This document shows, in pieces, positions 1 to 64,000 of a stretch of 64,000 nt of DNA. The notes under the pieces are model-generated. The model had not been told where the DNA came from, searched no databases, and saw nothing but the letters and a program-made list of their open reading frames with translations. Numbering within the stretch: the first letter of the stretch is position 1; each line of letters begins with the position of its first letter. The stretch comes from Nitrospira sp. Lineage in GTDB: Bacteria > Nitrospirota > Nitrospiria > Nitrospirales > Nitrospiraceae. Location of the stretch: contig JARFXQ010000009.1 of NCBI GenBank assembly GCA_029194725.1, forward strand, positions 1-64,000. Direction: 5' to 3'. A program made the position numbers and the translations under genes.

Positions 1-938
1 GTCACTCGGAACATGGAGGAAAGCACTGGGTGGAGCCGGCCGTTCTCAACGCGGTTATTGGCGCGCATCAGCAGAAAAGCCGGCAAGGTCAACACCACCG
101 CAGATAATCGCTCCAGATCGCCTACCGTCCAGCCCGCTCGATCTTTCTGGAAACGGCGCAGATACGCTTCTCGGATTCGTTGCACCGCCACCATTGTCGG
201 CTTCCAGTGCTCCTTCATGCTCTTGAGGGCCGTGACGTTAATCGGATTGTGGTCTTGGAACCGGCTACCCTTGTACATACAGGTGCGCCACTCAGTCGGA
301 ATATCCAACCGTAACTGTGCCGGAAAGACGTTTGCCTCACCCACCTGCCGCCCTTCGGTATCTAACGCGATATGCGCCACTCGATAGATGGGAATCACGG
401 ACTCCAAATAGCCCACTTCCAAAGGGCGGCCGGTTAACTCGCTCATGATCGTCTCACAATCAACCCAGGTACGAGGCACTGAGGTTTGTGCAGGTGGAAG
501 TGGGGATGGGCGAACCCTCTCTTGCATGGGAAAAGGTTCAGATCTGTCAGAATTATTCGCAGTGTTCCGTTCAAGAATCCCTTCAGTGAGGAGCTGGCTC
601 AGCAGCTCACGTACTCGCGACCAATCGTATCCAGCGCCCCAGTTTGTGGCATCACGCGCCACGAACCGCTCATGAGCGGCCAGACTTTCGCCAAACTGGA
701 ACAACTCCGGCTCATCGAAGGTGATGTCCTTTTCGCCGTAATAGATGTGCAATTCTTGGCCGCCTGACCCTGTCGTCACGTATTCGCCCACCATCCGCCT
801 ATAGTGCGGACAACAGAGCTCATCCTCAGGCTCCAGTGAGCTCTGATCGGCATATTGTCCTTGCATGGGGCAACCGGCACTGTTTCGTGTCTGTACCCCT
901 TCCTGCATGTCTACTTGGCTACACGATGATTCACTCAT
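1..938 (-). CDS. Hypothetical protein, cut by the left window edge
   Basis: Open minus-strand frame that begins at ATG 938 and runs off the window without a stop, giving at least 312 codons of the N-terminal part. I do not recognise a family. The N-terminus is soluble-looking and Cys-containing (GCPMQGQ, then ELCCPHYRR). It is followed by a stretch resembling a short winged-helix or carrier fold (YDWSRVRELLSQLL), a low-complexity linker, and a conserved-looking region with WRTCMYKG and RFQDHNP. No signal peptide or membrane span is visible. It starts 76 nt downstream of the MauG-like gene on the same strand and may be co-transcribed with it. The uninterrupted frame supports a real gene; the function is unknown. 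Confidence 0.7.
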   Translation of the reverse strand, partial: MSESSCSQVDMQEGVQTRNSAGCPMQGQYADQSSLEPEDELCCPHYRRMVGEYVTTGSGGQELHIYYGEKDITFDEPELFQFGESLAAHERFVARDATNWGAGYDWSRVRELLSQLLTEGILERNTANNSDRSEPFPMQERVRPSPLPPAQTSVPRTWVDCETIMSELTGRPLEVGYLESVIPIYRVAHIALDTEGRQVGEANVFPAQLRLDIPTEWRTCMYKGSRFQDHNPINVTALKSMKEHWKPTMVAVQRIREAYLRRFQKDRAGWTVGDLERLSAVVLTLPAFLLMRANNRVENGRLHPVLSSMFRV

Positions 939-1014
939 GATCGCTCACCTCGCATCATCTCGTTTCGATCGGCCCGGCTGCTCCTCAATAGTCCGAAACC
1001 TTCCCATTCATTCG

Positions 1015-3306
1015 TTACCGCGCACATTGTCCCTGTGGAGTAAAAATCGGATCTTGCGGGTCTAGATTGAGAAACGACTGGAGGGGAGCCCAGGTTCCTC
1101 CACTCCCGACAGCTTCAAGTTGCAGCATGCCGACTGCGTCTGTTCCATCGCGTGGAATTCGGATCTCCGGATGGTCAAACGGCCCTTGTTGATACTTCAC
1201 GCGAGAATCAGTCAGCGAAACCAGGAAGGCGACAAGCTGTTCTTCCTGTTCGTCGGTAAGTTTCAACGGTGTCATCAGAAGATGTATGTCATTGATATTG
1301 AAGCTGCAAAAATTTCCTCCTCGATTGTAGAACTGCACCGCTTGACGCAATGTCGCCATTCCGCCGTTATGAAAATATGGTCCTGTCAATTCAACATTAC
1401 GAAGACCTGGCACTTTAAATGCCCCATCGGCAGCGACGCGCTGAAAATTGGGCTTGATGGGTTCGTTCGGCTCGCAGAGTCCGTCGGCATTGACATCCTC
1501 ACAGACCGGCAGTCCAAGATCTTCGTCCTTGGCTGGAATATGGGCGTTTCCCATAATTGGGAAGCTCATTCTTGGAGTCCCAAGTATGCTGGAGAGACGG
1601 TCAAACAATGCTTGCCTGGTAAAGGCCAGGGGTTGACCAAAAATATCTGTGTCACCGCGCCCAATATCGTCCGTCGTCGGCGTAACTCCAAGATTATAGA
1701 AGCCATTGTCGTAGAGCGCGGTTCCGTTGACCATTGCCATAGCCCTGATCAGGTTCGGCCCACTCTTGGCGCTTCGCACCGAAGCATTGGTCAATTCCGG
1801 ACCGGCATGGCAGTGAAGACAGCGCCCCTCGTTCACGAAGACGTTGAGGCCGGCCAGTTCCTTTTTGTGGAATCCATGATTGAACTGTCCTGTTTCCATC
1901 CACTCGTCGAAGGGCGTTCGATCCGCCACCAACGTGGCTTCGTACATGGCGATTGCAAGACCGAAGAAAAACCCGAAATTCACCTCCATTTGAGTGAACT
2001 GTACTGGTGTCGGCGTACTGGGAAGCTCAGTCAATTCCTTGGAATTCCAATACAGGGCGACAAAGGCATTCTTGATCATCGACTCGTAGGTGGTGGATAA
2101 CCCGTTCTCCGGGGCTTTGGATAACCAGCCCAGCACAGAATCATAGGGATGGACATATTGTCCGCCGAGTGGAGTCAGAGGATGATTGCTTGAAGCGCTG
2201 GGGCGTAACAATTTCTGTCCGAGCTCACGTAATCTCCTCCCATTGCCCATCGTCGGTTCACCAAATGCCATTTCAACCGGATTGATCGGTGGGGCCACTG
2301 CTTGTGAGGCTAAGCTGGCATTGTCGATCGAGATATGCTCTGCCACAAGCCCGACACCTGATCGATTCACCAGAATGGCGGCAGCTTGGTCCTGATCGCC
2401 GAACGAAGTTCGCCCCGTGAAATGCGGATTGGCTCGCCCATCCCAGAAGTTGGTGAAGTTGAAGACCGCATTGATGACAGAGGGCGTGTTGCGATGTTCG
2501 ATAGCCCGCATAGTTATCTTGCCATCGCGATTGAACACCGGGTCGAGGAGTGGAGTGCCGAGCTCGATGGGAGACCCTGGCTGCAGTCCGTCATATCTTG
2601 TAGATTTGACTCCCATAGATCCGACGATGTCGTTGCTGTTATTGGAGCCTGGCGCGATCGTCCCATCGGACATGCGGGTCACGACGTCAATCACTTTCAC
2701 AAATGGGAAATCCTCCCTGGTCAGGCTCTCATCCGGTCTCTTAGTCTCAAAACCCTGTCGGCTTGAGCCGGCATTGCTGTAGCCGATCACATCGCCGGCT
2801 CTGCTATTTGTCACTCCCTCATCAGGATTCACCGCATTTTTTATGCGGTTGTCCGTGCCTGCATGGAAGTGGCAACTGGCGCAAGCTTGCACACCGTCGC
2901 TGCCGACTTGCATATCCCAGAACAAGGCCTTCCCCAGTTGAATTGCTGCCCATCGATCTGAAATGACCGCTTCAAGATTGGACGGTAATGGGACACCTCC
3001 GTCTTTTTGAACAGCGAGACGCAACGAGTCTAATCCGACTTTTCGCGCATCTCCTGGATGGTTAATCCGATCGCCATGATGTCGGCCACGATGATGTCTA
3101 CGGTCGTGGGGTCCATTGGAATGATCCCGTGAATCACCGTCCATCTTTTCCATCTGTGACGGATGATCGGTCGTATTAGCAGTGGATTCGGCCATTGGGA
3201 GTTGCTGCACAAACAGTGTCCCACCGAATATCATCACGGTGATCGCTAATGACGATTGCATTGTGATTCGAATTGTCCTCATCCAAGGATCGTTTGACTT
3301 AGCCAT
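1015..3306 (-). CDS. MauG-like di-haem cytochrome c peroxidase family protein
   Basis: Exported di-haem c-type cytochrome of the CcpA/MauG superfamily. These enzymes reduce peroxide or oxidise a partner protein in the periplasm. An N-terminal hydrophobic signal (about residues 17-35) is followed by a His-rich stretch (about 63-84, many HH/RH pairs) that could bind metal. Two haem motifs are present: CASCH near residue 143 and CLHCH near residue 497. At about 763 residues it is roughly twice the length of classical CcpA, with a large insertion between the haem domains. ATG 3306 is preferred over the adjacent GTG 3309 because a GAGGG ribosome site lies 6 nt ahead of the ATG. The unknown gene at 1-938 follows on the same strand. 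The physiological electron partner cannot be told from sequence. Confidence 0.88.
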   Translation of the reverse strand: MAKSNDPWMRTIRITMQSSLAITVMIFGGTLFVQQLPMAESTANTTDHPSQMEKMDGDSRDHSNGPHDRRHHRGRHHGDRINHPGDARKVGLDSLRLAVQKDGGVPLPSNLEAVISDRWAAIQLGKALFWDMQVGSDGVQACASCHFHAGTDNRIKNAVNPDEGVTNSRAGDVIGYSNAGSSRQGFETKRPDESLTREDFPFVKVIDVVTRMSDGTIAPGSNNSNDIVGSMGVKSTRYDGLQPGSPIELGTPLLDPVFNRDGKITMRAIEHRNTPSVINAVFNFTNFWDGRANPHFTGRTSFGDQDQAAAILVNRSGVGLVAEHISIDNASLASQAVAPPINPVEMAFGEPTMGNGRRLRELGQKLLRPSASSNHPLTPLGGQYVHPYDSVLGWLSKAPENGLSTTYESMIKNAFVALYWNSKELTELPSTPTPVQFTQMEVNFGFFFGLAIAMYEATLVADRTPFDEWMETGQFNHGFHKKELAGLNVFVNEGRCLHCHAGPELTNASVRSAKSGPNLIRAMAMVNGTALYDNGFYNLGVTPTTDDIGRGDTDIFGQPLAFTRQALFDRLSSILGTPRMSFPIMGNAHIPAKDEDLGLPVCEDVNADGLCEPNEPIKPNFQRVAADGAFKVPGLRNVELTGPYFHNGGMATLRQAVQFYNRGGNFCSFNINDIHLLMTPLKLTDEQEEQLVAFLVSLTDSRVKYQQGPFDHPEIRIPRDGTDAVGMLQLEAVGSGGTWAPLQSFLNLDPQDPIFTPQGQCAR

Positions 3307-3841
3307 CACTTGCCCTCTCTAATCGTTTGGATCTCATGGTTATTTTCATCTTCAGCAAAGTCGATCACTGCGGCCCCAATCCCTCCAAACCGACCTTCTT
3401 CCTCAGTGTGGATACGTATTTGCGACCTTTGTTTGGTTGAGGTGCTAATCACGTCTTATGCCAGGAGGAGGCGCAGGATCGGTCTTCGTCGCAAACTATT
3501 TGGAACAATGGAGAAAACAAACTCGTCGGAGGGAACTATTGGATAACGAGGGTTAGCGATCTAATATAATATGTATCCGAATAGATTCTACGGTGTATCT
3601 AATTCGATATCTGAAAGAGCTCACGCGGCGACAAGCGGCGGAACGGTTTGGAGCAGGCGAGCGGTCGGAATGAATTAGGGAGGCGTGTCGATTACCTGTT
3701 CAATATGGGGTTCGTATCGGAGAGCGGATGCGACCGAGCCGTACGCATAAGTGCAGAGAGGGTGAGGGACGGTACCATGGCTGGTCCTTCTGGAGAGCAG
3801 CAAGAAGTCCTGCAGAGCTGAGAAACCACCCCCCTACTATT
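3307..3841. other. Intergenic region without a supported gene
   Basis: About 535 bases between the transporter and the peroxidase, both on the minus strand. Short open frames here lack ribosome sites and recognisable protein character. The stretch around 3560-3610 is AT-rich and could hold the peroxidase promoter, but I see no clear -35/-10 pair on the minus strand. Confidence 0.5.
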
Positions 3842-5161
3842 CTATGACGACAAGACTCCCGCGATACAGCCGGTCAGCAGTGTCGTCAAGAATGAGGTCC
3901 AGAGCGCACGGAGTCCCAGGAGCGAGACATCCTTTGCCCGACGGGGCACCAATGCGGAGATGCCGCCGACAAAGATCCCCATGCTCGCGACATGAACGAA
4001 CCCGCACAGCGCGTAGGTCATCGCAGTGAGGGATCGTGGAGAGAGCGGCGGAGACGATGTCGCTTGCAATGCAGCCAACTTGAAATAGGCCGCGACTTCC
4101 GTCTCGACGAACCGCGAACCCAGTAAGTCTGCGCCGATCTGCCATTCCTCCGGATGGAGACCGAGAAGAATCGTGAAGGGCCAGGTCAGCCAGGCCAGAA
4201 CACGGATGACCGAGAGCGGGGCTCCTCCGAGCAAGGGGAGCTGCGCCAGCGCCAGATCCACCAGGGCTTCCAAACCGAGAAACACGATCAGCAGCGCCGC
4301 AATGCCGGCGGCCATTGTCATGCCCTGCCCCGCCCCGTCGATCAAGGCGACGATAAGGTTGGAAGGCGGCGTCATCGCATCTCTCTCTGATGAACCTGAC
4401 GTCTCACACTGGCCGTTCCCAGACGGCACGCCCCCGAGGGTCACAGGCCGCCCATCTTCAGGAAGCGACAGCTTACTGACGAGCACCGCACAGGGGATCG
4501 AAATCACCGAGGCAGAAATCAGATGCCCCGCAATCTGGGGCACCACATGCTGGAGCGCTGAGACATAGATGCCCATGACGGTGCTAGCCACCGTCGCCAT
4601 CATGCAGGTGAGCACCAGCAACAATTCGGAGCTGGTCATGGCAGCCAGGTAAGGACGGACGATCAAGCCTGCCTCGATCCCGACGAAGATATTGGCGGCG
4701 CCGGAGAGAGATTCGGCGCCCGATAAGCCCATCGTTCGATAGAAGAGCCTGGCAAACAGCCCCACGATCGCTTGCATGATGCCCGTGTAGTAGAACCCTG
4801 CCATCATGGCGGCAAAGAACACGACGGCCGGGAGCACTTGCGCGGCCAAGATAAAACCCACCGACACCGTCCCATCCGGCAGTGTCTGGCCAGGGCCGAG
4901 CGCCAGCGGTCCCAAGAGAAAGAGCGTGCCCTTTTGGGAGGCGGTCAACATGGCCACAACCGCATCGTTGATCATCCCCCACAACCAACGCGCCCCCGGT
5001 AACCAAAAGGACACAATACCGAGACCCCACGCCAATGCCGCACTGCCGCCGATAGTCTTCCAGTTCGGTTGAGTACGTCGTCCCGTTACCCAGGCCAGCG
5101 AGGCTATCGTAAAGAATCCGACAAACGCGAGCAGGCGATAGGGCCACTCGTCCACAATCAT
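3842..5161 (-). CDS. nupC: Concentrative nucleoside transporter (NupC/CNT family)
   Basis: Inner-membrane cation-coupled nucleoside uptake protein. Hydrophobic segments run through the whole 439-residue chain. The family core is clear: GAESLSGAANIFVG followed by EAGLIVRPYL and then a TSSELLLVL-TCMMATVAST stretch, which are the CNT substrate and ion binding hairpins. A soluble loop near residues 245-265 is Gly/Ser rich. The ribosome site GGGAGG lies very close to ATG 5161 and better spaced to GTG 5155, so translation may begin two codons later. It is divergent from the CARF gene, sharing a 122-nt intergenic region. The family is firm; the exact nucleoside specificity is not readable. Confidence 0.9.
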   Translation of the reverse strand: MIVDEWPYRLLAFVGFFTIASLAWVTGRRTQPNWKTIGGSAALAWGLGIVSFWLPGARWLWGMINDAVVAMLTASQKGTLFLLGPLALGPGQTLPDGTVSVGFILAAQVLPAVVFFAAMMAGFYYTGIMQAIVGLFARLFYRTMGLSGAESLSGAANIFVGIEAGLIVRPYLAAMTSSELLLVLTCMMATVASTVMGIYVSALQHVVPQIAGHLISASVISIPCAVLVSKLSLPEDGRPVTLGGVPSGNGQCETSGSSERDAMTPPSNLIVALIDGAGQGMTMAAGIAALLIVFLGLEALVDLALAQLPLLGGAPLSVIRVLAWLTWPFTILLGLHPEEWQIGADLLGSRFVETEVAAYFKLAALQATSSPPLSPRSLTAMTYALCGFVHVASMGIFVGGISALVPRRAKDVSLLGLRALWTSFLTTLLTGCIAGVLSS

Positions 5162-5244
5162 ATCCTCCCATGTGATGGAAACCCGGCGGGAGGCTACGCT
5201 GAGATCTAGAAGAGGTCAAGGGAGTTCGGTCTAACGGCGGCGAA

Positions 5245-5274
5245 TTGAACCGGCGCTGAACGCGATGATATAGT
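5245..5274 (+). promoter_or_regulatory. Candidate sigma70 promoter with almost no leader (CARF gene)
   Basis: TTGAAC (5245-5250), an 18-nt spacer and TATAGT (5269-5274). A start about 7 nt downstream would fall at about 5281, only 3 nt ahead of ATG 5284, and no Shine-Dalgarno sequence precedes that ATG. Together these suggest a leaderless transcript. Inferred from sequence only. Confidence 0.5.
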
Positions 5275-5283
5275 CGTCGCGCC

Positions 5284-6540
5284 ATGGCACAAGACCAACC
5301 CATCAAGGCGCTTGTGATTGCATTGGTCGATGACCCGGCGTCGGCGATCTATTCGATCAACAGGCTCAACCCAGATACCTTATGTTTCGTGTTGCCCGAA
5401 GGACGCAAGACTTTGGTGGAGTCGGACGTACAGCCGAAGATCCAGCAGATGCCGAGGCGGTGGGATTGGATCGTGATAGCCGACCCTACGGAGCTCCTAT
5501 CCACTTATCAGACCATTGCGCGGTCTCTACCGGATCTCTTACGGACGTGGGAGATACAGCCGGGCGAGCTCGTCGTGGATCTGGGCGGAGCGACATCGTC
5601 GATGGCCGGCGCGCTCGCCCTGGTGGCGCTCCCGTGGACTTCTCGGGTGGTCGAGCTGGCTCCTGCGCGCGAAGGTCTGGAGGGTGATCGTATCGAGTTG
5701 GGCTCCAAGGCGTTGGTCTGGACCCAGACGAATCCCTGGGATGAGCAAGCAACGGTGTCTCGTCGAGAAGGATGTGAGTTGTTCAACCGAGGCTTGTTTC
5801 ACGCCGCCGCCAAAATGTTTCACGATATAGAATTACTGGTGAGTGGTGGACAGAAGCCGTTGTACCGCGCATTCAAGGATTTAGCTGAGGGCTATGACTT
5901 GTGGGAACGTTTTCATTACCGTCAGGCCTGGGACAAATTGAAAACCGCGACCAAGGCGCTTGAGATGGCCGCGCTGTGGGGCGGCCCCCCTGGCTTGAAG
6001 GCGGTCGTGCCCCCGATCAAGGCTAATGCCGGCTTTCTCGAAAAGCTCGTGCTTGATCCCGCTGAAGCCAAAGAATTCGTGCCGCTGGATTTGTTGGGGC
6101 ATGTCGACAGAAGGCTCCGCACAGGACGTGATCCGGAAGGGGCCATGACGGCGCTTGTTCGCGCGCTGGAGGCGTTCGCCCAGGTCCGGCTCTACAAGAC
6201 GCACAAGATCAAAAGTTGGGATGTGTCGCTGAGACAGCTTCCGGAAGCGCTTCAAGAGACCTGCCGCACCTGCTATCTGGAAGATATCGACGGCAAGTAC
6301 AAGTTGCCGCTCCAAGCGCAGTTTCGTGTGCTGGCTGGGTTGGGCGATCAGCTGGGCCAAGCTTTCCTCAGAGAATGGCAGAAGATGAAACCGTTGTTGG
6401 ACGCGGCGAATCATGCGGTGTTGGGGCACGGTTTTGATCCCATCAAATCAGAGCGCGTGCAGCAATTGTATGATGTGGTCGTCAAGCTGGCGGGTGTCAA
6501 TGAGACCTCGCTGCCGAAATTTCCGGTGCTTAGTCTCTAA
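5284..6540 (+). CDS. CARF-domain protein, Cas02710 (TIGR02710)-like
   Basis: Resembles the Cas02710 group of CRISPR-associated Rossmann-fold (CARF) proteins, which sense cyclic oligoadenylate in type III systems. Residues 7-38 have the usual first strand and helix ending in a Pxxx-FVLPEG strand. Residues 98-112 (VVDLGGATSSMAGAL) match the family's D-x-GGTK-xMSAG signature, but Ser replaces the usual Lys. The second half has the family's WERFHYRQAWDKL and EGAMTALVRALEAFAQ helices, and an R-x4-H (R302 to H307) that might be a HEPN-type nuclease motif. No cas genes or repeat array lie in the window. Alternatively it is a housekeeping relative of CARF proteins. The family call is moderate, the function open. 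Confidence 0.65.
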   Translation: MAQDQPIKALVIALVDDPASAIYSINRLNPDTLCFVLPEGRKTLVESDVQPKIQQMPRRWDWIVIADPTELLSTYQTIARSLPDLLRTWEIQPGELVVDLGGATSSMAGALALVALPWTSRVVELAPAREGLEGDRIELGSKALVWTQTNPWDEQATVSRREGCELFNRGLFHAAAKMFHDIELLVSGGQKPLYRAFKDLAEGYDLWERFHYRQAWDKLKTATKALEMAALWGGPPGLKAVVPPIKANAGFLEKLVLDPAEAKEFVPLDLLGHVDRRLRTGRDPEGAMTALVRALEAFAQVRLYKTHKIKSWDVSLRQLPEALQETCRTCYLEDIDGKYKLPLQAQFRVLAGLGDQLGQAFLREWQKMKPLLDAANHAVLGHGFDPIKSERVQQLYDVVVKLAGVNETSLPKFPVLSL

Positions 6541-6627
6541 TGGGCTGATGGACGTCAATCCTTGACACAGTCCGGTCGTTGTAACCCTGTCTCTACCATC
6601 ACCACCTGCTATCAGCCATCGACTTCT

Positions 6628-7041
6628 ATGGAGATTAGGATCTACTACGAAGACACCGATTGTGGTGGGGTGGTCTACTACGCCAATTATCTGAAGTACT
6701 TTGAGCGGGCCCGTACCGAATACCTTGAAGTGCGTGGATATTCGGTGGCTGCGTTGATGGAGCAGGGCACCATCTTCGTGGTCGTGCATGCCGAAGTGGA
6801 CTATTGTTCGCCCGGTCGGTATGGAGAAACGCTGGTGGTCGAAACGAACGTCGGCGACGCGACGAGGGCTGCTTTGACATTTTCCCATATCGTGCGCGAA
6901 AAAGTGAGCGGCCGGGTCGTAGTGAAAGGAGCGGCCCGTCTCGCGGCCACGGATGGCAACGGAAAAGTCAAACGTCTGGACAGGGTCATGGTCGCTACGC
7001 TCCAAGCAGCAGCCTCCTCTTCTGAACTGCCTCGAGTCTAG
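6628..7041 (+). CDS. ybgC: YbgC/FadM family acyl-CoA thioesterase
   Basis: Hot-dog fold thioesterase that hydrolyses short acyl-CoA esters in the cytoplasm, often linked to the Tol-Pal envelope system. The diagnostic N-terminus IYYEDTDCGGVVYYANYLKYFERAR holds the catalytic Asp, and the length of 137 residues from ATG 6628 is normal. Upstream in-frame residues from TTG 6562 do not resemble the family, so I start at ATG 6628, although no good ribosome site precedes it. It follows the CARF gene by 87 nt on the same strand. No tol genes are nearby in this window. Confidence 0.88.
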   Translation: MEIRIYYEDTDCGGVVYYANYLKYFERARTEYLEVRGYSVAALMEQGTIFVVVHAEVDYCSPGRYGETLVVETNVGDATRAALTFSHIVREKVSGRVVVKGAARLAATDGNGKVKRLDRVMVATLQAAASSSELPRV

Positions 7042-7125
7042 GACGAATACAGCGTGCTGAAGCCGATCATTTTCCGATGCCGCGGTCGATCATGGATCGC
7101 CAACAATGCCTCGTCGTCTTGTGTC

Positions 7126-7155
7126 TTGACTTGAAACCTGCCTACTGCGTAGCAT
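7126..7155 (+). promoter_or_regulatory. Candidate sigma70 promoter of the protoglobin gene
   Basis: TTGACT (7126-7131), an 18-nt spacer and TAGCAT (7150-7155), placed 22 nt ahead of the ATG. A strong AAAGGAGGTG ribosome site lies between. The -35 is good, the -10 is weak. Confidence 0.45.
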
Positions 7156-7177
7156 CAAAAAAGAAAGGAGGTGCGCG

Positions 7178-7777
7178 ATGAGTCAACAACCATCTATTCC
7201 CGGTTATACCTACGGTACCGCGGCAGTTGCCACGTCTCCTGTGACAGTTGCCGATTTTGAGCTGATGAAGAAGAGCGCCTTGTTCGGCGAAGAGGATGTA
7301 AAGTATTTACGTTTGTCGCAGGACGTAGTGAAAGACCAGGTGGAGGCGATTCTCGATGTCTGGTATGGATTCGTCGGATCCCAACCGCATCTGCTCAAAT
7401 CCTTCCTCGGCAAGAGCGACGGTAAGCCGCTCGGTGATTATTTGGGCGGGGTGCGTAAGCGGTTCGGCCAATGGATTCTCGATACGGCTCGTGCAGAGTA
7501 CGACCAAAAATGGCTTAACTACCAGCACGAGATTGGTCTACGCCATCATCGAACGAAAAAGAACCGCACGGACAACGCCCCTGCGTCGTCAGAAAACGTC
7601 CCGTTTCGCGACCTCTTTGCACTCATCTTCCCGGTGACCTTTACGCTGAAGCCGTTTCTTGCAAAGAAAGGTCACTCGGCGGACGAGGTCGAGAAAATGT
7701 ATGGTGCTTGGGTCAAGTCTTGCCTACTTCAAGTGACTCTCTGGAGCTATCCTTACGTAAAGGCCGGAGACTTCTAA
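7178..7777 (+). CDS. Protoglobin family haem protein
   Basis: A 199-residue cytoplasmic single-domain globin of the protoglobin type, related to the sensor domain of globin-coupled sensors. The helix F region NYQHEIGLRHH is present, with H117 as the likely proximal haem ligand. The length matches stand-alone protoglobins, with the typical N-terminal extension (PGYTYG) and no output domain. Family members bind O2, CO and NO. In a nitrifier NO binding or detoxification is plausible but is inference. It has its own promoter candidate, a very strong ribosome site, and a hairpin after the stop, so it is probably monocistronic. Confidence 0.88.
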   Translation: MSQQPSIPGYTYGTAAVATSPVTVADFELMKKSALFGEEDVKYLRLSQDVVKDQVEAILDVWYGFVGSQPHLLKSFLGKSDGKPLGDYLGGVRKRFGQWILDTARAEYDQKWLNYQHEIGLRHHRTKKNRTDNAPASSENVPFRDLFALIFPVTFTLKPFLAKKGHSADEVEKMYGAWVKSCLLQVTLWSYPYVKAGDF

Positions 7778-7798
7778 TCCGCATCCGGACAGACTTTC

Positions 7799-7852
7799 AG
7801 GGACATTCCGACCCAGACCGAGGAGGCTCTCGGTATGGTTCGGGATGTCCCT
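7799..7852 (+). terminator. Stem-loop terminator after the protoglobin gene
   Basis: Long imperfect inverted repeat: 7799-7811 pairs with 7840-7852 with one G-T wobble, and an inner ACCGAG/CTCGGT stem (7817-7822 with 7829-7834) sits in its loop. The tail is pyrimidine-rich but lacks a full T run. It lies between convergent genes and could serve both. Confidence 0.55.
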
Positions 7853-7922
7853 CCTTCTATTTGTTGATCACGAACTTCCCCCGGGCTTGACTGGTCGGTG
7901 AATCGCTGTGATTGAGCGAGGC

Positions 7923-8780
7923 TCAGGAGACTCCTCGTTGGCCCCAACAGGCATGGATGAGTGCATTGAGAAACCAAAAAGATGGGTCGGTCAATGGAGC
8001 GGTGAGCACAGTATACGCTTTATCTCGTTCCTCAGTGAGGCTCCCATCGGTCTGTTCAGAAGCACGTATCGCTTCCAGGCTTTGCAACCACCACCGCCCC
8101 CACGGGCTGCCTCCACGGACCACCGCTGCACTCGCTTTGTGGCTGATATTCACCAGGCCGCAGCGTTCGAACAACATCGGTAGCTTGCGCCCAAACATAG
8201 GGTCGTATCCACGCTCCGCCCACCATTCCCCGTTTTTCCAAGCGCGATGGTAGAGGTCGTAGTGTGAGTGAGAAGGATCGACCGGGGCGACCATGCCCCA
8301 GTCACCATCCTCGTCGATAAGCCATCCTCCCGGTCGCAAGCACTCCACCATACGGCGGATGGCAATCTCCTGTTTGCCCGCAAGCCAAAATAACATGAGG
8401 CGTGCACAGACAAGATCGAATGAACCGTGACCTAGCGCATCCAGTGAATCGCTGAGGATGTTGTGCCGACGGACTTCGAGATTAGACAGATCAAGCCGAT
8501 CGAGATAGGTGGTATCGACATCGGTGGCCACAACTCGACCGCTGGTCCCGACTTGCTGCGCAAGCCACACAGCCATCGATCCGCGGCCTGCCCCGACTTC
8601 GAGGCAACGCCATCCTGGTTGAACAATCGCACGCCGTTGACGAGAACGCGGATCGAAGATTTCTTCAAGGAGGCTGAGTCGTTCATCTTCAGCCTCTTGG
8701 CGCCCCGTTGCAGCAAGGCGGTACGGTGGTTCGGATGTATGGATACCCTCGCCGTTCGTTCCATCTCGATGTTGCGTCAC
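7923..8780 (-). CDS. Class I SAM-dependent methyltransferase
   Basis: Soluble 285-residue methyltransferase. Motif I, LEVGAGRGSMAVWLA, lies roughly between residues 60 and 75. The acidic strand-2 end (VVATDVD) follows, then a FDLVCARLMLFWL motif and the post-motif LRPGGWLIDEDGDWG, as in small-molecule methyltransferases of the Methyltransf_11/25 type. The C-terminal part has no specific signature, so the substrate is unknown. It is convergent with the protoglobin gene and divergent from the outer-membrane protein gene. Confidence 0.85.
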   Translation of the reverse strand: MTQHRDGTNGEGIHTSEPPYRLAATGRQEAEDERLSLLEEIFDPRSRQRRAIVQPGWRCLEVGAGRGSMAVWLAQQVGTSGRVVATDVDTTYLDRLDLSNLEVRRHNILSDSLDALGHGSFDLVCARLMLFWLAGKQEIAIRRMVECLRPGGWLIDEDGDWGMVAPVDPSHSHYDLYHRAWKNGEWWAERGYDPMFGRKLPMLFERCGLVNISHKASAAVVRGGSPWGRWWLQSLEAIRASEQTDGSLTEERDKAYTVLTAPLTDPSFWFLNALIHACWGQRGVS

Positions 8781-9039
8781 GTCCGTTACCGTAATCCGTC
8801 ACCAACCGCCCTGTCAATCTTGCCAGAAATGACTTAATGGCAAAGGCTCGAATCGGGCTTTAGAACCGGCTTGAGTGCCAAGCTGGGTCTGTGCCGCTGA
8901 GCCGTGATTTGGTGACGCCCACCCCTTCTTGCTTTTCGTGGTCGTAGGGATGGCAAAACCTGTCAATATAATCCTCGACTTAAGGCCACAATCCTGGCTG
9001 CTACACTTCAGAAAGACCGGGTAATGACTGAAATCATAC

Positions 9040-10266
9040 ATGAAGCATCCTCTATTGGTGGTGAGCCTAGCGACGTTCCTCTCGGGCGTTGTATCTCAGG
9101 CCTGGTGCGGCGATGGGATGCTTCTGGATACACGAGTTTCGCCTTTGGCTATTGGATCTTCGACCCTGCAGACGGTCGATCCAACTTTCGCTCAAGCCAA
9201 CGTCGTCCGACCCATCATCACATCACATGTCCAGCACCCCTCCGTTGCAACCTTTCGCTTGCGTGATCTGACTCCGGAGACGACGCGTCCACGGATCGAA
9301 CAGCTGCTGGCGACAACGACATGGTTCAGTGGGAAGTTGGAGACCGAGGCGGAGGTCGCACACAGTTCGACTGAAATGAGTTGGCCGGTGGCGTCGACCA
9401 TGATCTCGACACGGCCCGATGCAGCGGCACGCATGTTCAGGATTAGGCTGACCGGCTCAGAGGGAAGTCTTCGATATGGAGTAACATTTCGTCATGCAGG
9501 ACAAGGGTACCTCCTGTCCCCTGACCGAGCCAGTCGCGAAATTTGGAGCGAGTGGAGAACAGGATGGATGACGTTCCGGAATGCCCTTGGCCAAACATGG
9601 AACAACGTCGAAGGAGAAACGACGCGGTCTCGATTGGAGCAGACGTATGGGCTGATTGGTCTGTATCTTAGCAAGCCTCTATGGCCTGAACTCAGCGTGA
9701 CCTATTCAAAAAACTCCCTGAATAGCCTGTCCGAACCGATAGGAGTGGCTCCGCAGCGATCCTCAAACCACACGATTGAAGGTGCCTTGACTCTCCAGCG
9801 GCCCGGCTGGGACATCAGAGTCGCGTCGAGTTACATCCTGACGAGCGATCTGCTCCGCGGCGACGCCGACAGCAACATCAGGTCGCAAACGCTGTCGGCG
9901 ATTCTTCGACCGATCAGCCAACTGACCATCACACCGGTCTTGGCCTATCGACAAGAGCTTCAACCCAGGTCCGGTGTACGCCTCGATAGCCCAACCGCCT
10001 CTCTTGCGCTCAGTTACCAGCAGAGTCCCCAGCTCCTTTTCAGCACCGTGGGCAACTATTCGAGTTCCCATTCGTCCGATGGATTGATCCGCAACGAAAA
10101 CCTGAAGTGGAGAGGCGCCTTGGATTGGTCGTTGCACTCCTCAGCCAGGTGGGTGACCAAGATAGGATTTGAAGCCGGTTACAATCGCGTGACCAATCGA
10201 GTCGCCCGTTCCGCCGACACCGAGGATATCTCCGGGCTTATCCGGTTAGGAATCGTGGCTCGTTGA
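9040..10266 (+). CDS. Probable outer-membrane beta-barrel protein
   Basis: An N-terminal signal peptide (about residues 1-23, ending QAWC/G) is followed by a chain rich in alternating polar/hydrophobic strands with aromatic ends (YGLIGLYLSKPLWPELSVTYS, LSAILRPISQLTITPVLAYRQ). It finishes in a strand-like IRLGIVAR, as in outer-membrane barrels. I recognise no named family. The start ATG 9040 is chosen because it opens the signal peptide; the ribosome site is weak. It is convergent with the OmpA-repeat gene. The barrel is inferred from strand pattern only. Confidence 0.65.
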   Translation: MKHPLLVVSLATFLSGVVSQAWCGDGMLLDTRVSPLAIGSSTLQTVDPTFAQANVVRPIITSHVQHPSVATFRLRDLTPETTRPRIEQLLATTTWFSGKLETEAEVAHSSTEMSWPVASTMISTRPDAAARMFRIRLTGSEGSLRYGVTFRHAGQGYLLSPDRASREIWSEWRTGWMTFRNALGQTWNNVEGETTRSRLEQTYGLIGLYLSKPLWPELSVTYSKNSLNSLSEPIGVAPQRSSNHTIEGALTLQRPGWDIRVASSYILTSDLLRGDADSNIRSQTLSAILRPISQLTITPVLAYRQELQPRSGVRLDSPTASLALSYQQSPQLLFSTVGNYSSSHSSDGLIRNENLKWRGALDWSLHSSARWVTKIGFEAGYNRVTNRVARSADTEDISGLIRLGIVAR

Positions 10267-10335
10267 TTGCTCATCATGAGAATACCGGACGTGCAATCTT
10301 GAGGAGCTGCTGAAGAACTCTTCCCCCCGACTAGG

Positions 10336-10356
10336 ACAGAACAGGATCGGTTCTGT
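10336..10356. terminator. Possible bidirectional terminator hairpin
   Basis: ACAGAAC (10336-10342) pairs with GTTCTGT (10350-10356) across a 7-nt loop, between two convergent genes. There is no strong T run on either side, so it is weak evidence. Confidence 0.35.
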
Positions 10357-10361
10357 TCTTG

Positions 10362-12485
10362 TCAGTGATGGGTCACTGTCTGAGTGGAGAATCCCCGGAG
10401 TTTCTTGCCGACTTGCGTCTTCGCATCGTCTGAATCGGCGCCGTGTTCCGACCATCGAGTAATCACGATCTCCATCCGTCGGTTCTTACTCCGACCCTTT
10501 TCAGTATCATTAGCCGCGAGAGGTCTAGTGTCCGCGTACCCAACTGCTGTGACTCGATCGGCCTCAAGTCCTCCATTGACCAGCGCATGACTCGTACGTT
10601 CAGCCCGTACACGAGAGAGTTCGATGTTATCCCGAAAGCCCTTCCGCGGGTCGTTTCTGAGAGGCATGTTGTCGGTATGCCCAGCGACCTCTATGCTCTG
10701 GTAACGGAAACCGTGCAGGACGGTTCCGACGCGCTCGAGCAACGAGGCGCCTCCCAGCGTGACTGTGGCGTCACCCGGGGTGAATAGTTCACCGGTCGCA
10801 AACGCAAGGGTTAATTTGTTGCCTCGCTGCCTCAAGGTCACATTGCCCTTTTTGAGTTCGGGCTGTAACAAATTTGCAAGGCTATCACTCATTTTACCGA
10901 GATCGCTACTTAATGAGGCTTCTGCATCCTCTGTAACTAGAGGGCTGGGCGGCAGCAGGTTGTTCGCCGAGAGGTTCTCCTCGACCGATTGTGGAGCAAG
11001 GGAATTCTTGTCGAGAGGACTCCCATCTTGAGCGGGAGTCGCCTCGTCCAGTTTGGAGGACTTGCGCTCGATGTCCGCCAACAATTGCTTCGTACGTGCG
11101 AGTTCCGCCTCTTTCGCCATAAGTTGAGGATTGAGGGCTGCCAGCTTTTGCGTGGCTTGCTTGAGGTCGTCTTTGACCTGAGCCAATTCCTGCTCTTTTC
11201 CCGCCATCTGTTGTTCGACTTCAGCGGCGCGGCGTTTGGCTTGCGCCAATTCCTGCTCTTTCCCCGCCGTCTGTTGTTCAGCTTCGGCGGCACGGCGTTT
11301 GGCTTGCGCCGGTTCCTGGTCTTTTCTCCCCGCCGCCTGTAGTTCGACTTCGGCGACGCGACGTTTGGCTTGGGCCAGTTCCTGCTCCTTTCCCGCCATC
11401 TGTTGTTCAACTTCGGTTGCACGACGTTTGACCTGTGCCAGTTCCTGGTCTTTCCCTGACATCTGTTGGTCGACTTCTGCGGCGCGGCGTTTCGCTTGGG
11501 CCAGTTCCTGGTCTTTTCCCGCCATCTGTTGTTCGACTTCGGTTGCGCGGCGTTTGGTCTGTGCTAGTTCCTGCTCTTTCCCCGCCATCTGTTGTTCGGC
11601 TTCGGTGGCACGACGTTTGGTCTGTGCTAGTTCCTGCTCTTTCCCTGCCATCTGTTGTTCGACTTCTGCGGCGCGGCGTTTCGCTTGGGCCAGTTCCTGG
11701 TCTTTTCCCGTCATCTGTTGGTCGACTTCTGCGGCGCGGCGTTTGGCCTGTGCCGGTTCCTGCTCTTTCCCTGTCATCTGTTGTTCGGCTTCGGTGGCAC
11801 GACGTTTGGTCTGTGCTAGTTCCTGCTCTTTCCCCGCCATCTGTTGTTCAGCTTCGCTTGCGCGGCGTTTCGCTTGGGCCAGTTCCTGGTCTTTCCTTGC
11901 CGTCTGTTGTTCAGCTTCGGTTGCGCGGCGTTTCGCTTGTGTCAGTTCCTGGTCTTTTCCCGCCATCTGTTGTTCTGCTTCAGCCAGACGCCGCTTGCTC
12001 TGGTCCAGCTCTCGCTCCTTCGCCGCCGCCTGTTGTTCTGCCTCGGCAGCGCGCCGTTTGGCCTGACTCAATTCCTGCCCTTTCCCCGCCGCCATTTGTT
12101 GTTCGACTTCAGCGATACGGCGCTTGGCTTGGTTTAGCTCCTCGGTTTGTGCTGCAAGATCTTCGCGGAACTTCTTGGAATTCTCGTGGACGCTGGCTCT
12201 CAAGGCTGCGATCTCGTTTTCCTTGGTATGGAGCTGCAGAATGAGCTCGCCGATCCGTCGCTTTGCATTCTCCAGATTACCGGCAGCAAGTTGGCGCTCG
12301 AGCTCATCGATTCTTTGGTTGGCCTCCTGGAGATGGTTTCTCATCACGCTCAACTCTTCTTGTGATGACCGCCCGTTTGAATCTAAGTTCTTAGCGATCG
12401 ACTGAACGGCCGCGATCGAAACCGGCGCTGCTTCACATAGCACAGCGATGATTACAAGAGCGAAGGCGGATAACTTGATGATCAT
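10362..12485 (-). CDS. OmpA-family protein with a long repeat coiled coil
   Basis: A 707-residue exported protein. A signal peptide occupies residues 1-25. A helical region (40-130) leads into about fourteen to fifteen near-identical 21-residue repeats (131-436; consensus core GKxQELAQxKRRAxE), then more helix to about 480, a Ser/Pro linker, and a C-terminal OmpA-like peptidoglycan-binding domain (about 555-680). That domain contains the signature IEVAGHTDNMPL followed by LSxxRAER and GRSKNRRMEI. Since 21 residues equal three heptads, the repeats should make one continuous coiled coil tens of nanometres long. Likely role: an envelope spacer or tether anchored on peptidoglycan. A ribosome site GGTGAG precedes ATG 12485. 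The repeat number probably varies between strains. Confidence 0.85.
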   Translation of the reverse strand: MIIKLSAFALVIIAVLCEAAPVSIAAVQSIAKNLDSNGRSSQEELSVMRNHLQEANQRIDELERQLAAGNLENAKRRIGELILQLHTKENEIAALRASVHENSKKFREDLAAQTEELNQAKRRIAEVEQQMAAGKGQELSQAKRRAAEAEQQAAAKERELDQSKRRLAEAEQQMAGKDQELTQAKRRATEAEQQTARKDQELAQAKRRASEAEQQMAGKEQELAQTKRRATEAEQQMTGKEQEPAQAKRRAAEVDQQMTGKDQELAQAKRRAAEVEQQMAGKEQELAQTKRRATEAEQQMAGKEQELAQTKRRATEVEQQMAGKDQELAQAKRRAAEVDQQMSGKDQELAQVKRRATEVEQQMAGKEQELAQAKRRVAEVELQAAGRKDQEPAQAKRRAAEAEQQTAGKEQELAQAKRRAAEVEQQMAGKEQELAQVKDDLKQATQKLAALNPQLMAKEAELARTKQLLADIERKSSKLDEATPAQDGSPLDKNSLAPQSVEENLSANNLLPPSPLVTEDAEASLSSDLGKMSDSLANLLQPELKKGNVTLRQRGNKLTLAFATGELFTPGDATVTLGGASLLERVGTVLHGFRYQSIEVAGHTDNMPLRNDPRKGFRDNIELSRVRAERTSHALVNGGLEADRVTAVGYADTRPLAANDTEKGRSKNRRMEIVITRWSEHGADSDDAKTQVGKKLRGFSTQTVTHH
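11178..12095 (-). repeat. Tandem 63-bp coding repeat array
   Basis: About fourteen to fifteen copies of a 63-bp unit inside the OmpA-family gene, each encoding 21 residues. Two copies carry an extra codon, giving 22. Units differ at only a few codons, which suggests recent expansion by slippage or unequal recombination. The repeat keeps long open frames in antisense frames of the same stretch, which are shadows. Confidence 0.92.
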
Positions 12486-12809
12486 GTCTCACCCACAAGT
12501 AAGGTGCGGTAGCCAGACATGGGTTCGCGCTCCGCCATCGGATTTCACTACACTCATGTGCATGTGAAATCCGCCGACGAAGCTCAGGCGGACGCACCAG
12601 TGTTAAACGCTAAACCGATGTTGGCGCTTTCCCCTCTTCATGAATGGAAAAAGACAGGGGGAGAACGATCCTATCGTCTTCGTGATTCACTTTGCAACGG
12701 GTCGGTGAAGCCGTTCGCTGTTGCCGGGATCATCGTCTTCTGAGTACCGCCATGTCGGCATGCGAGATCCGAAATGGTGCGAAAGGAAAGAGGTGAGTTG
12801 CTTCTGGTG
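12486..12809. other. Intergenic region, no gene seen
   Basis: About 320 bases upstream of the OmpA-repeat gene and downstream of the small lipoprotein gene, both on the minus strand. It presumably contains the OmpA-repeat promoter. Open frames here look random. Confidence 0.5.
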
Positions 12810-13136
12810 TTAATCGATGGGATAGAGTGGATCCTTGGTCGAAGGCCGCTTCTCTCGTTTGGTGAAACTCCCCGAACAATGATAGCCCTCCTCAGTCATG
12901 AATGGAAAAAAAAACATCAACATATTCGTTTCCACCTGTAAGTCGTCGGGCACCAATCGCACGTTTTTCTCGCGCGCCGCCAGCCTCAGATTAAGCAGAC
13001 AGCCTCCTTCGGTGTACCCGCTTGCGGTAATCCTTTCATCCCCATTTGGCCCCCCTGCTGCCTTGTTAGTGCGGGAAGCGCAGGCGACTAGCAACATTGA
13101 ACCGATTACAGCAAGCACTACGAAAAAGCGTTTCAT
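12810..13136 (-). CDS. Small lipoprotein, function unknown
   Basis: A 108-residue protein from ATG 13136, preceded by a GAGG ribosome site. The first 22 residues form a lipoprotein signal with lipobox LVAC, so it should be lipid-anchored. The mature part carries two further cysteines (GGCLLN and YHCSG) and a basic C-terminus. The in-frame sequence upstream of ATG 13136 does not look like protein and would bury the signal, so the shorter start is taken. No family recognised. Confidence 0.72.
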   Translation of the reverse strand: MKRFFVVLAVIGSMLLVACASRTNKAAGGPNGDERITASGYTEGGCLLNLRLAAREKNVRLVPDDLQVETNMLMFFFPFMTEEGYHCSGSFTKREKRPSTKDPLYPID

Positions 13137-13763
13137 CACTGCCTCAATAAATCGGTAGGTGCCGGCCAGGTTGCAGATTTCAACGGATTTCAAGGAACGA
13201 GACGCGTGCCGTTTGATGAAGCACCTCATCGTAGTTCAACAGTCTGCGTTCAAAGATGATTGAATGCGCCGGATTGTCGGGGAAAGGCGAAAAGAGTGTC
13301 AAGAAACAGACGGAGAGATCTGAGTTTCAAGGTCATCTTCATTTCGTTGCAGGGACCTTGGAACACAGAGAACAACGCTTCAAATCTCGGTCCCCATCTT
13401 CTGTGGATAACCTTGTGAACAAGTCTGTTTCTTGGTCAAACCATGCACAAAGGACGTGTCTATTCATCGAACTGCCTACTTTTTAGGCGTCCGCACCATT
13501 TCAAAAGAGCCCCTAGTAATAGTGGTTCTTATCGTTCTTCTAGACATTTTCACGCATTGCTAGCAGGGTGCGCCCGGCATCCATAAACAAGTCCCTTCCG
13601 AAGTCGTTGGTCAGACAGTCAGGTGTGCGGCTATCCACAGCCACGAGAATTTTCTGTGGATCGCAGATCAATTGATACGTCTAGTGCGTTGTTTCTGATC
13701 TGTCAAGAGCCGGTCGGAAGCCCTGCCGGTGAACAAGATAGGGCCGAATGATGGCGAGCGACG
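13137..13763. other. Non-coding region with DnaA-box-like motifs
   Basis: About 630 bases with no convincing gene. It contains a perfect copy of the DnaA-box consensus on the minus strand (TGTGGATAA, 13402-13410), a one-mismatch copy (CTATCCACA, 13631-13639) and a weaker one (TGTGGATCG, 13655-13663). dnaA, gyrB and other origin neighbours are absent from the window, so this is not called an origin. Confidence 0.35.
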
Positions 13764-13940
13764 CTACTTTTTTCGATAAACATTTATCCCGACCTTCTCT
13801 TGTCGATTCGGAATGGCGACGTTCCCTTCCGTCGAAGCAATGATGATCGTCTTGCCGGTTGAAGAAGGACCGAACTCCTTTGAGAGGTCCACTCTGATCG
13901 TTAGCACAGTCCCTTCGACGCTCATCTCAACGTTTTTCAT
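13764..13940 (-). CDS. Small conserved hypothetical protein (58 aa)
   Basis: Short frame from ATG 13940 to TAG 13764 with an AAAGGG ribosome site 9 nt upstream. The protein begins MKNVEMSVEGTVLTIRVDL and continues with a KEFGPSSTGKTIIIAS stretch. This pattern matches small uncharacterised proteins I recall from diverse Gram-negative bacteria. It is predicted soluble and mostly beta, with a conserved GKTIIIASTEGN core. It has no P-loop despite the GKT. Function unknown. It is convincing because start, ribosome site and composition all agree. Confidence 0.75.
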   Translation of the reverse strand: MKNVEMSVEGTVLTIRVDLSKEFGPSSTGKTIIIASTEGNVAIPNRQEKVGINVYRKK

Positions 13941-14107
13941 GATTGCGCCCTTTCAGCGGTGCGAATGACGACTCCGGTGGTTGGCAACAACGATCCTATA
14001 TCCGATCACGAAACTGTCCGAAGGGTTCTGCCAAAGCCGAGCCCCTGGACGAAGTGCCCTGTCCAACATCATTTGAGAAGGGACATCTTTCTCATGGCAT
14101 CAGAGAG

Positions 14108-14569
14108 TTAGCGAACGAAGGCTGTGCCGGCGAGTTTCTTTGCGATGCCAGGCAAATGGTTTTGGGCATCGGCACCTTGAAAGCTGAAGGTCAGCATAAA
14201 GCCAGAACACTGTGTGTATCCGGTGCCGCCTGGGCCTTTGCCGTTTCGAAAATCACCGACGACCATGTCACCACCCGTACAAATTGGGAAGGCCGTTCTC
14301 TTGAACGCAGGATTCTGCAAGTACATGTCCATCATCTGTTTGGTCTCCGCTCCTGTTTCGCTTTGTTGGTCGATGTGTACATACATCGACAGCACCTGAC
14401 CGTTGGGCCATTGCCAGGCGCAGCCCTCGCCGCTACCCATCCTGGACTGGACGGCTGATAACGTAGGAGATACAAGGATACTGCAGACTTGGCTTGCAAT
14501 GGGACTCTGTGCGTGGACAGGTGATGCCCAGAACAACCCACAGATGGCGATGAAGCCCCTCAGTTTCAA
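14108..14569 (-). CDS. Secreted hypothetical protein
   Basis: A 153-residue protein with a signal peptide (residues 1-20, cleavage after VHA). The mature part has four cysteines (SQVCSIL, GEGCAWQW, FPICTGG, TQCSGF) that could form two disulfides in the periplasm. Translation seems to begin at TTG 14569, since no ATG opens the signal peptide; AGGAAA lies 8 nt upstream. The domain is not recognised; composition suggests a small alpha/beta periplasmic fold. It lies downstream of a repeat-rich, transposon-scarred stretch. Confidence 0.68.
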   Translation of the reverse strand: MKLRGFIAICGLFWASPVHAQSPIASQVCSILVSPTLSAVQSRMGSGEGCAWQWPNGQVLSMYVHIDQQSETGAETKQMMDMYLQNPAFKRTAFPICTGGDMVVGDFRNGKGPGGTGYTQCSGFMLTFSFQGADAQNHLPGIAKKLAGTAFVR

Positions 14570-14717
14570 GTTAGGTTTCCTTGAATCAAGAACACTCGCG
14601 GCACGGATGATACGTGTCGAATGGCCTGCCCTTCACGTTGATGAATAGGCGGATTGTAATCCCAGCGCTGCGCCTATTCAATGGTCTGTCCTACGGCCCA
14701 CCCGGTTGACTCCAACT

Positions 14718-14852
14718 TTAGGAGGATACGGGAAAACCTTCAGCTCACCCCTGGAGAGTCTCAGGATGAGCGGAGCGACCGTTGAATATACTGGGTTTTC
14801 AGACCATCGTGAGTCCTTCGACTCGCTCAGGACAGGCCTGTCGAAGCACAGG
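14718..14852 (+). repeat. Dispersed repeat, copy 1
   Basis: About 130 bases beginning AGGAGGAT.CGGGAAAACC and ending in TCGAAGCACA, containing CTCAGGA and TGTCGAAGCAC blocks. It matches a second copy at 24760-24866 in order and spacing of these blocks, with substitutions and small gaps. The parts resemble palindromic intergenic repeat families. Both copies lie between genes. Confidence 0.65.
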
Positions 14853-14930
14853 AATAGAGCTTCCTGCCAACCTGAAAAATTCACGACTGGCGTGATAGAT
14901 ACCAGCACCGACGGCGGTACCGTCTGACTC

Positions 14931-15077
14931 TTGGCCATCGATGCGCAACTGCGGCTGACCGAGCAGCTGGCCGACGGCCTGTCCGACCGTCGCGATCAGG
15001 AGAAGATCCGACATGCCATGCGGGATCTGCCGCGAAAACGGATCTTCAGTCTGGCCTGTGGGTCGGTGTGGGCCTAA
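14931..15077 (+). pseudogene. IS1380-family transposase remnant (N-terminal fragment)
   Basis: A 48-codon frame reading AIDAQLRLTEQLADGL followed by RRDQEKIRHAMRDLPRKRIF. This is the N-terminal region of IS1380-family transposases (RLGLTERLA...DPR...RHSLxDLLRQRI). It has an in-frame stop just upstream and stops at 15077 where the similarity breaks, so it is dead. The rest of the transposase is absent here; a C-terminal piece of the same family lies at 31752-32168 on the other strand. Confidence 0.65.
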
Positions 15078-15169
15078 TCGAGAAGTTCTTCGAAAAACTC
15101 AAGCAATACCGCACCGTCAACTTCCTCGATGTCATCTACCTGACCGCTTCGGTCATATGGTTCAACTGA
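15068..15169 (+). pseudogene. IS5-family transposase remnant (C-terminal fragment)
   Basis: Frame GLIEKFFEKLKQYRTV then FLDVIYLTASVIWFN and stop. This is the C-terminal end of IS5-group transposases (VENFFxKLKxYR ... FLxxIxLAxxxIWLN), with the middle RYDKxA segment deleted. It overlaps the end of the IS1380 fragment in another frame, so two decayed elements are joined. Confidence 0.55.
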
Positions 15170-15562
15170 TGACACGCCTTAAATTGAATTGTCCCGCGCG
15201 AAAACAGGTGGCAATATCTGGAAAGCCTTGGGAAAGGCATGAAGGGCAGAAATGAAACATTGCAATAAGCGCGCTATTTATGCGTCGGAAGGACTCGGAA
15301 GACGAGGTGAAACAGCCTCATGCGCCATAAACCTCTTCATTGGACGCATGAAGACTTAATCCAATACTGAGCCCCTCTCACGAGGTTGAGCTCATCATCA
15401 ATTCAGACTGCACCACAACATCAAGAATCAAGAGATAGACACCTTCTCGGCAGTGGGCGATCCCGGCCACCAACACGTGATCCTACACAGGATCTTCTAT
15501 CACAGATCCCATTCACACCGAACACCACACCGTTCTACGGCATCGCCCATAGCCAGGTCTCG
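15170..15562. other. Intergenic region, no gene seen
   Basis: About 390 bases downstream of the two transposase remnants. I find no coding frame with a ribosome site and no transposon ends. It is probably decayed mobile DNA. Confidence 0.45.
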
Positions 15563-15643
15563 TCAGCTTCGGGCAAGCTGCAACATTGTGTATAGTACTC
15601 CGAATATTCCCGCCACGATGAAGACTTCGATGAGAGAAATCAT
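15563..15643 (-). CDS. Candidate 26-residue single-span membrane peptide
   Basis: Tiny frame starting at ATG 15643, ten bases after a strong GGGAGGTGAG ribosome site, ending at TGA 15563. The peptide starts MISLIEVFIVAGIFGVLYTM and ends QLARS: one membrane helix with a short basic tail, in size and style like KdpF or CydX-type accessory subunits. No kdp or cyd gene is adjacent, so the partner is unknown. Two palindromes lie just upstream (15677-15689 and 15716-15737). It could be chance, but ribosome site and helix quality together make it worth listing. Confidence 0.42.
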   Translation of the reverse strand: MISLIEVFIVAGIFGVLYTMLQLARS

Positions 15644-15715
15644 GATAGAAGCTCACCTCCCTTCAATTTCTTGAGTGCGTACCGTACGCTTCCAAGATGA
15701 AAACTCCATGATGAG

Positions 15716-15737
15716 ATCATGAAGACTTCTTCATGAT
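15716..15737. promoter_or_regulatory. Perfect 22-bp palindrome upstream of the small membrane peptide
   Basis: ATCATGAAGA, a 2-nt centre, then TCTTCATGAT: ten perfect base pairs. A smaller palindrome GCGTAC-C-GTACGC lies at about 15677-15689. Both fit dimeric regulator sites ahead of the minus-strand peptide gene, but the binding protein is unknown. Confidence 0.4.
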
Positions 15738-15858
15738 TTAGGGCCGTTCAGGAAATTCAATAATTCCGTTCATTAGGCTGGCCTGGGACATCGTGTCGAC
15801 TCACACGTATTACGTTCGGCATGTTCTTGACCGGGACGCTAGAGTATTTTCTATTTAG

Positions 15859-16329
15859 TCATACAGAATATCCTGCGTGATGGAAGTAATTGGCGCACTC
15901 GGTGGGAGAGAAGGTGGGGAGGAGTGTTCCAATTTCGTTCCAGAGCGCATCGACGGTCCGGTGCGCGGCCTTTTTCAGGAGCGCCTTCAGTTTGGCGAAC
16001 ACCATTTCGATCGGATTGAAGTCTGGTGAGTAGGGCGGTAGATAGAGGATGGTAGCGCCGACCGCCTCGATGGCGTGACGCACGGCATCAGTTTTGTGAC
16101 TATTCAGATTGTCGGCAATGACGATGTCGCCGGGATGCAGTGTGGGGCAGAGGATCTCGCGCACATAGACGAGGAAGGCTGCTTGATCCATCGCTCCGTC
16201 GAGCACCATGGGCGCCGTGAGTGCCCCGACGCGGAGTCCGGCGATGAAGGTGGTGGTTTTCCAATGACTGCCGGGAACTGCGGCCTGACACCGCTCGCCC
16301 TTGGGGGAGCGCCCACGCGCACGGGTCAT
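15859..16329 (-). CDS. IS630 transposase, DDE catalytic part (second frame)
   Basis: C-terminal catalytic domain. The frame is open from about 16455, reading TLRASEHARDDVKQARATW and then IFIDETGATT, which contains the first catalytic Asp, before the internal ATG 16329. The second Asp is in IVIADNLNSHK and the catalytic Glu in NPIEMVFAKLK. The 198 codons from 16455 plus 129 from the first frame give 327 residues, normal for IS630. Expression needs a frame change at the T8/A8 run (16455-16462) or loss of one base there. Confidence 0.85.
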   Translation of the reverse strand: MTRARGRSPKGERCQAAVPGSHWKTTTFIAGLRVGALTAPMVLDGAMDQAAFLVYVREILCPTLHPGDIVIADNLNSHKTDAVRHAIEAVGATILYLPPYSPDFNPIEMVFAKLKALLKKAAHRTVDALWNEIGTLLPTFSPTECANYFHHAGYSV

Positions 16330-16375
16330 GTGTGTGGTCGCCCCGGTTTCGTCGATAAAAATCAGTTTGGCAACA

Positions 16376-16843
16376 TCAAGAGCCGGCTGATGTTCTTGCC
16401 ACGTGGCGCGGGCTTGTTTGACGTCGTCCCGCGCGTGCTCGCTGGCGCGTAGCGTTTTTTTTAAACGTCAGATTCCACTTGTCGAGCTGATGCCATAAGG
16501 CGGTCGGTTTAATCAGAATCCCATGCTCGGCCAGCCGCTCGCAGAGCTCGACCAGCGTCAGATCCACTTGGGCGCCTATCCAGGCACGAATGCGCGGCTC
16601 CATCTCAGCCACACGCGACCGACGATACCCGCCTACTGGCTGAGCCGTCCGCTCGCCGTCCTGCTCGTAGCGATGCTTGACGTGATACACCCACCGGAGA
16701 CTGACCTCCAGTCGCCGTGCGATCGACGTCGCACCTTCGCCGCGCTCAAGCCCGCGCAGCACACGGTCCCGTAAATCTTGTGAATAGGCCGCCATGTCTA
16801 CCTCCTCCTCGTAGAGGAAGACAGGATACCCTATCTCATGCAA
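16376..16843 (-). CDS. IS630 transposase, helix-turn-helix part (first frame)
   Basis: N-terminal DNA-binding half. AYSQDLRDRVLRGLERGEG then ATSIARRLEVSLRWVYHVKH is the first helix-turn-helix, and TLVELCERLAEHGI with PTALWHQLDKWNLTFKK the second. After FKK the frame enters ATRQRARAGRR, which is out-of-frame noise. At the A8 run on the coding strand, one base fewer would continue exactly into TLRASEHARDDV of the second frame. So this is either transcriptional slippage, as used by some insertion sequences, or a disabling indel. Confidence 0.85.
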   Translation of the reverse strand: MHEIGYPVFLYEEEVDMAAYSQDLRDRVLRGLERGEGATSIARRLEVSLRWVYHVKHRYEQDGERTAQPVGGYRRSRVAEMEPRIRAWIGAQVDLTLVELCERLAEHGILIKPTALWHQLDKWNLTFKKNATRQRARAGRRQTSPRHVARTSAGS

Positions 16844-17048
16844 GATTAAATAGAAAATACTCTAGTCATGGACTGATCTCACGGATCGTCAGTAGCAACA
16901 ATCAGACAAGACTCATGGTGAATACTGACAGGACAATCGCTATTCTGATGCTCAACCGCAGTTCGTCGGTGCTCTGCAGGTTCCTCGCACAGGGCGGATC
17001 CACAAGGTAGGCATGACGCTGGATGTGGCCGAACCGTTTCGAGATCCG

Positions 17049-18473
17049 TTAAGCAAGAGCCGGCTGCTGAACGAGGGCAGGTAAACGCAGCGTGAAGATG
17101 GAGCCTTTGTTGACTTCGCTGGTGACGGAGATGCTTCCACCATGAGCTTCCATGATCTCTTTCACGATGGGCAGTCCCAGGCCGGTCCCCGCTGCATCCT
17201 TTGCCCGAGCCCAATCGGTGCGATAGAATCTCTCGAACAGATGGGGAATATGCTCCGGCTCGATGCCATGCCCCGTGTCCTCGACGGCTATCGTGACCTT
17301 CTGACCAGCCGTCTGTAGGCGAACCATGACGGAGCCGCCCGATGGAGTGTAACGCAGGGCATTGTCGAGCAGATTAATCAGTGCTTGTTTGAGCCACTGA
17401 GCGTCGCCGAGGACGGAGGGAACCGGCTGGGATTCGAATCGCATGCTTATCTGGCGGTCATCCGCCAAGAGCATCAGTTCATCCACAATCTCTTGGATCA
17501 GCGGTTCCAGGGCGAGGGGCACGAGATTGACCGGCGGTTTGCTACTGGTAAATTTCGCCAAAGTCAACAATGGGCGAGTCAAGGCGATGAGCCGGTCCAC
17601 TTGCTGAAGATTGTTGAGCAACACCTCGTGATATTCTTCGACCGTCCGCGCTTTCATGAGCGCCACCTCCAGGTTGCCCTGCAGGATGGTCAAGGGGGTC
17701 TTCATCTCATGAGCGGCGATTTCGCAAAAGTTTCGTTGGACTTCACTACCGCGTTGGAACTGATCCAAGACAGAGTTGACCGCCTGAGTGAGTCGGCGAA
17801 ATTCACGATAGGGTGAATCCACCACCAGCCGTTTTCCGAGGTCGGCTTCCGACATCGTTTCGGCCCCGGCGCACAAGGCTTCAATCGGGGCCAGCACCTT
17901 CTGTGACAGCCAGAGGCTCCCGATCCAGGCGAGAAGGAGAGTGGCTCCGGATCCAAACGCCAACAGAAACACGACTCCATTCAGAGTGTCACGATAGTGA
18001 CGCAAAGAAGTTTCGGCCTGCAACACGTACCGTCGTTGACCGTCTTGTGCGACGGACAAGAATAGGTGTCGAGCTGGAACACTGGTCGAGTCGACAGTTT
18101 CGAACACGGCGTGATCGCGATCGATCCGTTGGAGCATGTTCTTGGGAAGAATCGAAGGTTGTGGTGCCGCGTTGGGACTTTTCCAGAGCAGCCGACCATC
18201 CATAGAGTAGACTCGCAGCGAATGAGGAATTTCAGGCAGGTCATATGATCGCCGCACGTCTGCCTTACGCAGGCCATCCTGGCTACCCTGCTCGATAAGA
18301 TCAGGATGCCGTTCGACCATATCGGCAAGCGTCTCTGCCAAGGCGAAGAGCCGTCCGTCCACAAAACGATGCAACAATACCTCGCTGACGCCGTACACGA
18401 GCGCCGAAAACACGAGGAGCCCCGCCATCAAGATGAAGGCTGACCAGCTGATCAAACTGCGCAGAGATTTCAT
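17049..18473 (-). CDS. Sensor histidine kinase, OmpR-partner type
   Basis: Membrane sensor of a two-component pair. Transmembrane segment 1 lies at about residues 10-32, a periplasmic domain at about 33-163, transmembrane segment 2 at about 164-188, then HAMP (190-242), HisKA with the phospho-accepting H255 (AAHEMKTPLTILQGN), and HATPase with N box (LLDNALRYTP), G1 (DTGHGIEPEHIPHLFERFYR) and G2 (GTGLGLPIVKEI). The architecture is like CusS/QseC. It overlaps the regulator gene by 4 nt, so they are translationally coupled. The periplasmic domain is not recognisable, so the signal is unknown. Confidence 0.92.
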   Translation of the reverse strand: MKSLRSLISWSAFILMAGLLVFSALVYGVSEVLLHRFVDGRLFALAETLADMVERHPDLIEQGSQDGLRKADVRRSYDLPEIPHSLRVYSMDGRLLWKSPNAAPQPSILPKNMLQRIDRDHAVFETVDSTSVPARHLFLSVAQDGQRRYVLQAETSLRHYRDTLNGVVFLLAFGSGATLLLAWIGSLWLSQKVLAPIEALCAGAETMSEADLGKRLVVDSPYREFRRLTQAVNSVLDQFQRGSEVQRNFCEIAAHEMKTPLTILQGNLEVALMKARTVEEYHEVLLNNLQQVDRLIALTRPLLTLAKFTSSKPPVNLVPLALEPLIQEIVDELMLLADDRQISMRFESQPVPSVLGDAQWLKQALINLLDNALRYTPSGGSVMVRLQTAGQKVTIAVEDTGHGIEPEHIPHLFERFYRTDWARAKDAAGTGLGLPIVKEIMEAHGGSISVTSEVNKGSIFTLRLPALVQQPALA

Positions 18474-19153
18474 GCGGGTGAGTTCGGCTCTTCGAGCATA
18501 TACCCTGCACCACGCACGGTGGCGATCAAGGGCGGCGAAAAGTCCCGATCGATCTTGGCGCGCAGGGCCCGAATATGGGCGTCGACGATGTTTGTCATCG
18601 GATCATAACTGATGTCCCACACATGTTCAATGATGGCGGTTCGCGTGAGCACCCGATTCTTGTTCCGCAAGAGAAACTCCAACAGAGCGTACTCCTTATT
18701 CGTCAACGCGATTTCCTGCTCGCCCCGCCAGACTCGGTGAGAGGCCGGATCTAACCGAAGGTCGGCCGCTTGAAGCTGAGCAATTTGTTGTGAACTGCCC
18801 CGGCGCAAGAGCGCCCGAACGCGGGCGAGCAATTCCGTAAAGGCGAATGGCTTCGCCAAAAATTGATCCGCCCCCGTATCAAAGCCGGATACCTTTGCCT
18901 CGACCGTGTTGCGCGCCGTCATGAGCAGCACCGGAGTCGCGATGCCCTTGTCACGAACGCGGCGGCAGAGGGTCAACCCGTCAAGCTTCGGCAGCATAAC
19001 GTCGAGAATCAAGAGATCGTAGGGGTTGTTCAGCGCCAGTCCCAAACCTGCTTCGCCGTCGGCTGCAACGTCCACCGCATAGTATTCTTCTTTCAATCCT
19101 TTTCTTATGAATTGCGCAAGATCCGCATCGTCTTCAACGAGCAGAATTCTCAT
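18470..19153 (-). CDS. OmpR/PhoB-family response regulator
   Basis: A 227-residue transcription factor. The receiver domain (1-118) has acidic pocket E7/D8/D9, phosphoacceptor D51 in LILDVMLPKLDG and K101 in LAKPFAF. The winged-helix domain (about 128-220) ends in IVDAHIRALRAKID and TVRGAGYML. The ribosome site GAGG lies 6 nt ahead of ATG 19153. It is first in an operon with the overlapping kinase. The neighbouring secreted-protein gene at 19205 lies just upstream on the same strand. Target genes are unknown. Confidence 0.93.
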   Translation of the reverse strand: MRILLVEDDADLAQFIRKGLKEEYYAVDVAADGEAGLGLALNNPYDLLILDVMLPKLDGLTLCRRVRDKGIATPVLLMTARNTVEAKVSGFDTGADQFLAKPFAFTELLARVRALLRRGSSQQIAQLQAADLRLDPASHRVWRGEQEIALTNKEYALLEFLLRNKNRVLTRTAIIEHVWDISYDPMTNIVDAHIRALRAKIDRDFSPPLIATVRGAGYMLEEPNSPA

Positions 19154-19204
19154 GATTTACCTCATGACAGAACCACGCAGATCGACAGCCAAGGAACCGG
19201 TTGC

Positions 19205-19822
19205 TCAACAGAGGCTGCTCTTGCAATCCGTGACCACCAGGTTGGTTGCCTTTTCGTCAGCTTCGAGATCGATGGTCAGCCAGGCAATTCCCACCGCCCG
19301 CTCATCCTGCTGGGCGCCACCGCTCCCTTCAAGGAGGCTGACAACGTAATACCGGCCGCCGGGAAGTTTCGTGAACCAAAAATGACCGCTTGGATTGGCC
19401 CTCGTTGTACGAAGATAGGGAATAAGTCGTTTATCGGTCAGCAGTTGGGCCATGACTTCACGAAGGCATTCCACAGGCGACCCCTGAGTCATGTGGGGCT
19501 CTGAGGACGATGCCCCACCTTTTAGAGGGCAGGAGTAATCTCGCACATGTTTTTCAAACCAATGGCGAGTATATGGAACCATCGGAATCAAGTAGATCGA
19601 GGCCCCTGCCTGCGTCACGGCCTTTCCAGAGGGTGCGCGCAAGAACACCTGTCCGGCCGCACTTCCTCGACCTTTCGCTCTGTAGGCGAAGAACTCTTTC
19701 TCGTTGAAGGACGGTGGGCTCGATGAGCCAGGAGCCACCGCCTGTGCCGTCGCCACGGGGAAGCCGCTGAGCAGCAACAACCCTGCAAGCCAGCACCTGA
19801 GCTGCCTGTCGCGCCACGTCAT
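19205..19822 (-). CDS. Secreted hypothetical protein after ftrB
   Basis: A 205-residue protein taken from ATG 19822, which overlaps the end of the FTR gene by 4 nt (ATGA), indicating coupling. The signal peptide is residues 1-27 (CWLAGLLLLSGFPVATAQA). The mature part reads as a carboxypeptidase-regulatory-like or transthyretin-like beta domain (GQVFLRAPSGKAV ... ASIYLIPMVPYT ... GHFWFTKLPGGRYYVVSLL), a fold used in cell-surface proteins. Four cysteines are present, two near the C-terminus. A longer in-frame start exists but gives an Arg-rich nonsense N-terminus. Function unknown. Confidence 0.75.
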   Translation of the reverse strand: MTWRDRQLRCWLAGLLLLSGFPVATAQAVAPGSSSPPSFNEKEFFAYRAKGRGSAAGQVFLRAPSGKAVTQAGASIYLIPMVPYTRHWFEKHVRDYSCPLKGGASSSEPHMTQGSPVECLREVMAQLLTDKRLIPYLRTTRANPSGHFWFTKLPGGRYYVVSLLEGSGGAQQDERAVGIAWLTIDLEADEKATNLVVTDCKSSLC

Positions 19823-20259
19823 GTCGCGGAAGCCGACGCCGCGGCGGACTCGTCGGGCGCGGTTGAAGGCGAACCGGACTTGTGCTTGAGGGCGCGGCCT
19901 TTGTCTGGGGTCGGATCGGTGACAAGACCGTACACTTCGCGACCTTCGTGGCCATCCGGCAAATATTCCGTGATCGGCATCCCATCTTCGCGAACAAACA
20001 GGAGACAATGACAGTACTTGTAGATCTGCATTTCGTCGCAGGCGCAGATCCACCGTCGGAGTTTGGCTTCGGCTGCTTTGTCCTTGTAAAAGTTACAAGG
20101 GCAGAGCGGTTTTCCGAGTTCGTCGATATGGGACGCCAATCCCTTGACCACCGCCTCCGTTACAGCAGTATTGGGATGCATCGCGGTTCCGCTTTTCTCG
20201 GCAAAACCCTGTACGAACTTCCGGATCTTATCGAGGCTTTCCTGCGTCGGTTCGGCCAT
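19819..20259 (-). CDS. ftrB: Ferredoxin:thioredoxin reductase catalytic subunit
   Basis: A 146-residue protein with the FTR catalytic signature CPC-x16-CxC-x8-CHC (C53, C55, C72, C74, C83, C85). Six of these cysteines hold the 4Fe-4S cluster and the redox disulfide that passes ferredoxin electrons to thioredoxin. The second pair is CAC rather than the plant CPC. An acidic/Ala-rich tail of about 30 residues follows the core. No gene for the variable FTR subunit is seen here, as in bacteria that use the catalytic chain alone. A ferredoxin gene lies 7 kb away (27130). It forms an operon with the secreted protein downstream. Confidence 0.9.
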   Translation of the reverse strand: MAEPTQESLDKIRKFVQGFAEKSGTAMHPNTAVTEAVVKGLASHIDELGKPLCPCNFYKDKAAEAKLRRWICACDEMQIYKYCHCLLFVREDGMPITEYLPDGHEGREVYGLVTDPTPDKGRALKHKSGSPSTAPDESAAASASAT

Positions 20260-20296
20260 AGATTCCTCCCTCAGCGATGACGGGCAGAATCGCTAG

Positions 20297-20325
20297 TTTA
20301 CAAGGATAATTCGCTGCTTTACAAT
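20297..20325 (+). promoter_or_regulatory. Sigma70-type promoter of the NorD-like gene
   Basis: TTTACA (20297-20302), a 17-nt spacer and TACAAT (20320-20325). Both hexamers differ from consensus at one position. The expected start at about 20332 leaves a leader of about 34 nt to ATG 20366. Confidence 0.65.
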
Positions 20326-20365
20326 CCGTCCATTCGGCCGATTCTCATAATAAGTCAGAACGGAC

Positions 20366-23350
20366 ATGTCAAGTCGACAGATCCTGCTAGAGCGCCTGGT
20401 CCCCGAGTTGAGTCCGGCGGTCGCGAAGACTGTGGTAGATGCTTTGCATGCCACCGACATGCCGAATGCCGAGGCACGGGTACTGACCCTGTTGGATGAA
20501 CTCCGAGAGTTGTCTGAAAAAGCAGCAGACTCAGCGGTGGCGGCATTCCCTGAGCTTAACCGGCGGGCCGGCGTCTCGCATATCATTCCGTGGCTCGATG
20601 TCGGAGCGGCGCTGGCCCAGTCCTCAGGGGCATCCGCACTCAAATATTTTAAAGATAGCCCTTTGATCCTTGGGCTGATCGAAGAAGGCGATACGCGCAC
20701 AGAAGTCTTAACGATCGGTCTGGAAATCGCTGAGCAAGATGCCAACGTCGCGCTCGAATACATCCGATATGCCCCACAGATCTTGTCCGAGGTTCCTGCC
20801 CGGCAATTGCGCCCCTGGCTCGATATCGCCGCTGAGCTGACCGAGGTCAATGTCGTCGTCGGGCTTGAGTTTATCCGACAAATCCCCAAGCTGGCCACCG
20901 TGCTACCTTGGGAGGCGGTGCGAAACTGGGCCATGGTAGGCATGAAATTGATCGTGCCGAATAGCCTCGGGAAGCCGGACTATCTGGCGACCATGGAGTT
21001 TCTAAGAACCAGCCCATCGATTCTTGGAACTATCGAAGACCCTCCCGTTCGCGGAAAGGTGATATCCCTGTGCCTTTTGTTGGCTGAACATTCACCCGAG
21101 TCCAGTCTAACGTGGCTGACCGAATCACCCGCCCTTTTAAGAACGTTGCCGTCGATGGAATGGCGAACCCGGTTGTTGCAGTACGGTGCCCTGCTTGCCG
21201 AGAAGCACACGGAAGTGACAGTCGATTACCTGCGTCGTGCCCCCGAGCTCGTCGGACTCATCGGAAATGGACCCGAGGCTCTCGCCCGATTCGAAAATTG
21301 GTTTAGGGCGGGGATGGAAGTGGCGGCTTACAGCTCAGAAGGGGCGCGTGCCTATTTCTCAGTGGAGTCTAGAAAAGCGCTCGTATCAGTCGAACAAGCC
21401 TTGAGCGGGGTGCCGTTTCGGCAGGTCGCGCGACGAGTGAAACTGTTCGTCCAAGGACTCTGTGGAGCCGACGTGACAGTGACGGCGCTTCCTGCTTCTG
21501 TAACCTCTCCAGCCCGGGCGACGGTCAGTCCCGACGGTCGGAGCATTTCCTTGCCGGCGCTGCTCCGCCGGTATACGAAGGCCGCAGAAAACGAACGTCT
21601 CTATCTCGTGATGGCGGCGCATGAAGCCGGACATTTGGAGTTTGGTACCTATGGCCTTCGGCTGGAATCTCTCGCAGATTTGGTTGAAACCGTACGACAC
21701 CGGTATGGTCGATCCGATCAAGCGAGACCAGAGACACTGGCCACCCTCTTTCAAATGTATTCGAGCCCCGCGCTGGTGCGTGACCTCTGGATCGTGCTGG
21801 AAGATGCTCGCATCGAATTCTTGCTGCAGACCGAGTATCCTGGACTCCGGCGCGACCTTGCGCGACTCGCTGCTGAATCCATCGCTCCGCGCGACCCGGC
21901 TCAAGGAGTGACGCCCAAGGAACTGATCGTCGATGGTCTTTTGAGACTCTCCACTGGTGAAACGGAGGATTCAGCGGTGCCCAAGGCCCTCAGGGAAGAA
22001 GTCTCTATCCTCTGGAGCATGTGTCAGTCCGTTCTCAAAACCACGGCCACGGCAGAAGCAACGGTTCGCGTGGTCGATCAGGTGTATGTTCGCTTGGAAG
22101 AGCTGCTGGTGGCTCGCGACGAAATGATGTGCCCAGAGCGGCGAGCGGAGCCGGAGGGTGCGGAAACGGGACAGACGAAACCGGAGCAACCAGGTGACCA
22201 GTACCGTGGCGTGACTGATGTGGCCTATCGTGGCATGATGAATCCCGAGTTTGTCACGTGGAGTCAGGAGCAATTCGACCGACACTATGGGTCCGGAGGA
22301 CAATCGGACGGTCACACGAAAGAGAATATCCGGAGCAGCGAACAAGATTCCGGAAGCAGAGGTAGGTTGAGCGAGGGACGTTCATTGCCGTCCATTGTGG
22401 AAGAGTGTCTCACGCTTGAGGTGGAAGCACGACCGATTCAGGAGGTCAGCGCTCATGACGGGCAGACCACCCTTTACGCTGAGTGGGACTATCGGATTGA
22501 GGATTACCGGATGAATTGGTGTCGCGTGGTAGAACGGTCCGCGGACCACGGATCCGACGACTTCGTCACGGAGACATTGGTCTCCCACCAGAGTACCGTC
22601 AAGTCGTTGCGGCGGTTTTTTGAAGCCTTGCGTCCACCAGCGTTCCGCCGCGTCGCGGGGCAACCCGATGGAGAGGATGTGGATCTCGATGCTGTTGTCC
22701 GACAAACAACGGAACAACGAGCAGGCATGGAAGGCGACGATCGGCTGTACATCCGACGAGAAAAGCGAGAACGCGACGTGGCGGTGGCCTTCCTCATCGA
22801 TATCAGTGGATCCACTAGCCGAGACCTGGGAAGCGGTCGCCGGGTGATCGACATTGAGAAAGAGGGCCTGGTGCTCCTCTGTGAGGCCCTGGATGCCGTT
22901 GGCGATCAATATGGACTCTATGCCTACTCGGGCCAAGGGCGGGCGAGGGTCGAGTTTCTCACGATCAAAGACTTTGACGATCGACTTGGGGCAGCGACGG
23001 CTCATCGGCTTGGCGGTCTGGCTCCTCATCATCAGAATCGCGACGGTGCGGCGATTCGGCACGCAACAGCGAAGCTGCTGACACGGGAAGCCAAGAACCG
23101 ACTCCTCGTGCTGCTGAGCGATGGAAGACCCTTGGACGACCAGTACAAGGGCGCATACTCATTGGAAGATACGAAGGTGGCACTACGCGAGGCAAGACAA
23201 CGGGGAGTCGAACCTTTTTGTATCACCATCGATCGGGAAGCTGAAAATTATCTACGCAGCATGTACGCCGATGCACGATACTGCGTGATAGACCGTGTCG
23301 AAGCACTGCCGACGAAGTTGCCTAGAATTTACAAACAATTGACTGGGTAA
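20366..23350 (+). CDS. NorD-like protein with helical repeats and VWA domain
   Basis: A 994-residue cytoplasmic protein. Residues about 75-300 hold five to six helical repeats of roughly 40-45 residues with recurring FLRxxPxIL / YIRYAPQIL and WLxIAxxL elements. Then comes a NorD/CbbO-type middle region with HEAGHLEFGTYG (HExxH at 419-423) and DLWIVLEDARIE, and a C-terminal von Willebrand A domain with MIDAS DISGS (812-816) and LLSDGRP. NorD/CbbO proteins act with MoxR-type AAA ATPases to insert metals into or activate enzymes such as NO reductase or Rubisco. No MoxR gene adjoins it. It is followed after 12 nt by an unknown gene and then mdh. The client enzyme is unknown. Confidence 0.8.
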   Translation: MSSRQILLERLVPELSPAVAKTVVDALHATDMPNAEARVLTLLDELRELSEKAADSAVAAFPELNRRAGVSHIIPWLDVGAALAQSSGASALKYFKDSPLILGLIEEGDTRTEVLTIGLEIAEQDANVALEYIRYAPQILSEVPARQLRPWLDIAAELTEVNVVVGLEFIRQIPKLATVLPWEAVRNWAMVGMKLIVPNSLGKPDYLATMEFLRTSPSILGTIEDPPVRGKVISLCLLLAEHSPESSLTWLTESPALLRTLPSMEWRTRLLQYGALLAEKHTEVTVDYLRRAPELVGLIGNGPEALARFENWFRAGMEVAAYSSEGARAYFSVESRKALVSVEQALSGVPFRQVARRVKLFVQGLCGADVTVTALPASVTSPARATVSPDGRSISLPALLRRYTKAAENERLYLVMAAHEAGHLEFGTYGLRLESLADLVETVRHRYGRSDQARPETLATLFQMYSSPALVRDLWIVLEDARIEFLLQTEYPGLRRDLARLAAESIAPRDPAQGVTPKELIVDGLLRLSTGETEDSAVPKALREEVSILWSMCQSVLKTTATAEATVRVVDQVYVRLEELLVARDEMMCPERRAEPEGAETGQTKPEQPGDQYRGVTDVAYRGMMNPEFVTWSQEQFDRHYGSGGQSDGHTKENIRSSEQDSGSRGRLSEGRSLPSIVEECLTLEVEARPIQEVSAHDGQTTLYAEWDYRIEDYRMNWCRVVERSADHGSDDFVTETLVSHQSTVKSLRRFFEALRPPAFRRVAGQPDGEDVDLDAVVRQTTEQRAGMEGDDRLYIRREKRERDVAVAFLIDISGSTSRDLGSGRRVIDIEKEGLVLLCEALDAVGDQYGLYAYSGQGRARVEFLTIKDFDDRLGAATAHRLGGLAPHHQNRDGAAIRHATAKLLTREAKNRLLVLLSDGRPLDDQYKGAYSLEDTKVALREARQRGVEPFCITIDREAENYLRSMYADARYCVIDRVEALPTKLPRIYKQLTG

Positions 23351-23362
23351 GAGATCGAGAAC

Positions 23363-23770
23363 ATGACGAACTCGATCGGAAAGCCGGCGATCCCTGCATG
23401 GTTGTATAAGCTCTTCACAGGGCATCAGTATCCCTATGTCCGTCGACTGGCCAAGTTCGGGCAGATGGTGAAACCCGGCGAAGACCGTCCGGAGCCGACG
23501 AAGGAGATGATTGAAGCAAAGTTCTGGGAAGTCTACCCTCGTTGCCGAATGAAAGTATTGCAGGAGGTCAAAGAAGGGATGATCGTGGTCTTTCATGACC
23601 TGGGTGAGTATCCTCCGGGCGGCTTTCAAGAACTCGTCGACCACCCGGAGGAGTTCCTGGCAAACACATTCGGTAAGAAGAAGATCAAGGTCAATTTCTA
23701 TGACGGAGATAATTTCGTCTGCACGATCAACTTCAAAGTTGCGGGCTGGACGGAGCACGAACATGCGTGA
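23363..23770 (+). CDS. Hypothetical protein between the NorD-like gene and mdh
   Basis: A 135-residue soluble protein with no signal or membrane span. The C-terminal half ([24 protein letters not shown]) looks beta-rich; the N-terminus contains [18 protein letters not shown] do not recognise it. It starts 12 nt after the NorD-like gene and ends 14 nt before mdh, so the three are very likely one operon. It might therefore be a small partner of the NorD-like protein, which is inference from position only. Confidence 0.75.
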
Positions 23771-23784
23771 GGAGTGAGGTGATC

Positions 23785-24726
23785 ATGAGTGAGCGAGCAA
23801 AAGTCACGGTAGTGGGTGCGGGGAACGTCGGAGGGACGACGGCGCAGCGGTTGGCCGAGAAGAACCTTTATGATGTGGTCCTGGTCGATATCGCCCAAGG
23901 GATTCCGCAGGGCAAGGCACTCGATATTTCACAGGCGGGGCCAGTCTGTGGGTACGGCACGCAGGTGATCGGCACCAACGATTACGCCGAAACAGCTGGA
24001 TCATCGATCGCCGTGATCACCTCCGGCAAGCCGAGAAAGCCCGGGATGAGTCGCGACGAGCTGCTGGCGACCAATGCGAAAATCGTGAAATCCGTCGTCA
24101 TGGAATTAGTCGCCCACTCTCCGGACATTATCCTGATCCTCGTCACCAATCCATTGGACGCCATGGTCCATGTGGCCTGTTCTGTCAGCGGACTCCCTAA
24201 ATCGAGAATCATCGGGATGGCCGGAGTGTTGGACTCGGCAAGAATGCGGACGTTCATTGCCGCTGAGCTCAACGTGCCGGCTACGGAGGTGCAGGCCATG
24301 GTATTGGGTGGACATGGCGACACGATGGTGCCGCTGCCGCGTTATACAACCGTAAGGGGTAGACCGGTGTCGGAGCTTATGTCGAAGGAGAAACTCGACG
24401 CCATCGTCAAACGAACGAGACACGGTGGAGCCGAGATCGTGGCCCTTCTGAAAACGGGCAGTGCCTTCTATGCTCCATCCGCTTCGGCGGTGGCGATGGT
24501 TGAATCGATCCATAAGGATGAGAAGCAGGTGATGCCATGTGCGGTGCTCTGTGAAGGAGAGTACGGCCTCAAAAACGTCGTCGTCGGGGTTCCGGTGAAG
24601 CTCGGACGTGGCGGGGCCGAAGAGATTCTGGAGTACGAACTCACCAGCGATGAACGGGCGGCGTTGGAAACGTCAGCCAACGCGGTGCGAGAACTCTGCG
24701 CCGCGGTCGATCGATTGATGACTTAA
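23785..24726 (+). CDS. mdh: NAD-dependent malate dehydrogenase
   Basis: A 313-residue LDH/MDH-fold enzyme interconverting malate and oxaloacetate, used in the (reductive) TCA cycle. The NAD-binding GAGNVGGT is near residue 10. The substrate loop [11 protein letters not shown] carries the two Arg residues that mark MDH over LDH. Also present are [17 protein letters not shown] and the catalytic [13 protein letters not shown] with its His. ATG 23785 has GAGGTG 5 nt upstream, while the earlier GTG lacks a site. It is the last gene of the NorD-like operon. The dispersed repeat follows it. Confidence 0.95.
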
Positions 24727-24759
24727 GGAAGCTCCTCCCCATATCATTTGCAGTGTCTC

Positions 24760-24866
24760 TAGGAGGTTGTGGAAAGCCTTCAGTCATCCTTCGAGAGCCT
24801 CAGGACGAACCGAGTGGTCATTGCATTTACTGAGATTTTCCGTTCGTGCTGAGCCGGTCGAAGCAC
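24760..24866 (+). repeat. Dispersed repeat, copy 2
   Basis: Begins AGGAGGTTGTGGAAAGCC and ends TCGAAGCACA. It shares ordered blocks with 14718-14852 (AGGAGG, CCTTCAG, GAGAG.CTCAGGA, TACTG.G.TTT, CGTG..GAG, TCGAAGCAC). It lies between mdh and the next gene. Confidence 0.65.
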
Positions 24867-25002
24867 ATCCGTCGAGTTTTTCCGCCGCCAGTCATGGGAC
24901 CGATGTTCCATCGACACGAGCCATTCATCCGCTTGACATTCGGAGAAAAGCTGTCGTACAGACATCGGGTTAGACAATCAACCGTTCACAGGAGAGGGAG
25001 CA

Positions 25003-25590
25003 ATGAAATTTCTTGAAGATCCGGTGCAGACGATGGTGGCGGGATTTGCGCTGTCCATCGTATTGATCGTCATATATTTGGGTTTGACCGGCATTGGCGC
25101 GGGTGAAGCTGAATGGGCATCTCTGATTCTTCGCTGGATTCACTTCCTAGCCGGAATCACGTGGATCGGGCTCTTGTATTTCTTCAACTTGATCAATGCC
25201 GTCTTCCTGAAAAGCTTGGATGGCCCCACCAAGAACATTGTGATTCCAAAGCTCATGCCGATGGCCCTCAATTGGTTCCGGCATGGAGCGACGGTGACCG
25301 TGCTTGCCGGGGTGTTATTGTACGGTCACATGTATCATAAAGGCGGAACGGGAGCCGTGGCTTTGGCGATCGGTGGGTTGCTCGGCATCATCATGATGGG
25401 CAATGTCCATGGGATTATCTGGCCGAACCAGAAAAAGATCATTGCCGCCGTGACCGCCGCGGCTCAGGGGACTCCGGCCCCCCCCGAGATGGCTCAGTGG
25501 GGACGGAGCGCATTGCTGGCCTCGCGCGTGAATTTCATGCTTTCAATTCCCATGTTGCTTTTCATGGGTGCTGGCAGCCACTTTAGATAA
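25003..25590 (+). CDS. Membrane protein of the PuuD/urate oxidase N-terminal type
   Basis: A 195-residue integral membrane protein. Hydrophobic spans cover about residues 10-31, 40-65, 85-108, 115-138 and 170-192. The segment LRWIHFLAGITWIGLLYFFNLINAVF, with following NWFRHGATVTVLAGVLLYG, is the signature of the membrane domain found at the N-terminus of urate hydroxylase PuuD; its conserved His residues may bind haem or metal. The cytochrome-like C-terminal part of PuuD is absent. The ribosome site GGAGAGGGAGC precedes the ATG. No purine catabolism genes are close, so the role is open. Confidence 0.75.
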   Translation: MKFLEDPVQTMVAGFALSIVLIVIYLGLTGIGAGEAEWASLILRWIHFLAGITWIGLLYFFNLINAVFLKSLDGPTKNIVIPKLMPMALNWFRHGATVTVLAGVLLYGHMYHKGGTGAVALAIGGLLGIIMMGNVHGIIWPNQKKIIAAVTAAAQGTPAPPEMAQWGRSALLASRVNFMLSIPMLLFMGAGSHFR

Positions 25591-25603
25591 AACCTGTACC
25601 TTT

Positions 25604-25636
25604 CCTGGCCGGTGGGGGTAAATTCTATCGGCCAGG
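25604..25636 (+). terminator. Stem-loop after the membrane protein gene
   Basis: CCTGGCCG (25604-25611) pairs perfectly with CGGCCAGG (25629-25636). A T-rich stretch follows further on. A smaller GGCCTA/TAGGCC hairpin lies at 25717-25730 before the next promoter. Confidence 0.55.
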
Positions 25637-25749
25637 CTTAGATCTCGCCTCTATTTCTCCTGCCCACTAGACTCAGCTTCTGAGTAGGTCCCCTAGCCTT
25701 AACTTCTTGAGATTCCGGCCTATTTAGGCCCGTTTCCTTGCCCATTGCC

Positions 25750-25779
25750 TTGACGGATGAAGAGGTGGAGCCGTATAGT
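25750..25779 (+). promoter_or_regulatory. Sigma70-type promoter of the nuoF-like gene
   Basis: TTGACG (25750-25755), 18-nt spacer, TATAGT (25774-25779), 37 nt ahead of ATG 25817. Each hexamer has one mismatch to consensus. Confidence 0.65.
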
Positions 25780-25816
25780 ACGGTGTCTATATTGAGGACG
25801 GTAGATCGGTACGAGC

Positions 25817-27121
25817 ATGTCAACGACTGCAGAACCACGCCTTGTACAACAGATTGAAGGTGCCCCTTGGGAGATCGAGGGATATCTCAACGTCGGTGGT
25901 TATGAAGCCTGGAAGCGTTGTGTCAAGGAGCTGAAAGCGATTCAAGTCATTGATGAGCTGAAGAAAGCCGGTCTGAGGGGGCGAGGCGGAGCAGGATTTC
26001 CGACGGGCATCAAATGGGACAAGGTTCTAAACCACCGAGTCCCAGAGCGATATTTTGTCTGTAATGCCGGTGAGCACGAGCCAGGCACCTTCAAAGACCG
26101 CTACCTATTGAAAACATTGCCGCACCAATTGATCGAAGGCTGTCTGATCGCGTCTCATACGGTCAAGGCAAAAGCGTCCTTCATTTATGTGAATCATGAG
26201 TACCATGAAGAGCAGCAGAATCTGAAGAAAGCGTTAGCCCAAGCGAGAGAAAGGGGACTTTTGGGAAAGAATGTGTTGGGCAGCGGAGTTGATATTGAGT
26301 TGGAGGTCTTTGAAGGCCATGGCAGCTACGTGGCGGGCGAAGAGACGGCCATGCTTGAGTCGATGCAGGGCCGTCCGGCTATGCCGCGACAGAAACCTCC
26401 GTTCTATCCGACGGACTTCGGCCTCTATGGCAAGCCGACACTAGTCAACAATGTGGAGACATTGTGCAACATTCCTAGGATTCTTCACAAAGGCGCCGCG
26501 TGGTTTACCCAAGTTGGAACGGAGAAGTGTCCAGGAACAATGATGTTTTCCTTGAGCGGCGCGATCAATCACCCCGGTGTGTACGAAATGCCGATGGGTG
26601 TGACGATCCGGGATCTGATCGAGCAATGCGGCGGCGGGGTTCCCAATGGTCGCAAGATCAAGGCCGTCTTTCCCGGTGGTCCGGCATTTTCAATGGTAAC
26701 GGCTGATCAGCTCAATCTTCCCATGGACTTCGATTCGTTGAAGAAAGCCGGCACAGGGCTAGGATCGGCCGGTGTGATCGTCGTCGATGATGCGACTTGT
26801 ATGGTGGCCAAGACGTTGCACTTTTCAGATTTTTTCAAGAACGAGAGTTGCGGGCAATGTCCCCCTTGCCGAATGGGGACCATCAACTTAGCCTCCCTGA
26901 TGACCAAGATTGAATCGGGACAGGGCACTCAAAAAGACCTGGACAGTCTGCTCCAGCTATGTGGATTCGTCAAAGGGACTGGGTACTGCACCCTCGTGAC
27001 TGGAGCCTCAGTATTGGTGCAAAGCAGTTTGAAACTATTCCGCCACGAATATGAGGAGCATATTCGGCTTCAGAGGTGTCCCTATCAGGAAGCGCCGGCG
27101 GGTGTTGGTGCTCATTCCTAG
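25817..27121 (+). CDS. nuoF: NuoF-like NADH-binding subunit, without nuoE
   Basis: Flavoprotein that oxidises NAD(P)H via FMN and passes electrons to a 4Fe-4S cluster. The FMN/NADH site GLRGRGGAGFPTGIKW is near residues 52-68, followed by CNAGEHEPGTFKDR, EGHGSYVAGEETAML and the cluster motif SCGQCPPCRMGT with a further Cys in LLQLCGF. Its 434 residues are normal for NuoF. No NuoE precedes it; a 2Fe-2S ferredoxin follows after 8 nt. It may supply the NADH end of the complex I encoded 9 kb downstream, which lacks E and F, or work as an NADH:ferredoxin module. The role is inferred; the family is firm. Confidence 0.92.
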   Translation: MSTTAEPRLVQQIEGAPWEIEGYLNVGGYEAWKRCVKELKAIQVIDELKKAGLRGRGGAGFPTGIKWDKVLNHRVPERYFVCNAGEHEPGTFKDRYLLKTLPHQLIEGCLIASHTVKAKASFIYVNHEYHEEQQNLKKALAQARERGLLGKNVLGSGVDIELEVFEGHGSYVAGEETAMLESMQGRPAMPRQKPPFYPTDFGLYGKPTLVNNVETLCNIPRILHKGAAWFTQVGTEKCPGTMMFSLSGAINHPGVYEMPMGVTIRDLIEQCGGGVPNGRKIKAVFPGGPAFSMVTADQLNLPMDFDSLKKAGTGLGSAGVIVVDDATCMVAKTLHFSDFFKNESCGQCPPCRMGTINLASLMTKIESGQGTQKDLDSLLQLCGFVKGTGYCTLVTGASVLVQSSLKLFRHEYEEHIRLQRCPYQEAPAGVGAHS

Positions 27122-27129
27122 GAGGAGTC

Positions 27130-27465
27130 ATGCCGCGGGTGACTTTTCTTCATTCGGACGGGCGAAGCGGGGAAGTGGAAGAGAACATTTCTCTCCTCGA
27201 TGCTGCAAAGGAAGTGGGGTTTCGGTTGAATCACGACTGTGGAGGAAATGCCTCCTGCACGACCTGCAGAGTGGAAGTTCAGATGGGGCATGAGCACCTC
27301 TCGGAGATCGATTTCGATGAGCAAGACTTGTTGGATCGAGAAGCATTGACAGAGCCATGGCATCGCCTTGCATGCCAGGCGCGTGTCTTGGGGGATGTCG
27401 TCGTGCGCGTGCCGGAAGCCAAATGGGAGAATCCGGCAACAGCCGCGACGGAAGCGCGGGGTTGA
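27130..27465 (+). CDS. fdx: [2Fe-2S] ferredoxin
   Basis: An 111-residue ferredoxin with C37-x5-C43-x2-C46 and C82 (DCGGNASCTTC ... LACQA), the adrenodoxin/plant-hybrid spacing used by Isc-type ferredoxins. Start ATG 27130 follows a TAGGAGGAG ribosome site and begins the beta-grasp fold directly (MPRVTFLHSDG). It sits 8 nt after the NuoF-like gene and 76 nt before erpA, suggesting electron delivery either to or from the NuoF-like protein or to iron-sulfur assembly. Confidence 0.93.
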   Translation: MPRVTFLHSDGRSGEVEENISLLDAAKEVGFRLNHDCGGNASCTTCRVEVQMGHEHLSEIDFDEQDLLDREALTEPWHRLACQARVLGDVVVRVPEAKWENPATAATEARG

Positions 27466-27481
27466 TATTCGAGAGAGAGGT

Positions 27482-27515
27482 GTTAGACTAACGTTCTAAC
27501 CCGTTGGTGCGGGTT
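27482..27515 (+). promoter_or_regulatory. Two overlapping hairpins ahead of erpA
   Basis: GTTAGA/TCTAAC (27482-27487 with 27495-27500) and AACCCG/CGGGTT (27498-27503 with 27510-27515) share three bases, so they are mutually exclusive if both fully pair. This could act as a leader switch or attenuator for erpA. Seen in sequence; function inferred. Confidence 0.3.
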
Positions 27516-27541
27516 GGACTGACCCATAGAGGAGGAAGACG

Positions 27542-27862
27542 ATGGTTACAATTACGTCGGTGGCGGAACAGAAGATCAAGGAGTTGATGGCCGAGGAAAA
27601 AGACGTTGTCGGATTGCGAGTGTATGTCCGCGGCGGCGGGTGCCATGGCTACCAGTACGGGATGGCCTTTGAATCAAAAATGGCCGAAGACGATACCGTT
27701 ATCGAAAAGGGTGATGTGAAGCTCATTATGGATTCTCAGAGTGCCCCATTGCTCCAAGGGGCGGAAGTCGACTATGTCGACAGCGTGCAGGGCTCTGGCT
27801 TTTCAATCAAGAATCCTCAGGCCAAAACGACATGCGGCTGCGGCAGCTCGTTTAGTGCGTAA
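27542..27862 (+). CDS. erpA: Iron-sulfur cluster insertion protein (ErpA/IscA family)
   Basis: A 106-residue A-type carrier that delivers Fe-S clusters to apo-enzymes. The three ligand cysteines are at C34 (GGGCHGYQYGM) and C98/C100 (TTCGCGSS). The length and the FSIKNPQAKTTCGCG end match ErpA. The GAGGAGGAAGACG ribosome site is strong. It lies in the same direction as nuoF-like and fdx, consistent with a Fe-S supply role for the redox genes around it. Confidence 0.93.
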   Translation: MVTITSVAEQKIKELMAEEKDVVGLRVYVRGGGCHGYQYGMAFESKMAEDDTVIEKGDVKLIMDSQSAPLLQGAEVDYVDSVQGSGFSIKNPQAKTTCGCGSSFSA

Positions 27863-27986
27863 GCCTGCCTGCGGAAGTGTCGTCGCGGGATCGCCGTAGA
27901 ATGTCGGCAATGGACCTCCGAGTGAGGGCCGCTCGTACCCTGAGCGGTCCTCACAGTTTATTCCACCCCAAGAGACCTGCAATCGA

Positions 27987-28391
27987 ATGTCACAGGTACA
28001 TGTGACAAGACGGTATCGTTTTTGCGCTGCACACAGGTTACACGCTGACCTCCTCTCGGAAGAAGAGAATTGGGCTGCCTTCGGAAAATGTAACAATCCA
28101 AATGGTCATGGGCATAACTATGTTGTGCTGGTCACAATCAAGAGTGGAACGGCGCAGGAATCGTGTAGCCTTGATCAACTCGACGGGCTGGTTAACGAGA
28201 GGATCATCGATCGCTTCGATCATGTGGACCTCAATCGTGACCCTGCATTTGCCGAACTAACCACAACTGGAGAGAACATCGTCAAACTAATTTGGGACAT
28301 CCTGGAGCCGCTATTGCCTAACGGCTGTCTACAAAAGGTCGGAGTCATCGAGACCAGAGACAACTACTTCGAATACGCAGGCGTTACCTAA
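27987..28391 (+). CDS. 6-pyruvoyltetrahydropterin synthase/QueD family
   Basis: A 134-residue zinc enzyme that converts dihydroneopterin triphosphate to a pyruvoyl- or carboxy-tetrahydropterin. Zinc ligands H16 (CAAHRL), H41 and H43 (NGHGHNY); catalytic C35 ([14 protein letters not shown]); and a C-terminal ETRDNYFEY glutamate that holds the pterin. The [11 protein letters not shown] form is typical of PTPS rather than short QueD chains. It is followed after 14 nt by folE, which makes its substrate. No queC/queE genes are in the window, so pterin synthesis is at least as likely as queuosine. Confidence 0.88.
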
Positions 28392-28405
28392 CGAGACGAG
28401 GAAGC

Positions 28406-29056
28406 GTGGTGAATAGGCAACTGAAGAGAGAGAAGAAACGGGAATCGCCGGAAGACAGCAGCGGGAGTGGCAAACTCGCGGACCTACCGGTGCTCCAATC
28501 ACTGGTCACAGAGATGCTGCTCGCCTTAGGGGAGAAACCGAGTCGTAACGGTCTACTCAAAACACCGGAGCGTGTTGCCAACGCGCTGGCCTTCATGACG
28601 CAGGGCTACCAGCGCAATATCGACCATCTGTTGAACGGCGCCCTCTTTCCGATCGAGTACGACGAAATGGTCATAGTCAAAGACATCGATTTCTTCAGCA
28701 TGTGTGAACACCATCTGCTTCCATTTTTTGGCAGAGTCCATGTCGGCTACTTGCCCAACAAGAAAGTCGTCGGGCTGAGTAAGATCCCCCGGATCGTCGA
28801 TATGTTCGCTAGGCGACTACAAGTACAAGAACGACTGACGGTTCAAATCGCCGAAACGTTGAGCACCAAGCTGAATGCACATGGTGTCGGGGTCGTCGCC
28901 GAAGCGCGACACCTTTGCATGATGATGCGCGGGGTGGAAAAACAGAACACGGTCGCCGTCACCAGTTCTATGCTGGGAGCATTCCGTAGTCAATCACAGA
29001 CGCGCCTGGAATTTTTAAAATTAATTCGTCGCGGCAGCGTCGGTGACTCAGACTGA
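28406..29056 (+). CDS. folE: GTP cyclohydrolase I
   Basis: A 216-residue type I enzyme making dihydroneopterin triphosphate from GTP, the first step of folate and pterin synthesis. Zinc ligands C100, H103 ([10 protein letters not shown]) and C171 (RHLCMMMRG) are present, as are [23 protein letters not shown] and TSSMLGAFR. The N-terminal 25 residues are charged and outside the family core. Translation starts at GTG 28406 (or GTG 28409), with GAGGAAG just upstream. It is paired with the PTPS gene. Confidence 0.95.
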
Positions 29057-29088
29057 GTTCTCAGCGATTGCCCAGTCAGCCGCCCTGT

Positions 29089-29883
29089 TTATCCCGTAAC
29101 ATGCAGCACAAAGGAACGAATGGTTGCATTGAACTGATCCGGCTCTTCCAGGTTCGAGAGATGGGCGGCGGCTGGAATGACGACCAAACGGGCGCCGGGA
29201 ATCTGGTCGGCCATCAGTTTAGCGTCCGCCGGTGGAGTGGGAAGGTCCAGTTCACCGACGATGATCTGGGTAGGGTAGGCAATCTGTTTCAACAATGGGA
29301 CAGAATCGACCCTCTCGGCCATCGCCATTAAATCTCCGACAATGCCGCTGACTTGATTACTCTCAATCATCGTGCGCACTCGTCGCACCAGCTCCGGTCT
29401 CGTCCGGATCGTTGCGGGACTCAGCAATTTCGGAATCATGATGTCGGCAACAGCGCTCGCCCCTTGTTTATACGCGATCTGAGCCAGTTCAAACCGTGCC
29501 TGCCTCCCTTCGTCGGTATCTGCCTGGGCTCTCGTGTCGGCTAAGACCATACCTTTCACACGGTCGGAGTACTTTCGGTAGAACGCGAAGAGGAGGTACC
29601 CTCCCATGGAAAGTCCGACGAAGACGGCTTGTCGGATCGACAAATAATCAAGCAGACCACATACATCATCGGCTGCTTGATCGAGAGAATAGTGCCAGAG
29701 CGGTGCATCGGATTCACCATGCCCGCGCAGGTCGATCGTAACGACTCGATGCTGTGAGGAAAGCGCCTTCTCCTGGTCCACCCACATGGTCCGGTTGAGC
29801 GGGAAGGCATGGAGAAAGACGAGGGGAAAACCGGTCCCCTGATCGTCGAATGCGAGGGTGATGCCGTTGATGTTGGCTTGCAC
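29089..29883 (-). CDS. Alpha/beta-fold hydrolase
   Basis: A 264-residue soluble hydrolase. Oxyanion region VFLHAFPLNRTMW, nucleophile elbow GLSMGGYL (catalytic Ser), an acid in VGELDLPTPPADA and a His in AAHLSNLEEPDQF complete the triad. It is most like the 3-oxoadipate enol-lactonase/BioH-type group, but the substrate is not determined by sequence. It is divergent from rarA; the two starts are 115 nt apart. Confidence 0.88.
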   Translation of the reverse strand: MQANINGITLAFDDQGTGFPLVFLHAFPLNRTMWVDQEKALSSQHRVVTIDLRGHGESDAPLWHYSLDQAADDVCGLLDYLSIRQAVFVGLSMGGYLLFAFYRKYSDRVKGMVLADTRAQADTDEGRQARFELAQIAYKQGASAVADIMIPKLLSPATIRTRPELVRRVRTMIESNQVSGIVGDLMAMAERVDSVPLLKQIAYPTQIIVGELDLPTPPADAKLMADQIPGARLVVIPAAAHLSNLEEPDQFNATIRSFVLHVTG

Positions 29884-29998
29884 GGCCTTTTCCGTAGTAG
29901 GCTGCTGCCTTCGTACCGTCGACTGGCTGCAGGGTCAAGAGGTCGTTTGCGATCATGCCAAGCGACGTATACAATTCCCGCTATTCTCAAGGAGTAAG

Positions 29999-31294
29999 AT
30001 GAGCCCCTCTCGTGATCAGACTCCTGATTTATTCACCTCTGATGCCCCCAAAGATACGGTCGTGGCCCCACTCGCGGAACGGATGCGGCCGCGGCAGTTT
30101 GCGGATTTTGTGGGGCAAGAGGATATCACGGCACAGGATCGACCGCTACGGCGGGCCATCGAGTCCGATCAGCTCTCGTCCACGATCTTCTGGGGACCGC
30201 CCGGCTCAGGGAAGACGACGCTCGCCCATCTCATTGCCCGGCATACGAAGGGGCAGTTTGTTCCGTTCTCGGCTGTGACCAGCGGAGTACCCGAGTTGCG
30301 CACCATCCTCAAGGCAGCCGAACAACGCCGAGCGATCAGCGGGCAGAGGACGATCTTGTTTGTCGACGAAATCCACCGCTTCAACAAGGCGCAACAGGAT
30401 GCCTTTCTTCCTCATGTCGAACGCGGCAGCATCATTCTCGTCGGGGCGACCACGGAGAATCCTTCCTTCGAGGTTATCAGCCCGCTACTGTCGCGGTCTT
30501 TGGTCGTTGTTCTCAAACCGCTTACTGAGGAGGCGTTGGGTCTGATTCTTGATCGCGCGCTAGCCGACGTCGAACGGGGGCTAGGCTGGTACAAAGCGCA
30601 GTGCTCACCGGAAGCCCGACAGCGGCTGATCTCGTTCAGCAACGGTGATGCGCGGGCAGTACTGACATCGTTGGAGTTCGTAGTGACGCAAGCGCCCGCT
30701 GGGCATGATGGCACGCGCGCGATCACTAAAGCGACGTTGGAAGCCGCGCTGGGGAGGAAGGCACTGCGGTACGACAAGACGGGCGAAGAACACTACAACG
30801 TCATCTCGGCCTACATCAAAAGCCTTCGTGATTCCGATCCGAACGGGGCGCTCTATTGGCTCGCCCGTATGTTGGAAGCCGGCGAAGATCCGAAATTCAT
30901 CGCAAGGCGGATGGTGATCTTTGCATCCGAAGATATCGGCAATGCCGACCCCCTGGCTCTGATGGTTGCCATGTCTGTCGCACAGGCCGTTCAATTTGTG
31001 GGGCTGCCTGAGACGCAGATCAATCTGGCTCAAGGCACGACGTATCTCGCTTCGGGACCCAAAGACAACGCGTCCTATGTCGGTCTGTTGGAGGCTCTCC
31101 AGGACGTCAAAGCCCATGGAAATCTTGGAGTTCCCCTCCATCTTCGGAATGCCGTGACCTCGTTGATGAAGGGATTGGGCTATGGAAATGAGTATCGCTA
31201 TGTCCATGACGACCCATCGGCACGAACTGAACAAACCCACCTACCTCCTGCGCTGAAAGATCGACGGTATTACCGCCCTAAACCGTCGGAATAG
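29999..31294 (+). CDS. rarA: Replication-associated recombination protein A
   Basis: AAA+ ATPase (RarA/MgsA/WRNIP1 family) that acts at stalled replication forks. A 431-residue protein from ATG 29999, which follows an AAGGAGTAAG ribosome site. RMRPRQFADFVGQEDI opens the core, with Walker A GPPGSGKTTL, Walker B LFVDEIHRF, sensor 1 VGATTENPSFE and arginine finger LLSRS. The C-terminal tetramerisation domain carries EDIGNADPLAL and the conserved YxYVHDDP-like YRYVHDDP. Longer upstream frames overlap the divergent hydrolase and are not credible. Confidence 0.95.
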   Translation: MSPSRDQTPDLFTSDAPKDTVVAPLAERMRPRQFADFVGQEDITAQDRPLRRAIESDQLSSTIFWGPPGSGKTTLAHLIARHTKGQFVPFSAVTSGVPELRTILKAAEQRRAISGQRTILFVDEIHRFNKAQQDAFLPHVERGSIILVGATTENPSFEVISPLLSRSLVVVLKPLTEEALGLILDRALADVERGLGWYKAQCSPEARQRLISFSNGDARAVLTSLEFVVTQAPAGHDGTRAITKATLEAALGRKALRYDKTGEEHYNVISAYIKSLRDSDPNGALYWLARMLEAGEDPKFIARRMVIFASEDIGNADPLALMVAMSVAQAVQFVGLPETQINLAQGTTYLASGPKDNASYVGLLEALQDVKAHGNLGVPLHLRNAVTSLMKGLGYGNEYRYVHDDPSARTEQTHLPPALKDRRYYRPKPSE

Positions 31295-31309
31295 GGCCAA
31301 TTATCCTCT

Positions 31310-31337
31310 TTTACTTTCCTGTCTAATCGGTTATACT
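31310..31337 (+). promoter_or_regulatory. Candidate promoter giving a leaderless PilZ transcript
   Basis: TTTACT (31310-31315), a 16-nt spacer and TATACT (31332-31337). The expected start at about 31344 is immediately ahead of ATG 31345, and there is no ribosome site. Confidence 0.45.
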
Positions 31338-31344
31338 TAGACCA

Positions 31345-31737
31345 ATGAAGCGTGCAGAAGGAAAATCGTCACCTGGTGTGGCAGCACTGAGCGAGCGGAG
31401 AAAATTTGTCCGGGCCACGTTGGTCGGCTCCGCCTTGATGTCGCCGAAAAGCGGCGGGCGCGGCTGTACCGCGGTCTTGGATAATGTGAACAAGATCGGA
31501 GCCGGTCTTCACACCAAAGATCGCTTCCCTCCGAATGAAAAGGTCACTGTTTCACTCGCCTTCCTCGATTCCGATCGAGTCGAGCAACAGGAAAAGCTCG
31601 ATGGGACCGTCGCCTGGGTAAGGCCCTGGGATAAAAAGGGATTCTTGATCGGGGTCGTCTGGGATGAGTTGGTGACGAAAGAGAAGAACCGCTGGCTGTA
31701 TTACTACCTCGAGGAAACTCTCAAGGCCTCTGTTTAA
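31345..31737 (+). CDS. PilZ-domain-like protein
   Basis: A 130-residue soluble protein with the layout of a single PilZ domain, which binds cyclic di-GMP. An ERRKFVR stretch (RxxxR element) is near residue 18, followed by strands and a degenerate second motif LDNVNKIGAGLHT where D/NxSxxG is expected. LDGTVAWVRPWDKKGFLIGVVWDEL resembles the barrel's last strands. The second motif is imperfect, so ligand binding is uncertain. It follows rarA by 50 nt but seems to have its own promoter. Confidence 0.7.
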   Translation: MKRAEGKSSPGVAALSERRKFVRATLVGSALMSPKSGGRGCTAVLDNVNKIGAGLHTKDRFPPNEKVTVSLAFLDSDRVEQQEKLDGTVAWVRPWDKKGFLIGVVWDELVTKEKNRWLYYYLEETLKASV

Positions 31738-31751
31738 CCATAAAACGGCGG

Positions 31752-32168
31752 TCACCGTCTCCTGTCGGCGCAGCTTTGGAGGCCCAGAGGGCTCGCTGTT
31801 GAGAACAGGAATGTCGTGACGGCGCGGGCGAGAATCAACCGCAGGCGTTTGGCATCGGTCCACTGCTCCGCAGTCGTTTTCAACGTACGCAGCAAGCCCG
31901 CCAAGTTGGTCAGCACGGCTTGGATGGTCGCGCGCTTGGTATGCAAGCTGGTGATCGTGAGGCCTGTGTGTACGGCGTGTTGCCTGCGCGTGGCGATGCC
32001 ATACTGCACCAGCGGCCGACTGGAGATCGCCTCGCAGTGCTTGTACGGCTGGGCGAGCCGCACGAGCAGCGTCCACCAGTTGCAGACGAGCCCCACCAGC
32101 CGTGCCATGAACCGGCAGCGCGCCAGATCCTGCGTCGTAGAGCTGCCCCAGCCCCATTGATGCGTCAG
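31752..32168 (-). pseudogene. IS1380-family transposase remnant (C-terminal part)
   Basis: The frame is open from 32261 but matches the IS1380 transposase only from about 32168: LTHQWGWGSSTTQDLARCRF, then LVCNWWTLLVRLAQPYKHCEAISSRPLV, TGLTITSLH and TAEQWTDAKRLRLILARAV. These are the end of the DDE domain and the C-terminal helices; the catalytic first Asp and the N-terminal half are missing. No terminal inverted repeats are evident. The dense codon pattern shows it decayed recently. Confidence 0.82.
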
Positions 32169-32301
32169 CCCACCACCGGGACGCCATCCAACATATTCTG
32201 GCCCACACTGACACTGGCCGAACAATGATTCCTTGATTCTGACTTTTCTGCTTATAATCATCCATTCTAACCCACTTTCCCCACTTGTCGTCGGTGATCT
32301 G

Positions 32302-33519
32302 ATGACGGAAAGGGCCTCAGTTCAGTGCTGCATTACCAGTGGAGGGCCGGCCGGCATGATGCTGGGCCTGTTGCTGGCTCGGGCTGGCGTCTCGGTGATG
32401 ATCCTGGAAAAGCACGCGGATTTTCTGCGGGATTTTCGCGGCGACACATTGCACCCCTCGACCTTGGAAATCATCCATGAGCTGGGGCTGCTGGAACGCT
32501 TCCTTCGATTGCCCCACCAGAAGGTATCGCGGATCAATGCACGATTCGGCGATTTGGAGTTCACGGTAGCGGACTTCTCTCATCTGTCGAGTCAATGCCG
32601 TTACGTCGCCTTCATGCCGCAGTGGGACTTTCTTAACTTTCTCGCGGACGAGGGAAGCCGGTATCCAACCTTTCAGGTTCGCATGAGTGCGGAGGTGACG
32701 GACTTGATCGAGGTCGGTGGTTCAGTCGTTGGGCTTCGCGCTGAAACGACAACAGGGTCCCTGGAAGTTCGCACTGCGCTCATCGTGGGGGCCGATGGCC
32801 GCGACTCGATTGTTCGTAAGAGGGCGGGTCTGTCCGTAGAAGAGTTCGGCGCTCCTATGGATGTCCTCTGGTTTCGATTGTCACGCCGTCACGACGACCC
32901 AGGCGATCCGATGGGCCGCTTCGATGCCGGTCGAATTTTCATCATGCTGAACAGGAGTGACTACTGGCAATGCGGTTTCGTCATTGCCAAGGGGTCGTTC
33001 AATGAGATTCGAGCACATGGTCTCCCGCTGTTCCGCGACAGTGTGGCAAAGCTGGCCTCGTTTGCTGGAGAGCGCGTCCACGAACTGCAAGACTGGGAAC
33101 AGATCAAACTCCTGACGGTACAAGTCGATCGGTTGCGGCAGTGGTATAAACCCGGACTCCTCTCTATCGGAGATGCGGCCCACGCCATGTCGCCGGTCGG
33201 GGGAGTCGGCATCAACCTGGCGATTCAGGATGCAGTGGCGGCGGCAAATCTGTTAGTACAACCGTTGCGTGATGGGCGATTGACCGAAGCGGACTTGGCC
33301 GAAGTGCAAACCCGCCGTATGTGGCCGACCCAGCTGACTCAGCGTGGCCAACTCATTGTCCAAAACCGCGTCATCAGACCTGTACTGGATCGCAAGGTTT
33401 CGCTGTCGCCCCCTTGGGCCGTCCGGCTCCTTGCCCGGTTCCCCGTTCTTCGTCGTATTCCCGCCAGGATAATCGGGCTCGGCATCAGACCTGAGCATGT
33501 AGGGACACCGATGGGTTAG
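32302..33519 (+). CDS. FAD-dependent monooxygenase (UbiH/PHBH type)
   Basis: A 405-residue flavoprotein hydroxylase. The N-terminal dinucleotide site ITSGGPAGMMLGLLLARAG carries Ser where GxGxxG usually begins. Also present are the FAD ribose Glu (ILEKH), the VGADGRDSIVRKRAGL motif and the second FAD motif GDAAHAMSPVGGVGINLAIQDA, as in aromatic-ring hydroxylases. Start ATG 32302 comes after GGTGATCTG; the frame upstream is transposon flank. It lies directly downstream of the IS1380 remnant. A quinone- or tetracycline-like aromatic substrate is possible; not determined. Confidence 0.88.
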   Translation: MTERASVQCCITSGGPAGMMLGLLLARAGVSVMILEKHADFLRDFRGDTLHPSTLEIIHELGLLERFLRLPHQKVSRINARFGDLEFTVADFSHLSSQCRYVAFMPQWDFLNFLADEGSRYPTFQVRMSAEVTDLIEVGGSVVGLRAETTTGSLEVRTALIVGADGRDSIVRKRAGLSVEEFGAPMDVLWFRLSRRHDDPGDPMGRFDAGRIFIMLNRSDYWQCGFVIAKGSFNEIRAHGLPLFRDSVAKLASFAGERVHELQDWEQIKLLTVQVDRLRQWYKPGLLSIGDAAHAMSPVGGVGINLAIQDAVAAANLLVQPLRDGRLTEADLAEVQTRRMWPTQLTQRGQLIVQNRVIRPVLDRKVSLSPPWAVRLLARFPVLRRIPARIIGLGIRPEHVGTPMG

Positions 33520-33609
33520 CCAAGTTGGTTTCGGAACGCCATCGAATGGTCGACTGGGAGTCGTGAGAATGAATGGCGGGAGGGTTTTTTGCAACCTGCT
33601 AAATCGACG

Positions 33610-35169
33610 CTATTCCGTCGGGCTCCCGTCGGTAGGCTGAGGAGGAGTATCCAGCCTATTGCTGGCTGCCGGCGTGGCGGCGCTCACATCGGGGTTATTG
33701 GCGGCACCTGAACCATCCCTCACAGAAACCTGGGGAGAATCGCCGACGGACAGGGTCCCTCGACCAGATGAACCAGCTGGGTCTGATACAGCAGTCGAAT
33801 CGAACGATTGGCCATTGTTGTCGTGGGCAGTCAAACTCGAAGGATTGTGTTCGAGCCTTTGCACGTGAGCCTGTGCGTCAGGCTTGAGCGCCGGAGCATC
33901 AGAAGTATAGAGAAGAATTTCCACGCGTCGATTCCTCGCGCGGCCCTCCTCCGCTGTATTCGTGGTTGTTGGTTTGGTGTCTCCGAGTCCCACCGCACTG
34001 ATCCGCTCCGGCTCCACGCCGCCCTTTTCTACGAGATACCGGAGGACACCGTTGGCGCGCACTTTGGACAACTCCCAATTGTTTGGATACCGCGATTTGA
34101 GCGAAGGGCCGATCTCCACGTTATCCGTATGACCTTCGATGCGGATCATCCTCATGTCGCCGCTTGTGCGTAGGTATTCAATCAACTGATCCAGCACTTG
34201 GTAATTTTCCGTCCTGATGGCCGCATCTCCTGAGTCATAGCGGAGGAACTTCGCGAGGTCCCCAAGGTTGAATCGGCTTTGTCCTGATGCATCCTGTATT
34301 TTCAGACTGCTGGATACCAGATCGGCTGGGACCCTTTGACTGGCCTGAGTCGCAGGCGACTCCGAGATTGCTCTTTCAGGCTTGGTGAGGGGTGCAGCGT
34401 ATCCAACGAGTTTGAACCGGTCTCCTTGGATGACCCTGGTGTTGGCCTTAAATATCAGAGCGGTTGCCGTATGAGGTTCTACCGACAGTACCTTGAGTTG
34501 GCCGATCTTTCGTGGAGGAAGCCCGGCACTGTGCCGGTGGATATCGAGGAATGCGCCGGTCTTGAGTCCATCTTCTCTCCCTCGATCCAGGTACACAACA
34601 TTTGACTGTGAGACCAGGGTCATCGTTCGGTCGGCCTGGAGCTCAATAATCATACCATCAATGTCGGGAATGTTCGACGCGGGGCTCGTCTCGATGTCTG
34701 GAGCCAGAGGCACAAAGCGCATGACAGGGTCACCGGGGGAAATCGGTCCGTAGCTCAGCACGACCTCCGCGGTCGTGAGAGCGTGGTCGGCTGCGGTCAC
34801 CCTCACGACCGCTGTACGATTCATGACAAACCCGAGATATTCCTTAGTCACTGGATGAAACACTTTTCGAACCCGACGGTAGACTGTGAAAAGATCCCCA
34901 ACCGTCGCCTCAGTGGAGTTGTTGAGTTTGAGATAGAGGGAGTCTCGCTTGCCAAGAAGCATGCGATTGCCCGTTGACAGATTATCGCCGGTGATCAAAT
35001 TTACGGTGCCGTCGATCGGTGATGTTTTCTGGATAGCGCCACTGGAAAAGGCGAGAGCAGCCTGCGAAAACCGAATGGAATCGATCTCCGGTGTCTGTGC
35101 CAGCGCTACCTCAAGTGGGAGGCCGGTTCCTGAACAGAGGACCAAGACGAGGGACGCCAAGGTTTTCAT
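33610..35169 (-). CDS. OmpA-family outer-membrane/periplasmic protein
   Basis: A 519-residue exported protein with signal peptide (1-24, cleaved after ALA). Residues 25-270 are beta-rich with FlgT/LysM-like pieces (GNRMLLGKRDSLYLKL, VVYLDRGREDGLKTGAFLDIHR, IQGDRFKLVGYA). Then comes an OmpA-like peptidoglycan domain (about 325-430) with IRIEGHTDNVEIG and GRARNRRVEILLY, and a low-complexity Ser/Ala/Pro tail of about 85 residues. The N-terminal halves of this and the coiled-coil OmpA protein at 10362 are unrelated. Likely an envelope-linked structural protein. The tail beyond the OmpA domain is unusual. Confidence 0.85.
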   Translation of the reverse strand: MKTLASLVLVLCSGTGLPLEVALAQTPEIDSIRFSQAALAFSSGAIQKTSPIDGTVNLITGDNLSTGNRMLLGKRDSLYLKLNNSTEATVGDLFTVYRRVRKVFHPVTKEYLGFVMNRTAVVRVTAADHALTTAEVVLSYGPISPGDPVMRFVPLAPDIETSPASNIPDIDGMIIELQADRTMTLVSQSNVVYLDRGREDGLKTGAFLDIHRHSAGLPPRKIGQLKVLSVEPHTATALIFKANTRVIQGDRFKLVGYAAPLTKPERAISESPATQASQRVPADLVSSSLKIQDASGQSRFNLGDLAKFLRYDSGDAAIRTENYQVLDQLIEYLRTSGDMRMIRIEGHTDNVEIGPSLKSRYPNNWELSKVRANGVLRYLVEKGGVEPERISAVGLGDTKPTTTNTAEEGRARNRRVEILLYTSDAPALKPDAQAHVQRLEHNPSSLTAHDNNGQSFDSTAVSDPAGSSGRGTLSVGDSPQVSVRDGSGAANNPDVSAATPAASNRLDTPPQPTDGSPTE

Positions 35170-35726
35170 AGATAGTTTCCTTCTGAGGCCAGTGTTGCTT
35201 GAAAAAACATAGCAAAAGACGCTGTGTTGTCAAGAATTTGAGCCGGATTGGTGGGAGTTTGACGGGTCATTCTTTTCAATGATACCGTGGAAACAATCTT
35301 GTCATCCCGTATCTGTCCGAGGGTCCTGAGTGATGATGAATGGTGATAAAAAAAAGGATCAGCGCCTCTCTAGGGACCTCCGTCAGGAGGAACGAATCGA
35401 GACACAGATCCATCGACGACGAACGGTCAGGGCGTTTTCTCCGCTGGAATCGGAATGGGAGAGTTCACAGGTTGGACCATCCTCTTCTGGGATGGAGGAT
35501 GAACAACGCGAAAGAGATTAGGCGCTTGATGCCCGATTGATGTCGCACAAGAACCTAAGAGCTCAACCTCCTCTCCGCTCTGAGACTGTCATGCCTAGGA
35601 CTTTCGGGTCCGCCTGAAATTAGGTCCTTTGTTCGCTTGCTATCCCCGAGATCGGCGCACTAAGATTTCACGCATCAGTCGTCCAATACCCTTTCAAGGT
35701 CAATACTTTGTGAGAGCAAAAACCAA
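35170..35726. other. Intergenic region ahead of the nuo cluster
   Basis: About 555 bases between the divergent OmpA-like gene and nuoA. A 64-codon plus-strand frame at 35330-35521 is very charged and lacks family features, so it is not called. The end of the region holds a candidate nuo promoter (35637-35666). Confidence 0.45.
35637..35666 (+). promoter_or_regulatory. Weak candidate promoter of the nuo cluster
   Basis: TTGCTA, 18-nt spacer, TAAGAT, 60 nt ahead of nuoA. Both boxes are only four of six to consensus. Confidence 0.3.
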
Positions 35727-36110
35727 ATGACCGGGACGGAAGCTCTTCTTGAATATCTGACGAAATTTTTTCCAGTCTTTCTCTTTATCCTGATAACGTT
35801 GGTTTTTGGGGTAGTGACTTTGCTCGTCAGTTATTTTGTGCAACCCAGATATCCTGAGCCAGAAAAATTATCGACCTACGAGTGCGGAGCCGAACCATTT
35901 TCCGACGCCCGTATGCCGTTTCCGGTCAGGTATTACATTTTTGCGATGTTGTTCGTCATCTTCGACATTGAAGTGATCTTCCTCTATCCATGGGCCGTCG
36001 TATTCACCAAGATCGGGGTGATTGGGTTGATTGAGATGATGATTTTTATAGGATTGTTCATTGTGGCTTACGTGTATGCCTGGCGAAAGGGCGCACTGGA
36101 GTGGGACTGA
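35727..36110 (+). CDS. nuoA: NADH-quinone oxidoreductase subunit A
   Basis: A 127-residue membrane subunit with three transmembrane segments. The conserved loop [32 protein letters not shown], with its quinone-site Cys and DVE-type acid run (here DIE), is the ND3/NuoA signature. It is the first gene of the complex I cluster; nuoB starts 8 nt after its stop. Confidence 0.95.
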
Positions 36111-36117
36111 GGATTGT

Positions 36118-36645
36118 ATGGGACTGATCCAACTAGGACGCCATGAGAAGGACGGGGCTCCGGACATCATCACGGGGTCTCTCGAAAAGGCCGTCAACTG
36201 GGCGAGGAAAGGGTCTCTCTGGCCGATGACCTTTGGGCTGGCTTGCTGCGCCATCGAGATGATGGCCGCCGTTTCCTCCCGGTACGATATGGATCGGTTC
36301 GGGGCAGGAGTGTTCCGTGGTTCACCGCGACAGTCGGATTTGATGATCGTCGCGGGAACCGTCTGTCGGCGCATGGCGCCGGTGATTCGAAAAATTTACG
36401 ACCAAATGCCTGAACCCAAATACGTGATCGCGATGGGATCCTGTGCCACATCGGGAAACATCTATGACAGTTACAGTGTCGTGCAGGGAGTCGACCGATT
36501 TATTCCTGTTGACATTTATGTGCCCGGCTGTCCTCCGACTCCGGAGGCGCTCTTGGACGGCATTCTAAAGCTTCAGGAGCGCATCATGCAAAAACGTGTA
36601 TTTGTGACTCAACCGGAGCAGGTCAAGGCCAGTTTGAAGGTGTAA
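36118..36645 (+). CDS. nuoB: NADH-quinone oxidoreductase subunit B (cluster N2)
   Basis: A 175-residue peripheral subunit that holds the N2 4Fe-4S cluster next to the quinone. The ligands are the tandem pair in LACCAIEMM, the Cys in GSCATSGN and the Cys in [11 protein letters not shown] 36118 is taken because it begins [13 protein letters not shown] just after nuoA; the longer frame would overlap nuoA. Confidence 0.96.
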
Positions 36646-36654
36646 GGCGCCGTT

Positions 36655-37152
36655 ATGCATCCACTGCTCCAGCGAATTCAGCAGACGTTTTCGGTCGGAA
36701 TCACCGGCCTGGCTGAGTGGCGCGGCGACGCGGCTGTGACCGTCTCCCGAGACAAACTCCATGAAGTTGCGCAGTTTCTGCGACACGATCCCGGGATGGA
36801 TTTTGATTACATCGTTCATGTGAGCTCCGTGGATTGGCCTGATGACGAAGAGCGATTCGAAGTCGTGTGGGAGTTCTACTCGATTCGGAAGCGACATCGC
36901 CTTCGACTCAAGACGCGGGTGCCTGAATCGGATTGTGTCGTGGATTCCTTGACGGATCTTTGGAAAGGTGCGGATTTCATGGAGCGTGAAGTCTTCGACA
37001 TGATGGGCATCCGGTTTCGAAATCATCCAGATCTTCGTCGGATCTTTATGCCTGATGACTATACCGAAGGCTACCCGTTACGTAAGGATTTTCCACTCCG
37101 TGGCAAAGGTTGGCGAGACACGTTTGATTTTCTGGACGAAGTTCCACGATAG
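36655..37152 (+). CDS. nuoC: NADH-quinone oxidoreductase subunit C
   Basis: A 165-residue 30-kDa-type subunit. The signature is EREVFDMMGIRFRNHPDLRRIFMPDDYTEGYPLRKDFPL near the C-terminus. It is separate from nuoD here, unlike the fused NuoCD of enterobacteria. Nine bases separate it from nuoB. Confidence 0.96.
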   Translation: MHPLLQRIQQTFSVGITGLAEWRGDAAVTVSRDKLHEVAQFLRHDPGMDFDYIVHVSSVDWPDDEERFEVVWEFYSIRKRHRLRLKTRVPESDCVVDSLTDLWKGADFMEREVFDMMGIRFRNHPDLRRIFMPDDYTEGYPLRKDFPLRGKGWRDTFDFLDEVPR

Positions 37153-37164
37153 GATACTCCACCA

Positions 37165-38409
37165 GTGACATTCGAAGATCAACGAACCACCGTCTATAAG
37201 ATCAACCCGGAGCATCCGGAAAGCGAGACGCTTCCGACCCTGCGAACCGAGGAACTCCTGCTCAACATGGGGCCTCAACACCCCAGTACGCACGGGGTGC
37301 TTAAAGTGATTCTGGAGCTGGAAGGGGAGCGGTTGGTGAAATCTACGCCGGTGATGGGGTACCTGCACCGAGGAGTAGAAAAGCTGGCTGAAGATGGCAC
37401 GTATCATCAGTTCATTCCTCATACGGATCGACTCGACTATGTCTGCGCGATGTACAACAACTTTGCCTATTGCCGTGCTGTTGAAAAGCTCTTGAATTTA
37501 CAAGTGCCAGAGCGGGCGGAATATCTCCGGACAATCGTTGCGGAAGTTCAGCGCATCATTGGCCACCAATTTTGGCTGAGCGCGCAGGCGCTTGACATCG
37601 GGGCCATGACCGTCTTTTTTTATTGTTTTCGGGATCGGGAAATCCTGCTCGATTGGTTTGACGAGCTGTGCGGAGCTCGGCTCACGACGAGCTGGTATCG
37701 AATCGGCGGGGTTGAACGGGACCTGACTCCCTCGTTGATCGACAAGCTCAAACAGTTCTTGGATTATTTCCCGCCGAAGATCGACGAATATCAGGTGTTT
37801 CTCGAGAGAAACCGCATTTGGCTTGGGCGCACCAAGGGGGTCGCCGTGATCTCCGCCGAAGACGCGGTCAATTTTGGACTGAGCGGACCGGTTCTTCGCG
37901 GGTCCGGCGTGGACTATGATCTTCGTAAGTACGAGCCCTATAGCGCCTATCCAAAGTGCGAGTTCAACGTGCCGGTCGGGAAAAACGGAGATACGTACGA
38001 TCGTTACTGGATTCGGGTGATGGAGCTCTACGAGAGTGTCAAGATCATTCGACAATGCCTGGACCAGATGCAGGACGGGCCCATCATGGCGGATGTTCCC
38101 AGCGTGACGCTCCCTCCGAAAGAACGGGTTTTTACAAACCTAGAGTCGATGATCCAGCAGTTCAAGCTCTTCTCGCAGGGGTTTGATGCTCCACCTGGAG
38201 AAATCTACTGCGGCACGGAGGCGCACAAGGGAGAATTGGGTTTTTACATCGTCAGTACGGGGGGAGGAAAGCCCTATCGATTGAAGATTCGCGCCCCTTC
38301 GTTCGTGCATATGGGAGCGTTCGATCATATGGCCAGAGGATATATGATCTCTGATGCCTGTACCATCTTCGGTACCTACGATATCGTGATGGGTGAATGC
38401 GATAGATAA
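37165..38409 (+). CDS. nuoD: NADH-quinone oxidoreductase subunit D
   Basis: A 414-residue 49-kDa subunit forming the quinone pocket with NuoB. It contains the nickel-hydrogenase-derived fold without Cys ligands: NMGPQHPSTHGVL (quinone-site His), MGYLHRGVEKLAE, RGSGVDYDLRK and a C-terminal GTYDIVMGECDR. It starts at GTG 37165, 12 nt after nuoC. A 78-nt gap to nuoG is where nuoE and nuoF would normally lie. Confidence 0.96.
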   Translation: MTFEDQRTTVYKINPEHPESETLPTLRTEELLLNMGPQHPSTHGVLKVILELEGERLVKSTPVMGYLHRGVEKLAEDGTYHQFIPHTDRLDYVCAMYNNFAYCRAVEKLLNLQVPERAEYLRTIVAEVQRIIGHQFWLSAQALDIGAMTVFFYCFRDREILLDWFDELCGARLTTSWYRIGGVERDLTPSLIDKLKQFLDYFPPKIDEYQVFLERNRIWLGRTKGVAVISAEDAVNFGLSGPVLRGSGVDYDLRKYEPYSAYPKCEFNVPVGKNGDTYDRYWIRVMELYESVKIIRQCLDQMQDGPIMADVPSVTLPPKERVFTNLESMIQQFKLFSQGFDAPPGEIYCGTEAHKGELGFYIVSTGGGKPYRLKIRAPSFVHMGAFDHMARGYMISDACTIFGTYDIVMGECDR

Positions 38410-38487
38410 ATGTAAGATGTGGACAGTGAAAGGTAAAATCAGGGTTTCGTTGTACGGCGCGGGTTTTCTCTTTCACGGAGAAGAACT

Positions 38488-41181
38488 ATGGGTTTGAAGC
38501 CGGCTACTAATCCAGACGTTGAAGCGGCAACGATCGAATTGAGCATCGACGGCAAATCCGTCACGGCAAGGGATGGAGTGTCGCTGTACGACGTCATCGC
38601 AATGACGGGCAAGATCATTCCGGCCATGTGTTATCACTACACATTCGACCCATTCGGATCTTGTGGGATGTGCCTCGTAATGCAGGAGGGGAAGAAGGCT
38701 CCGGTGCGGTCGTGTACTGCCAAGGCGGCGGCAGGAATGGTGATCCGTACGGAGGGAGAAGACCTCTTTCTCGCTCGGAAGAAAGCCGTCGAAAAACATC
38801 TGTCCGTGCATCCTCTCGACTGTCCGGTGTGCGATGCGGACGGCCATTGTGAACTACAAGATATGGCCTTCCAGCACGGCGTGACCAATCTGGCCAATGC
38901 CAAACAAAAATTCATTCCGGAAGATACGCGCAGTCCCGTGCTCGACTTCAACATGAATCGCTGTATTGCCTGTGCGGAATGCATCAATGTTTGCAAGGAT
39001 GTGCTGATGATCGATGCCTTGCAGTTCATGAAGAAGGGCGGATTCAACCAGGTCGTGGCCAAGGGCGACCTTGCGCTCGATTGTGAATTCTGCGGAGATT
39101 GTTTAGCGGTTTGTCCGGTCGGCGCCATCACCAACAAGTTCTCCAAGTATCTGTATAAACCGTGGCAGATGAGGAAGACGACGACGACCTGCAACTACTG
39201 CGGAGACGGCTGCCAGCTCTACCTGGAAACGAAAGATGAAGAGGTGGTCCGAGTCACCTCTCCGTTATCTTGGAAGAATAAGTGGGGCGACCGATCGGAA
39301 ACTGCCAAGGGGCACGGCGGGATCTGCGTGCGGGGACGTTTTGGGTTCGAGTATCTCGACAGTAAAAGCCGGCTCACACAGCCCCTTGTCCGCGAAGGTA
39401 ATCGATTGGTGCAAAAGCCGTGGCTGGAAACGATGCACCAGCTCGTAGACCGAGTGACCGAGATCAAAGACAAGTACGGTGCTGATGCCATCGGCGGCCT
39501 TGTGACCGCCCGCTGTACGAACGAAGAGCTGTATTTGTTTCAGAAGCTTATGCGCACTGGCTTTGGAACCAACCAGCTCGATAGTAGCGCCCGCTACGGC
39601 CACATGAACTTTGTGCTTGCGTCCAAACAGGCCGTCGGACTGGGGAGAATGCCGAATGATTGGGAAGATCTGACGAAAGCGAAAGCCATCATTTTGTTCG
39701 GCACCAATATTACCGAGACGAACCCGTTGACTGCCGTGCGAATCAAAGAAGCCATCAGGGTCTACAAGGCTCAGGTGATGACGTTCGACAGCGCCATTAC
39801 GAATATTGCAAAGCTGGCATCGCACCCGCTTTTGATCAAGCCTGGGACAGAGGGAGCAGTGATCGATGGGTTGGTCAAAGCGACCATCGATCAAGACTTG
39901 GTGGATGAGGGGGCTGTTGGGAAACACCCCCAAGCGCTTGAAGCGCTCAAAAGCGCGGTGGAAGATGTTTCGTTGGAGCGATTGGCGGCTCAGACCGGCT
40001 TGCCCGTGGAAGCCTTCCGGGAAGTGGCGGCTATTTTTGCCGAATCGACGAGGTCGATCATCCTGTGTGGGGAAGGGATTGTCAGACGAACGAACGGCTA
40101 TCAGAACGTCTTAAAACTGATGGATCTCGCCTGGATCACCGGCAAGCTCGGACGAGCAGGTTGTGGTGTGAACACCGTGACGGAGGAGCCGAATGAACAA
40201 GGGGCCGTTGATATGGGCGCAGCACCAGAGTTCCTCCCAGGTCAGGCTCGGTTTGATGACCCGGCAGTTCGAGACCGGTTCAGCAAAGCATGGGAAGCGT
40301 CGCTTCCTCCTGTCGGATCAGGGGCGCGTCTCATTGAAATTTTGAAGCGGAGCAAGAGTGGACAGATTAAGGCCCTGTACATTCTCGGGGAAAATCCGCT
40401 TGCGACCTTGCCGGCCTCGATGGAAGTGCGGGCCGCTCTTGAACGACTCGAACTGTTAGTCGTGCAGGATCCTTTCTTGACTGAGACGGGGAAATTGGCT
40501 CATTTTGTGCTCCCCGCTTGCACCTATGCGGAGAAGGACGGCACATTTACGAATCTTGAAGGTCGTGTGCTTCGCGTTCGTCAGGCGATGGATCCGCTTG
40601 GAGAGAGCCTGCCGGACTGGCACATCATGACGGCGTTCGCGAATGCCATGGGATGTCGATGGGAATACCAATCGGCCAATGATGTTCAAGCCGAAATTAT
40701 GAAGCTGCTGCCCGGATACTATAATCTCGGGCAACCTCGTAAAGTCGTGCCAGTCCCAGACCAGTATTTGTCCAACGACTTTGCAGCGGGGGTGAAGGCT
40801 CGCTACCAACAGAGGCCGCCATCGGGAGAACATACACGTCCCTTTTCTCTATCGATGGGACAATTACTGGTGCATTCGGGGAAATTGTCGACACAAGCGC
40901 CCGGGCTCATCAAGATCGCTCCGAACACCGAGAAGCTGCGGATGAATATACGGGACATGGAGCGGCTTGGATTGCAAGACGGCGCGAAGGTGCGCTTGAC
41001 CTCGGATCGTGGTTCTCTTCAGCTCGGTGTGCAACCAGATCAGTCCGTCGCGCCGGGTACCTGCTTTTTCCCTGAGCATTTTAATGAACCTCCGGTGAAG
41101 GACTTAATGCCGGTGTCAGTAGATGCCACGACCGGTGTCCCGTCGTTCAAACAGATCTGGGTCAGTATTGAACAGGCGTAA
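38488..41181 (+). CDS. nuoG: NADH-quinone oxidoreductase subunit G
   Basis: An 897-residue Fe-S subunit. The 2Fe-2S N1b ligands C48, C59, C62 and C76 come first. Then N4/N5-type ligands (H108, C112, C115, C121), a ferredoxin-like pair (C159, C162, C165, C169 and C199, C202, C205, C209), and a formate-dehydrogenase-like N7 site (CNYCGDGC at 235-242 with C280). The remainder is a molybdopterin-oxidoreductase fold (ILGENPLATLP, TETGKLAHFVLPACTYAEKDGTFTN). GGAGAAGAAC precedes the ATG. The extra bis-cluster ferredoxin domain is the form often seen with ferredoxin-linked complexes, so the electron partner may not be NADH; that is inference. Confidence 0.95.
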   Translation: MGLKPATNPDVEAATIELSIDGKSVTARDGVSLYDVIAMTGKIIPAMCYHYTFDPFGSCGMCLVMQEGKKAPVRSCTAKAAAGMVIRTEGEDLFLARKKAVEKHLSVHPLDCPVCDADGHCELQDMAFQHGVTNLANAKQKFIPEDTRSPVLDFNMNRCIACAECINVCKDVLMIDALQFMKKGGFNQVVAKGDLALDCEFCGDCLAVCPVGAITNKFSKYLYKPWQMRKTTTTCNYCGDGCQLYLETKDEEVVRVTSPLSWKNKWGDRSETAKGHGGICVRGRFGFEYLDSKSRLTQPLVREGNRLVQKPWLETMHQLVDRVTEIKDKYGADAIGGLVTARCTNEELYLFQKLMRTGFGTNQLDSSARYGHMNFVLASKQAVGLGRMPNDWEDLTKAKAIILFGTNITETNPLTAVRIKEAIRVYKAQVMTFDSAITNIAKLASHPLLIKPGTEGAVIDGLVKATIDQDLVDEGAVGKHPQALEALKSAVEDVSLERLAAQTGLPVEAFREVAAIFAESTRSIILCGEGIVRRTNGYQNVLKLMDLAWITGKLGRAGCGVNTVTEEPNEQGAVDMGAAPEFLPGQARFDDPAVRDRFSKAWEASLPPVGSGARLIEILKRSKSGQIKALYILGENPLATLPASMEVRAALERLELLVVQDPFLTETGKLAHFVLPACTYAEKDGTFTNLEGRVLRVRQAMDPLGESLPDWHIMTAFANAMGCRWEYQSANDVQAEIMKLLPGYYNLGQPRKVVPVPDQYLSNDFAAGVKARYQQRPPSGEHTRPFSLSMGQLLVHSGKLSTQAPGLIKIAPNTEKLRMNIRDMERLGLQDGAKVRLTSDRGSLQLGVQPDQSVAPGTCFFPEHFNEPPVKDLMPVSVDATTGVPSFKQIWVSIEQA

Positions 41182-41214
41182 GCGGATATCGAGGTCCGTG
41201 ACGAGGAGCCTACG

Positions 41215-41802
41215 ATGAGTGTCGCCGCGTTGACGAAGAAAATCCTTCAGGCAGCGTTGTTCTATGAGATTGTGGACGCGATGAAGGTTACGTTTCGGCA
41301 CATGCTTCATCGACCGATGACGTTTCAGTATCCGCGTGAACAACGAACGATCCCGGATACTCATCGCGGTGCGTTGGGCTTGCTGAGATATGATGATGGG
41401 CGAGAGCGGTGCGTCGGTTGCGATCTTTGCGAGGCTGCCTGTCCTTCGCATTGCATCAAGGTGATCAGTGCCGAGGATCCGGCGCGGCCGCTCCAGCGCT
41501 ACGCCAGTGAATTTTATATCGATATCACAAAATGCGTCTTTTGCGGCTACTGTGTCGAAGCATGTCCGGTGAACGCCTTGGCCATGACCAAGATGTACGA
41601 GTACTCGACCCACGACAAGCGCAGTCTACTGTTCGACAAGCAGCGGCTGTACGACATCGGGGAACGTCATCTTGACGACGGGAAGAAATATTTGTACGCG
41701 CACAACCAGGAGAAGAATGTCGAGCAGAGCCGCGAGTACCGCTACTATTTTCCGCAGTCGGTACAGAAGTCAACCCAACCGCCTCCGAAACATCTGAGCT
41801 GA
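41215..41802 (+). CDS. nuoI: NADH-quinone oxidoreductase subunit I
   Basis: A 195-residue ferredoxin-like subunit with two 4Fe-4S clusters (N6a/N6b): CVGCDLCEAACPSHCIKV and CVFCGYCVEACPVNALAM. An amphipathic N-terminal helix docks on the membrane arm. GAGGAGCC precedes the ATG. nuoH, normally just ahead of nuoI, is absent: only 33 nt separate nuoG and nuoI. Confidence 0.96.
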   Translation: MSVAALTKKILQAALFYEIVDAMKVTFRHMLHRPMTFQYPREQRTIPDTHRGALGLLRYDDGRERCVGCDLCEAACPSHCIKVISAEDPARPLQRYASEFYIDITKCVFCGYCVEACPVNALAMTKMYEYSTHDKRSLLFDKQRLYDIGERHLDDGKKYLYAHNQEKNVEQSREYRYYFPQSVQKSTQPPPKHLS

Positions 41803-41811
41803 GCCGCATCC

Positions 41812-42339
41812 ATGACCGGACTGTTTTTTGTTTATTTTGCATTGGTCAGTATTGCCGCCGGTGTGATGACGGTGTCCTTGCGTCACCCGGTTCACTGCGC
41901 GCTCTCTCTCCTCGTGTTGCTCATGCACGTCTCCGGCTTATTCATTCTTCTGAACGCGGAGTTCTTGTGGGCCGTCCAGGTCATCGTCTACGTTGGGGCC
42001 ATTCTGGTGCTGTACCTCTTTGTGTTGATGCTGATGAATCTCAAGACGGATGAACGTTATTTTCACCCATCGGCTCGCTATATTCTCGGGCCTGCTGTCC
42101 TGGGAGCCGGCTACGTTTTGTACCTCCTTCTGCAGTCGCCGTTTGCGGGAGTAAAGGGGGATGCGCCCACCACGGCCGTGCTGCAAGACGGAGATACCTA
42201 TGCTGTGGGTATCAAGATGTTCAGCGACCATCTCTTGCAGTTTGAAATCGTCGGCATATTCCTGCTCGGAGCCATTATCGGTGCGATCGTCCTGGCCAAG
42301 GCTCCTAAGCCGCTGGATAGGGGACGCGAGCGGTTATGA
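41812..42339 (+). CDS. nuoJ: NADH-quinone oxidoreductase subunit J
   Basis: A 175-residue membrane subunit with five predicted helices. The ND6-type motifs HPVHCALSLLVLL and FLWAVQVIVYVGAILVLYLFVLML contain the functional pi-bulge region. Its stop overlaps the nuoK start (ATGA), so the pair is translationally coupled. Confidence 0.95.
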   Translation: MTGLFFVYFALVSIAAGVMTVSLRHPVHCALSLLVLLMHVSGLFILLNAEFLWAVQVIVYVGAILVLYLFVLMLMNLKTDERYFHPSARYILGPAVLGAGYVLYLLLQSPFAGVKGDAPTTAVLQDGDTYAVGIKMFSDHLLQFEIVGIFLLGAIIGAIVLAKAPKPLDRGRERL

Positions 42340-42638
42340 TTCCTCTGTCCGCCTATACGGCCGTCAGCGCGATCCTTTTTATGACGGGTCTCTTGGGTGT
42401 GCTTATCAGGCGCAACTTCATCATCGTCCTGATGTCGGTTGAAATCATGATGAATGCCGCCAACATCAACTTAGTCGCCTTCTCCCATTATTTAGATTCT
42501 ATGGCAGGACAACTCGTGGCTCTGTTCATCATCGCCATTGCGGCTGGCGAAGCGGCCGTTGGTTTGGCCATCATCATCGTCGTGTTCAGAGGCAAGATTT
42601 CCACGAATGTAGACGAAATGAACCTATTAAAGTGGTAG
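42336..42638 (+). CDS. nuoK: NADH-quinone oxidoreductase subunit K
   Basis: A 100-residue antiporter-like membrane subunit. Conserved Glu residues are in MSVEIMMNAANINLVAFS (helix 2) and IAAGEAAVGLAIIIVVFR (helix 3), as in MrpC and ND4L. A 135-nt gap without a gene separates it from nuoL, the largest gap inside the J-N part. Confidence 0.95.
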   Translation: MIPLSAYTAVSAILFMTGLLGVLIRRNFIIVLMSVEIMMNAANINLVAFSHYLDSMAGQLVALFIIAIAAGEAAVGLAIIIVVFRGKISTNVDEMNLLKW

Positions 42639-42773
42639 CAGGATGTGGACAATCGGATCCAACGATGCCGTCGGTGGCTCATATCCCTCAACGCACCGTC
42701 ATGGGTACGTTGTAGGTCCCAGCTCCCTGCGGCAGGGGTGGCTACCTGAGCATCCTCAGAATGGTACGAGACT

Positions 42774-44750
42774 GTGTCAGACTTGACTGATCTCCTCATA
42801 AAATTGATTCCTGTTTTTCCGCTGCTCGCGGTTCTCGCGAACGGACTGCTCGGGCATCGCTACTCTCATGGCATGGCTCATCGATTGGCTTGGGGGTCGG
42901 TCGGCCTATCGTTCCTCTGTACGGTCGGCGTATTCATCGATGTCATGCGTACGGGAACCTCCCATGAAGTGGTTGTCTATCAGTGGATTTTCGGGGGAGA
43001 TCTGACGATCAATTTGGCGTACCTGGTGGATCCTCTGACCTGCGCTTGGCTGCTGGTCGTCACCGGTGTCGGATTCCTCATTCACGTCTATTCCGTGGGG
43101 TATATGCACGGAGAAACTGGATTTACGCGATTCTTCACCTACATGAATCTATTCATGGTCTCCATGCTGCTTCTGGTCATGGGGAACAACTATGCCGTGC
43201 TCTTTATCGGTTGGGAAGGTGTCGGACTTTGTTCCTATCTCTTGATCGGTTATTACTATGACAAAGTTTCGGCGGCCAAGGCGGCATCCAAAGCGTTCGT
43301 CGTCAACAGGATCGGCGACGCGGGATTTCTCGTCGCGATATTTCTTGTCTTCAGTAACTTTAAGACCCTCGACTATACCAAGGTCTTTGCCCAAGTCGGG
43401 CAACTGTCTCCGGACATGGCCACCGCCATCGCCCTGTGCCTCTTCATCGGCGCGGTGGGGAAGTCCGCGCAGCTTCCCCTCCACACATGGCTGCCCGATG
43501 CGATGGAAGGTCCGACGCCGGTGAGCGCGTTGATCCATGCGGCAACCATGGTGACGGCCGGGGTCTACATGGTCGTCCGTAATCACGCGATCTTCGATCT
43601 CTCCCCGTTCGCGATGTCGATGGTGGCGTTTGTCGGAGGCGGCACCGCCTTGTTTGCGGCGACCATCGGACTCGTCCAGACCGACATCAAGCGGGTCCTG
43701 GCCTATTCGACGGTGAGCCAGCTCGGATATATGTTTCTGGGTTGCGGGATCGGCGCCTATACGGCGTCCGTATTTCATGTCATGACGCATGCGTTCTTCA
43801 AAGCGTTGTTGTTCTTGGCGGCCGGATCTGTGATCCATGCATTATCGGGGGAACAGGATATCCGAAAGATGGGCGGACTGAGCGCCCGAATTCCTTGGAC
43901 CCATCGCCTGTTTTTGATCGGGACCATTGCGATCGCCGGGCTTCCTCCCTTAGCGGGATTCTGGAGCAAAGACGAAATTATGGCCCATGCTTTCACCAAT
44001 CATCACTATCTGCTGTACAGCATGGCGGCATGCGGGGCATTGATGACGTCTTTTTATATGTTCCGACTCACCTATCTGACGTTCTACGGTTCTTCTCGGA
44101 TGGATCCCCATGCGGCTGAGCATGTGCATGAATCTCCGATGATCATGGTCGCTCCGCTGATGGTCCTCGGCTTTCTCTCGATCGTGGGTGGGTTGATCTT
44201 GGGGTTTCCTCCAGAACATGGCTGGTTGCATGGATTTTTGGGGCCAGTCGTTGGGGTTGGAAGCGTGCATGAGGCTAGTGCCGGCATGGTGTTTCTGTTG
44301 ATGGGCATTGCGATCGTCGTTGCCTTGGCGGGATGGGGGCTGGCGCATTTTCTGTATGGCCTGAGCCCGGCAACAGCAGACCGCTGGGCAGAGCAATTTT
44401 TGCGGATATATCGGCTTCTCTTGAACAAGTACTACGTCGACGAGCTGTACGACCTGATCTTCGTGGAGCCGCTCAAACGTCTGGGTGCAATGCTTGACTG
44501 GTTCGATCGCACAGTCATAGACGGCATCGTGCGGGGCGTTGGATGGCTTGCCGATTGGGGCTCTGCCGGATCTACGTGGATCGAGAAGTACGTTATCTAC
44601 GGGGGCCTGAACGTGATCGGTTATAGCAACCATCTCGCGGCTCGCGAAGGTCGGAAGATACAGAGTGGAATGGTTCACCATTATGCCGCCATCATCGTCG
44701 CGGGGATCTTTCTTCTCGTTCTTGTCGTTCAATTGTTTGCTCAGATGTAG
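42774..44750 (+). CDS. nuoL: NADH-quinone oxidoreductase subunit L
   Basis: A 658-residue antiporter-like proton channel. Core motifs: [58 protein letters not shown] and [25 protein letters not shown]-type lysine helices. The C-terminal lateral helix extension is present from about 540 to the end ([18 protein letters not shown]). Translation begins at GTG 42774 with only a weak ribosome site, consistent with coupling from upstream. Confidence 0.95.
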   Translation: [658 protein letters not shown]

Positions 44751-44775
44751 GTCATAACCCGACTAGGCTACGTTC

Positions 44776-46335
44776 ATGATCGAAGAACTTACGGCTGGAT
44801 TTCCGATTCTGTCCTGCATTCTATTTCTCCCGGTGGTCGGGGCTGCTGTGCTCTGGCTGCTCGACGACGAGGATATGGTCCGGACCTCAGCCCTCACCAT
44901 TGCGCTGGTGGAGTTTGCGCTTTCCGTATTCGTCCTGCTGCGTTTCGTGCCGGAGTCAGCCGCCATGCAGTTCACGGAGCGTGTCCGATGGATTCCGGCG
45001 TTGGGCATCAGCTATCACCTGGCGGTCGATGGGATCAGCGTACTGTTCGTGGGGCTCACGGCTTTTTTGACGGTCTTGGTCGTGATCTACTCGTGGGATA
45101 CGATTCGACATCAGGTCAAACTGTACCTGATGTGCGTGCTGGCGCTCGAGACGACGACGATGGGCATCTTCGTATCGCTGGATTTGATCCTGTTTTTCGT
45201 GTTCTGGGAATTGATGCTGATACCGAGCTATTTTCTGATCAAGCTGTGGGGAGGGGGAGCTGAACGTCATTACGCCGCGCTGAAGTTCGTCGTGTATACG
45301 CTCTTGGGCAGCGTGTTCATGCTGGTGGGCATCGCCTTGCTGAACATCAATTTCCATGAATGGGCCTCCCTGCATCATCCCGATCAAATCTATTCGTTCG
45401 ATCTGCTTGAACTCCTGACGGTGCCGATTCCCATCAGTCAGCAAATGGTTATCTTCTGGCTGATGTTTATGGGATTCGCGTTCAAGGCTCCGGTGTTTCC
45501 TTTCCATACATGGCTGCCTGATGCGCTGTTGGAGGGGCCGATCGGGATGGCCGTGGTCTTGGCGGGATTGAAAGTTGGCACGTTCGGTTTTATGCGCTTC
45601 AGCATCCCCTTGCTCCCCGACGCGTCGAAAAACGAGACGGTCGTCATGGTGGTGGTTGTGCTTGGGCTCTGCGCAATTCTCTATGGAGCTTGGATGGCAT
45701 TAGTGCAAGCCGATTTTAGACGCTTGCTGGCCTACAGCAGCATCAGTCACTTGGGCTTTGTCGTCGTGGGGTTGTTTGCATTGAACTATCAGGGTCTGCA
45801 AGGCAGCCTGCTCACGATGATCAATCTGGGGTTCAGCACGGCGGGGCTCTTTTTTATCGCCGGCTTTCTCTACTCTCGACAGCAGACAACTCAGTTGTCG
45901 GCGTTCGGGGGAATGGCAAAACAAGCGCCTCGCCTCGCGACATTCTTACTCATTCTCGGACTGGCGTCGATCGGGCTTCCCGGCACAAACGGCTTTGTCG
46001 GGGAGTTTCTCATTCTCTTGGGTGCATTCGAGGCGAAGTGGTGGTTCGGCGTCATCGCCGTGCTCGGGGTTATTTTCGGTGCCGCGTATTTTCTGTGGTA
46101 CTACGAACGTTCGATGATGGGTCCGCTCGGTCATGCGGTGAAAGGTACGATGAGCGACCTGCAGCTTCGTGAGATGGTCATTGCAGTTTCACTCTCTGTC
46201 ATGATTTTCTGGATCGGGCTCTATCCCTCACCGTTCTTACGAATCATGAATGGATCTGTGCAAGCGCTCTTTGATCGCCTCCATCAAGAGAAGACGGTAG
46301 CCCTAGATAGTAGTCAGGCGGGACAAGGGTATTAG
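44776..46335 (+). CDS. nuoM: NADH-quinone oxidoreductase subunit M, first copy
   Basis: A 519-residue antiporter-like subunit with FWELMLIPSYFLIKLWGGG, KAPVFPFHTWLPDALLEGPIGMAVVLAGLKVGTFGFMRF and LVQADFRRLLAYSSISHLGFVVVGLFA, the ND4 signatures. It starts 25 nt after nuoL and is followed by a second nuoM after 4 nt. The two copies share motifs but differ clearly in sequence and length, so this is an old duplication and not a recent one. Confidence 0.95.
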   Translation: MIEELTAGFPILSCILFLPVVGAAVLWLLDDEDMVRTSALTIALVEFALSVFVLLRFVPESAAMQFTERVRWIPALGISYHLAVDGISVLFVGLTAFLTVLVVIYSWDTIRHQVKLYLMCVLALETTTMGIFVSLDLILFFVFWELMLIPSYFLIKLWGGGAERHYAALKFVVYTLLGSVFMLVGIALLNINFHEWASLHHPDQIYSFDLLELLTVPIPISQQMVIFWLMFMGFAFKAPVFPFHTWLPDALLEGPIGMAVVLAGLKVGTFGFMRFSIPLLPDASKNETVVMVVVVLGLCAILYGAWMALVQADFRRLLAYSSISHLGFVVVGLFALNYQGLQGSLLTMINLGFSTAGLFFIAGFLYSRQQTTQLSAFGGMAKQAPRLATFLLILGLASIGLPGTNGFVGEFLILLGAFEAKWWFGVIAVLGVIFGAAYFLWYYERSMMGPLGHAVKGTMSDLQLREMVIAVSLSVMIFWIGLYPSPFLRIMNGSVQALFDRLHQEKTVALDSSQAGQGY

Positions 46336-46339
46336 GTCC

Positions 46340-48046
46340 ATGGGAGAGTACGCACTACTGTATATCCTCTTTGCCCCGTTCGCCGGAGCCTTGGGGCTAA
46401 TTTTTGTGTCCAATCGACAGCCGCTGCTTGTTCGAAGCATAGCGGCAAGCGCAGCCTTTACGTCGCTGATCGCGTCGCTCTATATCTTTTATGCGTATGA
46501 TCCAATCGCAGGCGGATTTCAGTTTGTTCAAAAGTTTGAATGGTCGAGGCAACTGGGCATCGCACTATATCTGGGCGTCGACGGGATCGGCACTCCTCTC
46601 GTGCTTGCCTCTTCGATCTTGCTGTTTGCCGGTATCTTTGTGTCATGGCACATCAAGGATCGCACGAAAGAATTCTACATCTGGTTGCTGATCCTAGCTG
46701 CAGCCACGATCGGTGTCTTCATGTCCCTGGATTTGTTCTTTCTCTATTTCTTCTACGAGATGTCCGTCATCCCGATGTATTTGCTGCTGGGGATGTGGGG
46801 CAGCCATACGAAAAAGTATTTGGAGATGACCGATCCCGAAGGTTTGAAACGGCGGGACTCAGTCGGATTTATCCTTAACTTTGGATCGAACAGCAAAGAA
46901 TATGCGGCGATGAAACTTGTGCTCTTCCTGTCCGCGTTTGCGGTCGTCGCGCTCATGGGCATCTTGCTCATCTATAAATTCTCCGGGCTGAACACCTTCG
47001 ACATCCTGGTGCTCCGCGAGCAGGCCAATCTCATGAATATTCCAGCCCTCGGCACAACATTGGACAAGATCATCTGGGTGCTGGTCTTCTTCGGCTTCGC
47101 GTCGATCGCCCCGCTGTGGCCGTTGCACTCGTGGTCCCCGGTTGGCCACGCGGCTGCGCCGGCCGCAACCAGTATGCTTCATGCCGGTGTGCTCATGAAG
47201 CTCGGACACTTCTCCATTATGCGGGTCGCCTTTGAGATTCTCCCTGAGACGACCAGGGAACTGATGCCGATTGCCGCCGTGCTTTGCATGTTCAGCATCA
47301 TCTATGGCGGTTTCGTGGCGTTTTATGCCAAGGACACCAAGTACGTGATCGGTTATTCCAGTTCCAGTCACATGGGTTATGTGTTCCTAGGGATGGCAGC
47401 CTTGAATTACATCAGCCTAAGCGGCGCGGTCATCTACATGTTCGCCCACGCCATGGCAACCGGCATGCTCTTCGCGATGGCCGGGTGGGTATACGACCAA
47501 ACCCATTCACGCGACATCCCTTCGTTGGGCGGCTTAGCGAACAAGATGCCCTTCATCTCTGCCTGTTTTATTGTGGCCTGCATGGCGTCGATCGGGATGC
47601 CCGGTACGGTGAACTTTATCGCGGAAATCATGATCATCGTCGGAAGCTGGAATAAGTATCCTCTCCAAGTGATTGTTGCCATGCTGGGCATCGTCCTAAC
47701 CCTGGCCTATCTGTTCAAAATGATGCGTGGCCTTTTCTATGGTCCGATGAACCAAAAGTATAGTCACGCGCACGATGCGATTTCGACGGTCGACCGCCTG
47801 CCTCTATTGATTATGATCTCGATCAGCATCGGCTTCGGGATTTTCCCGATGCATTTATACGATGTCGTTCGTTCTGGAGTGGATCCCTTGGTCGCGAGGA
47901 TTACGCGCGTGGTTCCGGTCGCGGAAATCGGTGAGCGGTTAGGGGTGAGGGGGAAGTCGGCAACGCCACAAGAGGCCGGCGCTCCGTTGGCTGCGCACAA
48001 AGCCACATCCCATCCACCTCAGGTCTCACGAGAGGGGGCAGAATGA
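46340..48046 (+). CDS. nuoM: NADH-quinone oxidoreductase subunit M, second copy
   Basis: A 568-residue second ND4-type subunit. It has FFYEMSVIPMYLLLGMWGS, an insertion after helix 5 with TDPEGLKRRDSVGFILNFGSN, APLWPLHSWSPVGHAAAPAATSMLHAGVLMKLGHFSIMRV and YAKDTKYVIGYSSSSHMGYVFLGMA. The usual channel Lys and Glu helices are kept, so it should pump. A Pro/Ala-rich soluble tail of about 45 residues extends the C-terminus. Its last codons overlap nuoN by 4 nt. Two NuoM copies would add one antiporter-like module to the membrane arm, the layout known as 2M complex I. Confidence 0.94.
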   Translation: MGEYALLYILFAPFAGALGLIFVSNRQPLLVRSIAASAAFTSLIASLYIFYAYDPIAGGFQFVQKFEWSRQLGIALYLGVDGIGTPLVLASSILLFAGIFVSWHIKDRTKEFYIWLLILAAATIGVFMSLDLFFLYFFYEMSVIPMYLLLGMWGSHTKKYLEMTDPEGLKRRDSVGFILNFGSNSKEYAAMKLVLFLSAFAVVALMGILLIYKFSGLNTFDILVLREQANLMNIPALGTTLDKIIWVLVFFGFASIAPLWPLHSWSPVGHAAAPAATSMLHAGVLMKLGHFSIMRVAFEILPETTRELMPIAAVLCMFSIIYGGFVAFYAKDTKYVIGYSSSSHMGYVFLGMAALNYISLSGAVIYMFAHAMATGMLFAMAGWVYDQTHSRDIPSLGGLANKMPFISACFIVACMASIGMPGTVNFIAEIMIIVGSWNKYPLQVIVAMLGIVLTLAYLFKMMRGLFYGPMNQKYSHAHDAISTVDRLPLLIMISISIGFGIFPMHLYDVVRSGVDPLVARITRVVPVAEIGERLGVRGKSATPQEAGAPLAAHKATSHPPQVSREGAE

Positions 48047-49539
48047 CGTTTTCGCTGAACATGGCCTTCTCCGATCTTCTGTTCCTATTGCCGGAGATCT
48101 TCCTAACGTGCTGGCTTTGCGTGGTGCTCATCGTCGATTTTTCTCTTCCACGTTTTCCCAAGGAGCGGCTGGCTTATCTCAGTGTTGCCGGTCTTCTGAT
48201 CACGCTCGGCTGTTTGGGCTGGTTTGACCTCCATCATATTTCCGGCACGCTCTTCGGCAATATGTTTGTGCTGGATCGCATGGCGATCTTTTTCAAAATC
48301 TTTATCCTTGGGGCCACGATACTCGTCATCCTCGCATCAATCGAGTACGTCAATCGTTTCACTCTGTTCAGGGGGGAGTATTATTGCCTCGTCGTCATGG
48401 CGGCACTCGGCATGATGTTCATGGTGTCGGCCAACGATCTGCTGTCCGTCTTCGTCAGCTTGGAATTCGCAACGCTGGGGTTCTACATCTTAGTGTCTTA
48501 TCTGAGAGATGATCTGGCTTCAAACGAAGGCGGGCTGAAATTCTTTATCCTAGGTGTTTTTGCCGCCAGCCTGCTTGCCTACGGAATCAGCCTCGTCTAT
48601 GGTGAAACCGGTAAGCTAGTCTTTTCGGAAATGGCGTCCGCCAAACCAACACCCGGCTTGGTCATCGGGTTTCTGCTGATCTGTGCCTCTCTCGGATTTA
48701 AGATCGGGGCCGTTCCATTCCACTCATGGATTCCTGATACCTACCATGGTGCACCGACTCCTGTGACGACCTTTTTGTCGATCGCTCCAAAAGCCGCGGC
48801 CTTTGCAATCTTGCTCCGCCTTTTCCTCGTGGCATTGGCTACGTTCAAGCCTCTATGGGTAACCTTCTTGGTGGCTGTCTCCATCTTGTCGATGACCTAT
48901 GGCAATATCGTGGCGATTGCCCAACGCAACATCAAACGGCTGCTAGCCTATTCAGGCATCGCCCAAGTAGGGAATGTGTTGATCGGCCTTGCGGCCGGCA
49001 CCAAGATGGGCAGCGATGCGATTTTGTTTTATCTTCTGGCGTACCTGTTTGCCAATATCGGGGCCTTCGCCGTCGTGATCGCGGTCAGCCAAGCCATTGG
49101 AAGAGATGAAATCGAGGATTACCGAGGCTTAAACAGACGGTCGCCCTTTCTGGCGTTCGCGATGCTGCTGTTCCTTCTGTCTCTGGCCGGTGTACCACCC
49201 CTCGCAGGGTTCATCGGCAAGCTCTATATTTTTGTGGCGGCCATCCACGAAGGGCTCTATACATTGATCGCGGTCGGGCTGATCAACATTGTGATTTCGA
49301 TGTACTATTACCTCATTATTGTGAAGCAGATGTACATCAACGAGCCGGTTGATCCCTCTCCTATCGGGATTTCGAGTCCGATGAAAGCGGTGATCTATGT
49401 CGGCTTAGCCGGAACGTTGGTGATCGGCATTTACCCGCAGCCGTTCACGGACTGGGTGGTCAGCGCAACCGTCATGTTTGCAAATGTCATCGGTCCCTCG
49501 GCCACAGCGATTCCTCCAGATTCCATCTCAGGTGGTTAG
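48043..49539 (+). CDS. nuoN: NADH-quinone oxidoreductase subunit N
   Basis: A 498-residue ND2-type antiporter subunit. Motifs: SLEFATLGFYILVSYL, GAVPFHSWIPDTYHGAPTPVTTFLSIAPKAAAFAILLRLF and IAQRNIKRLLAYSGIAQVGNVLIGLA. Its ATG overlaps the second nuoM. It is the last gene of the cluster; about 105 nt without a clear terminator separate it from the kinase gene. Confidence 0.95.
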   Translation: MTFSLNMAFSDLLFLLPEIFLTCWLCVVLIVDFSLPRFPKERLAYLSVAGLLITLGCLGWFDLHHISGTLFGNMFVLDRMAIFFKIFILGATILVILASIEYVNRFTLFRGEYYCLVVMAALGMMFMVSANDLLSVFVSLEFATLGFYILVSYLRDDLASNEGGLKFFILGVFAASLLAYGISLVYGETGKLVFSEMASAKPTPGLVIGFLLICASLGFKIGAVPFHSWIPDTYHGAPTPVTTFLSIAPKAAAFAILLRLFLVALATFKPLWVTFLVAVSILSMTYGNIVAIAQRNIKRLLAYSGIAQVGNVLIGLAAGTKMGSDAILFYLLAYLFANIGAFAVVIAVSQAIGRDEIEDYRGLNRRSPFLAFAMLLFLLSLAGVPPLAGFIGKLYIFVAAIHEGLYTLIAVGLINIVISMYYYLIIVKQMYINEPVDPSPIGISSPMKAVIYVGLAGTLVIGIYPQPFTDWVVSATVMFANVIGPSATAIPPDSISGG

Positions 49540-49645
49540 TTTTCTGCTTCCGCGTCCGGAGAGTTCTGCTAGAATTAAGTACACAGTTTTGCTGGAGGGT
49601 TTCTAAATGATCATCGAAACGTGGTGAAGCAAGTCGTCCTGATCA

Positions 49646-51136
49646 ATGGAGTCGGCCTCCAACCATCCCTCACAGGCTCACCTCTCTACGGCCAAGCGAG
49701 CTAAGTCGTTGGCGTCTGTTCCAGCGGCGTCGTCAGCTTTCTACGATGTTGCAGTTGCGTGGTTTCACAGACTGACCATTGAGCAACGCGTCTTAACCGG
49801 TTTCAACCTGGTGTTCGTTGGGATTCTGATCGTCAGCGCGATTTCGTATCATAATACGAGCATTCTGCTGACCAACCGCGAGCTGGATGGACGCAGTCAT
49901 GATGTGATCCTCCTTCTAACTACTATTGATGCTGCGATGAGCGAAGCGGAAGATGCCCACCGGCGTTATCTGGTGACGGGAGAGGAGTCATATCTGGAAC
50001 TCTACAAGAAGGTCGTGAGGCAGAAACCGAGCTTTACCGCGTATCTAAGTGAATTGACCCACGAATCGCCGGAGCAACAGCAACGTGTCGGAGTCCTCGA
50101 TCGGATGATGGAGCGGCAACTGAACTCCGAATCAAAGGCCATCGCTCGGTTTCAGGAGGACGGTCTGCGAGCCGCCAAGGAAATGGCCTTCGAGGGAGCC
50201 GGAAAGCGCGAGCTCAGCGTGATTCGGCGAATCATTGCGGAAATGGATTTGCATGAGCGGCAAGCAGTGGGACGACGTATAGCCGAGTCCGCCGCCGAGA
50301 CAGAAAATACCAGCGTACTCCTCGTCATCGGCGCATTGATGCAGCTGGTCTTGCTGGCATGGGTGTACTACCTCATTCGGCATGACATCACGGAAAGGAG
50401 ACGTGTCACCAGTGAGTTACAGCGCCGAGGAGAGCTCTTAGAGGCCGCGAATAAGGAGCTGGAAGCATTCAGTTATTCGGTCTCTCACGACCTGCGTGCC
50501 CCGTTGCGGCACATCGACGGCTATGCCGCACTCTTGCGAAAATCGGTGGAGCCCTCGCTGAACGACAAGGCTGCCCGCTATTTGCAAACCATTTCTGATT
50601 CCGCCAAACAGATGGGACAGCTGATCGATGACCTGCTGGTGTTTTCTCGCATGGGCCGGCAAGAAATGCTTCACACCACCGTCGACCTGGATCAAGTGAT
50701 TAGGCACATCCTCGCCGATCTGCGCCTGGACTTGCAAGGACGAGAGATATCATGGACAATCGCTGTACTGCCCGAAGTGCAGGGTGATCCGGCCATGCTC
50801 CGGCAGGTATTTATGAACCTGATCACAAACGCCGTCAAGTTTACGAGCACCAGGCCAATCGCCGCGATTGAGATCGGTGTGGAGCATCACACCTCTACAG
50901 AAATTGTCCTTTTTGTCCGTGACAACGGCGTAGGATTCGACATGCAGTATGCCTCCAAACTGTTTGGAGTGTTTCAGAGGTTGCACCGAGGCAACGAGTT
51001 CGAGGGAACCGGTATCGGCCTTGCCAACATTCGTCGGATCGTTCATCGCCACGGGGGGCAAACATGGGCTGAAGGTGTTCCTGATAAGGGAGCAACGTTC
51101 TACGTACTGCTTCCAGCAAGGAGGCGTGACTCATGA
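49646..51136 (+). CDS. Membrane sensor histidine kinase with CHASE3-like domain
   Basis: A 496-residue kinase. Transmembrane segment 1 spans about residues 47-68. An extracytoplasmic CHASE3-like helical domain (about 70-225) has the typical EDAHRRYLVTGEESYLELY helix, followed by transmembrane segment 2 (about 226-246). Then come a phytochrome-type HisKA (ELEAFSYSVSHDLRAPLRHIDGYA, phospho-His about 280) and HATPase with DNGVGFDMQYASKLFGVFQRLH and GTGIGLANIRRIVHRHGG. Its end overlaps the regulator gene by 4 nt. The signal is unknown. Confidence 0.92.
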   Translation: MESASNHPSQAHLSTAKRAKSLASVPAASSAFYDVAVAWFHRLTIEQRVLTGFNLVFVGILIVSAISYHNTSILLTNRELDGRSHDVILLLTTIDAAMSEAEDAHRRYLVTGEESYLELYKKVVRQKPSFTAYLSELTHESPEQQQRVGVLDRMMERQLNSESKAIARFQEDGLRAAKEMAFEGAGKRELSVIRRIIAEMDLHERQAVGRRIAESAAETENTSVLLVIGALMQLVLLAWVYYLIRHDITERRRVTSELQRRGELLEAANKELEAFSYSVSHDLRAPLRHIDGYAALLRKSVEPSLNDKAARYLQTISDSAKQMGQLIDDLLVFSRMGRQEMLHTTVDLDQVIRHILADLRLDLQGREISWTIAVLPEVQGDPAMLRQVFMNLITNAVKFTSTRPIAAIEIGVEHHTSTEIVLFVRDNGVGFDMQYASKLFGVFQRLHRGNEFEGTGIGLANIRRIVHRHGGQTWAEGVPDKGATFYVLLPARRRDS

Positions 51137-51588
51137 TCGCGGGCAAACCGATCCTACTCGCCGAGGATAACCCCCGTGATGCCGAGCTGGCGTTGGCGGC
51201 GATGGAGGCAGACCATATCTCCGAGAAAGTCGTTTTGTGCCATGACGGCGCTGAAGTATTGGATTATTTGTATTGCCGAGGACAATTCAAGGCAAGACCG
51301 AAGGGAAACCCAGCCGCGGTGTTTCTTGATCTCAAAATGCCCAAAGTGAATGGCCTCGAGGTCTTGCGTACCATCAAGGCGGATATCAACCTCCGTCCGA
51401 TTCCCGTCGTGATGCTGACATCATCGCGAGAAGAACGTGACCTGGCCGACAGCTATGCCTTGGGTGTCAACGCTTACGTCGTCAAGCCCGTGGAGTTTCA
51501 CAAGTTCTTGTCCGCTGTCAAGGAGATGGGGACATTCTGGGGCATCATCAATGAACCTCCTCCAGAACGCTGGCGTTTCATCCAATGA
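51133..51588 (+). CDS. Single-domain response regulator (Rcp1-like)
   Basis: A 151-residue stand-alone receiver with phosphoacceptor D66 (AVFLDLKMPKVNG), acidic pocket EDN near residue 11 and Lys in VVKPVEFHKF. There is no output domain. Such receivers take phosphate from phytochrome-type kinases like the one directly upstream and pass it on by protein contact. It overlaps the kinase by 4 nt and lies 7 nt before the hybrid kinase. Confidence 0.92.
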   Translation: MIAGKPILLAEDNPRDAELALAAMEADHISEKVVLCHDGAEVLDYLYCRGQFKARPKGNPAAVFLDLKMPKVNGLEVLRTIKADINLRPIPVVMLTSSREERDLADSYALGVNAYVVKPVEFHKFLSAVKEMGTFWGIINEPPPERWRFIQ

Positions 51589-51595
51589 CTCTGCC

Positions 51596-53227
51596 ATGAC
51601 GACTCTGTTGCGAGTGCTGCATCTGGAGACTAACCCACAAGAAAGCGAGCGCATCGAGGAATTGTTGACCGATGGTGGACTTGCCTGTGCGGTACGACGG
51701 GTAGAAACTCGCGGCACCTTTACCGCAGCTCTGAACGAGGACCAGACGGATCTCATCTTGGCTGAATTCTCCATGCCCGAGTGTGGTGAGGGGGCTGCCC
51801 TAGAGTGGGCTCGACGGTTGGCTCACGACGTACCGTTTATCTTTGTTTCGGCGTCAGCTACTGAGACAGCCTGCATCGAGCAAATGCAGCGAGGTGCGAC
51901 GGATTGCATTCCCAAGAATGGATTGGGGCGACTTGTCCCATCGGTGCGCCGAGTCCTGCGTGAGCGAGAAGCGCAGGTCGCACGAAAACATGCGGAGGAG
52001 GCACTTGTTCAAACCGAGATGCAACTTCGACAACTACAAAAGCTTGAGGCAGTCGGCCGTCTGGCGGGAGGGTTGGCACACGATTTCAATAACTTGCTGA
52101 CGATCATCATGGGCCATAGTCAGGTCCTGCTCAATGAAATGGGCGCGGAGCATCCGCTAAGAAATAGGGTGGAAGAAATGCGGAATGCTGGTGATCGCGC
52201 GAGGGTGCTCATTCGTCAGTTGCTCGCGTTCAGTAGAAAGCAACCTTCGGGAGCGAAGGTTCAGAGCCTGAACGCCACCCTTAGCAATATTGAGACCATG
52301 CTTCGGAGATTGATCGGAGCGGATATTCAACTGACGTTGAGGCTGAGCATGGACGCGCTTAAGATCAACGCGGATCCTGCGCTAGTCGAGCAGATTGTGA
52401 TGAATCTGGTCGTGAACGCTCGGGATGCCATGCCGACGGGCGGCAAGCTCACGATCGAAACCGCCTCTGCAAAGCTCGACCACGAGCCTAGATACCACGT
52501 TAATCCGATACCGCCTGGGGAGTATGTGAGGCTCTCGGTATCCGATACTGGTTGCGGAATTTCCTCGGAGGTCCAGGAGCAAATTTTCAAGCCCTTCTTT
52601 ACCACGAAGGAAGAAGGAAAAGGAACGGGACTTGGACTGTCGACCGTGTTGGGCATCGTCACGGGAAGCGGCGGTGGATTGGACGTGATCAGCGAGAGTG
52701 GAATGGGGACTCGTTTCGATATATACCTCCCACGCGTTGCAGGCGAAATCGAGGTACCGCCAGAGGAGAACTTACTGTTGCAATTGACGGAGGGCCATGA
52801 AACCATTCTCCTTGTAGAGGATGAGGAGGATGTTCGGACCCTCATCCGAGATGAGCTTCGTAAGCTCGGATATTGCGTCGTCGAGGCAAGAAATGGCGTA
52901 GAGGCTTGTCTGGTGGCCACTCCCCATATTGGAAAGCTCAAACTGCTGCTCACGGATATCGTGATGCCGGGGATGAGTGGGACTGAACTGGCAGGGCATC
53001 TTCGCGTGATCAAGCCGGAGTTGAAGCTTCTCTTTATTTCAGGATGTGCGGATGATGTTGGCATTGAGGCCAATGACCCAGCCACTGCCTATCTGCAAAA
53101 GCCATTTACGCCTGATGCCCTAGCAAGTTCCGTGCGTGAGCTTTTGAATGTGAAGCCGACAAATCGAATAAACGTCCGTCAACAACCGGAGGCGATCGAG
53201 CAATTAGGAAGCGTCGAGCGATTCTGA
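51596..53227 (+). CDS. Hybrid histidine kinase (REC-HisKA-HATPase-REC)
   Basis: A soluble 543-residue protein from ATG 51596. An N-terminal degenerate receiver (TTLLRVLHLETNPQ, LILAEFSMPE with Glu at the usual Asp-adjacent site) comes first. HisKA VGRLAGGLAHDFNNLLTIIMGHSQ is the NtrB-like form, followed by HATPase (VSDTGCGISSEVQEQIFKPFFTTKEEGKGTGLGLS). The C-terminal receiver has LLLTDIVMPGMSG. The start is chosen because it lies 7 nt after the regulator stop and at the first receiver strand; an earlier ATG at 51551 is possible. It completes a three-gene phosphorelay. Confidence 0.9.
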   Translation: MTTLLRVLHLETNPQESERIEELLTDGGLACAVRRVETRGTFTAALNEDQTDLILAEFSMPECGEGAALEWARRLAHDVPFIFVSASATETACIEQMQRGATDCIPKNGLGRLVPSVRRVLREREAQVARKHAEEALVQTEMQLRQLQKLEAVGRLAGGLAHDFNNLLTIIMGHSQVLLNEMGAEHPLRNRVEEMRNAGDRARVLIRQLLAFSRKQPSGAKVQSLNATLSNIETMLRRLIGADIQLTLRLSMDALKINADPALVEQIVMNLVVNARDAMPTGGKLTIETASAKLDHEPRYHVNPIPPGEYVRLSVSDTGCGISSEVQEQIFKPFFTTKEEGKGTGLGLSTVLGIVTGSGGGLDVISESGMGTRFDIYLPRVAGEIEVPPEENLLLQLTEGHETILLVEDEEDVRTLIRDELRKLGYCVVEARNGVEACLVATPHIGKLKLLLTDIVMPGMSGTELAGHLRVIKPELKLLFISGCADDVGIEANDPATAYLQKPFTPDALASSVRELLNVKPTNRINVRQQPEAIEQLGSVERF

Positions 53228-53284
53228 ACCATGGGTCGCCGTTACCGGTCTACTCGGTACGAACGAGTATCTGCAGGGGCCGTC

Positions 53285-54139
53285 ATGAATAGCCTCCGGT
53301 GGTTCGAAAAATCCAAGCCCGCCGTACGCGTTCTCCTCCAGTTATTGAGCCTGGTGCTGCTGCCCGGCCTGTGCCCAGCGCAGGACAGTTCATGGGAGCG
53401 CCTCTCTGCAGGAGTAGCGGTTTCGGTGTGGGATCCCGGCGACGCTTGTCCGACCGTGCCGACCATGCTGGCTGTCGATATGGATCCGGAGCGGACTAAA
53501 TTCTCCGTTCATCATTACGCCCAAGAAGGCCTTTCAGAACCTCCCAGGATCGACGAATGGCAGAAGCGAACAGGTCATCATGTGCTCTTCAATGCGGGGT
53601 TATTCCGTGAAAACTTCGCCTATCTCGGTCTTCTCTATAAGGATGGACATCCGTTGGGAAGCAGGCGCCACACATCATGGCAGGGATTGTTTGTCGCGGA
53701 ACCGTCCGCCTCGGGGTTAAGGAAGGCACGGATCCTGGATCTGGCTGCAGAGAGGTTTGACGAAGAACAGCCGCACTACCGTGAAGCGGCGCAGGCTTTG
53801 ATGCTTCTGGATGTGACCGGCAAGATCCGTGTCCGTGAGAGTGGGAAACATGCGTATCAGACGATTATCGCTGAGACGGAGATCGGACACATTCTTCTCC
53901 TTAAGAGCCTCGGAGCTGTTCGCTTATACGACATCGGTCGCTGTTTCAAGCATGCGCTTCCCTCCGTCCGGCAAGCCATGGCAATGGACGGAGGGTCCTC
54001 CTCAGCTGTCCGCATTTTGGAATCGCTGTGGGATAAAGACCTGCGGGCAGAAGAGCACAGTTCCTGGAAGAGTCTGTTCGGCGGAAGCACGGGCAGCCAT
54101 ATTCCGTTGCCCACAGTGATTGGGGCTAGTCCTAGGTAA
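53285..54139 (+). CDS. Exported phosphodiester glycosidase-like protein
   Basis: A 284-residue protein from ATG 53285 (GGGG site upstream). An N-terminal signal (about residues 13-30, ending CPAQ) is followed by a domain like the phosphodiester glycosidase/NAGPA family: HVLFNAGLFRENFAYLGLLYKDG near 95-120, and QAMAMDGGSSSAV near 235-247, the conserved DGGxSS motif of that family. Family members cleave sugar phosphodiesters on surface polymers. It lies 57 nt after the hybrid kinase and runs directly into the lipoprotein gene (TAATG overlap). Confidence 0.8.
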   Translation: MNSLRWFEKSKPAVRVLLQLLSLVLLPGLCPAQDSSWERLSAGVAVSVWDPGDACPTVPTMLAVDMDPERTKFSVHHYAQEGLSEPPRIDEWQKRTGHHVLFNAGLFRENFAYLGLLYKDGHPLGSRRHTSWQGLFVAEPSASGLRKARILDLAAERFDEEQPHYREAAQALMLLDVTGKIRVRESGKHAYQTIIAETEIGHILLLKSLGAVRLYDIGRCFKHALPSVRQAMAMDGGSSSAVRILESLWDKDLRAEEHSSWKSLFGGSTGSHIPLPTVIGASPR

Positions 54140-54456
54140 TGATCAAATTTTGGCTGAAAACCGCCGCCGCGGCGACATGCCTAGTGGTTGGGGGCTGTGC
54201 CGCAGGTGCAAAGATCGTTCAGGAGCACGACAGGGGTGGGGTCGTGATCTATCCGTTCAAAGACGAAGAAGGCCCTATGCTCTCCTCCTCGCGCAAGGAT
54301 GCGCTTGACCTCATGAAGGAAAAATGTGGCGACAGGTCCTACCGGATCGTTCGTGAGGGAGAAGCCAAAGGACGGAGGCGAGTCGTAGGTCCGCCTGATG
54401 AGGGGCAAGAACCGGTCGAGGAACGGCGGTGGGGAATTCAGTTCGAGTGCAAATGA
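54139..54456 (+). CDS. Small lipoprotein
   Basis: A 105-residue protein with signal and lipobox VGGC at about residue 20, giving a lipid-anchored 86-residue chain. The mature part is charged, with two cysteines (EKCGDRSY and the last FECK) that may pair. The start codon shares a base with the stop of the glycosidase gene, so they are coupled and may act together at the envelope. No family recognised. Confidence 0.8.
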   Translation: MIKFWLKTAAAATCLVVGGCAAGAKIVQEHDRGGVVIYPFKDEEGPMLSSSRKDALDLMKEKCGDRSYRIVREGEAKGRRRVVGPPDEGQEPVEERRWGIQFECK

Positions 54457-54490
54457 ATGGATCAAGATCACACAAGCACGGCGCATTGCG

Positions 54491-55066
54491 CTAGTGCTTC
54501 TTCACCATGTTCATAAGATCCTGAATGGTTAAGAGACTGATGAGCTGAACCTTTTCTCTTTCCACACGGGCTTTCCCATCCTGTTCCTGCCGATCCACAA
54601 TGACGAATGCATGATCCACTCGAAGCTCGGCCTCGCGTGCAACCGCCACCGCTTTCAGCAACGACCCGCCGCTCGTGAGGACATCGTCAACGATCAGTGC
54701 CCGATCGCCGGGATGTACACTGCCTTCAATCAACTTTCCCAGGCCATGGTCTTTGGCCTGCTTGCGAACGACGAAAGTCCGCCAGAGGCGCTGACAGGGG
54801 GCGGCGCAGGCAAAATCGGAAATGGTCACGGCAATCGGGATGGCTCCGAGTTCGAGGCCGCCCAGACAATCGAATTCAATGTCGGTGAGCGCCTCATAGG
54901 CGAGGCGGCCGACTAGGCGACGCGCTTCCGGATGCGCCATTAGAGCGCGACAATCGACATAGAAGGGGCTGATCTCACCGGATGCGAGCTTGAAGCCTTT
55001 CTCGTGATCGCATTTGAACGCCTGGGTATCCTGGAACGCTTTTGCCAATTGCTCCCGAACCGTCAC
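54491..55066 (-). CDS. pyrE: Orotate phosphoribosyltransferase
   Basis: A 191-residue type I phosphoribosyltransferase joining orotate to PRPP in pyrimidine synthesis. The PRPP loop ALIVDDVLTSGGSLL is clear, as are SGEISPFYVDCRALMAHPEARRLVG and LGAIPIAVTIS. Start GTG 55066 is used because GGGAGG lies 8 nt upstream and the sequence before it does not match the family. It is last in a minus-strand run of four genes. Confidence 0.93.
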   Translation of the reverse strand: MTVREQLAKAFQDTQAFKCDHEKGFKLASGEISPFYVDCRALMAHPEARRLVGRLAYEALTDIEFDCLGGLELGAIPIAVTISDFACAAPCQRLWRTFVVRKQAKDHGLGKLIEGSVHPGDRALIVDDVLTSGGSLLKAVAVAREAELRVDHAFVIVDRQEQDGKARVEREKVQLISLLTIQDLMNMVKKH

Positions 55067-55143
55067 TATAGAGTCCTCCCTCGTTTCAGTGTTCGCTAGG
55101 TGCCGACATTCTATATTGCCTGTGCGACTGCCGACAGGCCTTT

Positions 55144-55677
55144 TCAACGATCCTCGTGACGAGTTCCTGTGGAGAAGCGACGGATCTGCTCGGCTAACGT
55201 GTCGGCGACCAACTCAAGATCAAAGGGCCAAGCATAACGAAGCACCACCCCAGGATGTTTCGGCCGAAGGTGGCTGAGGATTTCCGGTATCTCGATTTCC
55301 GAATGAAAACCTCCTGGAGTAAACATGGTGGTCGTTACAATGATCTCCGTGGCCCCTTGTCCAACGAGGTGTTCCACTGCTTCCACCACGGTTGGAGCAC
55401 AGAATTCATTGTAGGCGAGCGCGAACAGGATGCCGTTGAGTTGGGATTGTAATCGCGCTGCAAGAGCTTGAAGACCGGATTGGTAAGGATCGGTCGACGG
55501 CGTCCGCGGCCACCGTCGAATCTTCATATCCAATCCGACCTCTTCAGCGGATGGCGGTTGTTTGGCTGCGCGGCGCTGCGCTTCCAGCCGTTTGAGCGTT
55601 GTCACGAATTCTTGCGGACAATCGCTTGGGAGGCCGCCATGTCCCACCAGAATCACTCCCTGCTTCTGTGTCGCCAT
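55144..55677 (-). CDS. CbiX/SirB-like sirohydrochlorin chelatase
   Basis: A 177-residue single-domain class II chelatase that would insert iron or cobalt into sirohydrochlorin for sirohaem or cobalamin. The N-terminal ILVGHGGLPSDCPQEF carries the metal-site His, and TTTMFTPGGFHSEIEIPEIL the second His and Glu; both are hallmarks of CbiX. A 40-residue charged insertion (QRRAAKQPPSAEEVGLD) after the first motif is unusual. Eight nt from the DUF523 gene, so the same operon. Confidence 0.87.
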   Translation of the reverse strand: MATQKQGVILVGHGGLPSDCPQEFVTTLKRLEAQRRAAKQPPSAEEVGLDMKIRRWPRTPSTDPYQSGLQALAARLQSQLNGILFALAYNEFCAPTVVEAVEHLVGQGATEIIVTTTMFTPGGFHSEIEIPEILSHLRPKHPGVVLRYAWPFDLELVADTLAEQIRRFSTGTRHEDR

Positions 55678-55685
55678 GAATTCTC

Positions 55686-56639
55686 CTACGGGCAGATCCG
55701 AAGCATCAGCTCGTTCGAATCCGGATTGAGATACACTTGGTCACGAAGCTCTTCGACCTCGAACATCCGGACATGGCGCTTGATCAACTCCACGGGAACG
55801 AGTAAGGGGATGAGTCCTCGATGATAGTCATCGATCATGGCAAATATCTCTTCCTTTTCGCGCGTCTTCAATCGTGTCTTGAAGTAGCCCACAATGTGAT
55901 GCAGCACATTCACTTGCTGACGAACCGTTGCTTTCACAGCCAGGGTCCTCATGAATAATGCCCCGTACCTCGCCGCCAATTCCTTCAGCGGAGGGCGATC
56001 GGCTTGACCGATCAAGCGGTCCATCGCGTCATAATGCTGTGGGCTGTGGGACAAGAGCAGATACTTGTGTATCCTGTGGAAGCGTAACAGAGCCTGGCTA
56101 GTGGGCTCATTATGTATCAGATCTTGGAATCGGCGATAGGAAAATACCCGTTCGACGAAGTTCTCTCTGATAGCCGGGTCGTAGAACCGCCCTTCCTCTT
56201 CAACAGGTATCAAGGGAAACTGCTCCACAAAGGCCTTCGCGTAGATGCCGGCTCCATTCTGACTGAACAGTCCGTACTTATCATAAATATTGACTTGGTC
56301 GATCCCGCAACTGGGCGAGCTCTTCTTGAAGACATAGCCAGAGAGATCCAGCTTTTTCAATTCGGCAATACGATGTTTAGTTATGTGGTTGAGAGCCTCC
56401 GTGTGGTCCCTCCCGGTCTTGATCGTGAGGAGGCGAGGACTGTGAGGATCTCCGACCAACCGCATGGCTTCACGTGGGGTGCCCAACCCCGCCTCAACCT
56501 CAGGACAGACCGGTACCCATTCTACGTAGCGGCCCAGGATATCGGTCAAAAACCGGTCCTTCTTGTGTCCTCCGTCGAAGCGAACTTCGTCGCCGAGGAG
56601 ACACCTGCTGATACCCAAGCGAATCGGGGAGGCAGTCAT
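55686..56639 (-). CDS. DUF523 and DUF1722 domain protein (YbgA-like)
   Basis: A 317-residue two-domain protein. The N-terminal DUF523 domain begins RLGISRCLLGDEVRFDGGHK, with VCPEVEAGLGTPREAMRL and the KKSSPSCG signature, Cys residues that could bind a metal or cluster. The C-terminal DUF1722 is helical (FQDLIHNEPTSQALLRFHRIHKYLLLSHSPQHY, and VNVLHHIVGYFK). Start ATG 56639 has AGGTGG ahead; the longer frame adds unrelated residues. YbgA-type proteins have been tied to photolyase/queuosine contexts, but the role is unproven. Confidence 0.88.
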   Translation of the reverse strand: MTASPIRLGISRCLLGDEVRFDGGHKKDRFLTDILGRYVEWVPVCPEVEAGLGTPREAMRLVGDPHSPRLLTIKTGRDHTEALNHITKHRIAELKKLDLSGYVFKKSSPSCGIDQVNIYDKYGLFSQNGAGIYAKAFVEQFPLIPVEEEGRFYDPAIRENFVERVFSYRRFQDLIHNEPTSQALLRFHRIHKYLLLSHSPQHYDAMDRLIGQADRPPLKELAARYGALFMRTLAVKATVRQQVNVLHHIVGYFKTRLKTREKEEIFAMIDDYHRGLIPLLVPVELIKRHVRMFEVEELRDQVYLNPDSNELMLRICP

Positions 56640-56780
56640 TCCGCCACCTGAAGTTTGTCCAGCCCTAGATATTCCTGATTTGCCTGACCCCTGATCCAGA
56701 ATGGAGTTGGACAATCAACTGTGATTGGACAAGGATTCCGGTTCTGCTCGTTCGTGGACGTCGGAGGTGCCCCATGAATC

Positions 56781-57719
56781 CTATCCACCAGCAGCCTGGC
56801 GAGTTGTTCCGATCAGGATACTTTCCAACGCAGTCTCCAGCGTTGGATACCGAAACCTGTAGCCTCCCGCCATTGCTTTCGCGGGAATCACGCGCTGGCC
56901 GGTGGTCATCATTGTCCCTAGCTCGCCAAGTAGAATGGTCATGGCGACCTCTGGAACGGAAAGCCAGGATGGTCTGTGAATCACTCGCCCAAGCACCTCA
57001 CAAAACGTCTTCATCGTTACAGGCTCTGGAGCAACGGCATTGATCGGACCGGAAACCGTCGGCGTGGTGAGCGCCCACTGTATCAGACCGATGTGATCAC
57101 GTCTGTGAATCCACGAGACCCATTGGCTTCCCGGCATGATGGGACCGCCTGCAAATAGACGAAAGGGGAACAGCATCTTGGGCAAGGCCCCGCCGTCTTG
57201 TTCGAGCACCATGCCGGTTCGCAATATGACGACACGCGCGCCGAGGTCTCCAGCCCGAAGGGCCTCCGCTTCCCAAGCTAAGCAGAGATCGGCCAAGAAG
57301 CCCTGACCGCGAGCTGCTCCTTCATCCAGCGAGCGGTCGGCGCTCGCGCCGTAGTAGCCAATGCCGGAGGCACTGATGAATGTGACGGGTTTCGTGGACC
57401 GGCGGGACAAGGCCCTGACCAATAAACTAGTGGTGAGCACTCGACTGTCTGTGATGAGTTGTTTGCGCAGGTCCGTCCAGCGTGCGTCGGCGATGGGAGC
57501 ACCGGCGAGATTTATGACTGCATCTGCTTCTTCAAGGGCCTGCTCCCATGGTCCGGAGTCTCGCGCGTTCCATTGTAACGACTTCACCTGTGCGCCAGGC
57601 TGATGAAGAACCTCTCCTGTTTGTCTCGTCAGAATGGTGACTTCGTGGCCCCTTTGGAATAGAGCTGCACACAAAGCTCGGCCAATGAACCCTGTCCCTC
57701 CGGTTACCACGATGTTCAT
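56781..57719 (-). CDS. TIGR01777-family NAD(P)-dependent epimerase
   Basis: A 312-residue extended SDR-type protein (YfcH/SULA-like). The cofactor loop MNIVVTGGTGFIGRAL opens it, followed by VINLAGAPIADARW, SASGIGYYG with the catalytic Tyr region, WEAEAL and the C-terminal DUF1731 segment (WLSVPEVAMTILLGELGTMMTTGQRVIPAKAMAGGYRFRYP). Substrate unknown. First of the minus-strand run epimerase, DUF523, CbiX, pyrE; a gap of 141 nt to the next gene makes separate transcription possible. Confidence 0.92.
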   Translation of the reverse strand: MNIVVTGGTGFIGRALCAALFQRGHEVTILTRQTGEVLHQPGAQVKSLQWNARDSGPWEQALEEADAVINLAGAPIADARWTDLRKQLITDSRVLTTSLLVRALSRRSTKPVTFISASGIGYYGASADRSLDEGAARGQGFLADLCLAWEAEALRAGDLGARVVILRTGMVLEQDGGALPKMLFPFRLFAGGPIMPGSQWVSWIHRRDHIGLIQWALTTPTVSGPINAVAPEPVTMKTFCEVLGRVIHRPSWLSVPEVAMTILLGELGTMMTTGQRVIPAKAMAGGYRFRYPTLETALESILIGTTRQAAGG

Positions 57720-57993
57720 AGGTCTATGTCCTGAGCCACCGTCATGGTTGGTTAAGCGAGCGCATGTGCGGAGTCTCCATATTTACGCGTGATGGCCTGA
57801 ACCATAGGGAGCAGCCCGGTTGTGACTCAGTGGTCGATGCGTCTCGGGCTATCAAGGAAATTGGAATCTGATCGAAGATACCCCTACGATACGTGCAACG
57901 TGATGTCTGAAAATGATCTCGTCCGCCTGACCCGTCAAATAGGCGTAGTGCTTGACGACCATCAGTCCTACAGACCACGTACGGAGCAAGTCA

Positions 57994-58563
57994 TTAATCA
58001 TCCTGCTTGATCGGCCCACGAACGCACCAAACAGGGTAGGTATATAGCTTGATGAAACTGAGCACGTTGCCGAGGAATGCGTCCACGTACCGTGCGTATG
58101 ATGGCTGATTGGCTTCCGGGACGACCGTCCAGTAGGACGTTGGCTGGATGTTCACGAATGGATGCCCTGGCGGGATATTGGGGATAGGGGAGTCCACTGC
58201 CGGCCCCACGAGACTACGCATTTCAGCCGGCGCCGGCAGACGCCAGCCTCGCTGACCGCCCGTCGCTCGGGTAAGACATGCGGCACGGGCTTCGTTCCAT
58301 GTCACAGGTGCGGGAATTGGCGAGAGCTCCCAAATGAGGCTTGTATCCTTATCGAGAACTGCCTCGTTGTTGAAGTCGGCCAAAATGACGAACCGCTGGG
58401 TTGCTGGATGTGCTTGTTGCCAATTCTCGATGATGGTGGCGATCACCTCTTTCTGCCGCTGTGTGTGAGGCTTGATCTGCGTGTAGGCCAGCAAGCAGAA
58501 CGCACCTATCACGACTAGCGTGACAACGATTACGCGCGAACCTGCTGCCACAGGTGGTCTCAT
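57994..58563 (-). CDS. DUF1566 (Lcl C-terminal) domain protein
   Basis: A 189-residue protein from ATG 58563 (GGGAGGAG 1-2 nt ahead, so GGAGG is tight). One N-terminal transmembrane segment (about 10-30) anchors it. The exported part matches the DUF1566 layout: LIWELSPIPAPVTWNEARAACL, QRGWRLPAPAEMRSLVG, PFVNIQPTSYWT and the closing WCVRG. This fold is common on bacterial surfaces and in adhesins. It is followed by the epimerase gene 274 nt away on the same strand. Confidence 0.82.
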   Translation of the reverse strand: MRPPVAAGSRVIVVTLVVIGAFCLLAYTQIKPHTQRQKEVIATIIENWQQAHPATQRFVILADFNNEAVLDKDTSLIWELSPIPAPVTWNEARAACLTRATGGQRGWRLPAPAEMRSLVGPAVDSPIPNIPPGHPFVNIQPTSYWTVVPEANQPSYARYVDAFLGNVLSFIKLYTYPVWCVRGPIKQDD

Positions 58564-58888
58564 ACTCCTCCCAACCATCAAGACCATCCTACGCTGCGAG
58601 ATGCAAAAGGATCAACATTTCTGGAGGCGAATTTCCAGCGTCTAACATGCCGGAGCAGGCCAAACACGTATAGGTGGCGAAAGGTAATGGAGCTGGTGAG
58701 GGTTGATATTTGTAACCTCTGGAAAAGACAACGATTAGAGGCTGACGATGGAGCGGGGTAGCAGTTGGCATTTGCATATCGATTTGAGGTAGTATCACGG
58801 AGTGGAGAAATTTGGATAGGCGGATATCAGATCAACAAGGTGAAAGTTGGCTCACGATTTTTCAATAATCTAAAGGGGAGGTCACACT
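58564..58888 (+). other. Upstream region of amoC
   Basis: About 325 bases between the divergent DUF1566 and amoC genes with no further gene seen. A weak promoter candidate for amoC is TTGGCA (58765-58770), 19-nt spacer, TAGTAT (58790-58795). The amoC ribosome site GGGGAGG lies at the 3' end, about 7 nt ahead of the ATG. Confidence 0.4.
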
Positions 58889-59698
58889 ATGGCAAGCGAT
58901 AGAGGGTATGACATTTCGCAGTGGTACGACTCGAAGCCGTGGAAGATCGGCTGGGCGGCGATGTTGATGATGGGCATCTTTTGGGTCCTGTATCAGCGGG
59001 CTTTTGGGTACTCCCACGGGTTGGATTCGATGACCCCGGAATTCGATTCCGTGTGGATGGGGCTGTGGCGGTTTAACATCGTGGCGAATGCCTTGTTCTT
59101 TGCAGCGTCGGTGGGATGGATCTGGACCACTCGGGACCGCAATCTGGCCAATCTCGATCCCAAGCTGGAGTTGAAGCGGTACTTCTATTGGATGGGCTGG
59201 CTGGCGTGCTACATCTGGGGCGTGTACTACGCGGGCAGCTACACGTTAGAGCAGGATGCGGCGTGGCACCAGGTGATCATCCGGGACACGAGCTTCACGG
59301 CGAGCCACATTGTGGCGTTCTACGGGACGTTCCCGTTGTACATCACGTGCGGCGTGTCGAGCTATCTGTATGCGCAGACGCGGCTGCCGCTGTATAACCA
59401 GGCGACGTCGTTTGCATTAGTGGCGGCGGTGGTGGGGCCGATGTTCATTCTGCCGAACGTGGGGTTGAACGAGTGGGGCCATGCGTTCTGGTTCGTGGAT
59501 GAGCTGTTCTCGGCGCCGTTACACTGGGGCTTTGTGACGTTGGGCTGGTGCGGGTTGTTCGGGGCCGCGGGCGGGGTGGCGGCGCAGATCGTGAGCCGGA
59601 TGTCGAATCTGGCGGACGTGATCTGGAACAACGCGCCGAAGAGCATCCTGGATCCGTTCCCCAGCCAGGTGGTCCCAGGCTCCAGAAGCGTGTATTAA
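58889..59698 (+). CDS. amoC: Ammonia monooxygenase subunit C, orphan copy
   Basis: A 269-residue integral membrane protein of the AmoC/PmoC family, part of the copper ammonia monooxygenase that oxidises ammonia to hydroxylamine. One metal site is intact (D123, H127, H140: EQDAAWH ... SFTASH) and so is the second (N194, H198, H212: [10 protein letters not shown] ... APLHWGF). Five to six membrane spans follow a short cytoplasmic N-terminus. The codons end overwhelmingly in G or C, more than in neighbouring genes. No amoA or amoB lies within the window. It has a strong ribosome site and a terminator, so it is a monocistronic extra copy. In comammox Nitrospira such lone amoC genes exist; expression conditions are unknown. 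Confidence 0.93.
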
Positions 59699-59724
59699 GC
59701 CGTAGCGGCTCGGTGTGCCATGAC

Positions 59725-59766
59725 GGCCCGGAACTCCCCTAAGGGGTTCTGGGCCGAACTATTTTT
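59725..59766 (+). terminator. Rho-independent terminator of amoC
   Basis: GGCCCGGAAC..CCCC pairs with GGGG.TTCTGGGCC (59725-59739 with 59742-59755) around a short loop, with one bulge and one mismatch. A TATTTTT tail ends at 59766. This isolates amoC from the following gene. Confidence 0.8.
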
Positions 59767-59888
59767 GAGCTGAATTTCCATATCGGAGAGTCGCCCCTTG
59801 CGCCAGGCAATTCTTCCTGCCTAGAATGGCTAGGTAGCTGTTCAACCGATGTGGATCGCAAGAATTGATACCAGAAAGGAGGGCTTAT

Positions 59889-60272
59889 ATGCCTGGCGAA
59901 CGCACCTGTCCGACTTGCAACAGTGAGAAAGCACAGCAGATTAGCGACATTCTTCGTCAAACGCCGGCTAAGGAGGCATTGGGCCAATTGCCGACCTCCT
60001 ATCATCCTCCCAAGGCCCCTTGGGCCTATCTTCAGGGGTTTTTCATCGGTATACCGGTGAATGCGGCGGTGATGCTAAGTCTGGCATCCCCTCAGGGGTC
60101 GGAAGCGGAGATGGCAATGGCAGACTTAGCCTCCTCTATCGCCTTTCTAGGTGTGTGGGTGGGGTATGGAGCCGTGAAGACCAAGAACTATACTCAAAAG
60201 CTCAATGAATGGAAGGATACGATTGCGTCGAAATTTCTATGCCGGAAATGCAGTCATGCGTTTGAAGGGTAG
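59889..60272 (+). CDS. Zinc-ribbon membrane protein, unknown function
   Basis: A 127-residue protein from ATG 59889, with GGAGGG 6-8 nt ahead. An N-terminal zinc-ribbon half (CPTCNSEKAQQ) and a C-terminal pair (FLCRKCSHAFEG) could form one four-Cys zinc site by folding together. Between them lie two membrane segments (about 48-70 and 80-97: WAYLQGFFIGIPVNAAVML, ASSIAFLGVWVGYGAV). Not a named family that I recognise. It stands between the amoC terminator and the tRNA. Confidence 0.75.
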   Translation: MPGERTCPTCNSEKAQQISDILRQTPAKEALGQLPTSYHPPKAPWAYLQGFFIGIPVNAAVMLSLASPQGSEAEMAMADLASSIAFLGVWVGYGAVKTKNYTQKLNEWKDTIASKFLCRKCSHAFEG

Positions 60273-60346
60273 AGTGCTCGCGGAGGTAGGTAGTTGGCAT
60301 CTGATGAAGTTGTAACGGAGTTTGCTCCTCATCGCAAAACAAGATA

Positions 60347-60395
60347 AATCTCGACGGCCCCGGGGCCACCAGGGGAGGTGGTCACCTTGAGATTT
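60347..60395 (-). terminator. Large stem-loop downstream of tRNA-Glu
   Basis: AAATCTC (60347-60353) pairs perfectly with GAGATTT (60389-60395), enclosing a GC-rich inner hairpin CCACC/GGTGG (about 60366-60380). On the minus strand it follows the tRNA and leads into a TTGTTTTG tail, fitting a terminator. Confidence 0.55.
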
Positions 60396-60403
60396 CAAAA
60401 TGA

Positions 60404-60481
60404 TGGTGTCCCCAACGGGATTTGAACCCGTGTTACTGCCTTGAAAGGGCAATGTCCTAGGCCAGGCTAGACGATGGGGAC
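60404..60481 (-). tRNA. tRNA-Glu (UUC)
   Basis: A 78-nt cloverleaf on the minus strand: acceptor stem GTCCCCA with TGGGGAC, D arm, anticodon loop CTTTCAA with anticodon TTC, T arm CGGGTTCAAATCCCG, and an encoded CCA end. The GTCCCC acceptor and the anticodon mark glutamate. Confidence 0.96.
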
Positions 60482-60637
60482 GTGACGATATGGGCAAGAA
60501 GACAGTGCCACTCATACCACACTCATAGCTGTGCTGTCACTAGGAATAGGTTGACCCAAGGTGCAGGGGCCGTATCCGCAAGGGCTCATTGTCACGGCTG
60601 GGCTTCCAGTTTGGGGCTTGTGGTGAGTGGAAATGTT

Positions 60638-61198
60638 TTAGCGCATAGCTCTGTAGAACGGTAACTCTGCGTCCATTGCAGCAAGAGTACGGTGTGTTTG
60701 ATCTTTTGCTGACAGGATAGGTTGGCTGACCGGCCAGAGAATTCCCAAGGCCGGATCATTCCACAAGATACCGCGATCATCTTTGGGCGAATAATAGGCA
60801 GTGCACTTGTACAAGAAGCAAGCCTGATCACTCGTGACGCAAAAGCCATGAGCGCATCCGGGAGGAACATACATCTGCTGAAGGCTTTTCCCCGATAGCT
60901 CGACTCCATACCATTGGCCGAATGTTGGCGACCCTTTGCGGATATCGACGACAACATCGTATACGGTCCCCTCAAGGGCCATGACGAGTTTTCCTTGAGC
61001 ATGCGGTTCTTGAAAATGCAGTCCGCGTAGCGTGTTTCGTATAGATCTCGAAAAATTATCCTGGACGAAATGCTCATCAATACCGGCTTCTCGGTAACGA
61101 TGTTCGTGATAGGTTTCCACGAAAGAGCCTCGGTGATCAGACATGACGGAAGGCTCAAGCAAGAGTACGCCGGGGATTTCTATGGTCGTTACACGCAC
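60638..61198 (-). CDS. rfbC: dTDP-4-dehydrorhamnose 3,5-epimerase
   Basis: A 186-residue cupin enzyme of dTDP-L-rhamnose synthesis. Catalytic His in LRGLHFQ, catalytic Tyr in CTAYYSPKDDRGILWNDP, substrate Arg/Lys residues in NTLRG and QGKLV, and the gating FVQDNFSRS. Full length. rfbA, rfbB and rfbD are not in the window. An unknown gene ends 11 nt upstream on the same strand. Confidence 0.94.
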   Translation of the reverse strand: MRVTTIEIPGVLLLEPSVMSDHRGSFVETYHEHRYREAGIDEHFVQDNFSRSIRNTLRGLHFQEPHAQGKLVMALEGTVYDVVVDIRKGSPTFGQWYGVELSGKSLQQMYVPPGCAHGFCVTSDQACFLYKCTAYYSPKDDRGILWNDPALGILWPVSQPILSAKDQTHRTLAAMDAELPFYRAMR

Positions 61199-61209
61199 GG
61201 GGTTCCCTT

Positions 61210-61644
61210 TTACGGAAGAGAGTCGGAACCGCTGGGAGGTTTATGAGAAGGATCGACGACGTTCGAGCTGTCTGGATACAATTGCTCTAATCGATCGATC
61301 AAGGGAAGAGCCTCTGGTGTACTGCTCATGCGCGGGGCACTCACAGGATGATCCCACACCAGGGTGGTAATATTGGCTTCGTGGAGAAGGGATCGGATCG
61401 TAGAAGCACAGGCGTCGAGCGTGAGCTCCGTCCCTCCTCGGAGGTCAAGAACCCGCTCTTTTTGGTTCGTAGGTGGTGGCTCGGTGTGGATGAGTGCCCA
61501 GCAACGATCAAAGATCATCTGTCGGAGATCTTTGGGCACATTGATCGTCGTGAGATCTGCTGTGCAGAGAGCCGACACGAACAAGACAAACTGGAGGTCT
61601 GGCATTCCGGGATTATTCACATCGAGAGTTGGCATGGCCTCCAT
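61210..61644 (-). CDS. Hypothetical protein upstream of rfbC
   Basis: About 144 residues, soluble, with a hydrophobic stretch DLQFVLFVSALCTADL near the N-terminus and a helical middle (ACASTIRSLLHEANITTLVWD). The C-terminus is Pro/Ser-rich and likely disordered. Two starts compete: ATG 61644, used here, and ATG 61635; an in-frame TTG at 61671 is also possible. Family not recognised. It lies 11 nt before rfbC, so co-transcription is likely. Confidence 0.6.
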   Translation of the reverse strand: MEAMPTLDVNNPGMPDLQFVLFVSALCTADLTTINVPKDLRQMIFDRCWALIHTEPPPTNQKERVLDLRGGTELTLDACASTIRSLLHEANITTLVWDHPVSAPRMSSTPEALPLIDRLEQLYPDSSNVVDPSHKPPSGSDSLP

Positions 61645-61724
61645 TATCGGGAGAGCCGACCGGTGAGTCAACAGTCGTACGGCCGATGCCGGTGAATCGT
61701 TCGTTTACGTGAGGATTGACGGAG

Positions 61725-62000
61725 ATGGTGACCATCGTTTTGACCGGACAACTGCAAACTGTGGATGGCGAGTGTGATCTGGCATGCGAAATTGATCGAC
61801 CGATGTCTGTTCGTCAACTGATCCAGCGGCAAGGAGTCCAACTTCGGCATCTGCTGCAACTGTTGAGAGAGAAGAAAGTGCTTGTGACTATCAATAAGAG
61901 GATCGCCAGCGAGGACTCGCTCGTTCAGGATGGGGACGCGATTCGTCTGATCGGACACGATGGAATGGGGGGTAGCGGACTTGGGCCGTCGCACCTCTGA
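61725..62000 (+). CDS. MoaD/ThiS-like ubiquitin-fold protein
   Basis: A 91-residue beta-grasp sulfur-carrier-like protein. The fold shows in VTIVLTGQLQTVDG, SVRQLIQRQGV, KKVLVTINKRIASEDSLVQDGDAIRLIG and ends GHDGMGGSGLGPSHL. Family members carry sulfur on a C-terminal GG; here GG is followed by eight more residues, so it would need trimming or may act differently. ATG 61725 is used, with GAGG 10 nt upstream; TTG 61716 is too close to that site. It is convergent with the HU gene. Confidence 0.7.
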   Translation: MVTIVLTGQLQTVDGECDLACEIDRPMSVRQLIQRQGVQLRHLLQLLREKKVLVTINKRIASEDSLVQDGDAIRLIGHDGMGGSGLGPSHL

Positions 62001-62015
62001 AGGTGACGACACATG

Positions 62016-62054
62016 AAAAGGGGACGAGACTCCAATGCAATCTCGCCCCCTCTT
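62016..62054. terminator. Bidirectional terminator between two convergent genes
   Basis: GGGGACGAGA (62020-62029) pairs with TCTCGCCCCC (62041-62050), with one mismatch. AAAA lies on one side and TCTTG on the other, so it can stop transcription from either direction. Confidence 0.72.
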
Positions 62055-62129
62055 GTATGTTCCAAATGCAGCGGATGAGTCCAATCCGACATGGATCAGG
62101 CGATACGATTGTGCAGGATGGGAATCTCC

Positions 62130-62417
62130 TTATTTCTTGCCGAGGATTGCGTCCTTGGCAGCCTTAGCGACACGGAACTTGACCACTCGCTTTGCCGGAA
62201 TCTTGATTTCCTCACCAGTCTGCGGATTTCGGCCGATGCGCGCCTTGCGGTTCGCGAGTTTGAGTTTGCCGATACCAGGCACCGTGAAAACGTTCTTGGC
62301 TTCACGATAGGCCAGGGCGGCCAGATCATCAAGAATCTGAACTGCTCCTTTCTTCGTGATGCCGGCTTTTCCGGCGAGGTAATCTGCAATCTGCGATTTC
62401 GTCATTGATTTTGCCAT
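62130..62417 (-). CDS. hup: HU-family DNA-binding protein
   Basis: A 95-residue nucleoid protein from ATG 62417, preceded by AAGGAGG. MTKSQIADYLAGKAGITKKGAVQILDDL forms the helical half. VPGIGKLKLANRKARIGRNPQTGEEIKIPAKRVVKFRVAKAAKDAI is the DNA-grasping arm region with its conserved RxGRNPxTGExI motif. The C-terminus ends in LGKK. HU bends and packages DNA. Upstream 62418-62710 shows no further gene. Confidence 0.95.
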   Translation of the reverse strand: MAKSMTKSQIADYLAGKAGITKKGAVQILDDLAALAYREAKNVFTVPGIGKLKLANRKARIGRNPQTGEEIKIPAKRVVKFRVAKAAKDAILGKK

Positions 62418-62710
62418 TCGTGAACCTCCTTGCGGGTATAAGGGATAAAGTAAGTCGATATGCGACTGACGCGCCTCGTTGAAACATGTCCTGGCATAAT
62501 GCAATGCGCCCTTGCGCGCGCTCGTACTCACATCGTGAAAACCCGCGAGAGTGTAGCCAAGAGTCCGAGGAGTGTCAACGAGAAAAACGCACGTCTGTCA
62601 TGGAGAAATGCACACACAGCCCCTTGCGGTTGTAGCAAATGGAAGCGTAGAGTAGAGCCAGATGGACCATGCCAGTCGGCGCAAACGGCTCTTGACCCTG
62701 GTGAATTTAC

Positions 62711-63271
62711 GTGAGTAAAGATCTACCTATATTACCCGTAAGTAGTGGTAGTCAGGCATCCGAAGAGGTTGAGAACTTTCTCTATTCGCGCGTGTTCTGC
62801 CAAAAGGAGAATTCGCCTCCTCTCCGACTGGTGATCGATTTCCTGAGGTCCCGCGGGCAAAGTCCTATCGTACCCCCCAATCTGGAGGAAGGAGCACTGG
62901 AGGATTGGGCTTGGGTTCAAGTGACCTTGGGCTACGATCAAGAGCGCAGTCCGATCCACCTCTTCTGTGTACGGGATCGCGGCAGCTATCGAGATGTCTA
63001 CGATCAGGAGAAGAAACTGTTTCTGGGCCTCCTCACTGCTCACTCCGACATCGAAGCGCAGCTCGCGATGGAATATGTGACCCGTTGCCGGTTTATTCTG
63101 ACGACACGTATGGCAGAGAAGGATATGACCGACGAGGGTTACGATTTCAACGGTTGGATCCTTGAGTTCTATCAGGAGCAGTGCAACGGAATCGTCCAAA
63201 TCGACAAGCAGGGTTTCTACTCCCCCAAAGGTGAACTGATCGTGGACATGTCGGTCTCCGACCAAGACTAA
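62711..63271 (+). CDS. Hypothetical soluble protein
   Basis: A 186-residue protein starting at GTG 62711. It is acidic and mixed alpha/beta, with the segment DQERSPIHLFCVRDRGSYRDVYDQEKK and a Trp-containing GYDFNGWILEFYQEQCNGIVQIDKQGFY. No signal peptide or membrane span. I recognise no family. Its stop is 1 nt before the start of the cysteine-cluster gene, so the two are coupled and likely act together. Confidence 0.72.
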   Translation: MSKDLPILPVSSGSQASEEVENFLYSRVFCQKENSPPLRLVIDFLRSRGQSPIVPPNLEEGALEDWAWVQVTLGYDQERSPIHLFCVRDRGSYRDVYDQEKKLFLGLLTAHSDIEAQLAMEYVTRCRFILTTRMAEKDMTDEGYDFNGWILEFYQEQCNGIVQIDKQGFYSPKGELIVDMSVSDQD

Positions 63272-63272
63272 C

Positions 63273-63962
63273 GTGTCAGGAACACTCCTCTGTCCTTCCA
63301 CGTTGTTTGAAAAGACCGCTCGGTGGTTTGAGCGGGCGAATGCTTCTCTGCTCGGGAGACTTCCTTGTACCCAGGGATGTTCCGGCTGTTGTGTCGGGCT
63401 ATTTTCCGTCACCGTGCTGGATCGGCGTGAAGTTCAGCGTGGGCTCCAAAGACTACCCGATGAGCACCGAAACAGGATCGAACGAACGGCAGCGGAACAA
63501 GTCACCATGCTGACAATCGTCGCGCCGCAACTGAGCATGAATCGTTTCATCGACCAGTGGTCTGAGCAGGACATTGATCGCGTCGTCCAACGGTTCGAGA
63601 GATGGCCTTGTCCGGCGTTAGAGCCTGATGGAACCTGCGGCCTCTATGAGTTTCGGCCCTTGGTCTGTCGTTCCATGGGTGTGCCTCAGGATGATGGGGT
63701 CTTTGTCAGTGGAGCCTGTGCTGTTCAAACAGCCGTGCCCCTTATTCGGCTCTCACAAGGGATGCGGGAGGAAGAAGATTATCTCGCCGAGAGGGAAGCG
63801 ATTGAAATTGAGGCGTTGCGCCATCGACAAGGAATCGAGGGTGAAGAGCTGTTCCTCCCCTACGCGTTCATACGGGATCCCGAAGAGAGGGAGCTGGAGT
63901 CTGGGTTGAGTAGCGACGAATCAACAACTGCGGTCGAAGGGCAGACGGAGGACGCGTGCTAG
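63273..63962 (+). CDS. YkgJ-family cysteine cluster protein
   Basis: A 229-residue protein with an N-terminal Cys motif CTQGCSGCCVGLFSVT (CxxxCxxCC, near residue 32) and later CPALEPDGTCGLYEFRPLVCRSMG, the zinc- or Fe-S-binding layout of the YkgJ/UPF0153 family. The C-terminal tail is acidic and Ser/Thr-rich. Starts at GTG 63273, coupled to the upstream gene. Substrate unknown; such proteins may handle metals or protein modification. The last 38 nt of the window hold nothing further. Confidence 0.88.
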   Translation: MSGTLLCPSTLFEKTARWFERANASLLGRLPCTQGCSGCCVGLFSVTVLDRREVQRGLQRLPDEHRNRIERTAAEQVTMLTIVAPQLSMNRFIDQWSEQDIDRVVQRFERWPCPALEPDGTCGLYEFRPLVCRSMGVPQDDGVFVSGACAVQTAVPLIRLSQGMREEEDYLAEREAIEIEALRHRQGIEGEELFLPYAFIRDPEERELESGLSSDESTTAVEGQTEDAC

Positions 63963-64000
63963 ACAGCTTATTTCTCGCTGTGCTAAGGTGACTGTCCTTG

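Follow-up and report, generated by a model that had tools for sequence, protein, structure and literature searches.

Among the CARF-HEPN proteins of type III CRISPR signalling, TtCsm6, the Csm6 of Thermus thermophilus (PDB 5fsh, 8jbb, 8jbc, 8jh1), is the best PDB match, by fold and by profile, to the protein described here. In TtCsm6 the HEPN motif consists of Arg415, Asn416 and His422, close to Glu332; replacing these residues with alanine abolishes RNase activity, the R415A mutant being RNase-dead (PMC4748810, PMC10897365). Binding of cA4 by TtCsm6 needs Lys137 of the CARF motif, and the K137A mutant does not bind it (PMC10897365). Proteins fitting the same family model over their whole length (TIGR02710/Cas02710) are found in type III loci of Thermus, Thermomicrobium, Synechocystis and other Nitrospirota, and standalone CARF-nuclease genes have been noted earlier (PMC3710099). 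A divergent CARF domain outside cyclic oligoadenylate (cOA) signalling is also known from RtcR, the regulator of an RNA repair operon, which senses tRNA fragments with a 2',3'-cyclic phosphate (PMC7790460). In RtcR, where the ligand is known, the CARF domain is fused to AAA+ and DNA-binding domains and not to 6H-HEPN. CARF-HEPN proteins are generally taken for defence enzymes wherever they occur, and annotation and defence-finding tools label the gene described below 'CRISPR-associated'. Its cluster is already catalogued by PADLOC as a CARF_HEPN protein (PDLC01812), with the name as the only description and no remark found on core-gene status or motif loss. No published account of a Nitrospira CARF/Csm6 protein was found in the literature searched, though an earlier mention elsewhere is conceivable.

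A Csm6-type protein with altered CARF and HEPN sites

The window, a stretch of 64,000 nucleotides from a Nitrospira sp. contig, possessed an intact ORF of 418 codons on the forward strand (5284-6540), starting with the ATG at 5284 and encoding the N-terminus MAxDxPxKAL common to its aligned orthologs. The gene and its domains were as follows.

5284..6540, + strand: core CARF-6H-HEPN protein of 418 aa, a degenerate member of the Csm6 family (Cas02710/TIGR02710), from profiles and fold
5284..5730, + strand: CARF (Rossmann-like) domain, residues 1-149, from the secondary structure of the model and Foldseek matches to CARF proteins; the loosest domain by median dN/dS (0.15)
5731..6081, + strand: Csm6 6H helical domain, residues 150-266, from PF22205, with strong conservation of SGGxKPLY, YRxAWDKLK and WGGPPG
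6082..6492, + strand: HEPN domain, residues 267-403, from PF09670, the model and Foldseek

The initial annotation had called the product a Cas02710-like CARF protein, and both family and fold confirmed it as a CARF-6H-HEPN relative of Csm6. Residues 268-403 matched the Csm6 HEPN family PF09670 (E 1.2e-19, 71 bits against a cut-off of 27) and residues 159-228 the Csm6 6H family PF22205 (E 7e-11), while NCBIfam TIGR02710 scored 120.7 bits against a cut-off of 83.9. PDLC01812 ('CARF1--CARF_HEPN') spanned residues 1-418 of 418 at 793 bits, a score high enough to make it almost certain that the model derives from this Nitrospirales clade itself. The AlphaFold2 monomer model (62 orthologs in the alignment, mean pLDDT 87) placed a Rossmann-like domain at the N-terminus followed by helices, so that the CARF fold on which the earlier identification depended was indeed predicted. 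Searched against the PDB with Foldseek, its eight top matches were all TtCsm6 structures (E 1e-13 to 1e-11), followed by EiCsm6 of E. italicus, StCsm6' of S. thermophilus and other CARF proteins. Whole-chain TM-scores against these matches were modest (about 0.4-0.6), as expected because domain angles differ. A PDB search with the single sequence found nothing, whereas the structure and profile searches did match. Descent and the CARF-6H-HEPN order, together with the family profile, place the protein within Csm6/Cas02710 (TIGR02710), at about 20% identity to TtCsm6.

The TtCsm6 sites were transferred to the window protein (A375, N376, H382, E296 and S105) by a residue-level reading of the printed profile alignment, and residues were counted over a core ortholog set of 97 unique Nitrospirales sequences. 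Three short segments matter.

5578..5598, + strand: CARF loop D99-L-G-G-A-T-S105, in the place of (D/N)-x-(S/T)-x3-(R/K), by profile alignment
6406..6429, + strand: degenerate HEPN motif A375-N-H-A-V-L-G-H382, replacing R-N-x5-H, by profile and ortholog alignment
6187..6204, + strand: R302-L-Y-K-T-H307, not conserved (45/97) and not the catalytic motif

The earlier remark that the usual Lys of GGTK is Ser was correct: the window protein carries Ser at 105, the position of TtCsm6 K137, and across the clade this position was Pro (70), Ala (18) or Ser (7) in most sequences and Lys or Arg in 0/97, so that the CARF signature of a functional Csm6, (D/N)-x-(S/T)-x3-(R/K), was broken throughout. At position 375, the equivalent of Arg415, Ala occupied 93 of 97 sequences and Arg none, which likewise removes the HEPN signature R-x4-6-H of a functional Csm6. 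In contrast, the equivalents of Glu332 and His422 were mostly retained (Glu296 in 95/97, His382 in 90/97), both being HEPN active-site positions. The loss is particular to this clade: 15 relatives outside it, four of them second copies in Nitrospirales genomes, kept the HEPN Arg and His in 15/15 and the CARF Lys in 14/15. The suggestion that R302-x4-H307 could be a nuclease motif did not hold and was ruled out by conservation and alignment, since the pair is complete in only 45/97 orthologs and belongs to the helix preceding the true motif (375-382).

By analogy with the TtCsm6 mutants, usual-type cA4 binding and RNase activity would both be absent, and a nuclease function appears unlikely because the HEPN motif arginine is lost in every ortholog. 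His382 and Glu296 nevertheless leave room, as far as sequence can tell, for a residual or altered activity. One version of this would be an RNase still at work in the HEPN domain, in which another residue stands in for Arg375 and the activating ligand is not cOA but, for example, RNA ends. It would agree with the retention of Arg293 beside His382 and Glu296 in the core clade, with a well-conserved HEPN motif loop (mean entropy 0.49 bits) and with the precedent of RtcR, whose divergent CARF has a non-cyclic ligand (PMC7790460). We nevertheless judge it unlikely, because Arg is lost in 97/97 and an Arg-to-Ala change is enough to kill TtCsm6, because His382 is missing from 6 of the 15 sequences of families f2 and f3 and Asn376 is variable, and because the core orthologs revealed no newly invariant basic residue at the HEPN motif itself. 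An Arg two residues past 375, at position 377, occurred in only 4 of the 97.

Distribution and selection in Nitrospirales

We surveyed 396 genomes of the phylum and found the gene in roughly 134 of the 144 Nitrospirales genomes sampled, as counted from the listed matches, some of which are contig-end fragments. By group, it was present in 53/54 genomes of the same genus, 54/56 of the rest of the window's family (f1), 26/28 of f2, 1/3 of f3 and 0/3 of f4; one genome (G325) held an intact-motif copy only. It is not a binning artefact, because Nitrospira moscoviensis and N. defluvii, both with complete genomes, carry it. Leaving aside fragments and distant intact-motif copies, the gene was single-copy in nearly all genomes, one exception being G369 with two matches scoring almost equally. 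Identity fell with kinship, from 59-88% at named Nitrospira/Nitrospirae loci to about 48-58% in f2, and the core clade was monophyletic with support of 100/100 in a maximum-likelihood tree. The description of the protein as 'solitary' therefore stands as far as its position outside a CRISPR locus is concerned, but the gene is no orphan: it is conserved across the order as a core gene with a conserved neighbour. A mobile origin was also considered and rejected: the CARF-HEPN protein had no phage match, its plasmid relatives were distant, and the five of these that were opened adjoin cas genes.

Median dN/dS was 0.10 over 219 pairs (CARF 0.15, 6H 0.07, HEPN 0.08), and 69 positions remained conserved at 97% or more when the f21 outgroup was added. 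Twenty-three positions, among them W60-D61-W62, P192, K310, W312 and Q346, were fixed (>=95%) in the core clade and unlike those of the compared relatives. Taken together, the clade-specific fixed positions and the pattern of selection suggest a new constraint and not decay. That the gene is a decaying relic without function, as the loss of both motifs might lead one to think, is barely conceivable given the low dN/dS, the conserved positions, and ORFs that stay full-length in two or more families.

Relation to CRISPR loci and cyclic-oligonucleotide synthases

The initial annotation had placed the gene outside any CRISPR locus, and this was borne out. No CRISPR array was seen within the window, and family searches of its genome (78% complete) found no Cas10, Cas1, mCpol or SMODS CD-NTase. 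The sole close direct-repeat family in the window was a coding repeat of 63 nt at 11172-12119; it forms 15 in-frame copies of a 21-aa unit in the coiled-coil part of a 707-aa protein (10362-12485, - strand), the copies being 63-87% identical to a reference copy, and the number of units may vary between strains.

Across 147 Nitrospirales genomes, the Cas10 palm (PF22335) was matched in 13 (10 above cut-off), mCpol in two and SMODS CD-NTase in 15, and pairing of the core protein with another cOA maker was rejected because each of these is too rare. No cas genes were seen adjoining the core gene in the neighbourhoods compared, and no genetic link to a type III locus or another cOA synthase emerged from the order-wide counts or from the window's own 78%-complete genome. 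In contrast, 17 of 19 comparison genomes had a Cas10 match (16 above cut-off); these genomes were picked mainly for a diverged or intact-motif relative, and motifs were checked directly in 15 relatives and not in all 19. Five plasmid relatives (from Rubrobacter, Thermomicrobium, two Thermus and Synechocystis) were likewise annotated beside cas genes. The TIGR02710/Cas02710 proteins of type III systems stand beside cas genes or share a genome with Cas10, and they keep the HEPN Arg and His, and in all but one the GGTK Lys, whereas the core clade lacks the Arg and Lys.

Two readings would keep the protein within type III immunity. The first is that it is an ordinary cOA-activated effector located away from its CRISPR locus, which would account for its architecture and its fit to the family models, and canonical copies do occur in some Nitrospirales genomes. 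It is very improbable, since most genomes bearing the gene are without cOA synthases, both key residues are lost, cas neighbours were not seen at the loci, and three checked genomes with type III systems hold a separate intact-motif copy. The second is that a dominant-negative subunit or sponge damps type III signalling, as a partner of cOA or of canonical Csm6. The loss of catalysis with retention of the fold, and the presence of both copies in some genomes, would suit such a role, but most core-gene genomes have no Cas10 or canonical copy, so that it cannot explain the near-universal retention; the cA4 lysine is also lost, and at about 26-29% identity core and canonical copies are too distant to expect heterodimers. 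This too is highly unlikely.

Some of the individual matches deserve mention. An intact-motif Csm6 copy lay in a Nitrospira-genus MAG (L137, G263:C2; 95% complete) in which Cas10 was not detected. The two mCpol matches were L114 (G167:C77) and L115 (G379:C94); the latter coincides in part, and in reading frame, with a Cas10-palm match, which leaves the G167 match (75 bits, at a contig end) as the only one that looks like a genuine minimal CRISPR polymerase.

Domestication and gene neighbourhood

We consider it probable that the domestication of a Csm6 preceded the split of the main Nitrospirales families, that the protein ceased to sense cOA and to act as an RNase, and that it was retained in a binding or regulatory role. 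Its ancestor would have been a Csm6-type CARF-HEPN effector of type III CRISPR signalling that settled in the chromosome as a core gene ahead of the divergence of f1, f2 and part of f3. The sequences show that the architecture and predicted fold were kept while two residues were lost, the lysine with which CARF holds the phosphate of cA4 and the arginine on which HEPN depends to cleave RNA; they also show strong purifying selection since then, tighter on 6H-HEPN than on CARF. The product may form a dimer like that of Csm6, with no cA4 binding of the usual kind and no RNA cutting. Its conserved 6H and HEPN surfaces, whose invariant residues include S187-Y194, R213-K224 and K310-D313, might make it a scaffold for binding or regulation, with a remodelled CARF pocket possibly gated by another ligand. 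The earlier proposal of a CARF protein recruited to a new signal or to another defence system is thus supported in its first half, recruitment to something new being the best reading, but nothing was found that ties the gene to a defence system.

A clue to the setting is the gene that follows.

6628..7041, + strand: YbgC/FadM-type acyl-CoA thioesterase, downstream on the same strand and conserved across the order

YbgC was recognised downstream by motif at 70 of 84 f1 loci, some of which are cut short, and at 11 of 15 f2/f3 loci. The gap was at most 20 bp in 10 of the 11 f2/f3 cases and in 15 of the 70 f1 cases; a single operon is not assured in f1 because the gap there is often 60-500 bp. Co-location with YbgC does not prove a common function. 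Because the acyl-CoA thioesterase gene is usually adjacent, the likeliest setting would be housekeeping, in acyl or envelope metabolism, and not immunity, though this is itself rather doubtful. Somewhat better placed, if still tentative, is the wider proposal that a one-time domestication in Nitrospirales gave rise to a near-universal non-defence scaffold or sensor, with both sites lost, tied to acyl or envelope metabolism via the thioesterase.

A whole order, nitrite-oxidising Nitrospira included, retains a CARF-HEPN core gene with both functional sites gone. If confirmed, this would clearly exemplify the conversion of a CRISPR signalling effector into a housekeeping protein, and the gene should drop out of defence-gene counts in Nitrospirales genomes. 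Canonical Csm6, the intact f21 sister family and the core pseudoenzyme would form a natural series for asking what the Csm6 scaffold does without RNA cutting.

Upstream, a divergent pair encoding a GmhA-type phosphoheptose isomerase and a GSU2086-family protein was near in about three quarters of 38 compared loci. In the window, a NupC-type nucleoside transporter (3842-5161, - strand) replaces the gmhA/GSU2086-family pair of most relatives. At the N. defluvii locus L061, an extra ORF of ~129 aa (9278-9667; MKRISLGPGVRMEKIRNFRDLEIWK...) lies between the core CARF-HEPN gene and ybgC and resembles, by eye, four-helix-bundle intervening-sequence proteins; other loci show similar gaps of 400-560 bp between the two genes.
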